Shown here: piece after piece, positions 1-60,103 of the stretch | Layout: every line of letters begins with the position of its first letter | Numbering within the stretch: position 1 is the first letter of the stretch | Source of the DNA: Roseivirga sp. | Lineage (GTDB): Bacteria; Bacteroidota; Bacteroidia; Cytophagales; Cyclobacteriaceae | Reading direction: 5' to 3' | Assembly: GCA_029262895.1 (NCBI GenBank) | Contig: JAJCYM010000091.1 | Location: 1-60,103 of the forward strand | DNA: 60,103 nt | Position numbers and translations under genes: made by a program | Notes under the pieces: generated by a model | What the model was told of the DNA's origin: nothing | What the model saw: the letters and a program-made list of their open reading frames with translations, nothing else | The model's database searches: none

Positions 1-1
1 C

Positions 2-727
2 TATCAGGTGGTCAAAAGACTCTACAAGAAGGCCCTAAAACGGGCGTCAGGAGTTGTTTTTCAAAACCCTGACGATAGAAAATTCTTTATCGAAAAGGGT
101 ATAATATCGGAATCCACAAGAAATACTGTTGTCAACGGATCTGGAGTGGATTTGGACTATTACCAGAGTGAGTTATCTGAAGTGAGCCCCTTGAGGTTCT
201 TGTTAGTCGCCCGAATGGTTCGCGAAAAGGGGGTGGAAATTTTCGTTGAAGCGGCTAGGAGGATCAAAAGTAAATATCCAGAAGCCAGCTTTGAACTATT
301 GGGTTGGGTGGACGAAAACCCTAATAGCCTGAGCCTGGAACAAATTGAATCATGGCAGGCCGAAGGAGTGATTATTTATCATGGAACTACCGATGATGTC
401 AGACCTTATATCCAAAACTCAAGCGTTTTTGTATTGCCTACCTATTATAGAGAAGGTACACCAAGAACAATTCTTGAATCAATGGCAATGAAGAGAGCAA
501 TTATAACCACAGACACTCCAGGGTGTAGAGAAACAGTTGAAGAGGGTGTTAATGGATTTCTTATTCCACCTAGAGATGTTGATGCGCTCTATGACAAAAT
601 CATGTATTTTATTGAAAAACCCGAGCGCGCAGAGGAAATGGGCTTGGAGAGTTTTAGAATTGCAAAGGAGAAGTATGACGTTCATTTGGTGAATAGAGAT
701 CTTTTAAAGTTTATGGAACTGGACTGA
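2..727 (+). CDS. Glycosyltransferase family 4 (PglA-like), 5' end outside the window
   Basis: The reading frame is open to the window edge, so the first methionine-type codon at position 8 is not the true start and the N-terminal half of the Rossmann pair is missing. The visible C-terminal part is the donor-binding domain of a GT4 enzyme: a GSGVD segment, the RMVREKG strand, and the nucleotide-sugar motif EGTPRTILESMAM with a following TPGCRETVEEG. It most resembles transferases that add a hexosamine or uronic acid to a lipid-linked sugar. Its stop overlaps the next gene's ATG by one base, and the four following genes make and load a bacillosamine-type sugar, so this enzyme probably adds the second sugar. 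The acceptor is inference. Confidence 0.9.
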   Translation, partial: YQVVKRLYKKALKRASGVVFQNPDDRKFFIEKGIISESTRNTVVNGSGVDLDYYQSELSEVSPLRFLLVARMVREKGVEIFVEAARRIKSKYPEASFELLGWVDENPNSLSLEQIESWQAEGVIIYHGTTDDVRPYIQNSSVFVLPTYYREGTPRTILESMAMKRAIITTDTPGCRETVEEGVNGFLIPPRDVDALYDKIMYFIEKPERAEEMGLESFRIAKEKYDVHLVNRDLLKFMELD

Positions 728-1335
728 TGTATAGAATTATCTTCAAGAGACTGTTTGACATTTTAACATCGCTGATCATGTTAATCTTGACCAGTCCAAT
801 TTGGATAATTGTGACCTTGTGGCTTACATTATCTAATGGAGGAAGACCCTTTTTCTTTCAACAACGACCAGGAAAAAATAATGCAATTTTCACAATTGTA
901 AAGTTCAAAACGATGACTGACAAAAAGGATAGTGGCGGTAAATTACTTCCCGATAGTGAGCGAATAACCTGGATTGGTAATATTGTGCGCAAACTATCAT
1001 TGGACGAAATTCCCCAAATGCTTAATGTCCTAAAAGGAGAAATGTCTTTAATAGGGCCAAGACCCTTGTTGGTGGAATATCTCCCATTATACAATGAAGA
1101 ACAGGCTCGTAGGCATAGTATAAGACCGGGCATAACTGGCTGGGCACAGGTGAACGGGAGAAATACGATAAACTGGCAGAAGAAGTTTGAGTACGATGTT
1201 TGGTATGTTGACCATATCTCTTTCGGGTTAGATGTTAAAATTCTATTTTTAACCTTGTTGAAGGTATTCCAAAGGGAGGGTATAAGTTCTGAGTCGTCTG
1301 CTACCATGGAGAAATTTACAGGAAATACGTTATGA
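727..1335 (+). CDS. pglC: Monotopic phosphoglycosyl transferase (PglC-like sugar transferase)
   Basis: This 202-residue protein is the short, single-domain form of the bacterial sugar transferase family. It transfers a phospho-sugar from UDP to undecaprenyl phosphate at the inner membrane. A hydrophobic re-entrant segment lies at about residues 12-34, basic residues flank it, and the catalytic Asp-Glu pair is D93-E94 in LDEIPQ. The IGPRP and RPGITGWAQVNGR motifs follow. The size fits PglC rather than the larger WbaP/WcaJ proteins. It overlaps the upstream glycosyltransferase by one base and the downstream acetyltransferase by four. The gene symbol rests on the neighbourhood; the exact sugar is inferred. 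Confidence 0.9.
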   Translation: MYRIIFKRLFDILTSLIMLILTSPIWIIVTLWLTLSNGGRPFFFQQRPGKNNAIFTIVKFKTMTDKKDSGGKLLPDSERITWIGNIVRKLSLDEIPQMLNVLKGEMSLIGPRPLLVEYLPLYNEEQARRHSIRPGITGWAQVNGRNTINWQKKFEYDVWYVDHISFGLDVKILFLTLLKVFQREGISSESSATMEKFTGNTL

Positions 1336-1934
1336 TATTGTTCGGAGCTTCCGGTCACGCAAAAGTGATCATCGACATTTTAGAAAAGCAGGACATTGAT
1401 GTAGATTTCCTGATAGATGCAAATCCCTACATAAAGAGCCTACAAGGATATTCGGTCAAATTGGAGGCCAATTATTTACCGAATGAAGAGGATGAGGTAA
1501 TTATTTCTATAGGTTCAAATAAGATTAGAAAACAATTGGCTGAGAAGCTAATGATGAATTTTGGCTGGGCCATTCACCCTTCAGTCATATTGGGTGATGA
1601 GGTGAGTATTGGTGTGGGTACAGTAGTAATGGCTGGAGCGGTTATAAATAGCTCTACGGAAATAGGTAACCATGCCATTGTAAATACAGCCGCTTCGATC
1701 GACCATGATTGCCAATTGGAAGATTATGTACATGTTTCTCCAAACGCCACCTTATGCGGCACCATCAAGGTAGGCGAGGGTACGCACATCGGGGCAGGAG
1801 CGACCATCATTCCCAATCTGACTATTGGAAAATGGTGCACTATTGGAGCAGGTACGGTTGTTATACAAGATGTCCCGGACTATGGCGTTGTAGTTGGCAA
1901 CCCAGGAAAAATCATCAAATACAATGCAAAATAA
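1332..1934 (+). CDS. pglD: PglD/NeuD-family sugar O/N-acetyltransferase
   Basis: A 200-residue protein with an N-terminal Rossmann-like sugar-binding part beginning MILFGASGHAK and a C-terminal left-handed beta-helix of hexapeptide repeats (residues about 85-190). H125 in the SIDHD segment sits at the same number as the catalytic base described for Campylobacter PglD. The family acetylates the 4-amino group of UDP-4-amino-sugars using acetyl-CoA. It overlaps pglC by four bases, and the following aminotransferase supplies its likely substrate. O-acetylation of another sugar, as in NeuD proteins, is the alternative. Confidence 0.88.
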   Translation: MILFGASGHAKVIIDILEKQDIDVDFLIDANPYIKSLQGYSVKLEANYLPNEEDEVIISIGSNKIRKQLAEKLMMNFGWAIHPSVILGDEVSIGVGTVVMAGAVINSSTEIGNHAIVNTAASIDHDCQLEDYVHVSPNATLCGTIKVGEGTHIGAGATIIPNLTIGKWCTIGAGTVVIQDVPDYGVVVGNPGKIIKYNAK

Positions 1935-3060
1935 GTCTAAGATTTGGTTGTCGTCTCCACATATGGGTGGGACAGAGGAACGTTTTGTAAAAGACGCCTT
2001 TGACACAAACTGGATTGCGCCATTAGGGCCAAACGTTGATGGTTTTGAAAGAGACTTGCAGGAGTATGTAGGAATTAATCATGCAGCTGCCCTTGTAAGT
2101 GGTACTTCCGCCATACATTTGGCACTGATTATTTTGGGTGTTGTTCCGGGAGATGAGGTATTAGTATCATCTTTTACATTTTCGGGTTCCATTAATCCAG
2201 TGCTCTATCAAGGAGCAACACCTATAATGATTGATAGTGAGGTGCAAACTTGGAACCTTGATCCGGAATTGCTGGAACAAGCAATCAAGGAGCGAATTGC
2301 GCTGGGTAAGAAGCCGAAATGCTTGATACTGGTTCATCTGTATGGAATGCCAGCGCAATGGGACGAGGTAGCTAGTATTTGTCAACGGTTTGAAATACCA
2401 ATTATAGAGGATGCCGCGGAGGCGTTGGGAAGTAGCTACAAAGGAAAAAAACTGGGTTCACTTGGAGATTTTGGAGTGCTTTCCTTCAATGGCAACAAAA
2501 TTATAACTACCTCTGGCGGAGGTGCTTTACTCTCCAGAAATGAAGAGTGGATAGCTAAGGCGCGTTTTCTTTCCACTCAGGCGCGTGATCCTGCAGTGCA
2601 CTATGAGCACAGTGAAGTGGGTTATAATTATAGAATATCTAACATTGTTGCCGGTGTCGGTCGTGGTCAGATGGAGGTGCTGGATGAAAGAGTTACTCAG
2701 CGTAGAACTATTAATGAATTCTATAGAGGCTTGATTCAGATTGATGGTATCAATTTTTTAACAGAACCAGATAGCAATTATTATTCTAACTATTGGCTGA
2801 CCACAGTTTTGATTGATGAATCTAAAACCAACTTCAGTTCAGAAGATTTGCGCTTGCATTTATTGAAGGAGAATATTGAGGCAAGGCCCTTATGGAAACC
2901 AATGCATCTGCAAAAAGCTTACGAGGACAGCCCATCATATACAAACGGTAACGCGGAGTATTTTTTCGAAACAGGCCTATGTTTGCCTTCTGGGTCAAAC
3001 CTGACAGAGGAAGAGTTGGATAGAATCTCGTCATCTTTTCTTAATTTCATAAGAAGCTAA
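1924..3060 (+). CDS. pglE: DegT/DnrJ/EryC1 aminotransferase (PglE-like)
   Basis: PLP-dependent sugar aminotransferase of about 378 residues, fold type I. The Schiff-base lysine is in FNGNKIITT (K192 from this start) and the PLP-contacting Asp is D163 in IIEDAAEALG. It would aminate the 4-keto sugar made by the downstream dehydratase, with glutamate as donor. I chose the ATG at 1924, which overlaps the acetyltransferase stop by 11 bases; an in-frame ATG at 1894 would add ten residues that resemble nothing in the family and would lengthen the overlap to 41 bases. The PglE role is assigned from the adjacent pglD-like and pglF-like genes. Confidence 0.9.
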   Translation: MQNKSKIWLSSPHMGGTEERFVKDAFDTNWIAPLGPNVDGFERDLQEYVGINHAAALVSGTSAIHLALIILGVVPGDEVLVSSFTFSGSINPVLYQGATPIMIDSEVQTWNLDPELLEQAIKERIALGKKPKCLILVHLYGMPAQWDEVASICQRFEIPIIEDAAEALGSSYKGKKLGSLGDFGVLSFNGNKIITTSGGGALLSRNEEWIAKARFLSTQARDPAVHYEHSEVGYNYRISNIVAGVGRGQMEVLDERVTQRRTINEFYRGLIQIDGINFLTEPDSNYYSNYWLTTVLIDESKTNFSSEDLRLHLLKENIEARPLWKPMHLQKAYEDSPSYTNGNAEYFFETGLCLPSGSNLTEEELDRISSSFLNFIRS

Positions 3061-3070
3061 GGCTTGCCTG

Positions 3071-5008
3071 ATGTTTGATAAGATTAAAACCTTGAATGTG
3101 TTGCCTAGATGGATAATTGTGTTTATCGACACAATTATCTTTGCGTTTGCAGCTTTAACGGGTTATGCACTGAGGCTGAACTTCATTGTTGCAGAGTTAT
3201 ACGAGTTTAATTTCCTCAGGGGGACTATTATATTCACGATCTGTGGAATTCTAGGTTCGCTGATTACCAGGAGCTTTGCGGGGATAATCAGATATACTGG
3301 TATACAAGATACCTTAAGGGTTTTATATGCCGCTTTGATTACGCTGTTGTTGGCGACCTCAGTTAATTATCTATCCACGAACACACTTCCTTTCTCGGTC
3401 TCGATAATCGCTTTTTTTGTGGCTTTGGTTGCCTTGATTAGCTATAGACTTTTGGTTAAAGAGCTGTTCTCTTTTTACAGATCCGTTCCAAAACAGCAGA
3501 AGAAAATTTTAATATTTGGGGCTGGTCAATCGGGTATGACTACCAAGCAATTGATTGACAATGATCATTCCTCGAATGTAAAGGTGATTGGTTTCCTTGA
3601 GGATAACACCCGCAAAGTGGGAAATATCATCTCCGGAGTGAAAATCTACTCTGCTCGAGAGGAGTTTGAAAAAGTGGCCCTCAAACATAGTCCTTCTGAG
3701 GTAATTATTTCCACACAAAATCTATCCTTGGAGCGAAAGAATGATCTTGTGGATCAGTGTCTTGAATTTGGTATCAAAATCACTACAGTACCGGCCACAG
3801 ATAAATGGATTGGCGGAGAATTTGATATCCACCAGATAAAAGAAATTAAGATCGATGACCTACTTGGGCGGAATATCATAGTTCTCAAAAATAAGTTTGT
3901 AGGGGAAGAGCTTGAGGATAAAAAGATATTGATTACTGGTGCTGCTGGTTCGATAGGAGCTGAAATTGTTAGGCAAGTTGTTAAATATAAGCCTAAGATG
4001 CTGATCTTATTGGATCAGTCTGAAACTGGTTTGTTTGAAATAGAAAATGAAATTAGAGCCTACAATTCACTGGAAGATAGACTGGTTTGCTTTGTTTGTG
4101 ATATTACCAATAGCAGTAGGTTAGAGCAAATGTTCAAACAATATAGTCCAAATGTAATATTTCATGCAGCTGCCTATAAACACGTACCAATGATGGAAAC
4201 AAACGTGACTGAGGCTATCTCCTGTAATGCGCTGGGTACAAAGGGTATTGCTGAACTGGCTGTGCAATATAAGGCGGACAAGTTTGTAATGATTTCCACG
4301 GACAAGGCGGTTAACCCAACCAGCGTGATGGGAGCTTCAAAGAGGGCGGCAGAGATTTATGTCCAATCGCTTAATAGTTTTGTCCATTCATTCGACAATG
4401 AAGGGTGCAAGTTCATCACCACACGTTTTGGAAACGTTCTGGGTTCTAATGGTTCAGTGATCCCCATTTTTCAAAAACAGATTCAAAATGGCGGTCCAAT
4501 TACTGTGACTCATCCTGATATAACAAGGTACTTTATGACCATTCCTGAAGCATGTTCACTGGTACTTGAAGCTGGTGTTATGGGGAAAGGGGGAGAGATT
4601 TTTGTCTTTGATATGGGTACGTCCGTAAAGATTGCTGATATGGCAAGGCGTATGATTCAGCTCTCAGGCCTTAAAGAAGGAGTGGATATGAATATTGTTT
4701 ATACGGGTCTAAGACCTGGTGAAAAACTTTATGAAGAGTTACTGAGTGATGCGGAAAACAATCTAAGAACTCATCATCCCAAAATTATGATTGCTGAGGT
4801 TCGTGAAGCCCAATTCGATCAGGTCAAACAAGTTTTTAGTGATTTGGAACATGCCTTGCAGGTCTCGAAGAATCAGAATGACCAAATGTTTGATTTGGTA
4901 GCACTTCTCAAAAAACTTATCCCTGAATACAAAAGCCAGGAGTCAAAATTTGAAGCACTGGACAAAGAATCAGAAGAGGCTATTCAGGAGAGGAAGGTTT
5001 CTATCTGA
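3071..5008 (+). CDS. pglF: Membrane-bound nucleotide-sugar 4,6-dehydratase (PglF/CapD/FlaA1 family)
   Basis: 645 residues. Four hydrophobic segments in the first 140 residues anchor it in the inner membrane. A first Rossmann-like part (LIFGAGQSG, near residue 147) is followed by the catalytic short-chain dehydrogenase domain, with the NAD motif GAAGSIGAE near residue 290 and the STDKA...MGASKR catalytic segment around 405-425. The family converts UDP-GlcNAc to its 4-keto-6-deoxy derivative, the first step toward bacillosamine. The length is that of the two-domain membrane form. It lies 10 bp after the aminotransferase and its last 8 bp overlap the convergent DUF6089 gene. Confidence 0.93.
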   Translation: MFDKIKTLNVLPRWIIVFIDTIIFAFAALTGYALRLNFIVAELYEFNFLRGTIIFTICGILGSLITRSFAGIIRYTGIQDTLRVLYAALITLLLATSVNYLSTNTLPFSVSIIAFFVALVALISYRLLVKELFSFYRSVPKQQKKILIFGAGQSGMTTKQLIDNDHSSNVKVIGFLEDNTRKVGNIISGVKIYSAREEFEKVALKHSPSEVIISTQNLSLERKNDLVDQCLEFGIKITTVPATDKWIGGEFDIHQIKEIKIDDLLGRNIIVLKNKFVGEELEDKKILITGAAGSIGAEIVRQVVKYKPKMLILLDQSETGLFEIENEIRAYNSLEDRLVCFVCDITNSSRLEQMFKQYSPNVIFHAAAYKHVPMMETNVTEAISCNALGTKGIAELAVQYKADKFVMISTDKAVNPTSVMGASKRAAEIYVQSLNSFVHSFDNEGCKFITTRFGNVLGSNGSVIPIFQKQIQNGGPITVTHPDITRYFMTIPEACSLVLEAGVMGKGGEIFVFDMGTSVKIADMARRMIQLSGLKEGVDMNIVYTGLRPGEKLYEELLSDAENNLRTHHPKIMIAEVREAQFDQVKQVFSDLEHALQVSKNQNDQMFDLVALLKKLIPEYKSQESKFEALDKESEEAIQERKVSI

Positions 5009-5906
5009 ACTTAGGCTTTCTTCGAGTTGGAGAAAATAGGTTTTGAAAGAACCCATCCGGAAGATACATCTCTAGCCTTATTTGATAGATATAATAAGCA
5101 TCTTTTCTATCGTCATGTCCACGAATACTGCCTTCACCTCGAGTACCAAAGCCCGCCTCTGCGGCACGATCGCTGAGCGCTTTAGCTAATGCAGCAGTCT
5201 CAGGATCCCCCGCATGTATTACGTCAAATATCGACAGATCTACATGCCGCTGACTCACATCATCCAGACGATCGGTGCCAGTGGAACGTCTGCCAATTTC
5301 AAATAAGATATCTATAAACTGATTGGCCTTGAACCTTAGACCAATACCATAGGGTATCACTGTTGTTGTACCGCCATAGGTCTTACCCTCAGTTTGAAGA
5401 GGCCTGAGATCATGCCATTCTCCTTGGTAGAAAGCCTGTGGGTTATTCGTGCTTATGCCAAAGCCCGCAAATATATATGGGTTTAAGAGTGGTCTTCGGG
5501 TATAGCTGCCATTTACCGGAATTAGGTTAAAAATAGCCATAAGACTAAACTCGATATTCTTAGCACGGAAAGATAAGTTTCGCTGTGCGCGGTCAGGAGG
5601 GTCTGAAACCTGAAATAAACCACTCTGGTGTTCCAATGAATCAGCCGCTTGCAATTGGTAAATATTGAAATCTGCACGGATGCTTAGTTGCGAACCGAAT
5701 TTCCTTCTTAAACCAATGCCAGCGTTAAAGTTGAATCCCTGTAACTTGTCCTGATCAAATGCATACAGGTCACCGTGGTAAGTAGAAAAGCCCATACCAT
5801 AAGAAAACATCCACTTTCTATCCCTTCTCCTAGAGTAAAAGCTCTGAGCATCCGCAATTTCTACGAAACTCATAATTATTAATATGGTGAAAGCCAATTT
5901 TCTCAT
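5001..5906 (-). CDS. DUF6089-type outer-membrane beta-barrel protein
   Basis: A secreted protein of about 301 residues. I start it at 5906, where MRKLAFTILIIMSF...ADAQ forms a normal signal peptide; the frame stays open 23 codons further upstream but that extension would bury the signal. The mature part is a series of alternating amphipathic strands (YGMGFSTYHGDLY, NAGIGLRRKF, PYGIGLRF) typical of small Bacteroidota outer-membrane barrels. It is clearly paralogous to the gene at 8135-8992: both carry NLSF(R/K)A, a S/TNNP(Q/K)A segment, LRPL and a stretch of AxLSDR. Function unknown. It converges with the dehydratase gene, overlapping by 8 bp. Confidence 0.85.
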   Translation of the reverse strand: MRKLAFTILIIMSFVEIADAQSFYSRRRDRKWMFSYGMGFSTYHGDLYAFDQDKLQGFNFNAGIGLRRKFGSQLSIRADFNIYQLQAADSLEHQSGLFQVSDPPDRAQRNLSFRAKNIEFSLMAIFNLIPVNGSYTRRPLLNPYIFAGFGISTNNPQAFYQGEWHDLRPLQTEGKTYGGTTTVIPYGIGLRFKANQFIDILFEIGRRSTGTDRLDDVSQRHVDLSIFDVIHAGDPETAALAKALSDRAAEAGFGTRGEGSIRGHDDRKDAYYIYQIRLEMYLPDGFFQNLFSPTRRKPKFR

Positions 5907-6013
5907 TCGCTTATACAGCAAATACACACTATAGGTTAACGTAAAACTAACAAGTTGATTGGTATCGAACAACAAGTTCGAGCTGAGGACGAGTAAATCT
6001 AACGAAAATTGTT

Positions 6014-6058
6014 AAAAAAAAGTAAGGCATCCCACCTATTATGTCAAATGGGATGCCT
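6014..6058 (-). terminator. Rho-independent terminator after tRNA-Arg/sucC
   Basis: Read on the minus strand, a 10-bp perfect stem (AGGCATCCCA paired with TGGGATGCCT, plus-strand 6025-6034 and 6049-6058) is followed after three bases by a run of eight T. It lies just 3' of the tRNA-Arg gene and would end a sucC-tRNA transcript. Confidence 0.85.
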
Positions 6059-6060
6059 AT

Positions 6061-6137
6061 TGGCGCACCCGGAAGGATTCGAACCCTCAACTCCCAGAGC
6101 CGAAATCTGGTACTCTATCCAGTTGAGCTACGGGTGC
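6061..6137 (-). tRNA. tRNA-Arg (anticodon TCG)
   Basis: A 77-base cloverleaf on the minus strand. The acceptor arms GCACCCG (from 6137) and CGGGTGC pair, the anticodon stem is CCAGA/TCTGG around the 7-base loop TTTCGGC, giving anticodon TCG, and the T arm contains GGTTCGAATCC. The CCA end is encoded (6061-6063). It begins only three bases after the sucC stop codon, with no room for its own promoter, so it is probably released from the sucC transcript by processing. Confidence 0.97.
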
Positions 6138-6140
6138 TTT

Positions 6141-7352
6141 TTAAGCTAAAAGTTCCTGAACTTTGGCAGCAGCATCCTTCAATAAAATTGCAGAATGAAC
6201 TTCAAGTCCGGATTCATCAATAATGCGAGCACCTTCTTCAGCATTAGTGCCCTGAAGCCTCACAATGATCGGAATGTCAATATTTCCGATATTCTTATAA
6301 GCTTCAACAACACCGCTTGCTACACGGTCGCAACGCACAATTCCACCGAAAATGTTAATTAAAATGGCCTTAACATTCGGGTCTTGTAATATTATTCTAA
6401 AACCGGCCTCAACAGTTTCTGCATTGGCTGAACCGCCAACATCAAGAAAGTTGGCAGGTTCTCCTCCTGACAATTTGATGATATCCATGGTAGCCATAGC
6501 CAAACCGGCTCCGTTAACCATGCATCCTACGTTTCCGTCAAGCTTAACATAGCTGAGGTCATATTTACCTGCCTCGACTTCAGCCGGATCTTCTTCCGAA
6601 AGATCTCTTAAGGCGAGTAGATCAGGGTGTCTCATCAGAGCATTGTCATCTAAATTGACTTTGGCATCCACGGCCAGAATTTTATTGTCCGAAGTTTTTA
6701 AGACCGGATTTATTTCGAACATTGATGAGTCTGAGCTTACAAAAGCCTTATAGAGTGAATGGATGAACTTAACCATTTCCTTCAAAGCCTGACCTTCCAA
6801 CCCGAGCTTAAAAGCGATTTTTCTGGATTGAAATCCTTGTAGACCCACTTTGGGGTCAATCCATTCCTTAATAATTTTTTCTGGTGAATTCTCAGCTACT
6901 TCCTCAATGTCCATCCCACCTTCCGTAGAAGCCATGATAACGTTACAGCTAGTAGCTCTGTCCAAAAGAATTGATAGATAATACTCTTTTGGTTCTGATT
7001 CTCCAGGATAATAAACGTCTTCCGCAATCAGAACCTTATTCACCTTTTTTCCTTCAGGACCAGTTTGATGGGTAACGAGCGTACCGCCTAAAATTTTACC
7101 AGCCTTTTCATGAACCTCGTCCTGACTTTTGGCCAGTACCACACCATTAGAGTCCGTTTCCTTCACTTTTCCCTTGCCACGTCCTCCGGCATGAATTTGA
7201 GCTTTGATCACATACCAAGATGTGCCGGTTTCCTCATTGAGTCTTTTAGAAGCCTCCAGAGCTTCTTCAGGCGTCTCTGCTACCATGCCGGTCTGAATCT
7301 TGACACCGTGCTTTTTGAGTAGTTCTTTTGCTTGGTATTCGTGAATGTTCAT
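6141..7352 (-). CDS. sucC: Succinyl-CoA synthetase (ADP-forming) subunit beta
   Basis: A 403-residue ATP-grasp enzyme subunit of the TCA cycle; with SucD it converts succinyl-CoA, ADP and phosphate to succinate and ATP. The N-terminus [16 protein letters not shown] is the family signature, the ATP-grasp part contains [15 protein letters not shown], and the C-terminal ligase domain contains [11 protein letters not shown]. Length is normal. sucD is not adjacent, which is common in Bacteroidota. A good promoter lies immediately upstream and the tRNA-Arg gene follows three bases after the stop. Confidence 0.97.
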
Positions 7353-7368
7353 TGGTCAAAATTTTGTG

Positions 7369-7400
7369 CGAAGCTACGCCTTTGCACCTAATTTAACAAA
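7369..7400 (-). promoter_or_regulatory. Promoter of sucC (Bacteroidota -33/-7 type)
   Basis: On the minus strand TTTG (plus 7397-7400), exactly 20 bases, then TAGCTTCG (plus 7369-7376), one mismatch from the TAnnTTTG consensus. The start site would fall about 12 bases before the sucC ATG. Confidence 0.6.
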
Positions 7401-7462
7401 CAAAAAACATCAGTTAACCTGAGCTCTTTGCAAGAGGGGATTTAGTCTATGAGGAAAATGTG

Positions 7463-7470
7463 TATGTTTG
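7463..7470 (+). promoter_or_regulatory. -7 element TATGTTTG upstream of the ABC ATPase gene
   Basis: An exact match to TAnnTTTG 15 bases before the ATG at 7486. I see no TTG at the usual distance upstream, so only the -7 half is supported. Confidence 0.4.
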
Positions 7471-7485
7471 CCCATAATAGCAACA

Positions 7486-8142
7486 ATGGAGATTCTTAAA
7501 GCCACAAATCTTACTAAGTCTTTTGGGCAATTGCAGGTTCTCAAAGGCGTCAATCTCGGCATTGAAAGGAATGAGGTCTTGTCAATTGTGGGTACATCAG
7601 GGGCTGGGAAAAGTACACTGCTTCATATTCTGGGTACCCTTGACCAACCCGATTCTGGTGCTCTTGAGATAAATAGTAAGAGGGTTGTGGATTTGAAGAA
7701 CAATGAACTGGCCGAGTTCAGAAACCAGGAAATTGGCTTTGTTTTTCAATTCCATAATTTGCTGCCGGAGTTTTCAGCATTTGAAAATATCTGCATGCCC
7801 GGCTTCTTGTCTCAAACAGATGATGATAAGGTCAAGGCACGTGCTGCAGAATTGATGGAACACCTCAAGATTGTTGAAAGAGCGGAGCACAGGCCATCTG
7901 AATTATCCGGAGGTGAACAACAACGTGTAGCAGTTGCCAGGGCTTTGATAAATGGGCCTTCTATTGTTTTTGCGGATGAACCAAGTGGGAATCTGGACTC
8001 AAAAAATGCTAGAGCGTTGCATGAGCTATTTTTTGAATTGAGAGATCAACTTGACCAAACTTTTGTGATTGTTACGCACAATGAAGAGTTGGCGGAAATG
8101 GCAGATAGAAAAGTTGAAATCAGAGACGGAGCAATTATCTAG
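7486..8142 (+). CDS. ABC transporter ATP-binding protein, LolD/MacB type
   Basis: 218 residues from the ATG at 7486; a TTG six codons earlier is less likely because it lies in the putative -7 promoter element. Walker A is GTSGAGKST, the Q-loop lies in GFVFQFHNLL, the signature is LSGGEQQRV and Walker B is IVFADEPSGNLDS. The FQFHNLLPEF segment and EPSGNLD are typical of LolD and MacB ATPases, which power lipoprotein release or substrate extrusion across the periplasm. No permease gene is adjacent, so the partner is encoded elsewhere. The last 8 bp overlap the convergent DUF6089 gene. Confidence 0.9.
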   Translation: MEILKATNLTKSFGQLQVLKGVNLGIERNEVLSIVGTSGAGKSTLLHILGTLDQPDSGALEINSKRVVDLKNNELAEFRNQEIGFVFQFHNLLPEFSAFENICMPGFLSQTDDDKVKARAAELMEHLKIVERAEHRPSELSGGEQQRVAVARALINGPSIVFADEPSGNLDSKNARALHELFFELRDQLDQTFVIVTHNEELAEMADRKVEIRDGAII

Positions 8143-8992
8143 TTCGCTTATTCACAATACACCTTATTGATGATTTGCCGTAAAGAGACTTCGGTAGATA
8201 ATAGTTGAGTCTGAACCCTATTCTGACGTAGGAGTCGTTAGTCCCATTGCCTCTTAGGTCACCTGCAGCGGCAGGAAGGAGTCCTATCTCTGGTCGTCTG
8301 TCTGATAGCTGAGCCGCTATTGGATCGGCAAATGAAATAGGATCACGGTAAACTCCGTTAACATCATCCAAATAACCTGTAAGTGTCATATTGTATTGAG
8401 CTTCAATCTGTAAGTCCACAAGACGATTTACAAACAGATTAAGGCCAAGCCCAACCGGTATAACCACGGCTAGAGTGCCGTAATCTTCTCCTTCTAACCT
8501 TAAGGGTCTTAGTTGAATATCTGAGCCATTTAAAGTGGCTTTAGGATTATTTGAGGTGACTCCCGCTCCGAGCATGAAATAAAGATTACCAAATGCCCTG
8601 TCCTTATAACCGCTGTATGGCAGAGGGCTTAAATAGTACAAGGCCTGAACTGTGAACTCAAAATTTGTCGCTTTGAATGAGAGGTTTCTTGTCTCGCGTT
8701 CTAATACAGGTGCCAAGGCGTCATCTCCTTTGATGCTGTACATCGAAAGATTTCCCCGTAGGGAGATGTTTCTTGAGGAGCGTAGAAAGTGCTCATAGCC
8801 AAGTGTAACCCCAAGTCCTGCCTGGAAATTAGGATCTCTCAGCTCTCTTAATTCTCCGTTGTAGATATTAAAATTAACCCCGAAAGAAGCTTTCGATGTT
8901 CTATCAAAGTCTCCCGTGGTCACATATTGCTGTGAATAAGAGAGATTGAATAGCAATAAGGCGGTAGATATTAGTAGTCCCTTTTTAATCAT
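8135..8992 (-). CDS. DUF6089-type outer-membrane beta-barrel protein (second copy)
   Basis: 285 residues with a signal peptide (MIKKGLLISTALLLFNLSYSQ) and a mature part of repeated amphipathic strands ending in a VRIGFRLNYYLP strand. It is a paralogue of the protein encoded at 5001-5906, sharing NLSFKA, TSNNPKA, LRPL and the segment around DPIAAQLSDR. Function is unknown; a structural or assembly role at the outer membrane is inferred from the fold. Like its paralogue it ends inside the last 8 bp of a convergent gene. Confidence 0.85.
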   Translation of the reverse strand: MIKKGLLISTALLLFNLSYSQQYVTTGDFDRTSKASFGVNFNIYNGELRELRDPNFQAGLGVTLGYEHFLRSSRNISLRGNLSMYSIKGDDALAPVLERETRNLSFKATNFEFTVQALYYLSPLPYSGYKDRAFGNLYFMLGAGVTSNNPKATLNGSDIQLRPLRLEGEDYGTLAVVIPVGLGLNLFVNRLVDLQIEAQYNMTLTGYLDDVNGVYRDPISFADPIAAQLSDRRPEIGLLPAAAGDLRGNGTNDSYVRIGFRLNYYLPKSLYGKSSIRCIVNKRTR

Positions 8993-9077
8993 TTATCCTT
9001 GTTAGGAGGGTATTCAAAACACTAAAGTTAAAAGTTAAACGCAAAAAAGTGTCATTTATTTAAAGCATTTGGATAAT

Positions 9078-9194
9078 TCATCTTGTGAACCCCTGATTTA
9101 TTGAATCCACGAATTCCTGGTATATCTGAATTGTCTGTTCTGGATCATCCTTATTCGTCCCCGTTTTGACTGCTTCCATTTCTTTGTTAAACAT
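9078..9194 (-). CDS. Possible small protein (38 residues), unrecognised
   Basis: A short open frame beginning MFNKEMEAVK and ending GFTR, rich in charged residues and glutamine, with protein-like composition. The same frame stays protein-like (AELDEI) for nine codons upstream to a TAG, so a TTG start overlapping the start of the divergent transporter gene is possible. No homology is recognised and no clear ribosome binding site is seen; it may be a chance frame. Confidence 0.2.
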   Translation of the reverse strand: MFNKEMEAVKTGTNKDDPEQTIQIYQEFVDSINQGFTR

Positions 9195-9214
9195 TATTTC
9201 ATCTAATTCGGCCA

Positions 9215-10066
9215 ATGCTTTCTAAAGGCGTGAAATATATGTTGTTGTCTACTTTTCTCTTCACATTGATGAATGTGGCGGTAAAGTATGTTCCCCATAT
9301 TCCTGCCATTGAGATTATTTTGTTCAGGTCGGTTGTTTCGTTTTTCATGTCGGGAGTTGCTCTAAAGGTGCAAAAAGTGCATCCGCTGGGGAAAAATCGT
9401 AAAGTGCTCTTGATGCGTGGCGCAGCTGGTTCCGTTGGCTTGATTTTGTTTTTTACCATCCTTCAGGAAGTTCCTTTGGCCAGTGCTGTTACCTTAATGT
9501 TCATCTCTCCAATTTTTACAGCGATCCTGGGTATTTGGATTGTTAAAGAAAAGGTGAACCCAATTCAGTGGTTATTTTTCATTTTGTCTTTTCTTGGTAT
9601 TGTTGTGATCAAAGGGTTTGATTTTAGAATCTCTCCTTTGATGGCCCTTGTGGGGCTTGGGGGTGCCTTCTTTTCGGGGATAGCCTATAACATGATACGC
9701 AAGCTTAAAACCTCAGAACATCCCTTGGTGGTTGTGTTTTACTTTCCCTTGGTTACACTGCCCATCGCAGGGATTTATTCTGCTTTCAATTGGGTGATGC
9801 CCAAAGGTTTGGATTGGCTTATTCTATTGGCAATAGGGGTGCTTACACAGTTAGCACAGTACTTTATGACCAAATCATACCAATCTGAGGAACTGGCCAA
9901 AGTTGCCCACCTCAACTTTATTGGAATACTGTATGCCCTGGTATTTGGGTATGTGCTTTTTCATGAAACTTTTAATTTTATGACATATCTTGGCATGACG
10001 TTGGTGATTGTTGGTGTGATATTGAATATTACATATAAGTCAAAACGATCTCAATTGAAGAGTTAA
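9215..10066 (+). CDS. EamA/DMT-family transporter
   Basis: 283 residues, almost entirely hydrophobic, with about ten transmembrane helices in two repeats of the EamA domain. The first begins KGVKYMLLSTFLFTLMNV and the second around residue 140 (SPLMALVGLGGAFFSGIAYN). Members export amino acids, nucleosides or other small metabolites; the substrate cannot be read from sequence. I keep the ATG at 9215 because the KGVKYMLLS segment right after it is conserved in the family. The PhzF gene begins two bases after its stop, so the two are cotranscribed. Confidence 0.9.
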   Translation: MLSKGVKYMLLSTFLFTLMNVAVKYVPHIPAIEIILFRSVVSFFMSGVALKVQKVHPLGKNRKVLLMRGAAGSVGLILFFTILQEVPLASAVTLMFISPIFTAILGIWIVKEKVNPIQWLFFILSFLGIVVIKGFDFRISPLMALVGLGGAFFSGIAYNMIRKLKTSEHPLVVVFYFPLVTLPIAGIYSAFNWVMPKGLDWLILLAIGVLTQLAQYFMTKSYQSEELAKVAHLNFIGILYALVFGYVLFHETFNFMTYLGMTLVIVGVILNITYKSKRSQLKS

Positions 10067-10068
10067 GT

Positions 10069-10863
10069 ATGAAACTTTATCAGGTAGATGCTTTTACAAA
10101 GAAGGTTTTCAGTGGAAATCCGGCTGCGGTCTGCATTGTTGACAAGGATCTTTCAGAAACAGAAATGCAAAGTATAGCTGAAGAGATGCACCTCTCTGAA
10201 ACAGCTTTTGTAAGAGTTTATGGGAAACATTGTAATCTCCGTTGGTTTACACCAAATGCAGAGGTTAGGCTCTGTGGACATGCTACCCTGGCCACGGCTT
10301 TTATTCTTTGGCAAGAGGGGTATTGGCCAAGCGAAAAGAAAATAGAATTCAGCACCTTGAGTGGGCCGCTTTTTACATCGTTAAATAAGAATGGAAGTGT
10401 TAGCATGGATTTTCCTGCTACCATTCCTGAGAAAGACGAGAGTTTTGATAAGATGCCCATGGAAGAGGAGCTAGGTGGGTTGATTAAGGAGGTGCTCAGG
10501 ATTCCGAATGAACTCATCCTGATTATGAGTGATGTCGAAAAGCTTAAGAGGGCCAAACCCAATCCGGTATTTATCGGTGAGCAAGCAAGAAATGGCGTCA
10601 TGATTTCAGGCTGGTCAGATAAAGAAGATTTTGATTTTGTATCCAGGTATTTTGCACCTAACCTGGGAATAAATGAGGATCCTGTCACCGGTTTCATGCA
10701 TACCATCTTAACACCATATTGGAGTAAAGTTACCGGGAAAACCAAATTTAATGTTCGTCAAGCCTCAGCCAGAGGAGGTAAAATGGCAACAGAATTGACG
10801 GGAGATCGGGTGATTTTAACTGGAGATGCCATTAAGGTATTTCAAACGGAGATTGATATATAA
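10069..10863 (+). CDS. PhzF-family isomerase/epimerase-like protein
   Basis: 264 residues. The N-terminus VDAFTKKVFSGNPAAVC and the segment LSETAFV carry the conserved PhzF pattern; the family's catalytic Glu lies in MHLSETAF. RWFTPNAEVRLCGHATLA and the C-terminal GINEDPVTGFMH are further hallmarks. PhzF proteins have a diaminopimelate epimerase fold. No phenazine genes are near, so this is one of the many PhzF homologues with an unknown small-molecule substrate. It forms an operon with the EamA exporter, which may share that metabolite. Confidence 0.92.
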   Translation: MKLYQVDAFTKKVFSGNPAAVCIVDKDLSETEMQSIAEEMHLSETAFVRVYGKHCNLRWFTPNAEVRLCGHATLATAFILWQEGYWPSEKKIEFSTLSGPLFTSLNKNGSVSMDFPATIPEKDESFDKMPMEEELGGLIKEVLRIPNELILIMSDVEKLKRAKPNPVFIGEQARNGVMISGWSDKEDFDFVSRYFAPNLGINEDPVTGFMHTILTPYWSKVTGKTKFNVRQASARGGKMATELTGDRVILTGDAIKVFQTEIDI

Positions 10864-10868
10864 TCCGA

Positions 10869-11060
10869 TTATGGGTTTGTTGGTACTCTGCCAGCACCTC
10901 TACAGATATCGCAAGTTTCTTTAGTCCTATTCAAAGTCCAATAACCCTTTCCTCCACATTTGCCACACCTCTTGAAATCAGAAGGTTGGAATACTCTTTT
11001 TAATAGGAAATAACCTACCATGAGAATGAGAATAAAGAAGGCAAGGCGGATGAGTCCCAT
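10869..11060 (-). CDS. Small membrane-anchored protein with DnaJ-like CxxC motifs
   Basis: A 63-residue protein. Residues 4-21 are a transmembrane helix, followed by two Cys pairs, CGKCGGKG and CDICRGAG, spaced like one zinc-binding repeat unit of the DnaJ central domain. It presumably folds around one zinc ion next to the membrane. There is no J domain. It converges with the PhzF gene (5 bp apart). Function is unknown; a redox or chaperone accessory role is only a guess. Confidence 0.75.
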   Translation of the reverse strand: MGLIRLAFFILILMVGYFLLKRVFQPSDFKRCGKCGGKGYWTLNRTKETCDICRGAGRVPTNP

Positions 11061-11129
11061 TTGGATTTTTGTCTAAAATTAAATGCCGCAGATTGCTCTG
11101 CGACACTTCTCAGGAAGGATGAACGAAAA

Positions 11130-12047
11130 TTATTTTACGTTGAACGAAAATCGTCCCATTTCATAGGTGTCAGACAAAATGATGATTTTATGCTCTCCCT
11201 TTGCAAATTCAGAACCCTTATCATATACAAAGGAGAGTTCTTGTTTGGTGTTGTCAAAGAGTATTTCCTGAACTGATGTGTAAAACTGCTCTTTTCCATC
11301 AACTTGAAAGGAGCCTGAACCTCTTGCCACATCAAATACCACATTTCCTGCCGGGTCAACAACCTGTATCATAATCTGATGACCTGCAACCGGAGCAACC
11401 TCATTGTTGGCTATATTAAATGTGACTTTTACTTTTTGCGCTTGCCTACTTCTAAAATCTCCTTCGCGCTCCTTGCCACGACTGTTGATGTTAAACACCC
11501 TCATATTCTCTGCCTGAAGCTTTGACGCCAGTGAAATTTGTTGTTGGAGTTCACGCTCTCGGTCGCTGGCTTTATTAATGGTAGCGCTCAACTGGTTTTT
11601 CTCAACCTTCAAGTCATTGTTTTCAGAAAGCAATTCCGTATTAATAACTTTTAACTGCTCTATTTCCACATCCTTAGCCACCAAAAGTTGCTCATAGCCA
11701 GTGACTTTGCGGTCGAGTCTTTGAATCAAGGCCTTGTTGGCCCTTCTGGTTCTTTGGAGTTGATCCCTTTGTGAAATAATAGAGTCTTTCAAGTGAACCA
11801 GGGAGTCAATATTGCCACCTAAATCCGCAATCTCAGTAATTCGATCACTGAGTTCAATGCCGATACTGTCGAGCTTTGAGGTTAATTCGAACTTTGTAGT
11901 ATCAAATTCGGCCTGCAGCTCTGCTTTGGCCTGGCTATCAGAATAAATCTTATATGCGCCACCGGCCGCCAAAATGATAATGACCGCGATTAAAACAATT
12001 CTTATTTTATCTTTTGACTTAGATTTCGGTTGTTCACTTCCGTCCAT
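11130..12047 (-). CDS. Membrane-anchored coiled-coil protein, function unknown
   Basis: 305 residues in three parts: a short basic cytoplasmic tail (SKSKDKIR), one transmembrane helix at about residues 17-35, a long heptad-rich coiled coil at about 40-190 (for example ELLSENNDLKVEKNQL), and a beta-rich C-terminal domain from about 205 (VKVTFNIANNEVAPVAG) to the end. The C-terminal domain should face the periplasm. I recognise no named family. It stands alone between the small zinc protein gene and a divergent methyltransferase gene. Confidence 0.8.
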   Translation of the reverse strand: MDGSEQPKSKSKDKIRIVLIAVIIILAAGGAYKIYSDSQAKAELQAEFDTTKFELTSKLDSIGIELSDRITEIADLGGNIDSLVHLKDSIISQRDQLQRTRRANKALIQRLDRKVTGYEQLLVAKDVEIEQLKVINTELLSENNDLKVEKNQLSATINKASDRERELQQQISLASKLQAENMRVFNINSRGKEREGDFRSRQAQKVKVTFNIANNEVAPVAGHQIMIQVVDPAGNVVFDVARGSGSFQVDGKEQFYTSVQEILFDNTKQELSFVYDKGSEFAKGEHKIIILSDTYEMGRFSFNVK

Positions 12048-12156
12048 TCTACTAACTATTTAGTTGAATTCTATTTATTTAACGCCTACGGCATAATTTA
12101 TTGGGCGAAGTACTAAAAACTTTTTTAAATATGCCAGTGAATAGGAAGCAAGCATT

Positions 12157-12744
12157 TTGGAATTGAAACTAGATCAAAACTATTGGAGCGAGAGATATGA
12201 AACTGGCCGGTTAGGCTGGGATATAGGTTATGTTTCCACCCCACTGAAGGAATACATTGATCAGCTTGAGGATAAGACAATTAAAATACTTGTTCCGGGC
12301 GCGGGTAACTCCTATGAAGCAGAGTATTTATGGAACTGCGGATTCATGAATACCCATGTTCTTGATATTTCAAGTGAACCATTGGAAAACTTAAAAGAGA
12401 GGGTACCAGAGTTTCCTCCAGGGCAATTGCATTGTAAGGACTTCTTCGATTTTCATGGTGAGTTTGACCTGATACTAGAGCAAACCTTTTTCTCGGCCCT
12501 TGACCCGAGTTTGAGGAAAGAATACGCCATACAAATGCTGAGCTTACTGAAACCCAAGGGAAGGTTGGCGGGCTTATTGTTCAATATTCCCCTTTTTGAT
12601 GACCATCCACCTTTTGGTGGAAATAAGGAGGCGTATCAGCTGCTATTTCAATCTCACTTTGAGATTGAAATACTTGAAAAGGCTTATAACTCCATCCCGG
12701 AGCGAGCTGGATCGGAGGTCTTTATTAAATTCAGAAAGGCTTAA
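12157..12744 (+). CDS. Class I SAM methyltransferase, thiopurine S-methyltransferase (TPMT) type
   Basis: 195 residues. The N-terminus (WSERYETGRLGWDIGYVSTPL) is the TPMT-family signature and ILVPGAGNSYEAEYL is the SAM-binding motif I; EQTFFSALDP follows. The family methylates thiols, selenium or tellurium compounds; the natural substrate here is unknown. No ATG is in frame near the conserved start, so a TTG at 12157 is used, with AGGAAG eight bases upstream. Its last four bases overlap the convergent methyltransferase gene. Confidence 0.85.
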   Translation: MELKLDQNYWSERYETGRLGWDIGYVSTPLKEYIDQLEDKTIKILVPGAGNSYEAEYLWNCGFMNTHVLDISSEPLENLKERVPEFPPGQLHCKDFFDFHGEFDLILEQTFFSALDPSLRKEYAIQMLSLLKPKGRLAGLLFNIPLFDDHPPFGGNKEAYQLLFQSHFEIEILEKAYNSIPERAGSEVFIKFRKA

Positions 12745-13514
12745 TACTTAAGAATCAAATCCGTTTTAGGAAAGACGGTTTTAAAAAACAAGATTCCAGC
12801 TTCATAAAGATCAATCGAGATGGTTACTTCTTTTTGCCTTTTGATTTCTGTCCATGCCAGATTCATTTCTTTGGACCAATGAATATCATCAATCACAACA
12901 ATGGAATCGGGGTGGAGCTTGGGAAGGAATTGCTGAAAATAGTTTGTTGTTGCCTCGTACCGATGGTTGGCATCTATATAAACAAAATCAATCTCGTTGG
13001 TCTTCGCTAGAAATGTTGTCAAGGTGTCATCGATGTTGCCTTGAATTAAGGTGATGTTACTGGCCTTCTGCTCTTCAAAATTATTGAGTGCCTGCTGAGC
13101 GATAGCCTCTGATCCTTCAAAAGTAAAGATATTGGCATTTTTATTGGCTCTGCTCAGATAGAGCGTGTTTAGGCCGAGAGAGGTCCCCAGCTCAACAATT
13201 GAAGTTGGTTGATGTTGCTGTATCAACTTGAAGAGGAGTTGAGAGAATCGCGGTGGGGTGGAGGCATGCCTGGCGATTTGGCGAATACTGCGTTTATTAG
13301 ATTTAGTCTTCCTGGAGCCAGCACCAAGGTCATTAATATCGAGAATTTGGTGGCTAGAAAGCATACGTTTTCGGAGCTGTTCTATTTCTATTTGGACAGA
13401 AGTACTGTCCCGTTTAATTACTTTCTGATAAAATTCGAAGAGGAAAGGAGAATGTAGGGAGTGATCGTTTACAGCATGGAACCAATAGCGGATATAGGCC
13501 AGAATTTGGTGCAA
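12741..13514 (-). CDS. Class I SAM-dependent O-methyltransferase-like protein
   Basis: 257 residues. The SAM-binding motif is in IVELGTSLGLNTLYLS, the acidic ribose-binding end in IFTFEGSE, and DFVYIDANHRYEAT gives the metal-site-like DANH segment of the catechol O-methyltransferase group. The N-terminal 80 residues (NDHSLHSPFLFEFY) are characteristic of a Bacteroidota subgroup annotated only as methyltransferase. Substrate unknown. It begins five bases after the apaG stop, so it is the second gene of an apaG operon. Confidence 0.85.
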   Translation of the reverse strand: MHQILAYIRYWFHAVNDHSLHSPFLFEFYQKVIKRDSTSVQIEIEQLRKRMLSSHQILDINDLGAGSRKTKSNKRSIRQIARHASTPPRFSQLLFKLIQQHQPTSIVELGTSLGLNTLYLSRANKNANIFTFEGSEAIAQQALNNFEEQKASNITLIQGNIDDTLTTFLAKTNEIDFVYIDANHRYEATTNYFQQFLPKLHPDSIVVIDDIHWSKEMNLAWTEIKRQKEVTISIDLYEAGILFFKTVFPKTDLILKY

Positions 13515-13519
13515 AAGAG

Positions 13520-13906
13520 CTAATTAAGAATGTAAGGTACGATCATAGAGAATTCAGGAATGATCACCTCAAAGTGTTTGCCATCCACGATTTTCTCCAT
13601 GATATAAACACCATGCATTTTGCCCATTCCAGAGCGAAGATTACAGCCAGATACATATTGATGTGTTTCGCCTGGTTCAAGCACAGGTTGTTGTCCAACC
13701 ACACCATCTCCTTCCACCTCTCGCACGCTATTGTTTGCGTCATGTATGAACCAATGTCTGCGCTGCAATTTCACAGTATGGTCCCCGTGATTTTCAATGG
13801 TAATTCTGTAAGTGAAAACATAGTGCATCTGAGTCGGACTGGAATACTCCGGTTGGTAGTTGGTTTCTACACTTACTTTAACCCCTTCTGTGATGGCTGT
13901 TACCAT
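13520..13906 (-). CDS. apaG: ApaG domain protein
   Basis: 128 residues forming the single fibronectin-III-like ApaG domain. Visible marks are RITIENHGDHTVKLQRRHWFI, the glycine-rich GDGVVGQQPVLEPGE and SGMGKMHGVY. The protein has been tied to cobalt resistance and magnesium efflux genetically, but its biochemistry is not settled. Length is normal. It is followed closely by a methyltransferase gene and stands divergent to ung. Confidence 0.93.
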   Translation of the reverse strand: MVTAITEGVKVSVETNYQPEYSSPTQMHYVFTYRITIENHGDHTVKLQRRHWFIHDANNSVREVEGDGVVGQQPVLEPGETHQYVSGCNLRSGMGKMHGVYIMEKIVDGKHFEVIIPEFSMIVPYILN

Positions 13907-13982
13907 GCTTTTTTTAAATTCACTTCAGTGATTTAAAGTTATAGATTAGTTTTATAAATGCTAATTCAGAAATAAAAAATCG

Positions 13983-14645
13983 ATGGCAGTAAAAATAGAG
14001 GAGAGTTGGAAGAAAGTGCTCCAAGAGGAATTTGAAAAAGAGTATTTTGTTAAACTCATTGACTTTGTAAAAAAGGAATATGCATCGCAGCAGATTTTTC
14101 CTCCTGGCAAAGAGATTTTTAGGGCATTTGATAAATGTGGATTTGATAATGTGAAGGTTGTGATCCTTGGTCAGGATCCATATCATGGCCCAGGGCAAGC
14201 TAATGGTCTTTGTTTTTCTGTCAGAGACGGTATTCCCACTCCGCCTTCATTGGTGAATATTTTCAAGGAGATTAATAAAGACTTGGGAAAAGAAATACCG
14301 GCTGGCGGTAGTTTAGACAGGTGGGCCGATCAAGGGGTGCTTCTCCTAAATGCGACATTGACGGTAAGGGCCCATCAAGCCGGATCGCATCAAAACAAGG
14401 GATGGGAGCAGTTTACCGATGCAGTAATTGCGAAATTGGCGAAAGAAAGGACGGGTATAGTTTATTTTCTTTGGGGCTCTTATGCACAAAAAAAGGGGAG
14501 TATTATTAACTCAGAGTCTAATCTTATTTTAAAATCACCCCATCCCTCACCGTTGTCTGCACACAGAGGATTTTTTGGTAATGGACATTTTACCAAGGCC
14601 AATAATTACCTGAAAAGTCAGGGCCATGAAGAAATTGATTGGTAG
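13983..14645 (+). CDS. ung: Uracil-DNA glycosylase, family 1
   Basis: 220 residues. The catalytic water-activating motif GQDPYHGPGQANGLCFSV places the key Asp at D65, and the C-terminal HPSPLSAHRGFFG motif provides the catalytic His and DNA-intercalation loop. It removes uracil from DNA in base-excision repair. Length is that of the bacterial enzyme and all key residues are present. It stands alone between apaG and dapB. Confidence 0.97.
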   Translation: MAVKIEESWKKVLQEEFEKEYFVKLIDFVKKEYASQQIFPPGKEIFRAFDKCGFDNVKVVILGQDPYHGPGQANGLCFSVRDGIPTPPSLVNIFKEINKDLGKEIPAGGSLDRWADQGVLLLNATLTVRAHQAGSHQNKGWEQFTDAVIAKLAKERTGIVYFLWGSYAQKKGSIINSESNLILKSPHPSPLSAHRGFFGNGHFTKANNYLKSQGHEEIDW

Positions 14646-14687
14646 TCAAGGTTTGCCTATGGGATGAGACCATTTTTTAAACCCGGG

Positions 14688-15404
14688 TTATACCTCCAAA
14701 AAATCCTTCATAGACAACACTCCCTTTTTATCCTTTATCCATTCCGCTACTGCCAGTGCCCCAGAGGCAAATCCCAGTCTGGAATGGGCCGTGTGCTTGA
14801 TTTCAATTGCATCAATATCCGAATCATACTTAATTATGTGAGTGCCGGGAGTTGGGTCAACCCGTTGAGATTCTATAGGTACTTCATCAGGCGTTGCAGT
14901 TTGGCCTTCAGTCCACTTCGATACGCTATCAAGTTGTTGAATCAAACCCTCAGCTAGGGTAATAGCAGTGCCGCTTGGCGCGTCTAGTTTTTGGGTATGA
15001 TGAACTTCTTTAATAGAAGGCTTATAAGTCGCGTGTTTATTCAACATTTCGGCTAGCACTTCATTTAGTTTAAAGAAGATATTGACACCAATGCTGAAAT
15101 TAGAGGCAAATAGGTAAGTTCCGTTTTTTGAGAGGCAATACTCGTCAATTTCAGACTTTAGGTGTGACCAACCCGTGGTGCCTACTACTACCGGTAGCTG
15201 TCGGTCCAGGCACCATTTGATATTGTCTATTACGGAATTAGGATTGGAAAATTCGATGGCCACATCAATGGTGGTTGAATCAATGTCATTCAATTTATTG
15301 AGATTGCTTGACTGTATTTTCTCAACAATATGGTGCCCCTTTTCCAAGGCCAAACCTTCGATGATTTGCCCCATTTTACCATATCCTAAAAGCAGAATGT
15401 TCAT
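14688..15404 (-). CDS. dapB: 4-hydroxy-tetrahydrodipicolinate reductase
   Basis: 238 residues. NAD(P) is bound by GYGKMG at residues 7-12; VVGTTGW and the catalytic HHTQKLDAPSGTA motif are present. It reduces the product of DapA in the lysine/diaminopimelate pathway, feeding peptidoglycan. It is slightly short, as usual in Bacteroidota. The start overlaps the DUF5683 gene by four bases, placing it last in the visible UPF0173-parAB operon. Its stop TAA opens the palindrome TAACCCGGGTTT. Confidence 0.96.
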   Translation of the reverse strand: MNILLLGYGKMGQIIEGLALEKGHHIVEKIQSSNLNKLNDIDSTTIDVAIEFSNPNSVIDNIKWCLDRQLPVVVGTTGWSHLKSEIDEYCLSKNGTYLFASNFSIGVNIFFKLNEVLAEMLNKHATYKPSIKEVHHTQKLDAPSGTAITLAEGLIQQLDSVSKWTEGQTATPDEVPIESQRVDPTPGTHIIKYDSDIDAIEIKHTAHSRLGFASGALAVAEWIKDKKGVLSMKDFLEV

Positions 15405-15994
15405 TTGCTAATCGAGAAAGTCAATCCAACTCCAATATATGCAGCTCCATTTGAAATGACACCAATCTTGGGTTTAAGATTCAAAGCCAGATTGTCATCA
15501 ACATTAAAGCCTTTGAGATGAGCATCAATGGTAGCTTCTATAATATTGAGGGCATAAATGCCGAGGGTGGTAAGATAAACCAGGTCACGGTTTTCACGCC
15601 ATTGGTCAGCTTGCCTCCTGGCAACTCGCAATTGGTTTTGTTGGGTAGCCGTCAAAGCTTGCATTTCCTGAATCAGAAGAAGTGCTTCAGCTTCTTCTTT
15701 AAAAAGTTTGAATTGTCTGTTGTTGAAGCCAATGAAATAGGCTGACACCCCAAAACCAGCATAAAGTATAGGTACTTTCCACCAGCTGTCATTATAAATT
15801 TGACCTAAGCCTGGCAGGATTGCGGATCTTTTGGAAGCTATTCTGGGATCATAGACCTTTTGACTTTTGGTGACCTTAGGGGTATCTCCTAAGACCTGAA
15901 CGTCTTTGGCCTTTGAACGTTCGGTACCCTGCGCATTCACATTGAATACACCTCCAAAAAAAATCAATAAGGCCAGAATTAATGCCCTGAGCAT
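15401..15994 (-). CDS. DUF5683-domain membrane protein
   Basis: 197 residues with a signal peptide-like N-terminus (MLRALILALLIFFGGVFNVNAQ). The family mark is the RSAILPGLGQIYNDSWWKVP segment followed by a hydrophobic stretch, with a second one near the C-terminus (IYALNIIEATIDAHL). Function is unknown. In Bacteroidota this family is regularly found between parB and dapB, as here: two bases separate it from parB and it overlaps dapB by four. Confidence 0.88.
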   Translation of the reverse strand: MLRALILALLIFFGGVFNVNAQGTERSKAKDVQVLGDTPKVTKSQKVYDPRIASKRSAILPGLGQIYNDSWWKVPILYAGFGVSAYFIGFNNRQFKLFKEEAEALLLIQEMQALTATQQNQLRVARRQADQWRENRDLVYLTTLGIYALNIIEATIDAHLKGFNVDDNLALNLKPKIGVISNGAAYIGVGLTFSISK

Positions 15995-15996
15995 TG

Positions 15997-16902
15997 TTAC
16001 ATTTCAATAATCTCCAATATGCGATTCAGGTCTTCGGTTGAAACAAAAGGGATTTTAATTTCACCTCTAAATTGACCATCCGCTTTTAGGTTTACCCTGG
16101 TTCCAAAATGTGAAGATAGCTTTTGTTGAACTTGTTGAATCTCATATTTCCTCTGAGAATTGCTTTCAATCTTTTTGGACTTGGGTTTTACCTCAGACGG
16201 ATGCATCAAATCCCGTACCAACTGTTCCACTTTTCTAACGGAGAGGTCTTCTTTTATGACAGACTTATAGATGCTCAGCTGTTTTTCAACATCTTCGACA
16301 TTAATAAGTGCCCTGGCATGACCCATTGAAATCTTCTTATCTCTAAGCCCTGCCTGAATATCAGGGGGAAGCTTGAGCAAACGCAGATAATTATTGACTG
16401 TAGTACGATTTTTACCTACCCGACCACCAAGTTCTTCTTGCTTTAAATCACAATCACTGAGAAGGCGTTGATAGCTCAATGCTACTTCAATGGCATTAAG
16501 ATTCTCTCTTTGGATATTTTCGATCAGGGCCATTTCCAGCATCTGCTGGTCGTCTGCCATACGTACATAGGCGGGTATTTCGTCTAAACCAGCCATTTTG
16601 GAGGCTTGATATCTTCGCTCTCCAGAGATGAGTTGATACTCATCTTTATTCATTTTCCTAACCGTTATTGGCTGGATGATCCCCTGAATCTTAATGGATT
16701 CAGCAAGCTCTTCAAGTGCCACTCTATCAAAGTGGGTTCTGGGTTGATATGGATTTACCTGGATTTGATCTAAAGGAATATTCGCCATTGCACCAGCAAC
16801 GGGGCCGCGTTGAAGGTCGTCTTGTAGATTGGTATTCGAATCTTCCAAAAGAGCTCCCAATCCTCTACCCAATGCTTTCTTTCTGGAAGTTTTAGCCGCC
16901 AT
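15997..16902 (-). CDS. parB: Chromosome-partitioning protein ParB
   Basis: 301 residues. The N-terminal Lys-Ala-Leu-Gly-Arg-Gly-Leu-Gly-Ala segment is the ParA-stimulating peptide, the CTPase/parS-binding part contains YQPRTHFD and ISGERRYQASKMAG, a helix-turn-helix follows (GGRVGKNRTTVNNYLRLL), and the C-terminal dimerisation domain ends the protein. It loads on parS sites and spreads as a CTP-dependent clamp. parA lies 10 bp upstream. I found no parS-like palindrome in the window. Confidence 0.96.
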   Translation of the reverse strand: MAAKTSRKKALGRGLGALLEDSNTNLQDDLQRGPVAGAMANIPLDQIQVNPYQPRTHFDRVALEELAESIKIQGIIQPITVRKMNKDEYQLISGERRYQASKMAGLDEIPAYVRMADDQQMLEMALIENIQRENLNAIEVALSYQRLLSDCDLKQEELGGRVGKNRTTVNNYLRLLKLPPDIQAGLRDKKISMGHARALINVEDVEKQLSIYKSVIKEDLSVRKVEQLVRDLMHPSEVKPKSKKIESNSQRKYEIQQVQQKLSSHFGTRVNLKADGQFRGEIKIPFVSTEDLNRILEIIEM

Positions 16903-16912
16903 TTGTTTAATA

Positions 16913-17680
16913 TTAATCGTTTAATTTCTCAACAATCTCTTTGGCAAGATTCAAGTAAGCCAAAGTACCTTTACTGTCAGCATCATGAACAATCGATGGA
17001 ACACCAAAGCCAGGAGATTCGCTGAGCTTGACATTTCTAGGGATTATGGTTTCAAAAACCATCTGTTTGAAATGAGTTTGAACCTCTTCAACCACAGAAT
17101 TAGATAAACGCAACCTGACATCATACATCGTCAAAAGAATGCCTTCAATTTCCAAGTTCTCATTGAGGCGTTTTTGTATGATAGTAATGGTATTCAAAAG
17201 CTTACCAAGTCCTTCCAGGGCAAAGTATTCACACTGCACAGGGATAATCACTGAATCTGCAGCGGTCAAAGAATTGATTGTGATTAGTCCCAAAGAGGGC
17301 GCGCAATCAATAATCACAAAATCATAGTCGTCTTTAACCTTGCGGAGCACTTCCTTCATTTTTTCCTCCCTTTTTGGAAGGTTAACCATCTCAATTTCGG
17401 CACCTACCAAATTGATGTGGGAAGGTAGAAGTTTAAGATAGCTCATATCCGTATCCAGAATGCAGTCTGCAATGTCGGCTTTGCCTACCATACATTCATA
17501 AATGCTGTTTTCGATACTCTTCGGATTTTGACCTAAACCTGATGTGGTATTGGCTTGAGGATCCGCATCGACTACGAGCGTCTTATATTCCATCACCGCC
17601 AAACTTGCGGAGAGATTCATCGCAGTAGTAGTTTTTCCTACACCACCCTTTTGGTTTGCTATGGCTATTATTTTACCCAT
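16913..17680 (-). CDS. parA: Chromosome-partitioning ATPase ParA
   Basis: 255 residues. The deviant Walker A motif KGGVGKTT spans residues 11-18, Walker A' is VVDADPQAN and Walker B is [11 protein letters not shown]. It is the short, Soj-type form without an N-terminal DNA-binding domain. With ParB it segregates the chromosome origin. It is the second gene of an operon beginning with the UPF0173 gene, six bases upstream. Confidence 0.96.
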
Positions 17681-17686
17681 TCAGAG

Positions 17687-18367
17687 TTATAATACAATTT
17701 CTTGTTCTATTTCAGGTATTACCAGGTCGACCCCAGCGGCTGTTGCCTTTGTTTTGGACGAGTCATGATCGATGGCGATATAACCGAAGGTATCAAAATG
17801 GACGCCTATCAGCTTAGTTGTGCCGACCATTTTACATGCCCTCAGAGCATCATCAACACCCATGGTGAAATTGTCACCAATAGGCATGATCGCAAAATTT
17901 AGGTCAAATTCTTCTCCGATCAATTCCATGTCTTTGGTCAATGCGGTGTCACCGGCATAGTAGAAGGTTCCCTCATCATTAGAAATCACCATTCCTACAG
18001 GGTTGCCGCCATAGCTTCCATCAGGCATGGAGCTGGAATGAACGGCACTTACCAATTTTATTTTGCCGAAATCAAATGTCCAGCTACCCCCCGGATTCAT
18101 AGGGTGGCCTCTATCTAAGCCTTTACTTCCAAACCAGTTCACTACTTCGTAGGTAGAGACGATAGTTGCCTGAGAATTTTGATAAATCAATTCCACATCT
18201 GCCACATGGTCACCATGACCGTGACTCAAGAGTATGTAGTCAGGCTGGATGGCATTTACATCGATATCCTTTGCCAACTCATTTGGAGTGATAAAGGGAT
18301 CAAAGAGCAGTTTTTTACCCATCGTTTCAATCATAAAGGATGCATGACCGAAGAAAGTAAATTTCAT
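17687..18367 (-). CDS. UPF0173 metal-dependent hydrolase (metallo-beta-lactamase fold)
   Basis: 226 residues. The metal-binding motif is SHGHGDHVAD, with further ligands in YYAGDTALT and GVHFDTFG. The N-terminus MKFTFFGHASFMIE is the UPF0173 signature. The family resembles UlaG but its substrate is unknown. It is the first gene of the operon with parA, parB, the DUF5683 gene and dapB, with a plausible promoter about 40 bases upstream. Confidence 0.9.
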   Translation of the reverse strand: MKFTFFGHASFMIETMGKKLLFDPFITPNELAKDIDVNAIQPDYILLSHGHGDHVADVELIYQNSQATIVSTYEVVNWFGSKGLDRGHPMNPGGSWTFDFGKIKLVSAVHSSSMPDGSYGGNPVGMVISNDEGTFYYAGDTALTKDMELIGEEFDLNFAIMPIGDNFTMGVDDALRACKMVGTTKLIGVHFDTFGYIAIDHDSSKTKATAAGVDLVIPEIEQEIVL

Positions 18368-18403
18368 AAAATCAAAGGAGTTTTAGAGTTGATCAACTGC
18401 TTA

Positions 18404-18437
18404 CAAAGATATAAGTTTAATCGTAAGATTTTAACAA
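18404..18437 (-). promoter_or_regulatory. Promoter of the UPF0173-parA-parB-DUF5683-dapB operon
   Basis: On the minus strand TTG (plus 18435-18437), 23 bases, then TATCTTTG (plus 18404-18411), an exact TAnnTTTG. The spacing is at the long end of the known range. The leader would be about 30 bases. Confidence 0.5.
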
Positions 18438-18549
18438 TTGGGAATGAATGGAAATGGCTTTCGGAATTATATTTGCCTGACCTAATCAGGGAGTCTTTTT
18501 GAGCAGCACAAAGTCGTTATTCACATTCGTAAATATCAATTTTGACACT

Positions 18550-20640
18550 TCAATTCATCTTGACTCCATTGATGATTCCGAGCATAAAACCATATTGATC
18601 TGAAATTTCCTTTAGGTAGCTTGTCAGCGTAGAAGCCCCTGAATGCCCGGCATTTTTTTCGACCCTAAGAAAAATCGGATTCCTCTGGGCTTTTCTATTC
18701 TGCAAACGAGCAGCAAATTTATAAGAGTGAAATGGAGGCACTCGGTCATCGTTTTCCGAAGTCATAATGAGCATGCTCGGGTAGTTATGATTCTCCGCAA
18801 TATTGTGGAGTGGTGAATAGCTTTTTAGGCGTTCGAAACCAGCTTTTTTGGTCACTGTGCCATATTCATCGGTGTGCAAATTTCCCACAGTAAATTTCTC
18901 AAATCGGAGCATATCAAAGGCCCCAACCTGCGGAACCACTACTTTGAAAAGGTCAGGTCTTTGAATAGCGCTTGCAGCCACAACCAAACCTCCATTTGAG
19001 GCGCCCGTAATTCCTAGTTTTTGGGGTTGTGTATAGCCCTTTTCAATTAAAAATTCTGATACAGAAATAAAGTCTGTTATAGATTGTGGCTTATTTGAAC
19101 CAATGCCATTCATGGCCCAGGTGAAGCCCTTTTCGCCACCACCACGAATGGCTGCGAAAGCAAACACACCTCCCCTTTTAACATGGTAAATTATTCCAGG
19201 ATCAAAGGAGGGAAGGGAGATTGCTCCAAACCCACCATAAGCAGTTAGGATAAGCGGGTTCTCACCATCTTTCTTCATCCCAGCCTGATAGACCAACATA
19301 ATAGGGATTTCGGCACCGTCTTTAGTTTTGCATTGGATAACCTCGGTTTTGATGTCTTTTGAGGAATAACCTACTTCAGTTTTCTTTACCAACCTTTGCT
19401 CGAAAGTTTCCAGGTTTAACTTAAAAACCACTAAGGGTACCGTATAACCACTAATGTCAAAACTAATTTCATTATCATCATAGTCACCAAAAAAACCATC
19501 CGCAGTAATACCCAGCGGGAAGGTGTGTTGATTCAATAGGTGCCCTTGAAAATCCTGAATAATCATTGTGGTTTGAAGATTGCTCAGATAAAGACTTATG
19601 ATTCTATTCTTAAAAAAATAAGTGTCCATCATAACAGCATCAGGAAAGCTGGGCGAAATTTCGGTCCATTTGGAAGGGTTGGCCAAATCGATTTGGACTA
19701 TTCTACTCACGTTTGAATTGAAGCTTGTTCTGGCGAACAACTTGCTTTGATCATTCCCAATAATAGTAACGCTCTCCTCAAGGTTTCGGAAAAGAGGTAA
19801 TAGGCGAGCAATGGGATTTTCAAAATCCTGGAAGTACACGCTCATTTTCCCGGAACTTTCATCTGTCTCTTTCAGAATGAAATAGCGCTGGTCCTGGGTT
19901 ATAAAATAGTCAAAGCTAAAGGCGGGATTCTTTCTTCTAAAAACCAAACTATCCTGGGATTGGTCAGTGCCTAGATGATGGTAGAAGATTTGTTCACTTG
20001 ACGTAGCATCGAAAGTGCCTTTTTTCTGGTATTTGGAATAATAGAATCCCTCATCCTTCCAAATAACATTGCTGAACTTCACCTCATCAAGATGGTCCTT
20101 AATGATGTTTCGGTTATTCAGATTGACCACCTGGACCTCACGCCAGTCACTACCATTGCGATTATAGCTAAACGCAAGGTATTCTGAATCGGGGGACGGG
20201 TAATAGCCCTTAAGGGTGATTTGATCAGTTCTGGAGATAAAGTTGGGATCAACCAAAATTTTGTATTCCCCGTTTTCCTTTGACTTGTATGCCAGAACCA
20301 ATTGGCTCAAATCACCTATATCACCAATGGTATAGTAGTATTTCCCTTTTTTCTTGGGGTAGTCGAACTTGCTATAGGCATATTTATCAATGATGTTTCT
20401 TTGATTTTGCCTTGCCTGAATGCGGTTTAGTACTTTTTTGGATGCCTTGTTCTGGGCATCAACCCAGCTTTTTACCTCAAGTGAGCCGGCTCTTTCAAGC
20501 CATCTATAGGGGTCACGTATAATCTGGGTATAAAATGTGTCAGAGGCTGCCGTTTTTCTTGAGATTGGATACCTAAATTCTTGCGCAAGAGCACATTCGC
20601 CAGCCAAGACAAAAAGCAATAGTACAATGAGGCACCTCAT
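18550..20640 (-). CDS. Prolyl oligopeptidase family serine peptidase (S9A)
   Basis: 696 residues with a signal peptide (MRCLIVLLLFVLAGECALAQ), so it acts in the periplasm or outside. The N-terminal part is the seven-bladed propeller (FRYPISRKTAASDTFY and DPYRWLE mark the family start). The alpha/beta hydrolase domain follows from about residue 430: the nucleophile Ser is in GASNGG near residue 545, the Asp in SENDDRVPP and the His in NAGHSG. It cleaves peptides after proline. It stands alone behind the yidC terminator. Confidence 0.93.
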   Translation of the reverse strand: MRCLIVLLLFVLAGECALAQEFRYPISRKTAASDTFYTQIIRDPYRWLERAGSLEVKSWVDAQNKASKKVLNRIQARQNQRNIIDKYAYSKFDYPKKKGKYYYTIGDIGDLSQLVLAYKSKENGEYKILVDPNFISRTDQITLKGYYPSPDSEYLAFSYNRNGSDWREVQVVNLNNRNIIKDHLDEVKFSNVIWKDEGFYYSKYQKKGTFDATSSEQIFYHHLGTDQSQDSLVFRRKNPAFSFDYFITQDQRYFILKETDESSGKMSVYFQDFENPIARLLPLFRNLEESVTIIGNDQSKLFARTSFNSNVSRIVQIDLANPSKWTEISPSFPDAVMMDTYFFKNRIISLYLSNLQTTMIIQDFQGHLLNQHTFPLGITADGFFGDYDDNEISFDISGYTVPLVVFKLNLETFEQRLVKKTEVGYSSKDIKTEVIQCKTKDGAEIPIMLVYQAGMKKDGENPLILTAYGGFGAISLPSFDPGIIYHVKRGGVFAFAAIRGGGEKGFTWAMNGIGSNKPQSITDFISVSEFLIEKGYTQPQKLGITGASNGGLVVAASAIQRPDLFKVVVPQVGAFDMLRFEKFTVGNLHTDEYGTVTKKAGFERLKSYSPLHNIAENHNYPSMLIMTSENDDRVPPFHSYKFAARLQNRKAQRNPIFLRVEKNAGHSGASTLTSYLKEISDQYGFMLGIINGVKMN

Positions 20641-20660
20641 AAGACTAAATTTAGCATAAT

Positions 20661-20693
20661 AAAAAAAGGAAGTCGTTTCATGACTTCCTTTTT
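20661..20693 (-). terminator. Rho-independent terminator after yidC
   Basis: On the minus strand, GGAAGTC and GACTTCC (plus 20682-20688 and 20668-20674) pair around a 7-base loop, extended by A-T pairs, and are followed by a run of seven T. The A-tract on the other side would also allow it to act on plus-strand transcripts. Confidence 0.8.
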
Positions 20694-20713
20694 ACATGAG
20701 CTTAATGCCAACT

Positions 20714-22576
20714 TTATTTTTTCTTCTTCTCCGCCAGCTTTTGTTTTTGAGCTTCCTGGCTTGCCTTCATAGCGTCTTCTATGCGTTGCGCAAACTTCGA
20801 TTTCTTTTTGCCAACGTTATTCTTTCTATTCGCTTCTAACTTGGCTCTGATGCTGTCATCGTCCACAAACTTTCTAATTAAGGCTTGTTGACCAAAGGTG
20901 ATAATGTTGGAGAGGAAGTAGTAGAAACTCAACCCTGACGAGTATGAATTCAAAACGAACATGAAAATGACCGGCATCACATAACCGATGGTTTTCATCG
21001 GCCCCTGAACCGTACTCACTTGGTTGTTAGACCATGCATAAAGTATGGAAGAGATAGTCATTAAGAGTGTGAAGCCACTTACGTGTGAACCATAAAATGG
21101 AATCGTAATGGGTAGTTGTATTAGCACGTCATAGGTTGACAAGTCCGTTGCCCATAAAAAGGACTGCTGCCTGAGTTCTATTGAATTTGGGAAAAAGAAG
21201 AACATGGCAAACAGGATAGGCATTTGAAGCACCATTGGTATACAACCCGCCAGCGGGTTGACACCGACTTCACGATAGAGCTTCATTTGCTCTTGCTGCA
21301 TTTTTTGAGCGTCACCGCCCATCTTTTCCTTGAGCGCATCGAGCTCAGGTTTCATGGCTTTCATTTTTGCCATGGACAGATATGATTTTCTGGATAGCGG
21401 GAATAGGGCCAGCTTGATCAAAAAGACCATAATAATGATGATGACCCCATAGTTGCCAATGAACTTTTCTAAAAAGGCAAACAGTTCGACAATGATCAGC
21501 TTATTTACCCAGCTCACCATTTTATAGCCCATGTAGACATTGTCTTCATAGGAAGGGGCTATTTTTTTGAGTGCTTTAAATTGGTTGGGCCCAAAGTAGT
21601 AGCTGAATTTTCCACCGGCATAAAGATCGGCCATGGGAATGCTAAGATTCATGGTTCCGTTCTTAACAATGGTACTATCATTCAGCGGTAGGTCTGTGTT
21701 GAATTGACCACCGCTGAAAGCTCGGTCTGCAATGATTCCGGCATTAAAGAACTTCTGATTAAAGCTCGCCCAGGTAATTTCTTCCAGAACTTGATCCTGT
21801 TCCGGGTCTTTACTCAGTGCTTTGACTTCATCGGTATCATCATCGACCAGTGTATGGTATGTTATCGTACTCTTGTTCCTGGAATCATCGAGATTCTTTT
21901 CAAACCGTCTTAAGCTATTTGACCAGGAAAGGGCTGCGAAATCGCCAATGATATTATTTCTGAGGCCATTAATCCTCAACTCATAGTCTAATTGATAACC
22001 ATCTCCAGGAACTCTGTAAATGTGCTCGATCGAGTTGTTGTCACTGGTGGTTAATGTGAAGGTGATTTCTGTTGTGTCACCAACCTGAATTGTTCTGGCT
22101 CGAGCATTGGTGGTATAATACAGCGATGATAAGTCAATGTTTCCTTTCGTGGTACCTATTGTCAATGACTGATTAGAACTTGCCTCATCAAACAGAATAA
22201 GAGGTTTTTGATCATAGGTTAAATAGTCTTTTAATTCAGCACCTATGACACGACCTCCCTGGGTGCTGAAAGTAAATTTGGCCTTTGCATTTTCTATTAC
22301 AAATTGATTTGCCTCACCAACAGCACCAGAGGCAAATACACCGTATTGCTCTTCAAAATCTGCATTTGAGCTTTTTTGAGGGATTTCAGTGACATTGGGC
22401 TGGCTCTCTGTTGCTGGCTGAGAAGTCTCAGGTTGAGCTTGTTCACCTTGGACAGGGAGTTCCGTATTGGGCAGGTCTACTGGTTCTGGTTCTGGTTCTG
22501 GTGGCTTGAAAAAAACCGCATATGCAATTAGCAATGCGCCAATGAGTACTAGGCCTATAACCTGATTTCTATCCAT
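20714..22576 (-). CDS. yidC: Membrane protein insertase YidC
   Basis: 620 residues. An N-terminal transmembrane helix (MDRNQVIGLVLIGALLIAYAVFF) is followed by a Pro/Glu-rich linker, the large periplasmic beta-supersandwich domain (about 70-340) and the conserved five-helix insertase core from about 365. The core contains the hydrophilic-groove segment KLALFPLSRKSYLSMAKM and GCIPMVLQMPI. The C-terminal tail is strongly basic (QKLAEKKKK), suited to ribosome contact. pyrG ends 15 bp upstream, so the two form an operon, as often in Bacteroidota. Confidence 0.97.
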   Translation of the reverse strand: MDRNQVIGLVLIGALLIAYAVFFKPPEPEPEPVDLPNTELPVQGEQAQPETSQPATESQPNVTEIPQKSSNADFEEQYGVFASGAVGEANQFVIENAKAKFTFSTQGGRVIGAELKDYLTYDQKPLILFDEASSNQSLTIGTTKGNIDLSSLYYTTNARARTIQVGDTTEITFTLTTSDNNSIEHIYRVPGDGYQLDYELRINGLRNNIIGDFAALSWSNSLRRFEKNLDDSRNKSTITYHTLVDDDTDEVKALSKDPEQDQVLEEITWASFNQKFFNAGIIADRAFSGGQFNTDLPLNDSTIVKNGTMNLSIPMADLYAGGKFSYYFGPNQFKALKKIAPSYEDNVYMGYKMVSWVNKLIIVELFAFLEKFIGNYGVIIIIMVFLIKLALFPLSRKSYLSMAKMKAMKPELDALKEKMGGDAQKMQQEQMKLYREVGVNPLAGCIPMVLQMPILFAMFFFFPNSIELRQQSFLWATDLSTYDVLIQLPITIPFYGSHVSGFTLLMTISSILYAWSNNQVSTVQGPMKTIGYVMPVIFMFVLNSYSSGLSFYYFLSNIITFGQQALIRKFVDDDSIRAKLEANRKNNVGKKKSKFAQRIEDAMKASQEAQKQKLAEKKKK

Positions 22577-22591
22577 CTTCTCAAAAATTTC

Positions 22592-24229
<1,638 letters not shown>

Positions 24230-24239
24230 TTATGGGGTA

Positions 24240-24247
24240 CAAAGGTA
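24240..24247 (-). promoter_or_regulatory. -7 element TACCTTTG upstream of pyrG
   Basis: Exact TAnnTTTG on the minus strand, giving a leader of about 30 bases before the pyrG ATG. No TTG is found at the usual distance upstream, so only this half is supported. Confidence 0.45.
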
Positions 24248-24311
24248 ATGTTTTTAACCTGAATTTTGGGGCTTGTTCAAAAAGTTTAAGTCAATCTGAG
24301 TTTGAACCTTT

Positions 24312-24343
24312 TTTGGCCCCAAATAATTTCCTGAGTAACTTTG
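24312..24343 (+). promoter_or_regulatory. Promoter of the cca-type gene
   Basis: TTTG (24312-24315), exactly 20 bases, then TAACTTTG (24336-24343), both perfect matches to the Bacteroidota consensus. The expected start site lies about 20 bases before the ATG at 24368. This is the cleanest consensus promoter I found in the window. Confidence 0.75.
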
Positions 24344-24367
24344 CGCACTTTCCCGAAAAGGGCTTGA

Positions 24368-25786
24368 ATGAATCTTAAAAAACACCTTAAAGACCCCATT
24401 TTCAACACTGTCTCCGAGTCGGCTAAGGCTTTGGGCTTGGATGTCTATGTGGTGGGTGGTTTTGTCAGGGACATTCTTTTAAACAGACCCTCAAAAGATG
24501 TCGATTTTGTCTGTGTGGGGAGTGGCATTGCTTTAGCCCAGGCTGTGGCCAAAAAGCTAGGGCCAAAGGTTAAGGTTACTGTTTTTAAGTCCTTTGGCAC
24601 GGCAATGATCAAGGCCAATGACTTGGAATTGGAGTTTGTGGGTGCCCGCAAGGAGTCCTATCAAAGAGACTCCCGAAAACCTATCGTTGAGAATGGTACT
24701 TTGGAAGAAGACCAAAACAGGAGGGATTTTACAATTAATGCACTCGCTCTAAGCCTCAATGAAGAAAATTTTGGCGAGTTGATTGATCCTTTTGAAGGCG
24801 CGAAGGATTTGAAAAGAAAGATCATCAGAACCCCACTTGATCCAAAAATCACTTTTTCAGACGATCCGCTGAGAATGATGAGGGCCGTTCGATTTGCTGC
24901 TCAGTTAAAGTTCGATATAGAAGCTGAAGCTTTTGAGGCCATCTCTGAGATGGTGGATAGAATGGAAATTGTTTCTGGCGAGCGAACAATCACGGAGCTG
25001 AACAAGATTATTCTATCAGAAAAGCCTTCCTACGGCTTTAAACTGCTTTATTTTTCAGGCTTACTGAAGAAGATATTTCCCGAAATGGTGGAATTGCAAG
25101 GCGTTGAAACTATTGAAGATAAATCCCACAAAGATAATTTTTATCACACCTTGCAGGTGTTGGACAACATTTCTAAAAACACGGATGACTTGTGGTTGCG
25201 TTGGGCAGCAATCTTGCATGACATTGCCAAGCCAGCCACAAAGAGGTTCAACAAAAAGGTTGGCTGGACTTTCCACGGTCATGAAGACAAGGGGGCGCGA
25301 ATGGTACCTCGAATTTTCAGAAGAATGAAGCTCCCTATGAACGAACATATGCGCTTTGTTCAAAAATTGGTGAGGTTACATTTAAGACCTATTGCCCTGG
25401 TTAAGCATACCGTTACTGACTCGGCAGTCAGAAGATTGCTCTTTGAGGCCGGAGATGATACGGAAGCATTAATGACACTTTGCCGGGCCGACATTACCTC
25501 CAAGAATGATCACAAAGTGAGGCGCTATCTGCAGAACTTTGATGAGGTGGAGCAGAAAATGATAGAGGTGGAAGAAAAAGATAAAATTCGTAACTTTCAG
25601 CCCGTAATCACGGGCGAGATGATCATGGAAACCTTTGATCTGGCTCCGGGAAGAGAAATTGGTGAAATAAAAGAGGCACTAAAAGAAGCGGTACTCGAAG
25701 GTAAAATCCGAAACGAAATCAGCGATGGAATGAACTTCTTGATGAAGTTAGGAAGGGAAAAAGGATTTAAGATTGTTAAGAGATAA
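24368..25786 (+). CDS. cca: tRNA nucleotidyltransferase/poly(A) polymerase-family protein with HD domain
   Basis: 472 residues, class II nucleotidyltransferase. The active site is in VVGGFVRDILLNRPSKDVDFV, with the metal-binding DVD, and the second key motif is RRDFTINALAL. The RNA-binding domain follows, and an HD domain (RWAAILHDIAKPATK, then HGHEDKG) occupies about residues 255-400. It should add or repair the 3' CCA of tRNAs; the HD domain would add phosphohydrolase activity. Most tRNAs here probably encode CCA, as the tRNA-Arg in this window does, so repair is the likely role. Confidence 0.93.
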   Translation: MNLKKHLKDPIFNTVSESAKALGLDVYVVGGFVRDILLNRPSKDVDFVCVGSGIALAQAVAKKLGPKVKVTVFKSFGTAMIKANDLELEFVGARKESYQRDSRKPIVENGTLEEDQNRRDFTINALALSLNEENFGELIDPFEGAKDLKRKIIRTPLDPKITFSDDPLRMMRAVRFAAQLKFDIEAEAFEAISEMVDRMEIVSGERTITELNKIILSEKPSYGFKLLYFSGLLKKIFPEMVELQGVETIEDKSHKDNFYHTLQVLDNISKNTDDLWLRWAAILHDIAKPATKRFNKKVGWTFHGHEDKGARMVPRIFRRMKLPMNEHMRFVQKLVRLHLRPIALVKHTVTDSAVRRLLFEAGDDTEALMTLCRADITSKNDHKVRRYLQNFDEVEQKMIEVEEKDKIRNFQPVITGEMIMETFDLAPGREIGEIKEALKEAVLEGKIRNEISDGMNFLMKLGREKGFKIVKR

Positions 25787-25801
25787 ATAAAACAAAGTAT
25801 A

Positions 25802-26494
25802 ATGAGAAGAATCAAGTTTTTGATGGTAGGAGTGATGCTGTTCACGATAACAGGATTAAAGGCACAAGACAGCACTTTTTTTGCCAATGAGTACACCAAA
25901 GGACTAGCCTTGTTGCGCAAAGCCCAGGAATTTAGTGATATTGACATGGAGAAACAGGCGCTTTATGATCTCCTGATTTTGAACGAAGGTGACACCACTG
26001 TACTTCAAAGTCTCACTCAGATGTACTATAATACGGGAAATTTCACATCCAGTCTTTTGGTGAGTTTGTCCTACTTAAAACTATATCCCGGTAACCTTCT
26101 TGCCATTGAAATAGCTGCCTTGTGTTATGAACAGTTAAGACTGTATGATAAGGCAGTGCAATATTATGAAGACCTTTATTTGAGAGAGCAGAGCATTGAG
26201 GTACTGTATCAAATCGCGTTTCTTCAATACACATTGCAGCGATTTGAAGAGTCGCTTAATAATGTTAAGATTCTGGAAACAAAGGCCGATGGGGCCAAAA
26301 ATCTAACATTGAGCAAGCGAGATAACACTACGCAAGAAGTGCCATTTAGAGCAGCACTTTTAAACATAAAGGGTTTGATTTCAATGCAACAAGGTAATAA
26401 GGAAGAAGCCATAGTACACTTTAATGAGGCGTTGAAAATCGCCCCGGACTTTGAGGCACCTCAAACGAGTTTGGAGACCATTAACAAGGGCTAA
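25802..26494 (+). CDS. Secreted TPR protein
   Basis: 230 residues with a signal peptide (about MRRIKFLMVGVMLFTITGLKAQ) followed by tetratricopeptide repeats over most of the length, for example residues 85-150 (AALCYEQLRLYDKAVQYYEDLY) and 185-225 (KGLISMQQGNKEEAIVHFNEALKIAP). TPRs form a protein-binding superhelix, here in the periplasm; the partner is unknown. It starts 15 bp after the cca gene and is probably cotranscribed, with a terminator directly after it. Confidence 0.85.
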   Translation: MRRIKFLMVGVMLFTITGLKAQDSTFFANEYTKGLALLRKAQEFSDIDMEKQALYDLLILNEGDTTVLQSLTQMYYNTGNFTSSLLVSLSYLKLYPGNLLAIEIAALCYEQLRLYDKAVQYYEDLYLREQSIEVLYQIAFLQYTLQRFEESLNNVKILETKADGAKNLTLSKRDNTTQEVPFRAALLNIKGLISMQQGNKEEAIVHFNEALKIAPDFEAPQTSLETINKG

Positions 26495-26520
26495 CACCTA
26501 AACATATTGATACATCAAGA

Positions 26521-26550
26521 AAGCACCTTAGAAATAGGGTGCTTTTTTAT
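26521..26550 (+). terminator. Rho-independent terminator after the TPR gene
   Basis: AAGCACC (26521-26527) pairs with GGTGCTT (26538-26544) around a 10-base loop, followed by a T run to 26548. The sigma-factor ATG is at 26563, so the promoter of that gene must overlap or follow this terminator unless it depends on read-through. Confidence 0.8.
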
Positions 26551-26562
26551 TAAATTGACTCA

Positions 26563-27171
26563 ATGCAACCTTCTCAAATGAAGGCTGTCATTAAAACGGA
26601 ATTGGAAACCACGGTACCAAAATATCAGAATCTTCATCAGGATATTATTGACGATTGTCTAAGTGGTAATCGTGAAGCGCAATATGAATTGTACAAACTT
26701 TATTCCAAGGCCATGTACAATGTTGCTGTGCGCATTACTAATGATGAGATGGAGGCGGAAGATGTTTTGCAGGAATCCTTTATCAGTGCTTTTAGAAATT
26801 TGGGTTCTTACAAAGGGACTGCCTCTTTCGGAAGCTGGTTAAAGAGGATTGTGGTCAACAATGCCATAAATCTCGTAAAGAAGAAAAGAATCGATTTCGA
26901 ATCCGTTGATGATTATGGTGAATTTGATGATCGATATGAGCAGGATGAAGCGAGAGTCAGCCCTTATGACATTGCCAAGGTAATGAAGGGAATTGAAATG
27001 TTACCGGAAGGGTATAAGTTGGTATTAACTCTTTATTTAATTGAGGGTTATGACCACAAAGAGATTGGAGGAATATTGGGAATTACGGAATCAACTTCGA
27101 AGTCGCAGTATAACCGCTCCAAAAAGAAATTGAGAGAAATACTTAAAGATCAATTGCAGTATGCAGGATGA
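26563..27171 (+). CDS. RNA polymerase ECF-type sigma factor
   Basis: 202 residues with only sigma regions 2 and 4. Region 2 (about residues 30-105) shows the core-binding DEMEAEDVLQESFISAFRNL and GSFGSWLKRI-like segment; region 4 (about 145-195) shows LPEGYKLVLTLYLIEGYDHKEIG and the recognition helix around TESTSKSQYNRSKKKLRE. It directs polymerase to a dedicated promoter set, usually for envelope stress. Its end overlaps the next gene by 11 bases, a probable membrane-bound anti-sigma factor. An internal ATG five codons in is an alternative start. Confidence 0.92.
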   Translation: MQPSQMKAVIKTELETTVPKYQNLHQDIIDDCLSGNREAQYELYKLYSKAMYNVAVRITNDEMEAEDVLQESFISAFRNLGSYKGTASFGSWLKRIVVNNAINLVKKKRIDFESVDDYGEFDDRYEQDEARVSPYDIAKVMKGIEMLPEGYKLVLTLYLIEGYDHKEIGGILGITESTSKSQYNRSKKKLREILKDQLQYAG

Positions 27172-27709
27172 TAGATTAGAAGAGTTTATTAAAGAGAATC
27201 GGGCTGAGCTCGATACGAAAGAACCCAGCCATTCCGTTTGGGAACGAATAGATATTTCATTGTCAGATGGCAAGGTGAAAACCTTACAGCCTAGTATGTG
27301 GATTTGGAAGGCAGCCGTGGTTGTGCTGCTGGCAGCAGTCACCTTTCTGATGGTGGATCGCTATACATTCAAGACGGGTGAAGTTGCTGAAATTACGACT
27401 CTGGAGGAGTTCCAGGAACTAGAGACTTTCTACGCATCACTTATTTCAGAAAAGAAATTAAAAATTGACGATCAGATTTCTACCGATGAGTTCTTTACCT
27501 TCTTAAAGGCAGATATTGAAGAGATTGATGCCATTTATGCAGAGTTGAAAAGGACATTTGATGAAGAACAAGAGACACCAGTAGTACTTAATGCTTTGGT
27601 ACATTTGCTTCGACAGAAACTTCACCTGGTAAACTCCCAGTTGGATGTTATTCATGAAACAAAGGCCAGGGATAGTGGGGTTGAGCTAGGAGATTTCAGC
27701 TCGCTTTAG
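27161..27709 (+). CDS. Probable anti-sigma factor (single-pass membrane protein)
   Basis: 182 residues. A cytoplasmic part of about 45 residues is followed by one transmembrane helix (WIWKAAVVVLLAAVTFLMV, about 47-66) and a largely helical, acidic periplasmic part. No named anti-sigma domain is recognised. The assignment rests on topology and on the 11-base overlap with the ECF sigma gene, which implies translational coupling, the usual arrangement for sigma/anti-sigma pairs. Confidence 0.72.
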   Translation: MQDDRLEEFIKENRAELDTKEPSHSVWERIDISLSDGKVKTLQPSMWIWKAAVVVLLAAVTFLMVDRYTFKTGEVAEITTLEEFQELETFYASLISEKKLKIDDQISTDEFFTFLKADIEEIDAIYAELKRTFDEEQETPVVLNALVHLLRQKLHLVNSQLDVIHETKARDSGVELGDFSSL

Positions 27710-27773
27710 GGTGAGAGCTTGGCGTGAGTTAATGATAATAAATCTCCCTTGCTTTAAGAATGCTCATCCTGTC

Positions 27774-27890
27774 GTCATTTCGTAGTCCCTGGTTTAGGGA
27801 CGGAGAAATCTTTTCACGTTTAATGAGTCAACCTGACTTTTGCTGCTGAAAAAGATCCCTCTTTGCTTCGCGAAAGCAAGACGGGATGAC
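27774..27890. repeat. Intergenic nested-palindrome repeat (GTCATTTCG...GGGATGAC type)
   Basis: This 117-bp stretch between the anti-sigma and ftsE genes has GTCAT/ATGAC ends, an internal hairpin GTCCCT-N5-AGGGAC, a second inverted pair GAGAAATCTTTT/AAAAGATCCCTC, and a TTGCTT-CGCG-AAAGCAA hairpin. From memory, sequences of this style recur between genes in many Bacteroidota genomes. Only one copy is visible here, so its repeat nature is knowledge-based, not shown by the window. The flanking bases up to 27709 and 27948 hold nothing else I can identify. Confidence 0.55.
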
Positions 27891-27947
27891 CGATAATTGT
27901 TACTATACTGAAAAGCAGTTAATTAATTATTCCGAACTCATGCTAAC

Positions 27948-28634
27948 TTAGTTAGCTGGAGAATCCAGAATTTTCCCATCCTCACATTTAAGCATTCGCT
28001 TAGGATAGTTGTTGATCAAACCATAATCATGCGAAGCCATTAAAATGGCTGTTCCACTTTTATTGATTTCCATAAATGTCTTAAAAATACCGTCAGACAC
28101 TTCTGGGTCCAGATTTCCAGTAGGTTCATCTGCCATTAGTAAAAGAGGCTCGTTGATGAGCGCGCGTGCAATCACCACCCTTTGTTGCTCCCCACCTGAA
28201 AGCTGATGTGGCATTTTATTTGAAATGGCACCCAGCCCTACACGCATTAAAACCTCGGACATTCGACTTTTCATCTTGGATCTGTCTTTCCAGCCGGTGG
28301 CCTTCATTACAAAGTGAAGGTTTTCCGCTACAGTGCGATCGCCAAAGAGTTCGAAATCCTGAAAAATAATCCCAAGCTTTCTTCTCAATAGTGGTATCTG
28401 TTTTGGACTGATTTTTCCAATGTCATGGCCCGCCAATTGGATGTTGCCCATCCTAAGTGGAAGGTCACAGTACAAGGTTTTGAGCAGGGAACTTTTGCCA
28501 CTACCGGTTCGGCCAACGATATATACAAATTCTCCTTTGTCAATTTTTAAATTGACATCGTTGAGCACCGTTTTTTCATCCTGAAAGATGCAGGCATTTT
28601 CAATTTGAACTATAGGCTCTGAAGAGAAGGGCAT
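27948..28634 (-). CDS. ftsE: Cell-division ABC ATPase FtsE
   Basis: 228 residues. Walker A is GRTGSGKSS, the signature LSGGEQQRVV, Walker B LLMADEPTGNLDP and the switch His lies in MASHDYGLI. The sequence IFQDFELFGDRTVAENL is typical of FtsE. With FtsX, which is not adjacent, it regulates peptidoglycan hydrolases at the septum. It is the last gene of an operon led by the transaldolase-family gene, starting three bases after the small unknown upstream. LolD-type function is the alternative, but FtsE is favoured. Confidence 0.85.
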   Translation of the reverse strand: MPFSSEPIVQIENACIFQDEKTVLNDVNLKIDKGEFVYIVGRTGSGKSSLLKTLYCDLPLRMGNIQLAGHDIGKISPKQIPLLRRKLGIIFQDFELFGDRTVAENLHFVMKATGWKDRSKMKSRMSEVLMRVGLGAISNKMPHQLSGGEQQRVVIARALINEPLLLMADEPTGNLDPEVSDGIFKTFMEINKSGTAILMASHDYGLINNYPKRMLKCEDGKILDSPAN

Positions 28635-28637
28635 GTG

Positions 28638-28904
28638 TTAGATTTCGAGTTTCTGCAATTTACCAAAAGGTAAGGCATTAATTACATGTTGTAACGCTTC
28701 TTCCTTTCCTTCTAGTCCATACTTCTCCAATTTTTTTAAAGGACGATCAGCTCTGAAATAAGCGATAAGCACAAAATACTCATCTCTGAGCTGGATGTAA
28801 TCAGGAATTTTTGCTTTGCCTTTTACCTTGATTATATACATGGAGTTCAGAGTCTCTGTGCTATTCAAGTCATCACCCGAGCTTACAACAATATTTTTAT
28901 CCAT
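28638..28904 (-). CDS. Hypothetical protein (88 residues)
   Basis: A small protein with alternating beta and helical segments ([22 protein letters not shown]...[14 protein letters not shown]), no signal peptide and no membrane segment. I chose the ATG at 28904 (MDKNIVV), which overlaps the aldolase gene by 8 bases; an in-frame ATG at 28925 would extend the overlap to 29 bases. No family is recognised. Its position between fsa and ftsE and the very short gaps mean it is expressed with both. Confidence 0.75.
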
Positions 28905-29553
28905 TCGCCTTGGCATGATCAGCAAGGAATTGCGCCAGGCCTTGATCAGTCAAAGGATGCTTTAATAAGCCAGTAATTACTTTCAGTGGACAGGTGACAA
29001 CATCAGCACCAATTTCGGCACATTGAATTAGGTGCATGGTATGCCTGATGGAAGCGGCTAATACCTCAGTGCCATAACCGTAGTTTTGGTAGATTGTTAC
29101 GATTTGATCTATCAAATCCAGTCCGTCAAAAGAGATATCATCCAGGCGGCCGATGAAAGGAGAGACATAAGAGGCACCGGCTTTGGCTGCTAAAAGTGCC
29201 TGGCCAGCGGAAAATACGAGCGTGCAGTTTGTTCGAATGCCTTCAGAGGAGAAATGCTTAATCGCTTTAATACCTTCTTTGATCATAGGTACTTTGACTA
29301 CAATCTTATCATCAATTTTTGCCAGCTCTTTACCTTCACTGATAATTCCTTCAAAATCTGTAGCAATCACTTCCGCACTAACATTATTGTCGACAATATC
29401 GCAAATGGCCTTGTAATGTGCTCTGACATTTTCTTCTCCAGAAATGCCTTCTTTGGCCATTAGTGATGGATTTGTAGTTACACCATCCAGAACTCCAAGG
29501 TCATAAGCCTCCTTGATGTCATTGAGATTGGCGGTGTCGATAAAGAACTTCAT
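28897..29553 (-). CDS. fsa: Fructose-6-phosphate aldolase / transaldolase-like protein
   Basis: 218 residues, the length of the FSA/TalC group rather than of full transaldolases. [31 protein letters not shown] is the family start, the Schiff-base lysine is in VVKVPM (about residue 86), and [25 protein letters not shown] follows. It belongs to central sugar-phosphate metabolism; whether it acts as transaldolase or aldolase cannot be decided here. It is the first gene of the operon ending in ftsE. Confidence 0.92.
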
Positions 29554-29584
29554 GTGATTGATTTTAAGGTTGAAAAATTAAATG

Positions 29585-29592
29585 CAAAGCTA
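29585..29592 (-). promoter_or_regulatory. -7 element TAGCTTTG upstream of fsa
   Basis: Exact TAnnTTTG on the minus strand, giving a leader of about 27 bases. No matching TTG upstream. The rest of the 194-base divergent gap to 29748 is AT-rich with no other clear signal. Confidence 0.42.
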
Positions 29593-29747
29593 ATCAATAC
29601 ATTGATATTTACGCTCGATATTTTGGATTTAGAATAGCTCAACGTCAACCGAAACTTAGGTCTCCTGTTGTTTTAATGCTGTGAAAAAGTAATATTTTTA
29701 ATCAAATTAATTTAGTTTGATTCTAGTTTAAACACATTCCTACAAAT

Positions 29748-30713
29748 ATGTCCACAGTTCACATTAATCTGTCAAGAAACCTTAAGAGTTTTCAGGAAGC
29801 TGATACAGCATCAACGAGTATGGGTACGGTAAAAGCCGGTGCTTACGTATTGCTCGAATCAAAGATGAACCATCCGGACGCAAATTCAGATTATAGCAAA
29901 GTATCGGTACCTGACGTAGGAGATGTTTGGATTTGCTCAAGGTGGAAGCAGGACAACTATGCAGAGGTCATAGCTAGCCATCAACCTGAAACTGACTCGA
30001 CATCCCCGGCACCTTCAACAACAGATGGGCCAGTGACCGATGCTCCATCAGCCAGTATATCTCTTCCTAGAATTAGTTTTGATGATCGGGATGATTCCAT
30101 TCCGGAGTCGGAACTGGTATCCGAATTGAGCGAATATAATGGCTATAGCTATGCCAGCACAGATGCCAGATACCCCTACAAGCTCAAGGGAATTACTATA
30201 AATCAGGGGCCTCCAAATCAGAATAACTGCTGCACGTTTGTAGAAGGTATGCTTGTAAAATCATGGGCTGACAATTTCCCTGATTTCGAATGGAATAATA
30301 AAAGACACAACCAGATGATGGTTATGGGGGCTGATTTATTCTCTCCAGTAGCCGCAGCCGTTGAAAGTGGTATGGCTGTAAAAGTAGATGATGTAGAGGC
30401 TCCACCACAACCATGGACAATTATCCAGGGCTGGAAGGAGATTGATCCACCGAAGGGAGGGCATACTTTTTTTATTGTTGATCACCACGCAGAAACAGAT
30501 CGGGTACTGACCTTGGAATCCAATATGGCATTGGGCTTAGATGGTGTTGGTTTCAGAAAAATAGGCATGGCCTCAGACTTTGGGAATAAACCACCAGCCA
30601 ATTGGTGGGAAAATGAGGCGGTCTGGACATGGGAAAAAATGAAAAACAGCTTTAAGTTCAGGGCCATGGCTACTTTAAAAGTCAAGAATAGAAGCTGGTC
30701 AGGGATTGCCTAA
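29748..30713 (+). CDS. Putative NlpC/P60-like cysteine peptidase/amidase with N-terminal SH3-like domain
   Basis: 321 residues in three parts: an SH3-like beta domain (1-77), a Ser/Thr/Pro/Asp linker (about 78-105) and a C-terminal domain with the arrangement of an NlpC/P60 or CHAP enzyme. The candidate nucleophile is C161 or C162 in NNCCTFVEGM, the His is H239 in KGGHTFFIVDH, and E257 or N259 in LESN is the third polar residue. Such enzymes cut peptidoglycan peptides or amide bonds. There is no signal peptide, so it would need another export route or act on a cytoplasmic target. The assignment is by motif pattern only. Confidence 0.6.
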   Translation: MSTVHINLSRNLKSFQEADTASTSMGTVKAGAYVLLESKMNHPDANSDYSKVSVPDVGDVWICSRWKQDNYAEVIASHQPETDSTSPAPSTTDGPVTDAPSASISLPRISFDDRDDSIPESELVSELSEYNGYSYASTDARYPYKLKGITINQGPPNQNNCCTFVEGMLVKSWADNFPDFEWNNKRHNQMMVMGADLFSPVAAAVESGMAVKVDDVEAPPQPWTIIQGWKEIDPPKGGHTFFIVDHHAETDRVLTLESNMALGLDGVGFRKIGMASDFGNKPPANWWENEAVWTWEKMKNSFKFRAMATLKVKNRSWSGIA

Positions 30714-30718
30714 GCCTA

Positions 30719-31483
30719 CTATAAGCCATCAGACAACCATTGCTTGAGGTTACCGGTTCGGGCTCTGCTAACCACAATTAGCTCTTTGTTCTTTGGAGAA
30801 ATGTCAACGGTGACCTGGCCTTTAAAATATGGAGTGAGTTTTACGATGGATTCTCTTCTTACCATATAGTTTCTGGCCACTCTAAAGAAGTGTTCTGGAT
30901 TTAGCAGCCCTTCAATTTCATTAAGTGTATAGTTTATGAGATTTTCCTTGCCCTCGTTAGTTACCAAATAAACCCACTTGTTAGAAGCAAAGAAATAGGC
31001 TATTTGTCTTTCATTAATAGGAATCAGGCTCTCCCCCGATTTAACTAAAAAACTACTCTTGTATTTTTTGTTGTCAGCCTTTACCTGTAAATCTTGTAGA
31101 GATTGCTTTAATAACTGGTATGAAAAAGTGTCCTTCATTTTCTGAAGATTGGCCAGGGCACTGATAATACTCTCTTTAGTGATCGGTTTAAGCAGATAGT
31201 CAACGCTATTTACTTCAAAGGCCTGGATGGCATATTGATTGTAGGCAGTGGTGAAAATGATGGGGCTTTTGATTTGGACAGATTCAAATATCTCAAAACT
31301 TGACCCATCGGCTAACTCTATATCTAGGAAAATAATATCTGGAGTATGTGTCTTAAGGTAGACAATGCTTTCGTCAATCGTATCAAGAACTGGAGCAATA
31401 CGTCCGTCCGGAACAATTTCTCCGAGAATGTCCTTGATTTTTTCTGCGGCTATGGGTTCGTCTTCAATAATGAGAATATCCAT
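30719..31483 (-). CDS. LytTR-family response regulator
   Basis: 254 residues. The receiver domain (1-120) has its acidic pocket in IIEDEP and the phospho-acceptor D54 in IIFLDIELADG; K at VDYLLKPI completes the site. The LytTR DNA-binding domain occupies about 150-250 (FRVARNYMVRRESIVKL). It binds direct repeats upstream of its targets. It starts two bases after the stop of the upstream kinase gene, forming a classic LytS/LytR-type pair. Confidence 0.95.
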   Translation of the reverse strand: MDILIIEDEPIAAEKIKDILGEIVPDGRIAPVLDTIDESIVYLKTHTPDIIFLDIELADGSSFEIFESVQIKSPIIFTTAYNQYAIQAFEVNSVDYLLKPITKESIISALANLQKMKDTFSYQLLKQSLQDLQVKADNKKYKSSFLVKSGESLIPINERQIAYFFASNKWVYLVTNEGKENLINYTLNEIEGLLNPEHFFRVARNYMVRRESIVKLTPYFKGQVTVDISPKNKELIVVSRARTGNLKQWLSDGL

Positions 31484-31485
31484 AT

Positions 31486-32532
31486 CTAAGATTTTTGATT
31501 GGCAATCTGAAGCATAGGAATCATGATTTGAAAGCGCTGGTCGTCCTTATTGACTTTCACTTCCTTATTAGTTAGATAGCGATAGCGTTCAGCTATGTTT
31601 TTTAGCCCGGTACCCGTTCCGGCAGACTGCCCCTTTCGTAGTTTTATGTTGTTGCTAATTGACAAATAGGCATCGATGGTTTCGTCTATATTGATTTCCA
31701 ATTTGTTCCTGCTTGATATCTCATTGTGTTTAATGGCATTTTCAATAATCAATTGTAAACTTACAGGAGGTACCAGCCTCTTCAAAGTGTCGCCTTTGAG
31801 GTTGATATTGATTGAAACATTCTTATCAAACCTGGTTTCCATCAGAAACATGAACTCTTTTATAAAAGCAAGTTCATGTTGTAGCGTGACCAACTCCCTG
31901 TTTTTATTGTCCAAAATATACCTGAACACTTTAGAAAGCCCCTGAACATATTTCTGTGAGAGCTCCGGATCTTTTTCGATTAATGCATCTATGATGTTGA
32001 GGTTATTAAATAAAAAGTGTGGGCTGAGCTGGGTCTGAAGAGCCTCCAATTTGGCCCTTATATTTTCCTTTTCCAGGTTTTCGTTTTTCAATAATGAGCC
32101 GCGCCAATCTTCAATTATATAGTTGATATTCACAAAACCCATGAAGATCACTGAAATGAAAATAACAAAGGCACAGTACATCACGATAGAAGGGAGGTAC
32201 AGGCCCATTTTCCAGATTATCAGGTATAAAAATGAATAGAATCCCAAGACTATTGGAATAGGATATATAAGGGCAATGCCGAATTCAGTCAGAAGTCTCT
32301 TTCTAAAATTATCTCGCCAGGCCATTGATTTTTCCAATCTCCTGCTCTTATAATTATGCCCTTCAAAAAGAAGGATAAAAGCCATGGTTACAAAACCGGA
32401 GTATTGAACATAGGCGTAGTCGGTGATGGTGCTGATATCGAAATCTCTGATGATGGCAAAAAAAAGATAGGAGGGGGCGCCCAGAAAAAAGCAGATCGTA
32501 AATCGAATCCAAAAAGTATTTTTGATCTTCAT
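31486..32532 (-). CDS. LytS/YehU-type sensor histidine kinase
   Basis: About 348 residues. Four hydrophobic segments in the first 140 residues are followed by the His_kinase domain with the phospho-acceptor in LSPHFLFNNLN (H172 from this start) and a short HATPase domain (IENAIKHNE, GTGTGLKNIAERY). An ATG four codons upstream (32544) is possible, but it would leave only about five bases after the predicted transcription start; MKIKNTFWIRF at 32532 leaves a more usual leader. Partner of the LytTR regulator downstream. Signal unknown. Confidence 0.92.
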   Translation of the reverse strand: MKIKNTFWIRFTICFFLGAPSYLFFAIIRDFDISTITDYAYVQYSGFVTMAFILLFEGHNYKSRRLEKSMAWRDNFRKRLLTEFGIALIYPIPIVLGFYSFLYLIIWKMGLYLPSIVMYCAFVIFISVIFMGFVNINYIIEDWRGSLLKNENLEKENIRAKLEALQTQLSPHFLFNNLNIIDALIEKDPELSQKYVQGLSKVFRYILDNKNRELVTLQHELAFIKEFMFLMETRFDKNVSININLKGDTLKRLVPPVSLQLIIENAIKHNEISSRNKLEINIDETIDAYLSISNNIKLRKGQSAGTGTGLKNIAERYRYLTNKEVKVNKDDQRFQIMIPMLQIANQKS

Positions 32533-32553
32533 AAAAAAGGCCATCTCAAGGTG

Positions 32554-32585
32554 GAAATATAAGGGATGTCAAAGGCCCAAACAAA
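32554..32585 (-). promoter_or_regulatory. Promoter of the LytS/LytTR operon
   Basis: On the minus strand TTTG (plus 32582-32585), exactly 20 bases, then TATATTTC (plus 32554-32561), one mismatch from consensus. It helps decide the kinase start. Confidence 0.55.
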
Positions 32586-32632
32586 ATGAAGGCTTGAAGG
32601 GCAAAAGGAGTCAATCTACTCCAAAAAAGTGT

Positions 32633-33004
32633 CTATTTGTCAACATATTCTTGTTTTTTAACTAAAGCGAAGTAGTCGTTGTCCAGGGGTAAGTAACCAT
32701 ATTCATAACAGAAGAAATAGGTGGCTCCGGCTTTGGTAGTGTAGGTGCTTGTGTGATAATTGAAATCAAATCCCTTTTCATTCAATTTGCTGCGAGTGGT
32801 TTTTGATTTACCATTTGGATTGAGCTCTTCAAGAATACGTCTGTTTTTGCGGAGCACGTTGTGTACGTTGCGAACGTAGTTATTGGAGTCACTATTCAGT
32901 CGGTTATTGTAACTGTTTCTACACTGGTCTGAGCAGAATTTTTTATCAATTCTACCAAATATTTCCGTTCCACACTCTAAACAACCTTTTTCTTCCATAT
33001 CCAT
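32633..33004 (-). CDS. Small zinc-ribbon protein, function unknown
   Basis: 123 residues. The N-terminal 30 residues hold a four-Cys zinc site, CLECG then FCSDQCRNSYNNR, resembling the small treble-clef ribbons of DUF2116-like proteins. A helical basic middle (VLRKNRRILEEL) and a C-terminal segment with several aromatic residues (ATYFFCYEYGYLPL) follow. I do not recognise the full family. It stands divergent from ssb; nucleic-acid binding is a guess from the zinc ribbon. Confidence 0.8.
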   Translation of the reverse strand: MDMEEKGCLECGTEIFGRIDKKFCSDQCRNSYNNRLNSDSNNYVRNVHNVLRKNRRILEELNPNGKSKTTRSKLNEKGFDFNYHTSTYTTKAGATYFFCYEYGYLPLDNDYFALVKKQEYVDK

Positions 33005-33190
33005 AAATTATTGAATATTAAAGAGATATCCAATTACAAACGCTTACAAACGAATGTTAAACGGATACAAACACTTAATAACCGAATGAGACTTGCGTCC
33101 TGCTGTTCCTTTGCTACTGTCAATTCGATAAACAGTCAAAACGTGTTGATGCGACATCAAATTGAAACTTTAAACAATAAAATTAATATC

Positions 33191-33532
33191 ATGAAAAATT
33201 TAAGAAACAGTGTTCAACTTATCGGCAGACTAGGTCAAGATCCAGAGGTTAGAGAATTAACAACAGGAAGAAAACTCACAACATTTTCAGTAGCTACATC
33301 AGACACCTACACAAACGCTGATGGTGACAAAATTGAAGATACACAATGGCACAACATTGTAGCCTGGGGTAAGGTTGGTGAGATTGCCAGTGAACATTTG
33401 ACTAAAGGCGCAGAAGTTTGCCTTCAAGGTAAATTGATACACAGAACTTATGAAAATAAGGAAGGCGAAAAGAGATACGTGAGCGAAATCAATCTCAATG
33501 AAATGGTAATGTTGGGTGGTAAGAAAGCCTAA
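33191..33532 (+). CDS. ssb: Single-stranded DNA-binding protein
   Basis: 113 residues: a single OB-fold SSB domain (NSVQLIGRLGQDPEVRELTTGRKLTTFSVAT, TQWHNIVAWGKVGEIA, GAEVCLQGKLIHRTY). The acidic C-terminal tail that usually recruits repair proteins is absent; the protein ends GGKKA. That marks a short accessory SSB rather than the main replicative copy. The frame is open upstream to 33011, but MKNLRNS at 33191 is where homology begins. A terminator follows. Confidence 0.93.
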   Translation: MKNLRNSVQLIGRLGQDPEVRELTTGRKLTTFSVATSDTYTNADGDKIEDTQWHNIVAWGKVGEIASEHLTKGAEVCLQGKLIHRTYENKEGEKRYVSEINLNEMVMLGGKKA

Positions 33533-33569
33533 ATCAATTGTAATCACAAAAGGGTTATGCAGAGTGAAT

Positions 33570-33603
33570 GGCCGAGGGATTAATCTCTTGGCCATTTTCT
33601 TTT
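33570..33603 (+). terminator. Rho-independent terminator after ssb
   Basis: GGCCGAGGGA (33570-33579) pairs with TCTCTTGGCC (33584-33593) over ten positions, two of them G-U, around a TTAA loop, followed by ATTTTCTTTT. Confidence 0.8.
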
Positions 33604-33710
33604 AAAACACCTCCTTTAGCCTCTTATCCAAATCAGAATAGTATCTACCGTTTGAAGTTCGGGATTACTCCAGAGAAGAGTTTGATTTAGCAATTACGGC
33701 TTCTTAATTG

Positions 33711-34001
33711 CTATGCGTAAGTTTCCAATACCATACGGACAGCCTCAAAGATAATATAGCCAGTTAGGCCCAAGAAACTTAAGGCGATGTACCAATTATC
33801 TCGATCAAATTTTATAATCCTGGATGAAGGCACTCTTTTCAGCTTTCTTCTTGTTTTTTGTTGTGATAATTCAAGTGATTCCATTAGCCGTAACTTTTGT
33901 CCATCTTGCTTTGCAAAGGACAAGCCAAGTGGGTATACTGGCAGGGGAGGCAGTTTCAAAGAATGATTACTTCCCAACTTGGGACGTTCGTCTTGCTTCA
34001 T
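33711..34001 (-). CDS. Small protein with C-terminal transmembrane helix
   Basis: 96 residues from an ATG at 34001, or 57 from an internal ATG at 33884 (MESLELSQQ). The last 30 residues hold a membrane helix (WYIALSFLGLTGYIIFEAV), preceded by a basic stretch (RRKLKRVPSSR). The upstream ATG sits inside a dispersed repeat copy (33996-34047), so the longer form may have acquired its start from the repeat. No family is recognised. The 33604-33710 stretch before its stop holds nothing identifiable. Confidence 0.45.
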   Translation of the reverse strand: MKQDERPKLGSNHSLKLPPLPVYPLGLSFAKQDGQKLRLMESLELSQQKTRRKLKRVPSSRIIKFDRDNWYIALSFLGLTGYIIFEAVRMVLETYA

Positions 34002-34047
34002 TGTGATTTACACCCTCACTACGACCTCCATTGCGTAAACCGGGTTA
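33996..34047 (-). repeat. Partial copy of the TAACCCGG-ended dispersed element
   Basis: Reading in the same sense, 46 of 52 bases match the first part of the element at 49618-49786 (here inverted), including the TAACCCGG terminus (CCGGGTTA at 34040-34047). Similarity fades upstream toward about 33968. The second terminal repeat is not seen, so this copy is truncated or decayed. Confidence 0.75.
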
Positions 34048-34169
34048 AAGCTTGGAAGAAGAGTATCATTTGTCATGCGGGGGACTTTGACAGGTTGCTA
34101 ATTCAAGTTCAGGAATTTATCATGTGCGAGTCTCGTTTGAGGTACAGACATATTGATATTTCTGAACTT

Positions 34170-34940
34170 ATGAATAAACCATCAGCGTTTTTATCATTCT
34201 TAGTTTTTGCACTTGTTGTCTCATGTTCGTCATCAGCGAGCAGCTCAAAGGAGAAGGAGGTTGAAATAGACACTAAAGCCCAAGCGATTGTTGATAGGGC
34301 CATTAAACTACATGGAGGAGATTTATTCAAGCAAGCCGAGATCAGCTTCACCTTTCGAGAGAAAAGGCACTATATGCTTCAGGATGACAAGTCCGCTTTA
34401 TACCAGAGAAGCTTTGTAGAAGATAGCGATAGTATTAAGGACGTTTACGAAAATGGTGAATTTACAAGGTTCGTGAATGGTGAAGTTACGAGCCTGTCTG
34501 GACGCAGACTTGACAGAGCTATTGAGGATGTAAATGCCGTATCTTATTTTGCCACATTGCCTTACAAGTTAAACGATCCTGCTGTGATCAAAGAGTATAT
34601 TGGCGTGGCCACAATCAAGGAAAAACCTTACGAAAAAATCAAGGTCACTTTTGAGCAAGAAGGTGGAGGCCATAGCCCGGATAATGTTTTTTACTATTGG
34701 TTTGATCAAAGCACTGGTTTTTTAGAGTATTTGGCATACTCCAAAGGAGGGAATAGGTTTAGAAGTGCCTACAACCACCGGACGATAAATGGAATACACT
34801 TTGTTGATTATGTCAACTACAATGGTGGAGATTTTGAATCTGAAGACGCCTCTACTTACGACAAGATTTTTGATGAAGGAGGACTCAAGGAGCTTTCCAG
34901 AATTATTTTGGAGGACGTATCTGTTAAGGTCATACGTTAA
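34170..34940 (+). CDS. Lipoprotein, DUF6503-like
   Basis: 256 residues from the ATG at 34170. The N-terminus is a lipoprotein signal ending in VVSC with the lipidated Cys at residue 19, followed by a Ser-rich tether. The rest (AQAIVDRAIKLHGGDLFKQAEISFTFREK...) looks like the Bacteroidota outer-membrane lipoprotein group I know as DUF6503, a LolA-like half-barrel pattern; this name is from memory. The frame is open for 91 codons upstream through a dispersed repeat, which I exclude because the lipobox fixes the start. Function unknown. Confidence 0.8.
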   Translation: MNKPSAFLSFLVFALVVSCSSSASSSKEKEVEIDTKAQAIVDRAIKLHGGDLFKQAEISFTFREKRHYMLQDDKSALYQRSFVEDSDSIKDVYENGEFTRFVNGEVTSLSGRRLDRAIEDVNAVSYFATLPYKLNDPAVIKEYIGVATIKEKPYEKIKVTFEQEGGGHSPDNVFYYWFDQSTGFLEYLAYSKGGNRFRSAYNHRTINGIHFVDYVNYNGGDFESEDASTYDKIFDEGGLKELSRIILEDVSVKVIR

Positions 34941-34954
34941 TCCTCGGGTCAATA

Positions 34955-36061
34955 TTATTCTATGATAACTCGAGGAGCATTTTTGAGAAAACCTTCATCC
35001 ACCTCAAGTCCTAGACCTGGCGTGTCCGGTAGTTTAATCTCCCAGTCAGGTTGATATTGCATTCCACCAATTATAGGGTCGGCTTCCATAAATAGGGGAC
35101 TGTCAAAGTCAAAATACTTCACAAGGTCAGTGGTATGCGCCAGGTGGCAATTCGCGGTGAACAGGAGGCGTGATTCCAGAAAACCTCCGATTTGCATTTC
35201 GACACCTGCTTTCTCAGCCTCTTTGATAATCTCTTGTGCTTTCACCAGGCCGCTGGATTTGCCCAGCTTGATATTGAAATAATCACAGTGTTGTCCTCTG
35301 ATTAATTTTTTAGCGTCATAATGATCAGACAAACATTCATCTGCCATAATTTTGATTGGGCTTCCATTGCGCACCTTCTTAAGTCGGAAGTAGTTTCTCT
35401 TGTTGATGGGCTCTTCGCAATACTGAATGTTATATGGGGACAGTTCTTCCAGAGCCTTAATGGCCTCCTTAACCTTCCAGCCCTGGTTGGCATCGATCCG
35501 GATTTTGATGTCATAACCAACCGCCTCCCGAATGGCCTTAATGCGTTCGACATCCTGTGCCTCTCCATCACCAAGTTTGACTTTCATAATTTGGAAACCA
35601 GCTTCTTTAACCTTCAAAGCATTTTCAACCATTTCCTCAATGGAGGAAACCCCAACAGTGTAGTCAGTATAGATTTCCTTTCTAATGTCACCGCCCAGGT
35701 ATTTGTATAGTGGTACCCCTTGAACTTTTGCCGCAATATCATGCATGGCAGTGTCCAGAGCACACTTGATAATTGTATTGCCGTAAATCACCTGATCCAT
35801 CAATGCGCTGTTGTCTGCCAGTGCGGTCGGATCCTTTCCAATTAGTTGCCGACTTAAGAGTTTTCCAATTGCAAAACAGGTTTCAATAGTTTCTCCGGTG
35901 ATTCTGGCATGTGGTGACCCTTCTCCCCAGCCATGCACCCCTTCATCGGTTCTGATTCTGACATAGACATTATCTGCAGTATTATGAGAACCCAAGGAGG
36001 TAGTAAAAGGCTGCTTAAGCTTGAGAGCCGCGTGGTAGATTTCTATTTGGTCAATTTTCAC
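34955..36061 (-). CDS. Dipeptide epimerase (enolase superfamily, mandelate racemase/MLE group)
   Basis: 368 residues. The capping domain (about 1-120) precedes the barrel domain: the first catalytic lysine is in the KVK motif (IMKVKLGDG), metal ligands are Asp in RIDANQGW, Glu in YCEEPI and Asp in ADECLSD, and the second catalytic Lys is in IKLGKSSG. The pattern fits L-Ala-D/L-Glu-type epimerases used in murein peptide recycling; substrate range is uncertain. It starts with GTG at 36061, with no in-frame ATG nearby. It lies just downstream of the SRP RNA gene. Confidence 0.9.
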   Translation of the reverse strand: MKIDQIEIYHAALKLKQPFTTSLGSHNTADNVYVRIRTDEGVHGWGEGSPHARITGETIETCFAIGKLLSRQLIGKDPTALADNSALMDQVIYGNTIIKCALDTAMHDIAAKVQGVPLYKYLGGDIRKEIYTDYTVGVSSIEEMVENALKVKEAGFQIMKVKLGDGEAQDVERIKAIREAVGYDIKIRIDANQGWKVKEAIKALEELSPYNIQYCEEPINKRNYFRLKKVRNGSPIKIMADECLSDHYDAKKLIRGQHCDYFNIKLGKSSGLVKAQEIIKEAEKAGVEMQIGGFLESRLLFTANCHLAHTTDLVKYFDFDSPLFMEADPIIGGMQYQPDWEIKLPDTPGLGLEVDEGFLKNAPRVIIE

Positions 36062-36136
36062 GGCTGAAAAATAGACAAAAAAATAAGGGAAGCAATTGGA
36101 AAATATGCCGGAAATGTAAGATTAGGGCATAAAAAA

Positions 36137-36230
36137 AGGCATCAGGATGTCGCACCGCTACAACCACTTACCCTTGCTCTGTTCCCAGCCTGGGGGAGTT
36201 CAGTAGGAGCTAGTCGCATCCCTCTGCCGA
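36137..36230 (-). ncRNA. ffs: Bacterial small SRP RNA (4.5S-type)
   Basis: On the minus strand the stretch holds GAACTCCCCCAGG, a GGAA tetraloop and AGCAAGGGTAAGTGG, the conserved apical arm of helix 8 bound by Ffh. The outer arm is closed by AGGGATG near the 5' end against CATCCT near the 3' end, and a T run (plus 36131-36137) ends it. The loop-closing pairs are UG/CA around GGAA, where I recall CC/GG in relatives. The 5' end is approximate, set by the -7 element at 36234-36241. It partners Ffh in co-translational protein targeting. Confidence 0.82.
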
Positions 36231-36233
36231 GTG

Positions 36234-36241
36234 CAAAGGTA
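36234..36241 (-). promoter_or_regulatory. -7 element TACCTTTG of the SRP RNA gene
   Basis: Exact TAnnTTTG on the minus strand immediately before the RNA, placing the start a few bases further on, near 36229. No clear -33 TTG. Confidence 0.5.
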
Positions 36242-36386
36242 CGGAAGAAATATTTAAGGAAGAATGTTGACATGAATTTTATATCGGCCTTCTCCCTGAT
36301 TTCTGGGATAAGTGAGAATGAGTCTTTAGGGTGATTGATTGAGCGTGATGATTGGAGACATTTGAATTCAATCAAACTTAAGAAAT

Positions 36387-36725
36387 ATGTCAACCAAAGT
36401 AATTATTAAGGAAGGCACTGAGGTCATCCATGTCAAGGTGAGTGTGACAGAGTTAAACGAATGGGTATGTTCTTATATATCGTCATTTAATGGGGAACAC
36501 AAGCGGAATTCTGAAAATCAGGATATTATCGAACTTGGCAACGGGGCAGAAATGATTGGTAGAATTGATAATTGGAGGTTTCTAGTTGAAGGTGCTAGCA
36601 AGGATACCTTGATGACAGTAACATGGTTTCAAGGAGGTGAAATGGTTGGACAAACATATCACGAAGGAAAACCTGAAATTCACATCTATGATGGCACCTG
36701 TGAATTTAAAATCAAAGGGGCATGA
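36387..36725 (+). CDS. Small hypothetical protein, first gene of the protease cassette
   Basis: 112 residues, no signal peptide, no membrane helix. It is beta-rich with several short strands (KVIIKEGTEVIHVKVSV, DNWRFLVEG, LMTVTWFQGGEMVGQTYH, PEIHIYDGTCEFKIKG). I recognise no family. The stop codon overlaps the start of the next gene by four bases (ATGA), so the two are translationally coupled. Given its neighbours it may be a cytoplasmic partner of the protease encoded two genes later; this is inference. Confidence 0.75.
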   Translation: MSTKVIIKEGTEVIHVKVSVTELNEWVCSYISSFNGEHKRNSENQDIIELGNGAEMIGRIDNWRFLVEGASKDTLMTVTWFQGGEMVGQTYHEGKPEIHIYDGTCEFKIKGA

Positions 36726-38026
36726 GACGAAATATAACTATGACGTTTGCGGCATGCTTTTTCATAACCCAGATGTCGTTTGGACAAGAAGAATCCAGCG
36801 TGGATACTAGTACGATTAAAGAGGTGAAGTTAACTGATTATTATATCGATCTTGCTATACCGGACAATGGTATCTCGAATCTTATACAAGTTGATTTCTC
36901 ACAAGTAAAGAACCTGAATAATCTCAAAGACTTTGCGATTCAGGTATTTGATGGTGGTGATAATGCCGAATCAAAAGGAATAGGTGCAGAGTTTAGCTTA
37001 GGGCATTTATTTGTTAAACGTGACAATCGTACTCTGGAAAACTACCGATATGGCAAGAATGGATATCGATTATTAAGGAACCTACGTCCGTTAGTTGGTT
37101 TTACCAATTCTGACAAGGGAACAAACCTAGCGGTTGGACTGAACTTCAATCTTATTAATAAAGCTGATTATTATCTGAATGGGGCGGCTTCTCAATTGAT
37201 TAGAAGCAAGCTTGACGGGGCAACAGAATCGGAATTTAGATTGAGCTACTCAAATGAAGCCACCATTATTAATAGGAGTCTTGGGTCAATATCAGGAGCT
37301 GAAGATTGGGAATTTAGCGATAACTACTCCTTAGCGGCTGAGAATGAAGTATCTGAGGAGGTCCATAAAACAATAATTGAGGGCATACAAAATTCAGAAC
37401 TTTCAACACAGGACAAACAAAAGTTAATACTTCTTATTGATAAATTTCGAGACAATTTGAACGAGTATTTGGGGAACAAAAAAGAAACAGATTCGCAATT
37501 GGGGAAGAGTCTGGATGAAATCAAACAGCTATACAACCAACAAAATTGGAATGCCAAATTTCTTACTGCCAATGGCGGAATTCTTTGGAACTCAACCGAC
37601 CAAAAGATCAAAAATCTCAAAGCCAAGAAATGGCAGTTTGCTATGGCCTATGGTACTCCTATTAAAGATAAATCTCAATTGTTATTCACTGTACGGTATT
37701 CGGGAAATATTGAAGGTCGGAGTCTGATGGAAACGGATGGAACGCAAACCGATGAAGAACAAAATACATTGTTTTATGGGGCACGTTTCCTTACCAAACT
37801 CAATAAAAAAAAGGCCCCAATGACAGCCAACATCTTTATTGAAGCCGGTAATACTAGGACTACCTTTTTTAATAGAGACTTTAAAGAAGAGCTTAGAGGA
37901 GTTTTGGGAATAGAGGCAAAGATATTTGAAGGGACATGGATTCAGACCGGAGTTGCCTTTCAAGGTGGTGGAGCTACCTTTCAAATAGATTTTAAGCACG
38001 CATTTGTTGAAAAATCGAGATTTTAA
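36722..38026 (+). CDS. Predicted outer-membrane protein of unknown family
   Basis: 434 residues. A signal peptide (MRRNITMTFAACFFITQMSFGQ) is followed by alternating beta strands typical of a barrel (GIGAEFSLGHLFV, LAVGLNFNLI, WQFAMAYGTP, LLFTVRYSG, ANIFIEAG, FQIDFKHAFV) and the chain ends in Phe, a common outer-membrane insertion signal. The middle (about 215-270) is helical and charged, perhaps a periplasmic or extracellular insertion. No named family is recognised. It is coupled to the small gene upstream and lies 11 bp before the protease gene. Confidence 0.75.
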   Translation: MRRNITMTFAACFFITQMSFGQEESSVDTSTIKEVKLTDYYIDLAIPDNGISNLIQVDFSQVKNLNNLKDFAIQVFDGGDNAESKGIGAEFSLGHLFVKRDNRTLENYRYGKNGYRLLRNLRPLVGFTNSDKGTNLAVGLNFNLINKADYYLNGAASQLIRSKLDGATESEFRLSYSNEATIINRSLGSISGAEDWEFSDNYSLAAENEVSEEVHKTIIEGIQNSELSTQDKQKLILLIDKFRDNLNEYLGNKKETDSQLGKSLDEIKQLYNQQNWNAKFLTANGGILWNSTDQKIKNLKAKKWQFAMAYGTPIKDKSQLLFTVRYSGNIEGRSLMETDGTQTDEEQNTLFYGARFLTKLNKKKAPMTANIFIEAGNTRTTFFNRDFKEELRGVLGIEAKIFEGTWIQTGVAFQGGGATFQIDFKHAFVEKSRF

Positions 38027-38037
38027 ATGAAAAAACA

Positions 38038-38883
38038 ATGTTTATTGAATTAGAAGATAAGATATTCCAAGAGGTGGATATGCTTAGACAGTTTCGAGAA
38101 TTAAGAGATGAGCTTAATCGACTAGAAAAGACTAAAGGCAATTCGGCAAAGGATTTTCAGTTCGAACCTTTTTGGAACCATATCAAGGAGCAATTTTCTC
38201 CGAGATTTCCGGACCTCAATAATGAATACAAAGGCTGTGTCTACTTAATTAAAAAAATAGATGGTTGTCATCAACAGGACTTTCTAGGCTCGGGAGTTTT
38301 GGTTGATAATCAGCAGGTTCTAACTGCTCACCATGTGGTTGAAGATTGCCTTGATGATCAGGGTGATTTGATATCAGGAGCCGAAATTGAAGTGGTATTT
38401 GATCGAGTAAATATGAACCACCAAACGGGACAAGTAAGGTCTGTCAAGGCTATTGTTGAAAACGGTCGTTCGACTGAAGGAGCCGACTTTATTTACTTGG
38501 AGTTGGATGGGGCCTTGGATCTATATGGCTTTGAACTTCCGGAACTGATCGACATGGATGAGCTATCGGATTTGGATGAATTAATAGCCGTGGGCTATGG
38601 ATATATTAATCCTTATAGCACTACTGAGTATGGAATCAGAAGAGTATCTGTAGGAAAACTAATTAGTGAAGAACGGGGCCAACAGTTGAATGCCACTCTC
38701 TGGGGCTTCAATCCAAGTTGGGATATACTCACCAGGAACGATAATTATCATATGATCGCAGATAACGATAGTGGCGGGCCTTTATATGTGAATACCCCCA
38801 ATGGACTGAAAGTTATAGCAATTCACCGTCAAATAGATGATAATTCAAAAGTTAATATGCACACAAAAATTAAAATGACATGA
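38038..38883 (+). CDS. Trypsin-like serine protease (S1 family), no signal peptide
   Basis: 281 residues. A helical N-terminal part of about 60 residues (MLRQFRELRDELNRLEK) precedes the protease fold. The triad is complete: H99 in LTAHHVVEDC, D150 in EGADFIYLEL, and S245 in NDSGGPLYV, with the oxyanion glycine. No signal peptide or membrane segment is present, so the protease is predicted to be cytoplasmic, unlike DegP-type relatives, and it lacks a PDZ domain. It overlaps the next small gene by four bases. Its substrate is unknown; the flanking small proteins are candidates. Confidence 0.85.
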   Translation: MFIELEDKIFQEVDMLRQFRELRDELNRLEKTKGNSAKDFQFEPFWNHIKEQFSPRFPDLNNEYKGCVYLIKKIDGCHQQDFLGSGVLVDNQQVLTAHHVVEDCLDDQGDLISGAEIEVVFDRVNMNHQTGQVRSVKAIVENGRSTEGADFIYLELDGALDLYGFELPELIDMDELSDLDELIAVGYGYINPYSTTEYGIRRVSVGKLISEERGQQLNATLWGFNPSWDILTRNDNYHMIADNDSGGPLYVNTPNGLKVIAIHRQIDDNSKVNMHTKIKMT

Positions 38884-39239
38884 ACAAAATAACAAAAGCA
38901 AGACTCATCGTAAGAGTCGAAAAAGTTGGAGATGGTAGCTTGGGACTGGCCAACATCTTTTTCAAATTGTCTGAGGCTAATTTGGTAATTGGGAGAATCG
39001 AATGCAAACCGCTAGAGAATAACCCCTTGGTTATAATACTGGAGATTTACATAGCCGAAGTAGGGAACAAAGAAGACAATGTCTATGGAGGTCTGAGGGT
39101 AAATAAGGGCTGGAATCACTTACCCCATTTATTTGAATTCTCCAATGATGAACCTGGATCTGAATTGAGGGTCTTTATAAGGGGGACTGGTGTAGGTAAT
39201 GGATCAAGTGGAACCGTTAAAACTAATCCAAGACCTTGA
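38880..39239 (+). CDS. Small hypothetical protein coupled to the protease gene
   Basis: 119 residues, no signal peptide. Mostly beta strands (ARLIVRVEKVGDGSLGLANIFFKLS, LVIILEIYIAEVG, SELRVFIRGTGVG) with a glycine/serine-rich, disordered C-terminus. Unrecognised. It overlaps the protease stop by four bases. Like the first gene of the cassette it is small and beta-rich, and the two may play similar roles (regulator, adaptor or substrate of the protease), though they share no obvious sequence. Confidence 0.72.
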   Translation: MNKITKARLIVRVEKVGDGSLGLANIFFKLSEANLVIGRIECKPLENNPLVIILEIYIAEVGNKEDNVYGGLRVNKGWNHLPHLFEFSNDEPGSELRVFIRGTGVGNGSSGTVKTNPRP

Positions 39240-39274
39240 TGATTTAGTCTTATTTAATATCTATTTATTCTAAA

Positions 39275-39289
39275 TTGGTTGGCAACCAA
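39275..39289. promoter_or_regulatory. Perfect palindrome TTGGTTG-G-CAACCAA before the TPR kinase gene
   Basis: Seven-base arms with a single central base, 11 bases before the kinase ATG at 39301 and overlapping a weak -7-like TAAATTGG (39271-39278). Its size and position fit an operator, possibly for the NarL-type regulator encoded downstream. A transcript hairpin is the alternative. Confidence 0.4.
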
Positions 39290-39300
39290 AGTATTATATC

Positions 39301-41184
39301 ATGTTCGTTTGCCATCGACATATTAGAATAATGTGTGGCTTGGTCATTATCGTAGCGTTTGAATCGCTTGCTTTTGGCCAATCCACTAGAGCTTCTGCAT
39401 TGGAGAAAATTCTTCTGTCGGATACATTGACGGGTTTAAACAGAGGAGAAATTCTTGTTGAGCTTGGAAAGGAATATGTCCGCTCCAATGAACCAGTGAA
39501 AGCTACGACAAAATTTGAACTAGGCTTAGACCTGTTCAAGACTGATAAAAGAATATATCTCAGAAATCTGGAAGAAGTGGGCTATGTTTTTTCTGATGAG
39601 GGAAAACTAGCCATAGGTATTGAATATCTTCTTAGGGCCATGGAGTATGCAGAGTCGGAGGAGATAAAAGATAGGGAAATTCGTATTCTGTGTAATATTG
39701 GAAACATCTATGTGGACTATGATCAAGATACATTCGCTCTGGATTATCTAAATCGCTCTAGACAAAAGACCTTGGAATATGGGGATCTTGATTTTTTGAA
39801 ATACATCGATTACTCCAAGAGCGGGCTCTATATAAATATGGTAATTTCCGATTCAGCTATTTTTTATTTGAATCGCTCCTATAAGGCATATTTGGAAGAA
39901 AACGATATCCAAATGCTGATCAATATCTATAATAGCCTTTCGCTAATACATAAAGGAAAGAAGCGTTTGGATAGTGCTCAATATTGGATAGAAAAATCAA
40001 TAGAGAACGAAATCAGATATCCGGATTATGCAGATTTGGGAATATCATATTTCAATTACGGCAGAATTCTTATTGATAAGAAAGATTTCAAAGCGGCCAA
40101 GAGAGAGTTATTGAAATCGCTCGATGAAATTAAAACGGATAGCACTGGTAACTGGCGAAGAAACATGGCCAGGACATTTTTTGGGTTAGGTCAGGCTGAA
40201 GCCGGGTTAGGTGACTACAAAAAGGGTTATGAATACTTGATTGGCTACGATTCGATTTCCACAAAATATGAAAATGAAGTAGTCAGTAATAGAATTGCTG
40301 AACTAACAGCCAGTGCTGAAAGATTCAGAATAGAAAGAGAACGTGACCTCAATAAATTTCAACTTGAAAAAGAAAAGCAAAAAAACATGATAATCATTAT
40401 TGTGTTGATCGTCATTGTACTGTTTGGTGTATTTTGGATATACTCTAATGAACAGAAGAAAAAGACACTTAGAGACTTGGCTAAGAGAAACCAACAACTC
40501 GCCAACCAAAAAATCAACGATCTCCTCCAACAACAAGAAATCCATTCCTTACAAGGAGTTTTAGTTGGACAAGAAACTGAAAGAAAACGCATTGCCGGAG
40601 ATCTTCACGACAAACTCGGAGCTATTCTCTCCATGGTCAAACTTCACTTTAGTGCTGTTGAAGAACGCCTTGATGCTGTAAAGACAGATAACCGCAAACA
40701 GTACGAAAAGGCAAATGAGTTGCTGGATGAAGCAGCTTCTGAAGTCAGAAATATTTCCCACAACCTGATCTCGGGAGTGTTAACGAAGTTTGGCCTTGTA
40801 CCAGCTTTAAAGGATTTAAAAGAGACCGTGGAGTCTACGGGAAAACTCAACATACAGCTCATTGTGAACGATATGGTTGAACGGCTAAATGGCGAACAAG
40901 AGCTTCAGCTTTATCGCATTATTCAAGAGCTAATTAGTAATATTTTGAAGCACGCCAACGCCACAGAAGCAGTAATTCAGCTCAATCGCATCAATGGTCA
41001 ATTCAATCTGATTATCGAAGACAACGGTATTGGCTTTGATGTAGAGGCCGTCAAGTTGAAGGATGGTATTGGATTGAAGAATTTGGAAGCAAGAGTCAAT
41101 AAATTGGAAGGAACTTTGCATTTTGACACAGGCAAAGGTGCCGGCACAACTGTCTCTATCGATATCCCATTAGAAGATGATTAG
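39301..41184 (+). CDS. TPR-containing sensor histidine kinase (NarX/DesK-type)
   Basis: 627 residues. A signal or membrane segment at the N-terminus (MCGLVIIVAFESLAFGQ; an ATG at 39331 is an alternative start) is followed by a periplasmic array of tetratricopeptide repeats to about 340, a coiled coil, one transmembrane helix (about 361-381), another coiled coil, the HisKA_3 domain with H436 in RKRIAGDLHDKLGA, and an HATPase domain (IIQELISNILKHANA, GIGLKNLEARV). It overlaps the response-regulator gene by 8 bases. The ligand is probably a protein or peptide bound by the TPRs; this is inference. Confidence 0.93.
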   Translation: MFVCHRHIRIMCGLVIIVAFESLAFGQSTRASALEKILLSDTLTGLNRGEILVELGKEYVRSNEPVKATTKFELGLDLFKTDKRIYLRNLEEVGYVFSDEGKLAIGIEYLLRAMEYAESEEIKDREIRILCNIGNIYVDYDQDTFALDYLNRSRQKTLEYGDLDFLKYIDYSKSGLYINMVISDSAIFYLNRSYKAYLEENDIQMLINIYNSLSLIHKGKKRLDSAQYWIEKSIENEIRYPDYADLGISYFNYGRILIDKKDFKAAKRELLKSLDEIKTDSTGNWRRNMARTFFGLGQAEAGLGDYKKGYEYLIGYDSISTKYENEVVSNRIAELTASAERFRIERERDLNKFQLEKEKQKNMIIIIVLIVIVLFGVFWIYSNEQKKKTLRDLAKRNQQLANQKINDLLQQQEIHSLQGVLVGQETERKRIAGDLHDKLGAILSMVKLHFSAVEERLDAVKTDNRKQYEKANELLDEAASEVRNISHNLISGVLTKFGLVPALKDLKETVESTGKLNIQLIVNDMVERLNGEQELQLYRIIQELISNILKHANATEAVIQLNRINGQFNLIIEDNGIGFDVEAVKLKDGIGLKNLEARVNKLEGTLHFDTGKGAGTTVSIDIPLEDD

Positions 41185-41809
41185 AGTATTTATAACAGAC
41201 GACCATGAACTCGTAATTGATGGTATAAGGTCAATTCTGGAAGGGGTTGAGGGAATTGAGGTAGTTGGAGCAGCTTTGGGAGGAAAAGAGACGCTATCTC
41301 GATTAAAGGAGCTTGACGTTGATGTGCTCTTATTAGATATTAACATGCCAGAAATGGATGGTATTGAAGTGGCCAGGCAATTGATAAATGAAGAGAGTCC
41401 TGTGAAGATTCTTGTGCTGTCAATGCACAATAACCCCCAGTTTACTAAACAACTGATTGAAATAGGAGTGCTTGGTTGCCTTTTGAAGAATTCCGGCAAA
41501 AAAGAAGTGATTAAGGCAATTGAAGATGTTTATGAAGGCACGCGAACCTACGGAGCGGATGTGACGAACAAGTTGTTTGACAGTATTGACAGAAGCAAAA
41601 AGGCAGTGGAGAAGGTAGAACTGACCAAGCGAGAGATAGAGGTTTTAAAGCACATCGTCAATGAATACACCACGGGTGAGATTGCTAAAAAACTCTTTAT
41701 AAGCCCCCACACTGTAGAGACTCACAGAAAGAATCTGTTAAGCAAATTAATGGTGAAGAACACAGCAGGCTTAGTACGTTTTGCGGTTATGAACGACCTG
41801 CATCTCTGA
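41177..41809 (+). CDS. NarL/LuxR-type response regulator
   Basis: 210 residues. The receiver domain has TDDHELV and phospho-acceptor D54 in VLLLDINMPEM; K at LLKNSGKKE completes the pocket region. The C-terminal LuxR helix-turn-helix is at about 145-205 (LTKREIEVLKHIVNEYTTGEIAKKLFISPHTVETHRKNLLSKL). It forms a two-component pair with the overlapping kinase gene. Candidate targets are its own operon and the protease cassette upstream. Confidence 0.95.
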   Translation: MIRVFITDDHELVIDGIRSILEGVEGIEVVGAALGGKETLSRLKELDVDVLLLDINMPEMDGIEVARQLINEESPVKILVLSMHNNPQFTKQLIEIGVLGCLLKNSGKKEVIKAIEDVYEGTRTYGADVTNKLFDSIDRSKKAVEKVELTKREIEVLKHIVNEYTTGEIAKKLFISPHTVETHRKNLLSKLMVKNTAGLVRFAVMNDLHL

Positions 41810-42002
41810 TGAGGTAAATATCAAATCCCAAGCACCAAAAAAAAGCAAGCTCAAAATTCCAAAAAACACAAATCCCAAGTTCTGCCGTCAGATATCTGCT
41901 CCAAACACCAAAACTTAGAATATGGAATTTGAAACCAATCAACAAATCGACCAATTTCCTGACCTCCTAATATCCAACTTCTGACTTCTGTCTTCCAGCT
42001 TC
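41810..42002. repeat. Low-complexity intergenic stretch with short repeated words
   Basis: The C-, A- and T-rich 193 bases contain CAAATCCCAAG twice (41822-41832, 41869-41879), AAATTCCAAA and its reverse-complement-like TGGAATTTGAAA. No reading frame, promoter or terminator is visible. From memory this composition is common in non-coding filler of marine Bacteroidota. Confidence 0.45.
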
Positions 42003-42242
42003 CTACCCCTTAATCCCCTTTAAATAAAGCTGAAACTCCAGGGGACTACTTTCTTTGAACTCATCTACTTCCAGATCGTCATAGATTTCCTCATCAAACT
42101 GGATTTCCGTTTTTTCGATTTTGCCATCTGGGTGAATAATCAACTCCGTCCCAGAGAAGTCAATAGGATTGACCATAACCAGCACTTGATAGTCGTCAAA
42201 AACCCTTTTGAAATACTTAAATACGACTGCGTCCTTCTTCAT
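42003..42242 (-). CDS. Small conserved-looking hypothetical protein (79 residues)
   Basis: A highly acidic, probably cytoplasmic protein, with beta strands in its first half (QVLVMVNPIDFSGTELIIHPDG) and an acidic second half (QFDEEIYDDLEVDEF). Its ATG overlaps the stop of the upstream secreted-protein gene by four bases, so it is coupled to it. I recognise no named domain. Confidence 0.78.
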   Translation of the reverse strand: MKKDAVVFKYFKRVFDDYQVLVMVNPIDFSGTELIIHPDGKIEKTEIQFDEEIYDDLEVDEFKESSPLEFQLYLKGIKG

Positions 42243-42745
42243 TTTTTGGTTAGTACGGCTATTTGGGTTGTAGTCACTTTTTTCGCAACCACCTCAGGGA
42301 CACCATTCCTTCCTCCCGTATTCATAGGTGCTTTGTCAGCTGAGGATACAGTTCTGAAAATAATGTTTCCACCTCTCATTTCGTAAGAAACTAATAGCTG
42401 ACTTCCAGAAACTTGAAAAAGACTTTCGAAGGTGTTATTGATATAGCTTAGGTAAAGTTTAATGGTGTTCTTCTCATCAAGTATATATTGCGAATCCTGA
42501 CCGACCTTTAATTCGTAATCTCGCAATTGCCTCTGCGCTCCTTCACCATAAATGATTTGCCATGCCCAGGTTGAGTCGGATTTTGTTAAAATGTTCAACC
42601 CCATGACCACCTTTTGTTGAAGTCCTGAGGCATTGTATATCTCAAGTTCTCCTTCCCATTCACCAATCCAACCCTTAGGAAAGCTTTGAGCATGAACCCC
42701 AAGTGAGCTTGTGATTACGAGTAGAGCAATGGCAAGTAACCTCAT
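42239..42745 (-). CDS. Secreted hypothetical protein, possibly lipocalin-like
   Basis: 168 residues with a signal peptide (MRLLAIALLVITSSLGVHAQ). The mature part begins FPKGWIGEWEGELEIYN and continues as successive beta strands, a pattern reminiscent of small lipocalin-like barrels; that is a structural guess. It lies two bases after the PAP2 gene and overlaps the small gene downstream by four, making it the third gene of a four-gene operon with hemF first. Confidence 0.75.
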   Translation of the reverse strand: MRLLAIALLVITSSLGVHAQSFPKGWIGEWEGELEIYNASGLQQKVVMGLNILTKSDSTWAWQIIYGEGAQRQLRDYELKVGQDSQYILDEKNTIKLYLSYINNTFESLFQVSGSQLLVSYEMRGGNIIFRTVSSADKAPMNTGGRNGVPEVVAKKVTTTQIAVLTKK

Positions 42746-42747
42746 AT

Positions 42748-43302
42748 TTATTTGGGTTTAATGCGCTTATAAATGCCATAAATCAGGATGGCCGATAAAA
42801 TCCCAATTAACCCACCGACTATTACATCTCCCGGATAGTGCACACCAAGATAAATTCTGCTATAAGCAATCAGGATTGCCCATGGAATCAAAAGCCAAAT
42901 GTATCTGAGATGATCTTTAAGCAAGAGCCAGCAAAAGAAGGCGATCGCAAATGAGTTGGAGGCATGAGAGGACGCGAAGCCGTACTGCCCACCACAGCCC
43001 TTGAGCAAATGAACCTGTGACGAAATTTCAGGATCATAACATGGCCTGAGCCTTTCGATTGTTGGTTTTAATATGCCAGAAGCCAACTGGTCGCTAATAA
43101 GAATCATCAGACCAATCGATAACAAAATATATAACTCTTTGCCTTTGTTTTGCTTGAACATCCAATAAAGGAGCAACAGGTATAAGGGAATCCAAACGTA
43201 CTTATTGCTGATCCAGGGCATGAGGAAATCGAAAAAACTATTGTGTGCTCCATTAAGTAGGAGAAACAAGTCTTTATCCCATTGTTCCAGCTTTTCCAGC
43301 AT
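42748..43302 (-). CDS. PAP2-family membrane phosphatase
   Basis: 184 residues with about five transmembrane helices. The three motifs of the family are present: KPTIERLRPC, ASSHASNSFA and SRIYLGVHYPGDVIVG, carrying the catalytic His pair. Such enzymes dephosphorylate undecaprenyl pyrophosphate or lipid phosphates at the membrane. The ATG shares one base with the hemF stop. Undecaprenyl-pyrophosphate recycling is plausible but not proven. Confidence 0.92.
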   Translation of the reverse strand: MLEKLEQWDKDLFLLLNGAHNSFFDFLMPWISNKYVWIPLYLLLLYWMFKQNKGKELYILLSIGLMILISDQLASGILKPTIERLRPCYDPEISSQVHLLKGCGGQYGFASSHASNSFAIAFFCWLLLKDHLRYIWLLIPWAILIAYSRIYLGVHYPGDVIVGGLIGILSAILIYGIYKRIKPK

Positions 43303-44192
43303 CAGATCCAGTTCACACCTTTTTTGAGGCTGGCCAGGGTCTGTGCTTCTGCTGAACCTTTAGGTGGGGTATAGTCATACTCCCAGCCCGCTTCTGATGG
43401 CAAACTCATAAGTATGGACTCAACCCTTCCATTGGTCTCCAATCCAAATTTGGTGCCTCGGTCATAAACAAGATTGAATTCTACATAGCGTCCTCTACGA
43501 AGCATTTGCCATTCCTTTTGCCTTTGACCGTAAGGCATTTTGGCGTTTTTATTCATGAAATGAGTGTAGATAGGAGCGAAGGACAAGCCAACATCTTTCA
43601 CAAATTCCAGTCTGTCTTCCTTGGAAAATTCATCATCGGCACCAAGATGATCAAAGAAAATTCCCCCTATGCCTCTGGTTTCATTTCTATGCTTGATATG
43701 GAAATAGTCATCTGCCCAGTGCTTAAATTCAATGTAGTAAGTGGGGTGGTGTTTGTCACAAACGGCCTTAAGTTTGGAATGGAAAAAGTGCGCATCTTCT
43801 CTGTCTATGTAATGTGGTGTAAGGTCAATGCCACCACCAAACCAGAAGGTGCCTGTGGACATTTCGAAGTAACGAATGTTCATATGGATAATCGGAACCA
43901 TTGGGTTCTCGGGATGCAAAACAATTGAAACTCCAGTGGCATAGAATTCACCGTCTTCAAGGCCGAACGTTTTCAAAATATTCTCAGGGGTTTTGCCATA
44001 CACCTCAGAAAAATTGACACCGCCTTTTTCAATGATATTACCATGCCTCATGACCCTGCTGATGCCCCCACCGCCTCCCGGCCTTTCCCAGCGATCTTGA
44101 ACAAATTCTCCAAAACCATCAGCTTTGACAAGTGCATTGCAGATGTGATCCTGAATGTTCCTAAAAATACGGGCGATCGATTCCTTTTCCAT
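43302..44192 (-). CDS. hemF: Oxygen-dependent coproporphyrinogen III oxidase
   Basis: 296 residues. Recognisable segments are RPGGGGGISRVM, VNFSEVYG, WFGGGIDLTPHY, GIGGIFFDHLG and GQRQKEWQMLRRGRYVEFNL. It performs the O2-dependent oxidative decarboxylation of coproporphyrinogen III in heme synthesis, implying aerobic life. First gene of an operon with the PAP2 gene and two small genes. A consensus -7 element is 14 bases upstream. Confidence 0.97.
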   Translation of the reverse strand: MEKESIARIFRNIQDHICNALVKADGFGEFVQDRWERPGGGGGISRVMRHGNIIEKGGVNFSEVYGKTPENILKTFGLEDGEFYATGVSIVLHPENPMVPIIHMNIRYFEMSTGTFWFGGGIDLTPHYIDREDAHFFHSKLKAVCDKHHPTYYIEFKHWADDYFHIKHRNETRGIGGIFFDHLGADDEFSKEDRLEFVKDVGLSFAPIYTHFMNKNAKMPYGQRQKEWQMLRRGRYVEFNLVYDRGTKFGLETNGRVESILMSLPSEAGWEYDYTPPKGSAEAQTLASLKKGVNWI

Positions 44193-44205
44193 GAGCCGGT
44201 TTATG

Positions 44206-44213
44206 CAAAAATA
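44206..44213 (-). promoter_or_regulatory. -7 element TATTTTTG upstream of hemF
   Basis: Exact TAnnTTTG on the minus strand, giving a short leader of about ten bases. No TTG at the usual upstream distance. Confidence 0.4.
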
Positions 44214-44252
44214 CCATAAACAGTTTAATACTTTTTTCGTTTCCCATATAGA

Positions 44253-44284
44253 TTTCCTACCGAGCGTTAGGTTTTTTAAATTTG
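44253..44284 (+). promoter_or_regulatory. Promoter of the 2-oxoacid dehydrogenase E1 gene with operator in its spacer
   Basis: TTTC (44253-44256, one mismatch to TTTG), exactly 20 bases, then TAAATTTG (44277-44284, perfect). The spacer contains the imperfect palindrome CTACCGAGCGTTAG (44257-44270), nearly identical to a palindrome at the thiolase promoter (55487-55500). A repressor bound there would block polymerase directly. Confidence 0.6.
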
Positions 44285-44327
44285 TTCCTACTTATTCGGT
44301 AAATTCAAAAGCAGACAAAAAGATTTA

Positions 44328-46433
44328 ATGGCTACAGCAACCATCAAAAGCTCCAGGACTACGAAAAACGGCAAGAATTCGATATCAATTACCACGCTGA
44401 AGCAGGCTTACAAATTGATGCACACTGCGCTCAATATGGCGGTAACCTATGATGAAAATCGTGCCATCTGTAGCAAATATGTTCATAGCACCTCTCGTGG
44501 GCATGAAGCCATTCAGTTAGCTGCGGGAATGTCGCTTCAGGCACATGATTTTGCCGCTCCATATTATAGAGATGAGTCCATTCTTTTGGCAATTGGAATG
44601 CAACCACATGAGTTGATGATGCAGCTTATGGCCAAAAAAGATGACCCATTTTCTGGTGGTCGGACTTATTATGGGCATCCATCGTTAAGGAAGGAAGGAT
44701 TTCCGACCATACCTCATCAAAGCTCTGCTACTGGAATGCAGGCCATTCCAGCTACTGGCATGGCCCATGGCATACATTACCTTGAAAATCAGGGCCTGCT
44801 CAAAGGCAAGAATAAATCAGTAGTGCTATGCTCCTTGGGTGATGGTTCCGTCACGGAAGGAGAAGTATCTGAGGCCTTTCAAATGGCCGTGTTGCATCAA
44901 CTACCCATTGTTTATTTAGTTCAGGATAATGACTGGGGCATTTCGGCCACTGGCAAAGAAATGCGTGCCATGGATGCCTACGAATTCGCAGCAGGATTCA
45001 AGGGAATGGAAAGAATGAGGGTAGATGGAAGTGATTTTGTCTCATCCTATGAAGGACTCACGTCCGCATTCGATTTTGTGAGGAAAAAGAGAGCACCAAT
45101 TCTGGTACACGCTAGTTGCCCATTATTAGGTCATCATACATCCGGGGTAAGGAAAGAATGGTACAGGAGTGATTTTGACTTGGAGGAACATCAAAAATCT
45201 GATCCCATACCAAAGCTTCGTAAGGAACTTAAGAAAAGAGGGGCAAAGGAAGCCCAGTTGATATCTATCGAAGATGAAGCGCGTGCTTTTGTTCAGGCCG
45301 AATATGAAAGGGCACTCAATGCCGAAGATCCTGATCCTGCCACTGTCATGGACCATGAATTTGCACCAACCCTCATTACCGAAGAAAAAGGAATCAGGCG
45401 GCCAAGGGGAGCAGAAAAGGTAGTGATGGTAGATGCTGCATTGCATGCAGTGGATGATATTTTACGAAACGATAACGAAGCCCTGTTTTATGGACAGGAT
45501 GTGGGCGGAACCCTTGGAGGGGTTTTCAGAGAGGCAGCCACGCTGGCACAGAAGTATGGAGATGAGCGTGTATTCAACACTCCAATTGTCGAGGCTTATA
45601 TCGTTGGGTCAACGGCAGGAATGTCTGCAGTTGGTGCGAAACCAATCGTGGAAATCCAGTTTGCGGATTACATCTGGCCGGGATTGAATCAGCTGGTGGA
45701 AGAGCTTTCAAAGAGCTGCTATCTGTCCATGGGAAAATTCCCTATACAATCCCTAATTAGAGTACCCATTGGTGCCTATGGCGGGGGTGGACCTTACCAC
45801 TCCGGAAGTGTAGAATCTACTTTACTAACAATCAGGGGTATCAAAGTTGTTTATCCTTCCAACGCGGCTGATATGAAAGGCCTTATGAAAGCTGCTTTCT
45901 ATGACCCGAATCCCGTGGTGATGCTAGAGCACAAAGGCCTTTATTGGTCTAAGGTGCCCGGCACTGATGATGCCAAGACATTTGAGCCGGATTCAGAATA
46001 CATTGTTCCTTTGGGCAAAGCCAATGTTGCTCAGGAGGCCGATGAAGAGAAAATTGAAAATGGAGAATCCTGTACGGTCATTACTTATGGGATGGGGGTT
46101 TATTGGGCCAAGGCTGCCAGTAAACGTTTTGCGGGTCAATTAGAAATTTTGGATTTAAGAACATTGAATCCACTGGATTGGGATGCTGTGGTAGCATCTG
46201 TGAGGAGGCATAACAAAGCACTTGTCCTGACTGAAGAACCATTAATGAATTCGTTTGCTGAATCTTTGGCTGGCCGTATTTCGGCTACGTGTTTTCAGGA
46301 TTTGGATGCACCTGTAATGACTTTGGGTGCTGAGAATTTACCTGCTATTGCATTGAACGTGGATTTAGAGAAAGCGATGCTCCCCAATGCCGAGAAGGTG
46401 GGGGACACTTTGGAAGAACTGCTTAATTACTAG
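44328..46433 (+). CDS. Fused E1 alpha/beta subunit of a 2-oxoacid (probably branched-chain) dehydrogenase
   Basis: 701 residues joining the alpha and beta E1 chains. The alpha half (about 1-330) has the thiamine diphosphate motif GDGSVTEGEVSEAFQ near residue 166 and the HTSGVRKEW segment; the beta half (about 365-701) starts VVMVDAALHAVDDIL and contains GQDVGGTLGGVFR, EIQFADYIWPGLNQL and GAYGGGGPYHSGSVES. The complex decarboxylates 2-oxo acids from branched amino acids or pyruvate. Fused forms are usual in Bacteroidota; E2 and E3 are not adjacent. A palindrome in the promoter suggests repression by an acyl-CoA-type regulator. Confidence 0.93.
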   Translation: MATATIKSSRTTKNGKNSISITTLKQAYKLMHTALNMAVTYDENRAICSKYVHSTSRGHEAIQLAAGMSLQAHDFAAPYYRDESILLAIGMQPHELMMQLMAKKDDPFSGGRTYYGHPSLRKEGFPTIPHQSSATGMQAIPATGMAHGIHYLENQGLLKGKNKSVVLCSLGDGSVTEGEVSEAFQMAVLHQLPIVYLVQDNDWGISATGKEMRAMDAYEFAAGFKGMERMRVDGSDFVSSYEGLTSAFDFVRKKRAPILVHASCPLLGHHTSGVRKEWYRSDFDLEEHQKSDPIPKLRKELKKRGAKEAQLISIEDEARAFVQAEYERALNAEDPDPATVMDHEFAPTLITEEKGIRRPRGAEKVVMVDAALHAVDDILRNDNEALFYGQDVGGTLGGVFREAATLAQKYGDERVFNTPIVEAYIVGSTAGMSAVGAKPIVEIQFADYIWPGLNQLVEELSKSCYLSMGKFPIQSLIRVPIGAYGGGGPYHSGSVESTLLTIRGIKVVYPSNAADMKGLMKAAFYDPNPVVMLEHKGLYWSKVPGTDDAKTFEPDSEYIVPLGKANVAQEADEEKIENGESCTVITYGMGVYWAKAASKRFAGQLEILDLRTLNPLDWDAVVASVRRHNKALVLTEEPLMNSFAESLAGRISATCFQDLDAPVMTLGAENLPAIALNVDLEKAMLPNAEKVGDTLEELLNY

Positions 46434-48871
46434 AACGGATAGCCAACTGCTATATTCCAAACCGTTTGATTTGACCTTGAAAATGGTTTGACCCAACGGG
46501 ATCCCAATTCAAATCTCGGATCACGCAGCTTATGTCCAACATCCAGTCTGAAAACCAAGAATGAGAAGTCCAACCGCATACCCATACCTGCTCCAATAGC
46601 AAACTCTTTATAGAATCTATCCACTTTGAAGTCAGCTCCTTTTGAAACCGTGATGGTCTCCCCTGGTAAGGGGTCTTCAATATCTTTAAACCGCCAAATA
46701 TTACCGGCATCAATAAAAAATGCCCAATCCAGAAAGCCGGCCAGATTAGTCCGATATTCAATACTGGTCTCAATCAAAATCTCTCCAGGTTGTTCAAATT
46801 GATAGTTATTTCGGTCAGGTACCAAGTTTCCCTCACCATCCAGGATGTTGTTTCCGTCAGGATCTAATTGATAGGGAAAGGAAGATCCAGGCCCAAGCCG
46901 TCTTGGATTCCATGCCCTATTGCTACTGCTACCTCCTGTGAAGAAGAACTTTTCATAGGGCAAGGCCTGGTTACCTGAATAGGGTTTGGCTGCACCGGCA
47001 TTCAATCTTAGTACAAGGGCCTTGTCATTGCCCAGTGGCCAATACTTCCTATAATCAATCTGAAGCTTGAGGAACTGGTAGAATTCCAACTCATTGCTCC
47101 TGAGCCAACCTGTACCGATAACATTGTAAATAGCCCCACCTGACTCAACAAACCATCTCAAAAAGGAAGATGGGCTACGGAGATTGGAGTAATCATTATT
47201 GTAAGTCGCGTTAAAGGAGGTACTACTGACAAAGGAAGGATTAAAGGCCAGGTTCAAGGTGTTGCCCTGTGCCGAGAGTTGCTCAAGCTGCTTTTTAAAA
47301 TCATTATCCAGGCGCAGTGTGTCAATTAAGTTTACGTCCGCTAGGTTTAAGGTGAAGTTGCGATTACCCTCCAAATTTTGCCAGTTGAAGGCAAAAGTAC
47401 CGTTCACATTGCTCCGTGTATACTCGGGCCGATCAGTAAAAGCAAATCCAACAGAGAGAGTTGTTCTGGGATTAAATGTTTTGAGGTTTAGGTTTCTGGA
47501 GTTGAAGGGAGTCACGAACCTGGGAAATGTCACAGAGGCGTTGGCGCCATACTGGATGCTTCTGTAAAAACCTTCTTGCTCGGTGGCTGCAGCAATACCC
47601 TCAGCCCCGATAAAGCCATTCAAGGCGAATATTTCGAGGCCTTTAAAGGTGTTTCGGTTCTTTAAAGAAAGATTGTAGAAAGGGCCAGGAAAACCTTCAC
47701 TCACATTTACCCCGAATTCCTGAGTAAGCTGAAACTTTTGCAGTGGGCTGGTATAAATGTTAGTGACAAATTTGTTTGCAACAAGGGTGGTGTCAAAATT
47801 GATGTTCACGAATTTGAACATATCCATGCTGAGCAACTGGCGTTGTGTATTGACAATTTTTTGAAAATTGTAAGTTTCATTTGGCCGAAAAATGAGCCTG
47901 GTGTCCAGAACCTTTGCAGAGTAGGGGAAGTTACCGAAGGAATAATGTATGCCCTCAAGGTTCTCTTCGGCCCTGATCATATCCGAGCCATTGGTATTGA
48001 ATATAACCGAGTCCAGTTGATAGGTTTGATGCGTGGGCTTATCAGCTGGCTTGTTGATTACCGTGGTAACCCATAGGTCTGATTTGCCCGGGGCATATCT
48101 CACTTCAAAATCAATGAACCTTTCGTTGAACTCGAAGTAACCGTTATTACGCATGACATCATTGATCCTGGCCTTCTCATTTGTGAAGTTATCTTCGTCA
48201 TAAAAACCCCCTTTGGTCAGGAAGGACGGCCCTTGGTTGTTGATCAATAATCTGGTAATGATGGAGTCACCTGTTCTATAATCGAGACTATCTATGAATC
48301 TTCTTTCCCCTTCTTTAATCACAAAATCTTGAAAGATTTTTTTCTTTCGCTCACGAATATTAACACTCACCTCCGACTCTATAAATCCCTTTCTATCCAA
48401 ATAAGCCTTAATGTTTTGTCTTGATTGCTCAATTTTGGCACTATCATAAATCGCCAGCGGAGTACCAGTTCTCATCAGGAAATTGCCATTGATGAGTTGG
48501 TTATTCAAGCGACCAAGTCTTCGGGCCTTTTTTCTGTCCAAACCATCGGTCGATTTTCCTTTGGCCGTTTTCTTTGTTGCTTTTTTATCAAGACGGGTTA
48601 TCATCGCCTTTTTGCGCTGATTGATAATTGTGGTATCATAGTCATCAAGTCCTTGCTGGTATAAGTAAGCACCTAGTGGGCCAAATATCGGTGTGCGGCT
48701 ATTTGGTTCCAGGATGATGAGATCAAACATCTCAGCCCTGTTGGATTCTTCGGTACCTTTGATGTATTGTTTGTAAAGTAGTTTTTCGCCATCTTCCAAA
48801 CTGCGGGTTGTGATACATCCGCCTAGCGCTAACAATAAAATGAGGAATAATAGTCCGGCCTTCACGTTCAC
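46430..48871 (-). CDS. tamL: TamL: lipidated TamA/BamA-family outer-membrane assembly protein
   Basis: 813 residues. The N-terminus is a lipoprotein signal (LFLILLLALGGC), which separates TamL of Bacteroidota from the TamA of Proteobacteria. A basic region (RLDKKATKKTAKGK) and POTRA-like repeats (about 140-400) are followed by the Omp85 barrel, with the lid-lock-type motif region GGSSSNRAWNPRRLGP and a final strand WNIAVGYPF ending in Phe. It helps move proteins or lipids to the outer membrane with TamB. It starts with GTG at 48871, as an in-frame TAG lies upstream. Overlaps the convergent E1 gene by four bases. Confidence 0.92.
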   Translation of the reverse strand: MNVKAGLLFLILLLALGGCITTRSLEDGEKLLYKQYIKGTEESNRAEMFDLIILEPNSRTPIFGPLGAYLYQQGLDDYDTTIINQRKKAMITRLDKKATKKTAKGKSTDGLDRKKARRLGRLNNQLINGNFLMRTGTPLAIYDSAKIEQSRQNIKAYLDRKGFIESEVSVNIRERKKKIFQDFVIKEGERRFIDSLDYRTGDSIITRLLINNQGPSFLTKGGFYDEDNFTNEKARINDVMRNNGYFEFNERFIDFEVRYAPGKSDLWVTTVINKPADKPTHQTYQLDSVIFNTNGSDMIRAEENLEGIHYSFGNFPYSAKVLDTRLIFRPNETYNFQKIVNTQRQLLSMDMFKFVNINFDTTLVANKFVTNIYTSPLQKFQLTQEFGVNVSEGFPGPFYNLSLKNRNTFKGLEIFALNGFIGAEGIAAATEQEGFYRSIQYGANASVTFPRFVTPFNSRNLNLKTFNPRTTLSVGFAFTDRPEYTRSNVNGTFAFNWQNLEGNRNFTLNLADVNLIDTLRLDNDFKKQLEQLSAQGNTLNLAFNPSFVSSTSFNATYNNDYSNLRSPSSFLRWFVESGGAIYNVIGTGWLRSNELEFYQFLKLQIDYRKYWPLGNDKALVLRLNAGAAKPYSGNQALPYEKFFFTGGSSSNRAWNPRRLGPGSSFPYQLDPDGNNILDGEGNLVPDRNNYQFEQPGEILIETSIEYRTNLAGFLDWAFFIDAGNIWRFKDIEDPLPGETITVSKGADFKVDRFYKEFAIGAGMGMRLDFSFLVFRLDVGHKLRDPRFELGSRWVKPFSRSNQTVWNIAVGYPF

Positions 48872-48885
48872 AAATCCTGTCTGAT

Positions 48886-49620
48886 ATGCTTTCTAAACGA
48901 ATTTCAAGGTACATCAAATCTCTTCAATTAAAAAAATATCGAAAGCTGGAGCAATCTTTTATTGTGGAAGGTGAAAAAGGAGTGTCTGAGATATTGAAAT
49001 CTGACTTTGAAATTGAACTTCTTCTTTATACTGAAAACATTGATAAAGAGATACTTAACAATTCAGATTCGGGTGAATTTGATTCAATTTTGGTGAGTCA
49101 AAAGGAATTGGAACAAGTGGGAACATTTAAGTCCAACAATGCAGGACTTGTGGTGGCTAAATGCAAAGCGAATGAGCCTTTTGAGATTACTACAGGTATC
49201 ACGCTGGCACTTGATGATGTGAAAGATCCCGGTAACCTTGGTACCATTATTCGAATTGCCGATTGGTACGGTATCAAAGGGATTGTATGTTCCTTAGAAT
49301 GTGCTGATGTTTATAATCCCAAAGTGATCAATTCTTCGATGGGATCATTTGCAAGAGTGGAGGTATGGCATACACAATTGGAGGAAGTGTTGCGGCATAG
49401 CAAGCTGCCGATTTACGGGGCATTGCTGGAAGGAGAGAATATTTACGAACAAAACCTGGCCAGTGATGGGATTATTGTTTTGGGTAGTGAATCTCATGGT
49501 ATCAGCGAACCGATTGAGAAACTAGTGAGCCAACCCATCAGCATTCCGAAAAGAGGAGGGGCAGAGTCCTTGAATGTATCAGTGGCTACTGCAGTGATTT
49601 TAGACAATTTCTTTCGCTAA
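48886..49620 (+). CDS. TrmH/SpoU-family RNA 2'-O-methyltransferase
   Basis: 244 residues. An N-terminal substrate-binding part (EQSFIVEGEKGVSEIL) precedes the knotted SPOUT domain with the three motifs: DDVKDPGNLGTIIRIADW, IVLGSESHGIS and ESLNVSVATAVIL. It methylates a ribose in tRNA or 23S rRNA; the target is not decidable here. It is divergent from tamL with only 14 bp between start codons, so each promoter must lie inside the other's gene. Its TAA stop is the outermost end of the dispersed element at 49618. Confidence 0.93.
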   Translation: MLSKRISRYIKSLQLKKYRKLEQSFIVEGEKGVSEILKSDFEIELLLYTENIDKEILNNSDSGEFDSILVSQKELEQVGTFKSNNAGLVVAKCKANEPFEITTGITLALDDVKDPGNLGTIIRIADWYGIKGIVCSLECADVYNPKVINSSMGSFARVEVWHTQLEEVLRHSKLPIYGALLEGENIYEQNLASDGIIVLGSESHGISEPIEKLVSQPISIPKRGGAESLNVSVATAVILDNFFR

Positions 49621-49786
49621 CCCGGTTTATGCAGTAGAGGTCGTAGTGAGGGCGTAAATCGCAATGAATCAGGACGTTTGGATTTGGAAGCATAGCACGG
49701 CTATGGTGAAAAGACAAACGAAGCGAAGCAGCTGATTCGAAGTGAGTTACGTCCGCAACAGAAAATCTACTGGATTATCCGGGTTA
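49618..49786. repeat. 169-bp element with TAACCCGG inverted ends
   Basis: The ends are TAACCCGG (49618-49625) and CCGGGTTA (49779-49786), with inverted similarity extending 21 bases (18 identical). A central hairpin CATAGC-ACG-GCTATG lies at 49691-49705. A partial copy is at 33996-34047. The element contains no reading frame. Both flanking convergent genes take their TAA stop codon from its outermost three bases. It is the size of a MITE-like or REP-like non-autonomous element. Confidence 0.75.
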
Positions 49787-50590
49787 AAAAAGCGTATCTC
49801 CACTTTCTTCACTGGCCTGTTTGGCAAGTTTATCCGCCTCCTCTTTACCCAAGTATTTATCGATAAAATGATGCGCGACATAGAGCAATGGAGTGAGGGC
49901 TACAGCCACAAGAAATTTATAGGTGTAATTGGTAATACCGACAGCCATAACCTGCTTCAGGCTCCAGGGGCCGAGTATATAAAAGGCCACAATAAGCACC
50001 ACAAAACTATCAATGAGTTGCGAAACCAATGTGGACCCTGTAGCACGCAGCCAAATCTTGTTTTTGCCGGTTAACTTTCTCAGCCTATGGAAAACAAAAA
50101 CGTCAACAAATTGGCCAATGAGAAAGGCAATAAGGGACGCAAAAATAATATTGAGCCCCTGCGAAAATACCTTTTGAAAGGCTTCATTAATATTAAATGG
50201 GTTTCCGGCAGCATCCGTATTGTTCACATCTAACCAGAAGTCTGCGGGTGCCAGCTGCATCACCAGATAGATGATTATAAAGGCATAGGCAATCAGGCCT
50301 ACGGTAATATAGGTGATCCTTTTTACGCCCTTTTTGCCAAAATATTCATTGATAATGTCGGTGGTAATAAACACTACAGGCCAAAGCAAAACTCCTGCTG
50401 TAAGATTGAACTGAAGTTTAAAATCTCCGAGCAATGTGATCTCTAAAGGCTCAAACCCCATTGTTCTTTCAAAGGAGAAAATCTTTCCGCCAACCAACTC
50501 AGCGATGAGTGCATTTGTGATAAAAATACCACTCAGAATGATAAATAGGCTTGTTTTTTTATTTTTTAGAACGGATTCAGACATAGTCAA
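49784..50590 (-). CDS. Queuosine precursor transporter (YhhQ/VUT family)
   Basis: 268 residues with about six transmembrane helices. Family marks are TNALIAELVGGKIF near the start, LLWPVVFITTDIINEYFGKKGVKRI in the centre and ASLIAFLIGQFVDVFVFHRLRK. It imports 7-cyano- or 7-deazaguanine for queuosine modification of tRNA. It lies three bases after rnz. The stop codon is provided by the end of the 169-bp element. Confidence 0.92.
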   Translation of the reverse strand: MTMSESVLKNKKTSLFIILSGIFITNALIAELVGGKIFSFERTMGFEPLEITLLGDFKLQFNLTAGVLLWPVVFITTDIINEYFGKKGVKRITYITVGLIAYAFIIIYLVMQLAPADFWLDVNNTDAAGNPFNINEAFQKVFSQGLNIIFASLIAFLIGQFVDVFVFHRLRKLTGKNKIWLRATGSTLVSQLIDSFVVLIVAFYILGPWSLKQVMAVGITNYTYKFLVAVALTPLLYVAHHFIDKYLGKEEADKLAKQASEESGDTLF

Positions 50591-50593
50591 CCA

Positions 50594-51514
50594 CTAAGAT
50601 TCTACGAGTTCAAATTCTTCTCCTTCAATAGCAAGCTTGGAATTTTTAAATACAGATTTTGCCTCCTCTAATATAGGATTCAAATCTTTATATCGAATAG
50701 AAAAATGACCCAAGAGTAGCTTTCCAACCTTGGCTTTAGAAGCTATGGTAGCTGCTTCTTTGGCTGTAGAATGATAAGTGTTTGCGGCCCTATCCATATG
50801 CTCTTCCGTAAAAGTCGACTCATGATAAAGCATGTCTACACCTTTGATATGCGGTATTATAGACTCATCATATTTGGTGTCTGAGCAAAAGGCATATTTG
50901 AAAGACTTTTTTGGAGGAAATGTCATGTCACCATTTTTGAACAGTAGGTTTCCATCATTGTCCAGAATGTCTTCACCGTGCTTCAACCGTACAATATTCC
51001 TTGTAGTAAAATCATCTGGCAACTTGGTCTTGTCAATCCTGCGCTTTTTTGGTTTCTCTTCGAACAAAAAGCCGCTGCAAGGAATCCTATGATTCAATGG
51101 AATGGTGGACACTTTTATGAAATCGTCTTCGTGAATGATCTTATGAGTTTCCGTATCAATTGCGTGAAACTTGATATCATAATTAAATACGGTCTCCGAA
51201 TATTTCAGCTGAAGGGTAATGATTTCAGATAAGCCTTTAGGAGCATATAAATTCAATCCCTTCTTTCTGCCTTGCAAATGCATTGTAGACAGTAAGCCCA
51301 TAAGGCCCAGATAGTGGTCACCATGAAGGTGGCTGATGAATATGTTATTGATGCGTTGAGGTTTGATACGGAAACGAGCCATTTGCAGCTGCGTTCCCTC
51401 TCCACAGTCTATCAGGTAATACCTGCCCTCTACGTTAACAAGTTGTGAAGTGTGATGCCTTCTATGTGCTGGGGCGGCTGAATTGGAACCTAATATTTTA
51501 ACTATGATACTCAA
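50594..51514 (-). CDS. rnz: Ribonuclease Z
   Basis: 306 residues, metallo-beta-lactamase fold. The zinc motif SHLHGDHYLG gives H62, H64, D66, H67; further ligands are in CSDTKY and GHFSIRYKD. The N-terminus ILGSNSAAPAHRRHHTSQ is the tRNase Z signature. It trims tRNA 3' trailers, relevant to the sucC-linked tRNA. The gene lies 14 bp after the STAS gene and three bases before the transporter gene. Confidence 0.96.
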   Translation of the reverse strand: MSIIVKILGSNSAAPAHRRHHTSQLVNVEGRYYLIDCGEGTQLQMARFRIKPQRINNIFISHLHGDHYLGLMGLLSTMHLQGRKKGLNLYAPKGLSEIITLQLKYSETVFNYDIKFHAIDTETHKIIHEDDFIKVSTIPLNHRIPCSGFLFEEKPKKRRIDKTKLPDDFTTRNIVRLKHGEDILDNDGNLLFKNGDMTFPPKKSFKYAFCSDTKYDESIIPHIKGVDMLYHESTFTEEHMDRAANTYHSTAKEAATIASKAKVGKLLLGHFSIRYKDLNPILEEAKSVFKNSKLAIEGEEFELVES

Positions 51515-51528
51515 AAGGAGGGTGGGGG

Positions 51529-51915
51529 TTATTCTGCGGAATCTCCCTCTTCACCCAATTGCTTTTCCAATTCACTCATCATGATGTTCTCAATCGCCTC
51601 ATGATCAGTAGGCAAAATATTCAGAACCTTATCCAATTGGGAGATTGAAATCAATTTTTCTACCATAGGTTGAAGTCCTGTTAATACAAACTCTCCACCT
51701 GCTTCAGTGAAGGTTCTGTTTCCTGTAAGGAGGGCACTGAGACCGGAAGAATCGGAATACTTTGTGCTGGACAGATTAACCACCAAATTTTTGGTGCCCT
51801 GTGTATTGAGATTAACGAACTCTGATTTGAGATCGGGAGAGAGCGTTGAATCCAGTTTGTCCTCCTCAAGCTTCAGGATGGTGTATTGCTCTTGTTTATC
51901 AACAGTAAATTTCAT
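51529..51915 (-). CDS. STAS-domain protein (anti-sigma factor antagonist-like)
   Basis: 128 residues: one STAS domain with the conserved NLSSTKYSDSSGLSALL segment carrying the serine that is phosphorylated in SpoIIAA-type antagonists, plus a 25-residue acidic tail. No serine kinase or phosphatase gene is next to it. It starts two bases after purC and precedes rnz, so it is expressed with housekeeping genes; partner unknown. Confidence 0.88.
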   Translation of the reverse strand: MKFTVDKQEQYTILKLEEDKLDSTLSPDLKSEFVNLNTQGTKNLVVNLSSTKYSDSSGLSALLTGNRTFTEAGGEFVLTGLQPMVEKLISISQLDKVLNILPTDHEAIENIMMSELEKQLGEEGDSAE

Positions 51916-51917
51916 GG

Positions 51918-52865
51918 CTATTGTTTTATATCTAAGTAGTTTTTGATATTACGTTCTATTCTCTCAGCGATATCACCGCCTTCATTTTTGACAAACTTGT
52001 CGCCCGTTATACGTTCAAAAAGCTCAATATACCGGTCGGAAATGGAATTTACAACCTCATCAGTCATTTCAGGTATTTGTTGATTGTCCTTTCCCTGAAA
52101 TCCATTTTCTATCAGCCATTGCCTTACAAATTCCTTTGAAAGTTGCTTTTGTTTTTCTCCTTGGTCCTGTCTATCCTGGTATCCATCGGCATAGAAATAG
52201 CGCGATGAATCCGGAGTATGGGCTTCATCAATCAAATAGATTTGACCATCTTTTTGACCAAATTCATATTTAGTATCAACCAGGATCAGGTCTTGCTTAG
52301 CGGCAATTTCCGTGCCTCTTGCAAATAGTTGCCTTGTATAGTTTTCAAGTTTCAGGTAATCCTGTTCACTAACCAATCCTTGCTGCAAAATTTCTTCTCT
52401 TGAAATATCTTCATCGTGGCCTTCGCTGGCCTTGGTGGAAGGGGTGATAATTGGCTGAGGAAGTCTGTCATTTTCTTTCAGACCATCTGGTAGGGGTACC
52501 CCGCAAATCTGGCGTTTTCCTGAGCGATATTCTCTCCAGGCATGACCTGCCAGATAACCACGAATCACCATTTCAACCATGTATGGATCACAATTGAATC
52601 CAATGCTTACGTTGGGATCAGGGGAGGTCTCTATCCAATTTGGAACAATATCTTCAGTGGCTTTTAAGGCTTTGGAAGCAATTTGGTTGAGTACTTGGCC
52701 CTTATAAGGTATGGCCCTTGGTAACACAACATCGAAGGCTGATATTCTGTCTGAGGCAACCATAACCAGCAAGTCATTAAAGAAGTAGATGTCTCTGACC
52801 TTTCCTCTATAAAAATTTGTCTGATTTTCGAAACGGAAGTGTGTTTCCTTGATGGCTTGAGGCAT
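51918..52865 (-). CDS. purC: Phosphoribosylaminoimidazole-succinocarboxamide synthase
   Basis: 315 residues, the longer (eukaryote-like) SAICAR synthetase form. Motifs include [13 protein letters not shown]-binding [32 protein letters not shown] and [11 protein letters not shown]. It joins CAIR and aspartate in purine synthesis. An exact -7 element, TACTTTTG, ends only four bases before the ATG, which would give an essentially leaderless transcript. Confidence 0.96.
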
Positions 52866-52869
52866 GAAA

Positions 52870-52877
52870 CAAAAGTA
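52870..52877 (-). promoter_or_regulatory. -7 element TACTTTTG abutting the purC start codon
   Basis: Exact TAnnTTTG on the minus strand, four bases before the ATG. No TTG at the normal upstream spacing. If functional, transcription would begin at or within a base or two of the start codon. Confidence 0.35.
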
Positions 52878-52909
52878 GTGATTATTGGTATTGGTTTGTT
52901 ATGTCTTTC

Positions 52910-54229
52910 TCAATTCTCCGAAGAACTCATTAGTCTTCCCTGGCTGAAGGTTTCCGATTTCACTTCCTTTCCCTGCTCATCATAGTAGAGCCATTTTCCA
53001 TCCTTCACGTCATTTCTGAAACTTCCCTGCTCTTTCATTTTCTTATTTTCATAGTAGCCGAAATGCGTACCATTTTTCTTCCCGTATTTAAAAGCAGTTT
53101 CAGAGGCCAGTTTGCCATTGACGTAGTAGGTTTTTTCTCTGCCAACTTTGGTGCCATTTACATAGGGTTCCACTTTGCTGACTCGCCCCTCATTTGAATA
53201 GGTTCTGACATTGCCATGTCTTCGGCTATTCTCATAAGGTGTTTCTGTTTTCTTTTTTCCGTTGTTATAGTGTGAAACCCAAGTGCCAACCGGACGGCCA
53301 TCCTTGTATGCCTTTTTTACCTTGATTGTGCCATCTTCATAAAACTCCTCGATTGTTACATCCTTGGTGAGCTTGGTGTAGTTTTCGATTTTTTCAGGAT
53401 TTCCGTTAGGGTAGTAATTTGTATTTTTCCCAAACTTGGCGCCCGACTTGAAATTGAATTCCTCCTTTTTGATGCCGTTAGAATAGTATGAAATATTCAG
53501 CCCATTCATGCTGCCTTGTTTGTATGTGCCTTCCGAAATTAGCCTCCCTTCGTTGTTATAATTCTTAAAGGCGCCATCCTTATACCCCGCTTTATAATAA
53601 TAGGATGCCCTGTCTTTTCCATTTTCATGGTAAATGAGGTACTCACCATTGATGATGCCGTCTTTGAAATTGTATTTTGATTCAATACCTCCGCTTTCAA
53701 AGTAGGTAGTGGCTAGACCTTGTTGCTTGCCCTTGACATAGCTGAACTCCTGCTTGAGATTGCCATTGGTGTAGAATTCCTCCACGGGCCCGTCAGGCAT
53801 ATCCTTTAAAAAGGTCGTTTTGGTGCGTACTTTGCCTGAGGCATAATAAGCCTCAATTACCCCTTCCAGCATTCCGTCTTTGTAGGTGCCTGCTTGAATA
53901 GTCTTTCCATCTTTTGACCAGATTTCAAAAGGCCCGGTCTTTACTCCATTCACATAGGTAGTTCTACTGAGTAACTCACCGCTGTCATAGTATTCCTCAA
54001 AAGCTCCGACTGGTTTGCCGGTTTTAAACTCTCCATTAATGGCTTTAACACCATTCTCATGAAACTTCTGATAAGCTCCATCTATTTGAGTGCTGTCATT
54101 GTTCAGGATATAGTAAATCTCCTTTTTGACAAACCTCATGGAGTCATAAAAGGTCTCTACCTTTTGCTGCGCTTGTAAAAAGCTCAGGCAAGTTAGAATG
54201 GTCAAAGATGTAATTAGAAAACGTCTCAT
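52910..54229 (-). CDS. YwqK/MORN-like repeat protein, secreted
   Basis: 439 residues from the ATG at 54229, where MRRFLITSLTILTCLSFLQAQ gives a signal peptide; the frame is open 49 codons further but without homology. The mature protein is about sixteen tandem units of 23 residues with the pattern YY.NG......Y..G...G....Y, as in YwqK antitoxin-repeat proteins and MORN repeats. They form a beta-meander. These proteins are often called toxin-antitoxin components automatically, but no toxin gene is adjacent and the protein is secreted, so I do not support that role. Confidence 0.85.
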   Translation of the reverse strand: MRRFLITSLTILTCLSFLQAQQKVETFYDSMRFVKKEIYYILNNDSTQIDGAYQKFHENGVKAINGEFKTGKPVGAFEEYYDSGELLSRTTYVNGVKTGPFEIWSKDGKTIQAGTYKDGMLEGVIEAYYASGKVRTKTTFLKDMPDGPVEEFYTNGNLKQEFSYVKGKQQGLATTYFESGGIESKYNFKDGIINGEYLIYHENGKDRASYYYKAGYKDGAFKNYNNEGRLISEGTYKQGSMNGLNISYYSNGIKKEEFNFKSGAKFGKNTNYYPNGNPEKIENYTKLTKDVTIEEFYEDGTIKVKKAYKDGRPVGTWVSHYNNGKKKTETPYENSRRHGNVRTYSNEGRVSKVEPYVNGTKVGREKTYYVNGKLASETAFKYGKKNGTHFGYYENKKMKEQGSFRNDVKDGKWLYYDEQGKEVKSETFSQGRLMSSSEN

Positions 54230-54290
54230 ATAAGAAAGCCTTCCATAAAGGTACGTAAGGCTTTGAAATATATTATGATCGAATCGGTAT

Positions 54291-55469
54291 TTAGAGCTTT
54301 TCGAGTACCATGGCAGAGGCGCCACCACCACCATTGCAAATTCCTGCAACACCGATATTTCCGCCTTTCTGGTCAAGCACAGACGTCAGGGTGGTCATTA
54401 TTCTGCACCCTGAGGCACCCAGCGGGTGTCCTAGTGCAACAGCGCCTCCAAATACATTCACCGTATCTGCATCAAGTCCAAGCTCGATGTTATTGGCCAG
54501 TGCCACAGCGGAAAAGGCCTCATTGATTTCGTAGAAATCTACATCAGACTTTTCGACTCCCGCCATTGCCATAGCTTTAGGAATTGCCTTTGAAGGAGCA
54601 GTAGTAAACCAAAGTGGATCTTGTGCTGCATCAGCAAAGCCTCGAATTTTAGCAATTGGTGTAACACCTAGTTCTTCGACTTTTTCCTTACTCATTAGAA
54701 TCATTGCTGATGCCCCATCATTAATGGTAGAGGCATTGGCAGCTGTTACTGTCCCTTCTTTGTTAAATACTGGACGGAGGTTTGGAATTTTATCGAAGAA
54801 GACATTTTTGTATTCCTCATCTTCGGCCATGATTATCTTGTCACCTTTTCTCTGTGGAATTTCCACAGGAATAATTTCATTTTTGAAATTGCCAGCCTCT
54901 GTAGATGCTGCAGCCAGTTTGTAGGAGTTGATGGCATACTCATCCTGCTGTTCACGGGTAATGCCCATTTCCCTAGCCGTATTGTCAGCACAATTTCCCA
55001 TTGGAAACTCATTATAAACCTCCCACAAGCCATCTTTTAGTAAGCCATCCAATAACTCACCATTACCATATTTATAGCCATATCTGGCTTTAGGAATGTA
55101 GTAGGGAATATTGGTCATGCTCTCCATACCTCCGGCAACTACAACATCATTGATGCCAAGCATAATCGATTGGGCCCCGAACATTACGGACTTCATACCT
55201 GATGCACAAACCTTATTAATGGTGGTGCAGGGCACTTCATTACTGATGCCTGCTCCCAAAGCCGCCTGTCTTGCAGGTGCCTGCCCCAAGCCAGCAGAAA
55301 CCACATTGCCCATTAAAACTTCTTGTACATGGCTTGCCTCAACATTGGCCTTTTGCAAGACACCCTTAATTGCCATTGAACCCAATTGAGTGGCGGTAAA
55401 GCCTGCTAATTTGCCCCCAAAACTGCCAATGGGTGTTCTTCCTACAGAGACGATATATACTTCTTTCAT
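54291..55469 (-). CDS. Acetyl-CoA C-acetyltransferase (thiolase)
   Basis: 392 residues. The acyl-accepting Cys is C88 in NKVCASGMKSV, the catalytic His lies in LGHPLGASG and the second Cys in ICNGGGGASAM. Length and N-terminus (EVYIVSVGRTPIGSFGG) match degradative/biosynthetic acetoacetyl-CoA thiolases. It condenses or cleaves acyl-CoA in fatty-acid, ketone-body or branched-chain breakdown. It stands alone, with a promoter and a palindromic operator-like site just upstream. Confidence 0.96.
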   Translation of the reverse strand: MKEVYIVSVGRTPIGSFGGKLAGFTATQLGSMAIKGVLQKANVEASHVQEVLMGNVVSAGLGQAPARQAALGAGISNEVPCTTINKVCASGMKSVMFGAQSIMLGINDVVVAGGMESMTNIPYYIPKARYGYKYGNGELLDGLLKDGLWEVYNEFPMGNCADNTAREMGITREQQDEYAINSYKLAAASTEAGNFKNEIIPVEIPQRKGDKIIMAEDEEYKNVFFDKIPNLRPVFNKEGTVTAANASTINDGASAMILMSKEKVEELGVTPIAKIRGFADAAQDPLWFTTAPSKAIPKAMAMAGVEKSDVDFYEINEAFSAVALANNIELGLDADTVNVFGGAVALGHPLGASGCRIMTTLTSVLDQKGGNIGVAGICNGGGGASAMVLEKL

Positions 55470-55486
55470 GCTTAATGAATGTTTAC

Positions 55487-55500
55487 CTAACGAGTGTTAG
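55487..55500. promoter_or_regulatory. Palindromic operator CTAACGAGTGTTAG at the thiolase start site
   Basis: Five-base arms CTAAC/GTTAG around GAGT. It lies directly downstream of the thiolase -7 element and covers the predicted transcription start. Twelve of 14 bases equal the palindrome in the E1 promoter (44257-44270). The design suits a TetR-family repressor; the regulator gene is not in the window. Confidence 0.55.
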
Positions 55501-55533
55501 CAAAGGTAATAATTAATGAATCTTGATCTACAA
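55501..55533 (-). promoter_or_regulatory. Promoter of the thiolase gene
   Basis: On the minus strand TTG (plus 55531-55533), 22 bases, then TACCTTTG (plus 55501-55508, exact). The transcription start would lie inside the adjacent palindrome. The remaining gap to 55661 is low-complexity A/C/T-rich filler with no recognisable signal. Confidence 0.55.
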
Positions 55534-55661
55534 TAATTTGAGAAGAATCAGCGCTTCTCATACCCATTAACAAATTACAATTAAGAAAATTCCAAAGGGG
55601 AGGTAAAACACTATGGGCACACTACTAATGACAAATTCACCAATCTACCAATTCACCAGTT

Positions 55662-56597
55662 CTACCAGTCAGGCTTGTCGGAACGTTTGCGTTTTGAAGC
55701 TTTGCGCTTGTTTTGCTGAACGTATTGAACCTCGTTGTTTTTCATTGCCTCCAGAATCATTTGAGCTTTCTCCGGGCTAATGTTCATTTCCTTTAGCTTG
55801 TCCTTGATCTTTTGCATTGGATCTTCTTCCTGGGGTTGGTCATCCTGTTTCTGCTGATCCTTATTTTGTTCGTCTTTTTTCTCCTGGTCTTGATTCTCTT
55901 GCTTCTCCTGATCCTTTTTTTCCTGATCCTGCTGATCTTTTTTCTCTTGATCCTTTTTCTCCTGGTCTTTGTTCTCTTCGTCCTTTTTCTGCTCGTCTTG
56001 TTTGTCCTGATCCTGATCTTGTTTTTCTTCTTCCTCTTGCTGTCGGATTAATTTCTTTAGCAACTCATAGTTATATCGGGCGGCCTCATTTTCAGGGTTC
56101 TTTTTAAGTGAGCCTTTAAAGTGGCTCAGAGAGGACTGAATAAAAGATTCTCTCTCATCCGGTGATTGCTCACTGAGTTTGTAGGAGATAATACCCATTT
56201 GATTAAAGGCAGATGAAGCCACAGTAGGTTCATCGGAATCTTTTAAGGTGCGGTAATTCGTATCCGCAATATTGAAATACTGAAGATCGTCACTGATTTG
56301 ACTCAAGGCAGCTGAATCCTGAACCTGTTTTTTACCTGAACTGATGTCACTCATTAAACCAATATTGTCTCCACCGTAGGAGAGGAGGTAAGCCGCATTG
56401 GCCAGGTTTAATCGAGCTACGTCATCTACAACCTCCATAGAGTCCAACAACTGAATATAGCTTGATACAGCACTTTCAAGGTTGCCCTCATTTAGTGCTA
56501 CCTTGGCTTCTTTCTTAAGTCGATTGGACTTAGCAATCTTGGTCACCGGGTCGGTGATGCTAGAAAAAACTAAAAGAAGTGTCAATAGGTACTTCAT
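55662..56597 (-). CDS. batC: BatC-like TPR protein with a long charged low-complexity tail
   Basis: 311 residues. An N-terminal hydrophobic segment (MKYLLTLLLVFSSIT) is followed by TPR-like helices (about 25-190), then some 75 residues made almost only of Lys, Gln, Asp, Glu and Asn, then a conserved end (KIKDKLKEMNISPEKAQMILEAMKNNE, basic SKRKRSDKPDW). This is the architecture of BatC from Bacteroidota aerotolerance operons. It overlaps the VWA gene upstream by four bases. The rest of a bat operon (moxR, batA, batD) is not adjacent. Confidence 0.85.
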   Translation of the reverse strand: MKYLLTLLLVFSSITDPVTKIAKSNRLKKEAKVALNEGNLESAVSSYIQLLDSMEVVDDVARLNLANAAYLLSYGGDNIGLMSDISSGKKQVQDSAALSQISDDLQYFNIADTNYRTLKDSDEPTVASSAFNQMGIISYKLSEQSPDERESFIQSSLSHFKGSLKKNPENEAARYNYELLKKLIRQQEEEEKQDQDQDKQDEQKKDEENKDQEKKDQEKKDQQDQEKKDQEKQENQDQEKKDEQNKDQQKQDDQPQEEDPMQKIKDKLKEMNISPEKAQMILEAMKNNEVQYVQQNKRKASKRKRSDKPDW

Positions 56598-57565
56598 ATT
56601 CTCAATGTTTTTCTTCTAATGAATGCATCTAAAACCAAAAGACCAATGGCTACAGCAAGGAAGTAGTAGTACTTGTTTGCCGAAGCATCAATTTGTCGAG
56701 AGTCACGCAGTTCCCCTTCAACATCATTGATTGACCTGATCAGTCGAGTTACATCGTTTTGCTCTTGATTGATTTCAAAATAACTGCCGCCAGTATCGGC
56801 AGCCAACTTCCTTAACGACTGGCTATTGAGCTTTGTTACTACCTCATTGCCATTACGGTCTTTCTTAAAACCATTTCTTTGGCGGATTTTACTGCCGTTT
56901 TCAGTGCCTACTCCTAAAGTAAACAACTTGATACCGCTTTTCACCACATTCTTCACTGCATCATCGGTATCATCTCCAAAGTCTTCGCCATCACTAATCA
57001 TAATCATCACTTTCGACTTCTGTTGCGAGATTGGAGAGCCATCAGCATCCTCCAGCTTACTTAGTGCAATCTTTAAGGCAGAGCCAAAATCTGTGCCTGC
57101 GTTGGGCACAAGGCCGGTGTTAAGGGTGTTGATAAACAGGCTTAAAGCACTTTGATCATAGGTGAGGGGGCATTGAATAAACGCCTCTGAGGAAAATATG
57201 ATTAAGCCGATTCTATCTGAACTAAAGGCCTCTACAATATTTCGTAACTCGAACTTTACTTTTTCTAACCGTGTGGGTTGTACATCGAATGCGTTCATTG
57301 ACTGAGACAAGTCAACCGCAATGTAGATGTCCTTACCTTCTGATTTAACTTCTTTGGTGGTTTCACCGAAGGAGGGGCCAAGCAAAGTGGAGATCAATAA
57401 AGTAAAGGCGAGCCCGCGTAACAATATTTTAAAGAATAACGGCCGATAGGTGGAGTTCATCCTTTTGGCTATTCTGGTCAGGCGAAGAATATATAAGAGG
57501 TAGGCCAATATGAATATCCCAATAAATATCCCTTCCTCTATACCAATCGACTTAAACCAGGTCAT
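56594..57565 (-). CDS. batB: BatB-like von Willebrand factor A membrane protein
   Basis: 323 residues. Two N-terminal transmembrane helices (about 13-28 and 48-64), a periplasmic or cytoplasmic-face VWA domain with the metal site DLSQS (D85, S87, S89), GTDFG and ISDGEDFGDD, and a C-terminal transmembrane helix near 295-315. It is translationally coupled to the BatC-like gene. BatA/BatB/BatC were linked to aerotolerance in Bacteroides; the molecular role is unsettled. BatA is very similar, so the B assignment rests on the BatC neighbour. Confidence 0.87.
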   Translation of the reverse strand: MTWFKSIGIEEGIFIGIFILAYLLYILRLTRIAKRMNSTYRPLFFKILLRGLAFTLLISTLLGPSFGETTKEVKSEGKDIYIAVDLSQSMNAFDVQPTRLEKVKFELRNIVEAFSSDRIGLIIFSSEAFIQCPLTYDQSALSLFINTLNTGLVPNAGTDFGSALKIALSKLEDADGSPISQQKSKVMIMISDGEDFGDDTDDAVKNVVKSGIKLFTLGVGTENGSKIRQRNGFKKDRNGNEVVTKLNSQSLRKLAADTGGSYFEINQEQNDVTRLIRSINDVEGELRDSRQIDASANKYYYFLAVAIGLLVLDAFIRRKTLRI

Positions 57566-57585
57566 GCACTCTTTACTTAAGCTGC

Positions 57586-57593
57586 CAAATATA
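57586..57593 (-). promoter_or_regulatory. -7 element TATATTTG upstream of batB
   Basis: Exact TAnnTTTG on the minus strand, about 20 bases before the ATG. No TTG at the expected distance. Confidence 0.42.
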
Positions 57594-57676
57594 AAAAACG
57601 AAAGCTATAGTTATGCACCGTTCGTCAGTTGGTTGAAAAAATGTAATGTTAAAGTGTGTTAAATGTTAGCGGATAA

Positions 57677-58555
57677 TTACTTTTTCCTCTCAAAATATGC
57701 CTTGAGCTTAGTTTTGGCTAGCTTTATTCGATAAATATTTGAGTCCTTATTGCCATGCTTATCTGCTTTCCGACTGGAGAAATAAAGGTATTTCAAGTCG
57801 GGAGAAATAAGGCCCGAATCTTCGTAGGAGGCCGTATTGATTTTATCAGAGAAAATCTCCGATTTCCAGTCCCCCGATTCGTTAATGGCAAAATAGAGGT
57901 CGTCACCCCCGAGACCGGACTTTCTGATTGAACTGAAGATAATCAGGTTGTTTGCTGGGTTGATGAAACTCGGCCATTCATCTTCCTCGGTGCTGAGCCC
58001 CTCAACTTTTCTGATATCCACAAATTTCAAGCTGTCTAAGGAATACTGAGCCTGAAAAATATCCCAGCTTTCATCACGGTTAGAAGAAAAGTAAGCGTTG
58101 CCCTTCTCATTAATCACCAGACAACATTCAGATTTGTTGGTGTTGAGTTCTTGAATGGGCTTGATATCCTTTGATAGTGGCACATCCATTTGAAGATAAG
58201 TAAACAAATTCCAATCATCGTGAGATGATGAGTTATTGGTTGGTCTATTCGATGTGAAGAAATACCGGTGATCACCAAGGAGGCGAATGAACCCCGAATC
58301 GTTATAAATTTGCTCTCCTGGAATTGGCGAATGGCTTATTGCTCTTCCAGACTTGAGGTTTACTTTATATACGTTGGAGCTTTTGAAATTTGAGTCTGCT
58401 CGGGTAATGGTGAAGCCTCCTTTGGAGTGAATCTGATTTATAGATTCATGATAACCTACCAAACTCACCTTGCCTGGTTTAAATATTTTTGCTTTTTGAG
58501 CAAAACAAAATTGACCAATAAGAGTGATGAATAGCGCAGTTATGATTCTGATCAT
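57677..58555 (-). CDS. PD40/TolB-like beta-propeller protein, secreted
   Basis: 292 residues with a signal peptide (MIRIITALFITLIGQFCFAQ). Repeated WD40-like PD40 units are visible: GFIRLLGDHRYFFTSNRP, LVINEKGNAYFSSNRDESWDIFQ, PANNLIIFSSIRKSGLGGDDLYF and SPDLKYLYFSSRK. They form a propeller in the periplasm, usually for protein or glycan binding. No enzymatic domain is attached. It is monocistronic; the ligand is unknown. Confidence 0.85.
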   Translation of the reverse strand: MIRIITALFITLIGQFCFAQKAKIFKPGKVSLVGYHESINQIHSKGGFTITRADSNFKSSNVYKVNLKSGRAISHSPIPGEQIYNDSGFIRLLGDHRYFFTSNRPTNNSSSHDDWNLFTYLQMDVPLSKDIKPIQELNTNKSECCLVINEKGNAYFSSNRDESWDIFQAQYSLDSLKFVDIRKVEGLSTEEDEWPSFINPANNLIIFSSIRKSGLGGDDLYFAINESGDWKSEIFSDKINTASYEDSGLISPDLKYLYFSSRKADKHGNKDSNIYRIKLAKTKLKAYFERKK

Positions 58556-58770
58556 GGTTCGAATTTAGGACAAAGCCAAGACCAGGCATTGCGATTAATT
58601 AATTCAAGTAATTCTAATCATTATAAAATAAGGATAGTAGAAAATTTGTGCATGGAATGCATAACAACCTAAACACAAAATGTCGAATGCTAAATACAAA
58701 AAAATGTATTTGAATAAAATGGAGTGGGATTATAGGTAATTCACCTAGTTCGTTTAGCCTAAAAGAAACT

Positions 58771-58778
58771 TATATTTG
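58771..58778 (+). promoter_or_regulatory. -7 element TATATTTG upstream of the GAF/PAS sensor gene
   Basis: Exact TAnnTTTG about 48 bases before the ATG, with only a weak TTCG upstream. A small inverted pair TAGGT-AATTC-ACCTA lies just before at 58735-58749. The rest of the 271-base gap is AT-rich with nothing else identifiable. Confidence 0.42.
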
Positions 58779-58826
58779 AATAATTTATTTACCTCAACGG
58801 ATTTATCCTTCTGACTTGTAAGGACA

Positions 58827-60103
58827 ATGGGTTATTATGATAATGAGGATTGCAACCAGCTCATAGTTGGGATTGCTTCTTCAATCAATGGTTTGATTCT
58901 TAACAAGGAATTGAACGTAGCGTTTTATAACGCCCTTCGGAATATGGGGGAAAGCTTGTCAGCGGGTTCCTGTCATATTTACTGCAATCACAATTGCGGA
59001 AAAGATCCAAGCACTACGGCAAAGCATAATTGGTACGCCCTGGATACTCCATCAAGCAAAGGTTTTAGTACTCAAATCGAATTCAAGACAATTCAGGACA
59101 AAATCAAGATTCTGTCGAAAAATAGAATATTTGAGGCCAAACGGTCAAGTGCTTCTCTTAAAGTAAAACGGGCGATGCAAAAATCTGGGATCCGCTCGTT
59201 GATAGCCTTTCCAATCTTTGTCTATGAAGAATTCTGGGGTTTTTTGGAAGTTAATGATTACCACGATGAACGGGACTGGAGTTATACTGAAAAGAACATC
59301 TTACAAATAATTACTACGTCCATAGGTGGGGCTTTGGAAAGAAAAACTCTAGAGGAAAGCCTGGAACAACAAGTAGCGGAGAGAACACAGGAACTGCGCA
59401 AAAATGAAACCTATTTGAACCTAGCTATTGAATCTTTCGCACTGGGTATGTGGATTTATGATGTGGAAGCTAAGGTGGTCAAATTCAATAGTAGACAAGC
59501 TCAGATATATGAACTCGATAATCTAGGTGAATCAGATGATAACGGGTTCTATCAAATTGATGATACGAACAGGTTCTTTGAGAAATGGCACCCTGATCAT
59601 GAGAAAATGACCAATAGAGAATTTGAAGACATAGCACATCAGAACCTTCCTTATGATACAGAGAGGAGACTTCTCACCAAAGATGAAGGAATAAAGCATA
59701 TAATAAGTAAGGGATGTGGGTTTCTGGATGATATGGTTCCAAAGATTATTGGTTTGACTTTTGATATTTCAAATCAGAAGAATATTGAATGTGCCCTTAA
59801 GGAGAGCGAAGAAAAATTTAAGGGTCTATACAATCGAACTCCTGCCATGCTTCATTCGGTTGATGGACAAGGGTATTTAGTGTCAGTAAGTGACTATTGG
59901 CTTAAGACTCTGGGGTATACTAGAGAAGAAGTAATAGGTACCAAGTCAGTTGATTATTTATCCAAAGAGTCAAGAGAATTCGCTTTGGCACAAGCACTCC
60001 CAGAATTCTTTGAAAAAGGTTATGCTCATAATATTCCTTATCAATTGGTGAAATCTAACGGGCAGAAAATCAGTGTTTTACTATCCGCAATTTCGCAGTC
60101 TGA
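58827..60103 (+). CDS. GAF/PAS sensor protein, 3' end outside the window (probable histidine kinase)
   Basis: 425 codons are visible and the frame runs off the window. An ATG at 58827 follows AAGGA. The N-terminal part is a GAF domain (about 10-170), including SGIRSLIAFPIFVYEEFWGFLEV and the typical end WSYTEKNILQIITTSIGGALERK, then a short coiled coil (EQQVAERTQEL), a PAS fold (about 195-320) and a second PAS domain (LYNRTPAMLHSVDGQGYLVSVSDYWLKTLGYTREEVIG). Such proteins usually end in a histidine kinase or diguanylate cyclase domain; which one is not visible. No membrane segment is seen, so it senses in the cytoplasm. Confidence 0.85.
   Translation, partial: MGYYDNEDCNQLIVGIASSINGLILNKELNVAFYNALRNMGESLSAGSCHIYCNHNCGKDPSTTAKHNWYALDTPSSKGFSTQIEFKTIQDKIKILSKNRIFEAKRSSASLKVKRAMQKSGIRSLIAFPIFVYEEFWGFLEVNDYHDERDWSYTEKNILQIITTSIGGALERKTLEESLEQQVAERTQELRKNETYLNLAIESFALGMWIYDVEAKVVKFNSRQAQIYELDNLGESDDNGFYQIDDTNRFFEKWHPDHEKMTNREFEDIAHQNLPYDTERRLLTKDEGIKHIISKGCGFLDDMVPKIIGLTFDISNQKNIECALKESEEKFKGLYNRTPAMLHSVDGQGYLVSVSDYWLKTLGYTREEVIGTKSVDYLSKESREFALAQALPEFFEKGYAHNIPYQLVKSNGQKISVLLSAISQS

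Follow-up and report, generated by a model that had tools for sequence, protein, structure and literature searches.

A small-protein and predicted outer-membrane barrel gene pair adjoins a signal-less trypsin-fold protease at an accessory insertion site in Roseivirga

The window, meaning the whole 60,103-nucleotide stretch of Roseivirga sp. DNA that was analyzed, carries a cassette of four genes between a small SRP RNA and a two-component gene pair. The features are:

36134–36235, − strand: small SRP RNA (RF04183; Rfam, 71.2 bits), left anchor of the insertion site
36387–36725, + strand: p1, small protein of 112 aa; ATG start, no internal stop, beta-rich in its model, no signal peptide seen; module A
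36722–38026, + strand: predicted outer-membrane barrel of 434 aa with signal peptide (family searches); module A
38038–38883, + strand: signal-less trypsin-fold serine protease of 281 aa (Pfam Trypsin, PADLOC LmuA, triad); module B
38880–39239, + strand: p4, orphan small protein of 119 aa; module B
39301–41184, + strand: TPR histidine kinase (HisKA_3, HATPase_c; Pfam), an older neighbor, possibly co-transcribed
41177–41809, + strand: LuxR/NarL-type response regulator (identity to same-genus regulators)

All four cassette genes start with ATG, lie on the + strand and translate without an internal stop. Their ORF coordinates give a 4-base overlap, an 11-base gap and a second 4-base overlap, just as the first-pass annotation had claimed for four co-directional genes. 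The kinase begins 61 bp past p4, and both it and the LuxR-type regulator share the strand of the cassette. G+C content is unremarkable (38.8% in the cassette vs. 41.2% in the window).

The cassette is an accessory insertion at a site that is empty in sister species. Among the 18 other genomes in the genus set, eight were examined for both anchors (three more had no kinase beside the epimerase), and each of these eight loci has the SRP RNA at the insertion site (8/8) and the histidine kinase beside it (8/8); the regulator is 56–71% identical to the same-site regulator in eight same-genus genomes. Between SRP RNA and kinase, seven of the eight loci are empty, and the kinase/regulator pair is not cassette-specific because it is present without the cassette in those seven genomes. 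The eighth locus, G008, is occupied by nothing more than a diverged trypsin-like protease with a small protein, in tight linkage with the kinase. The four window genes look like two two-gene modules—p1 with the barrel, the protease with p4—inserted between the SRP RNA and the kinase/regulator pair. Neither barrel nor protease matched the plasmid set, and four scans, sensitive to close relatives only, found no related viral contig; a phage or plasmid origin was rejected on these searches.

Pfam Trypsin (36 bits, residues 84–269) and Trypsin_2 both match the protease, and the sequence bears out the full catalytic triad claimed at first pass: H99 (TAHH), D150 (GADF) and S245 (DNDSGG). Its description as lacking a signal peptide and a PDZ domain also holds, as the N-terminus has a low hydrophobicity score, the Pfam scan matched no PDZ domain, and NCBIfam degP_htrA_DO scores far below cut-off. 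The link then drawn to conflict systems has gained some ground: the nearest matches are defense-system proteases, the best in PADLOC being LmuA (E 4.4e-10), and the window protease is similar in sequence to the protease portion of Lamassu LmuA. The G008 protease gives E 5.6e-5 against the same PADLOC model. The histidine in VIAIH of the window protease presumably resembles the glutamyl-endopeptidase histidine, and it is not common to the G008 protease. At E 0.001 no relative beyond the window itself was found in 59, 247 or 35 genomes, the 35 giving one weak, partial hit (E 0.013). These searches miss diverged relatives, since the G008 protease was found by position after an earlier sequence search of that genome had given no match.

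For p4, the second gene of module B, a search of 36 genomes turned up nothing convincing (a single match, E 0.09). Its counterpart by position is the 131-aa protein that follows the G008 protease; sequence similarity between the two is not significant. Judged by eye, the strand pattern of p4 is similar to that of the p1 family. Neither p1 nor p4 has a family above cut-off in Pfam, NCBIfam or PADLOC, and p4 has no PDB match. The set is unusual, in keeping with the first-pass annotation, which recognized no described system of this composition. Sequence searches of the PDB found nothing at their limits for any of four queries: the protease, p4 alone, a profile of 24 barrels, and a 22-row profile of small proteins in which p4 was one row. 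Neither p1 nor p4 matched Trypco at E ≤ 1 in a Pfam scan whose library was not confirmed to contain the Trypco models. Weak matches to RMI2 and ORC1_wHTH (Pfam) and to HAD-IIB, FliT, SecD, DegP and Avs1b (NCBIfam) were below cut-offs and were ignored.

The first-pass annotation had also asked whether the four genes stay together in relatives. They do not: the conserved part is p1 with the barrel. No second locus with both a trypsin and a barrel was found, and the foursome as one conserved unit was rejected on the genome searches. At the window itself both members of the pair are present, as a barrel-family match and, directly upstream, a small protein of the same subfamily. The closest barrels are those of L093 (E 4e-9), L018 (1e-5) and L015 (2e-4), and an HMM built from the L093 and L096 small proteins and the haloperoxidase-fused domain gives p1 17.1 bits, where the best of 7,600 shuffles reached 15.6. 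The p1 model is all-beta at low confidence (pLDDT 60), and a PDB fold search with it found nothing below E 0.35; of the earlier description of small beta-rich proteins, the part concerning p1 agrees with this model.

The barrel has a signal-peptide-like N-terminus that ends in SFGQ, and an AlphaFold2 model from three sequences shows 12 long strands with a helical insert at low confidence (mean pLDDT only 48), so an outer-membrane barrel stays a prediction. Its terminal Phe is not a family feature: the final residue is Phe in 3 of 46 barrel relatives, and 12 of 46 have an aromatic within the last four residues (window included in both counts). A small residue precedes Gln in 46/46, a figure with no background rate to compare. 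By a crude score the N-terminus is hydrophobic in 38 of 46 barrels and in 3 of 37 small proteins. No signal peptide is evident in p1, which rules out a simple periplasmic encounter with the barrel.

The small-protein and barrel pair is an undescribed, widespread Bacteroidota gene pair. The order has barrels in 25 of 390 genomes and the class in 19 of 395, own genome included in each. One search hit, in L004, lay inside a 1,720-aa open frame and was set aside as spurious. A protein of 112–151 aa lies directly upstream of the barrel at 34 of 47 loci, with a 4-bp overlap at 15 of the 34. An ORF of 100–165 aa directly upstream accompanies 33 of 47 barrels vs. 15 of 272 other large ORFs at the same loci, with related genomes counted apart and control starts placed at the longest ORF; the 34th locus (L017) failed the length filter. 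The corresponding P = 2e-22 overstates independence because closely related genomes were counted, and the near-identical L107 and L108 both stand among the 47. In L057 a stop interrupts the barrel match and the start was hand-set for the gap; this barrel is in no barrel alignment, and leaving it out gives 32 of 46. Ten of the 47 loci have a barrel and no small protein. G998 and G970 each encode the small domain and the barrel as one protein, and in G416 a haloperoxidase carries a domain of p1's subfamily, bringing the loci with a small protein or domain to 37 (34 upstream, two barrel fusions, one haloperoxidase fusion). From this last fusion, the tie to an enzyme seems real in the earlier proposal of adaptors, inhibitors or substrates. 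Sequence links among the small proteins hold within groups (L044, L047, L095 and L098 link to none above all shuffles), and such group-wise links do not show a single family. A candidate membership of p4 in the p1 family was rejected, p4 being absent among the listed matches of six group HMMs.

The modular structure could be taken further, with p1–barrel and protease–p4 as two unrelated cargo modules at the same insertion hotspot that have only a promoter in common. G008 fits this, having a protease and small protein at the same site without p1 or barrel, as do the many genomes in which a p1-like protein and barrel occur without an identified enzyme, and the single trypsin–barrel locus. The barrel–protease spacing of just 11 bp, the fusions joining an enzyme to the small domain and the small domain to a barrel, and the different enzymes adjoining the pair at other loci all argue the other way, and we regard unrelated cargo as rather doubtful.

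Enzymes and regulators are in excess near the pair. Enzymes or wall-binding proteins (lysins, patatins, proteases, one nuclease) lie at 16 of these 37 loci, two of them weak: G314 has only a peptidoglycan-binding domain, and G742 a VanY match below cut-off and a DUF6603 of unknown function. Peptidoglycan-active or -binding proteins occur at 9 of the 37 (window among the 37), and no enzyme was identified beside the pair in 21, some of whose neighbors fell outside the scan. By the crude score, with a few starts picked by eye, 22 of 25 neighboring enzymes have no hydrophobic N-terminus. Among 131 near proteins the Pfam tally gives GerE 9, HisKA_3 6, Patatin 5, PG_binding_1 4 and Amidase_2 3, and none of these is among the listed families matched by at least two of 127 far genes; each tally stops at the 25 commonest families, and any of the five could still match a single far gene. 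Part of the regulator count stems from closely related genomes: L087, L088, L089 and L094, all in the near set, are one genus, L088 and L089 being one genome. The near set comprises 131 of 133 genes (two dropped for a residue limit), the far set 132 genes drawn from 372 minus five that overlapped or belonged to cassettes. The G222 cassette and parts of the G341 and G600 cassettes are missing from the near set because overlapping ORFs were picked or genes lay more than 350 bp apart; the caspase and amidohydrolase of G341, beyond that distance, still count toward the 16. A membrane-protein family recurs in five loci, and the relatives' small membrane proteins, which matched no holin family, are candidates by size and hydrophobicity only.

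Could the pair simply serve ordinary envelope maintenance, as an outer-membrane barrel whose cytoplasmic helper is translation-coupled to it, the protease being a stress regulator? The 4-bp overlaps in gene order, loci that hold the pair alone, and secreted proteins adjoining the barrels that have no small protein would suit such a role. We consider it very unlikely, given the sporadic distribution and the site empty in sister species, both unlike housekeeping genes, the small domain fused to a haloperoxidase, and the 24 scanned barrels, none of which has a Pfam family.

Another reading is an intracellular defense (abortive-infection) unit, in which p4 or p1 would silence the protease until infection frees it to cut a cytosolic target, the barrel being a surface sensor or decoy. 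LmuA is nearest to both the window and G008 proteases, the protease has no signal peptide, the insertion is accessory and its site variable, and relatives' loci include an nSTAND1 NTPase with LRRs beside a GH108 lysozyme at one and a caspase at another. Against this, the scanned window genes gave no NTPase or nuclease match, the protease lacks a fusion to LmuA, Avs1 or HamA, and identified neighbors in relatives are peptidoglycan enzymes or patatins more often than defense-type proteins, with PADLOC covering only the four window and two G008 proteins. We consider a defense unit unlikely.

Our tentative preference, which we rate as a possibility falling somewhat short of even, is an envelope-directed cassette with an exchangeable enzyme, perhaps lysis- or export-like, beside a recurrent two-component pair. 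Module A would be the core of the widespread pair, its barrel placed in the outer membrane and its small cytoplasmic protein an adaptor on the enzyme side, joining a signal-less enzyme to the barrel. Module B would supply the enzyme, here a trypsin-fold protease with p4 as its own small partner (inhibitor or cofactor). The kinase/regulator pair may turn the operon on, upon which the protease would build up in the cytosol and act at the envelope, or exit through it, once breached; in relatives, lysins and small membrane proteins would fill the protease's role, as in lysis-type (type 10-like) release. A broader proposal is unlikely on present evidence: that the pair ties the outer membrane to interchangeable signal-less cytoplasmic enzymes (lysins, patatins, proteases, nucleases, haloperoxidases), all marked by the small beta domain as a common tag, which would be a new route to release or deploy folded enzymes at the envelope. 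If true, it would be an unrecognized modular deployment system in about 1 in 20 sampled genomes of the class (19/395), with swappable enzymes attacking wall, lipid, protein and nucleic acid. Should nothing beyond the pair hold up, a Pfam-less barrel family and the small proteins beside it would still have acquired a common gene order, natural fusions and partners that can be tested.

Among known systems, HtrA/DegP has the trypsin fold in common with the window protease, which differs in having no signal peptide and no PDZ match. The marks of the nuclease–protease pairs of Lamassu, AVAST and Hachiman (PMC12799240) are a trypsin-like protease of one lineage, an MBL-type nuclease gene immediately upstream, and fusion of the protease to HamA, Avs1 or LmuA. 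The window protease is likewise cytoplasmic and trypsin-like with LmuA as its best PADLOC match, but it is a stand-alone protein of 281 aa, and the genes upstream are the barrel and p1, neither of which matches Lactamase_B. With the Trypco–trypsin conflict systems (PMC7159879, PMC8195603) the window shares a signal-less trypsin domain and a small neighbor; it differs in that the run from p1 to the regulator (p1, barrel, protease, p4, kinase, regulator) has no MoxR/vWA/VMAP or STAND gene and includes a predicted outer-membrane barrel, the term "outer membrane" occurring nowhere in the main text of either paper. Unlike type 10 secretion and phage-like lysis cassettes, the window locus has no lysin or peptidoglycan hydrolase, holin or small membrane protein, no inner-membrane channel was found besides the kinase, and its outer-membrane protein, the barrel, is of another type. 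The loci of relatives come closer to those cassettes as described in PMC10101115 and PMC10847048, with signal-less lysins and small membrane proteins, and with a putative outer-membrane component, other enzymes and regulators nearby.

The four + strand genes described in the first-pass annotation lie at the positions given there, joined by an overlap of 4, a gap of 11 and an overlap of 4 bases, and are flanked as follows:

36134-36235, - strand: small SRP RNA gene, left flank
36387-36725, + strand: p1, small protein
36722-38026, + strand: predicted outer-membrane barrel
38038-38883, + strand: protease
38880-39239, + strand: p4, small protein
39301-41809: TPR histidine kinase and LuxR-type regulator, right flank

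The protease carries the complete triad (H99, D150, S245) and, as had been claimed, no signal peptide, its N-terminus scoring low for hydrophobicity. It matches Pfam Trypsin and Trypsin_2; this domain excepted, nothing in Pfam or NCBIfam exceeded the model cut-offs for the four proteins. The barrel has a signal-peptide-like N-terminus ending in SFGQ, and the Gln of this motif (Q22) is kept in at least 90% of an alignment of 24 family members, as would be predicted by the Bacteroidetes Q-rule for signal peptidase I substrates (PMC5837995). The C-terminal Phe is not common to the barrel family. Structure models of p1 and the barrel were both weak.

The expectation that the four genes stay together in relatives was not borne out. 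At E 0.001 the window protease was absent from 59 relatives, 247 genomes of the phylum and 35 barrel-bearing genomes (window aside), although the search of the 59 also missed a diverged protease in the sister species G008; a scan of a species-genome collection by short exact patterns likewise gave no relative. The insertion site was compared in stretches from 11 genomes, out of 18 in the genus set besides the window's own. The kinase and regulator adjoin the small SRP RNA in eight of these, seven of which have an interval of ~350-410 bp from RNA to kinase without such genes. The interval is ~2.05 kb with two genes in G008, and ~3.07 kb with four genes in the window. The first G008 gene encodes a trypsin-like protein (298-307 aa; 25% identical to the window protease across 219 aa; E 5.6e-5 against LmuA in PADLOC), followed after 13 bp by a 131-aa protein, without significant similarity to p4, and after a further 12 bp by the kinase. 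The order protease, small protein, kinase thus recurs in the sister species, and p1 and the barrel form an extra module. The three remaining stretches (L130-L132) retain the left neighbour and lack the kinase. An aquaporin-like gene adjoins the RNA in same-genus loci L122-L129 and is absent between the epimerase and the RNA in the window (36061-36134).

The window barrel found one true relative among the 247 phylum genomes (G222, E 7e-5), a second match being discarded as spurious. Barrel profiles then matched in 6/150 genomes of the G222 family, 19/395 of the class and 25/390 of the order, counts that take in genomes already known; the species-genome collection, scanned with a sub-alignment via short exact patterns, returned two loci, both known. 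BLAST ranks L093, L018 and L015 as closest to the window barrel, phmmer L093 and L096. None of the 24 barrels (of 46) covered by a Pfam search exceeded the cut-off, and neither the barrel profile nor the small-protein profile matched PDB sequences. In L057 (G778, ~9347-10408) a stop codon interrupts the barrel match, possibly marking a decayed copy.

The barrel is immediately preceded by an ORF of 100-165 aa in 33 of 47 loci, whereas this holds for 15 of 272 other large ORFs; L017 has one outside this length filter. The small domain and barrel form one ORF in L101 (G998) and L105 (G970), both with a hydrophobic, signal-peptide-like segment in mid-ORF, an unusual topology. In L018 (G416) a PAP2/vanadium-haloperoxidase-like protein directly precedes the barrel, and its C-terminal part resembles the small proteins of L093 and L096. 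An HMM of these three scored p1 at 17.1 bits (best of 7,600 shuffles, 15.6). The small proteins split into groups, some linked to one another; L044, L047, L095 and L098 had no group link above all shuffles, and p4 matched no group HMM. Sequence comparison thus did not join all of them into one family. Of 22 small proteins compared with Pfam, p4 among them, three gave one weak match each. Just upstream of the small protein, L047 (8371-8736) and L048 (7934-8296), from genomes of different families, encode proteins of 121-122 aa that are related to each other and look helical on inspection. Ten barrel loci lack the small protein (L087, L088, L089, L092, L094, L041-L043, L107, L108); several of these come after secreted proteins, a kinase and a LuxR-type regulator, and may be a functional offshoot.

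With part of the neighbours scanned singly, 16 of the 37 loci that have the small protein or its domain gave enzymes or wall-binding proteins beside the pair, and no enzyme was identified in 21.

Enzymes and wall-binding proteins beside the pair (Pfam)
Window: trypsin
G222: astacin, Amidase_2
G438: CHAP (below cut-off) with PG_binding_1
G321: M15, Amidase_2, M19
G376, G337: patatin
G922: patatin, phage lysozyme
G416: PAP2 haloperoxidase
G314: PG_binding_1 protein
G479: M15_4 with PG_binding_1
G742: VanY (weak), DUF6603
G693: GH108 with nSTAND1-LRR protein
G991: two Amidase_2 proteins
G045: endonuclease/exonuclease/phosphatase, FAD_binding_4
G988: Lactamase_B
G341: caspase, amidohydrolase, at larger gaps

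Scored crudely for hydrophobicity, 22 of 25 of these neighbours (a set that takes in the G008 protease) show no signal-like N-terminus; the clear exceptions are the caspase and the Lactamase_B protein. The top families among 131 near genes were response regulator (9), GerE (9), HATPase_c (8), HisKA_3 (6), Patatin (5) and PG_binding_1 (4); among 127 far genes, four matched the response-regulator family, and GerE, HisKA_3, Patatin, PG_binding_1 and Amidase_2 were not among families with at least two matches. A membrane-protein family of 350-530 aa stands beside the pair in five loci, and two members scanned singly had no Pfam match:

L017, 10389-11822
L056, 10105-11160
L090, 5354-6568
L102, 6538-7647
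L103, 5819-7417

The DUF6603 protein lies within the G742 cassette (L056 2813-6220, E 2.8e-121). In L058 (G693, - strand, ~8576-14886) an nSTAND1 NTPase with LRRs and a Pfam-less protein precede the GH108 lysozyme, small protein and barrel, possibly a bridge between STAND conflict systems and the pair. Within literature coverage largely excluding subscription papers and preprints, we recognised no description of the p1/barrel pair and found none on DUF6603 or on Bacteroidota lysis genes accompanied by barrels and patatin.

The data show how the genes are ordered, that the fusions exist, that enzymes and regulators are in excess nearby, and that the cassette is inserted. The small domain may be an adaptor on the enzyme side, mainly because fusions exist on both sides of it, and the barrel would be its partner at the envelope. 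An intracellular defence role for the window protease is possible, LmuA being its nearest PADLOC model; the nuclease that accompanies LmuA-like trypsin-type proteases (PMC12799240) is missing at the window locus. As for the enzymes acting with an envelope partner, the signal-less lysins and small membrane proteins recurring in relatives point to lysis- or holin-type release, as in type 10 secretion (PMC10101115). The window locus has neither lysin nor small membrane protein, so that the protease here would need another breach, or act inside.
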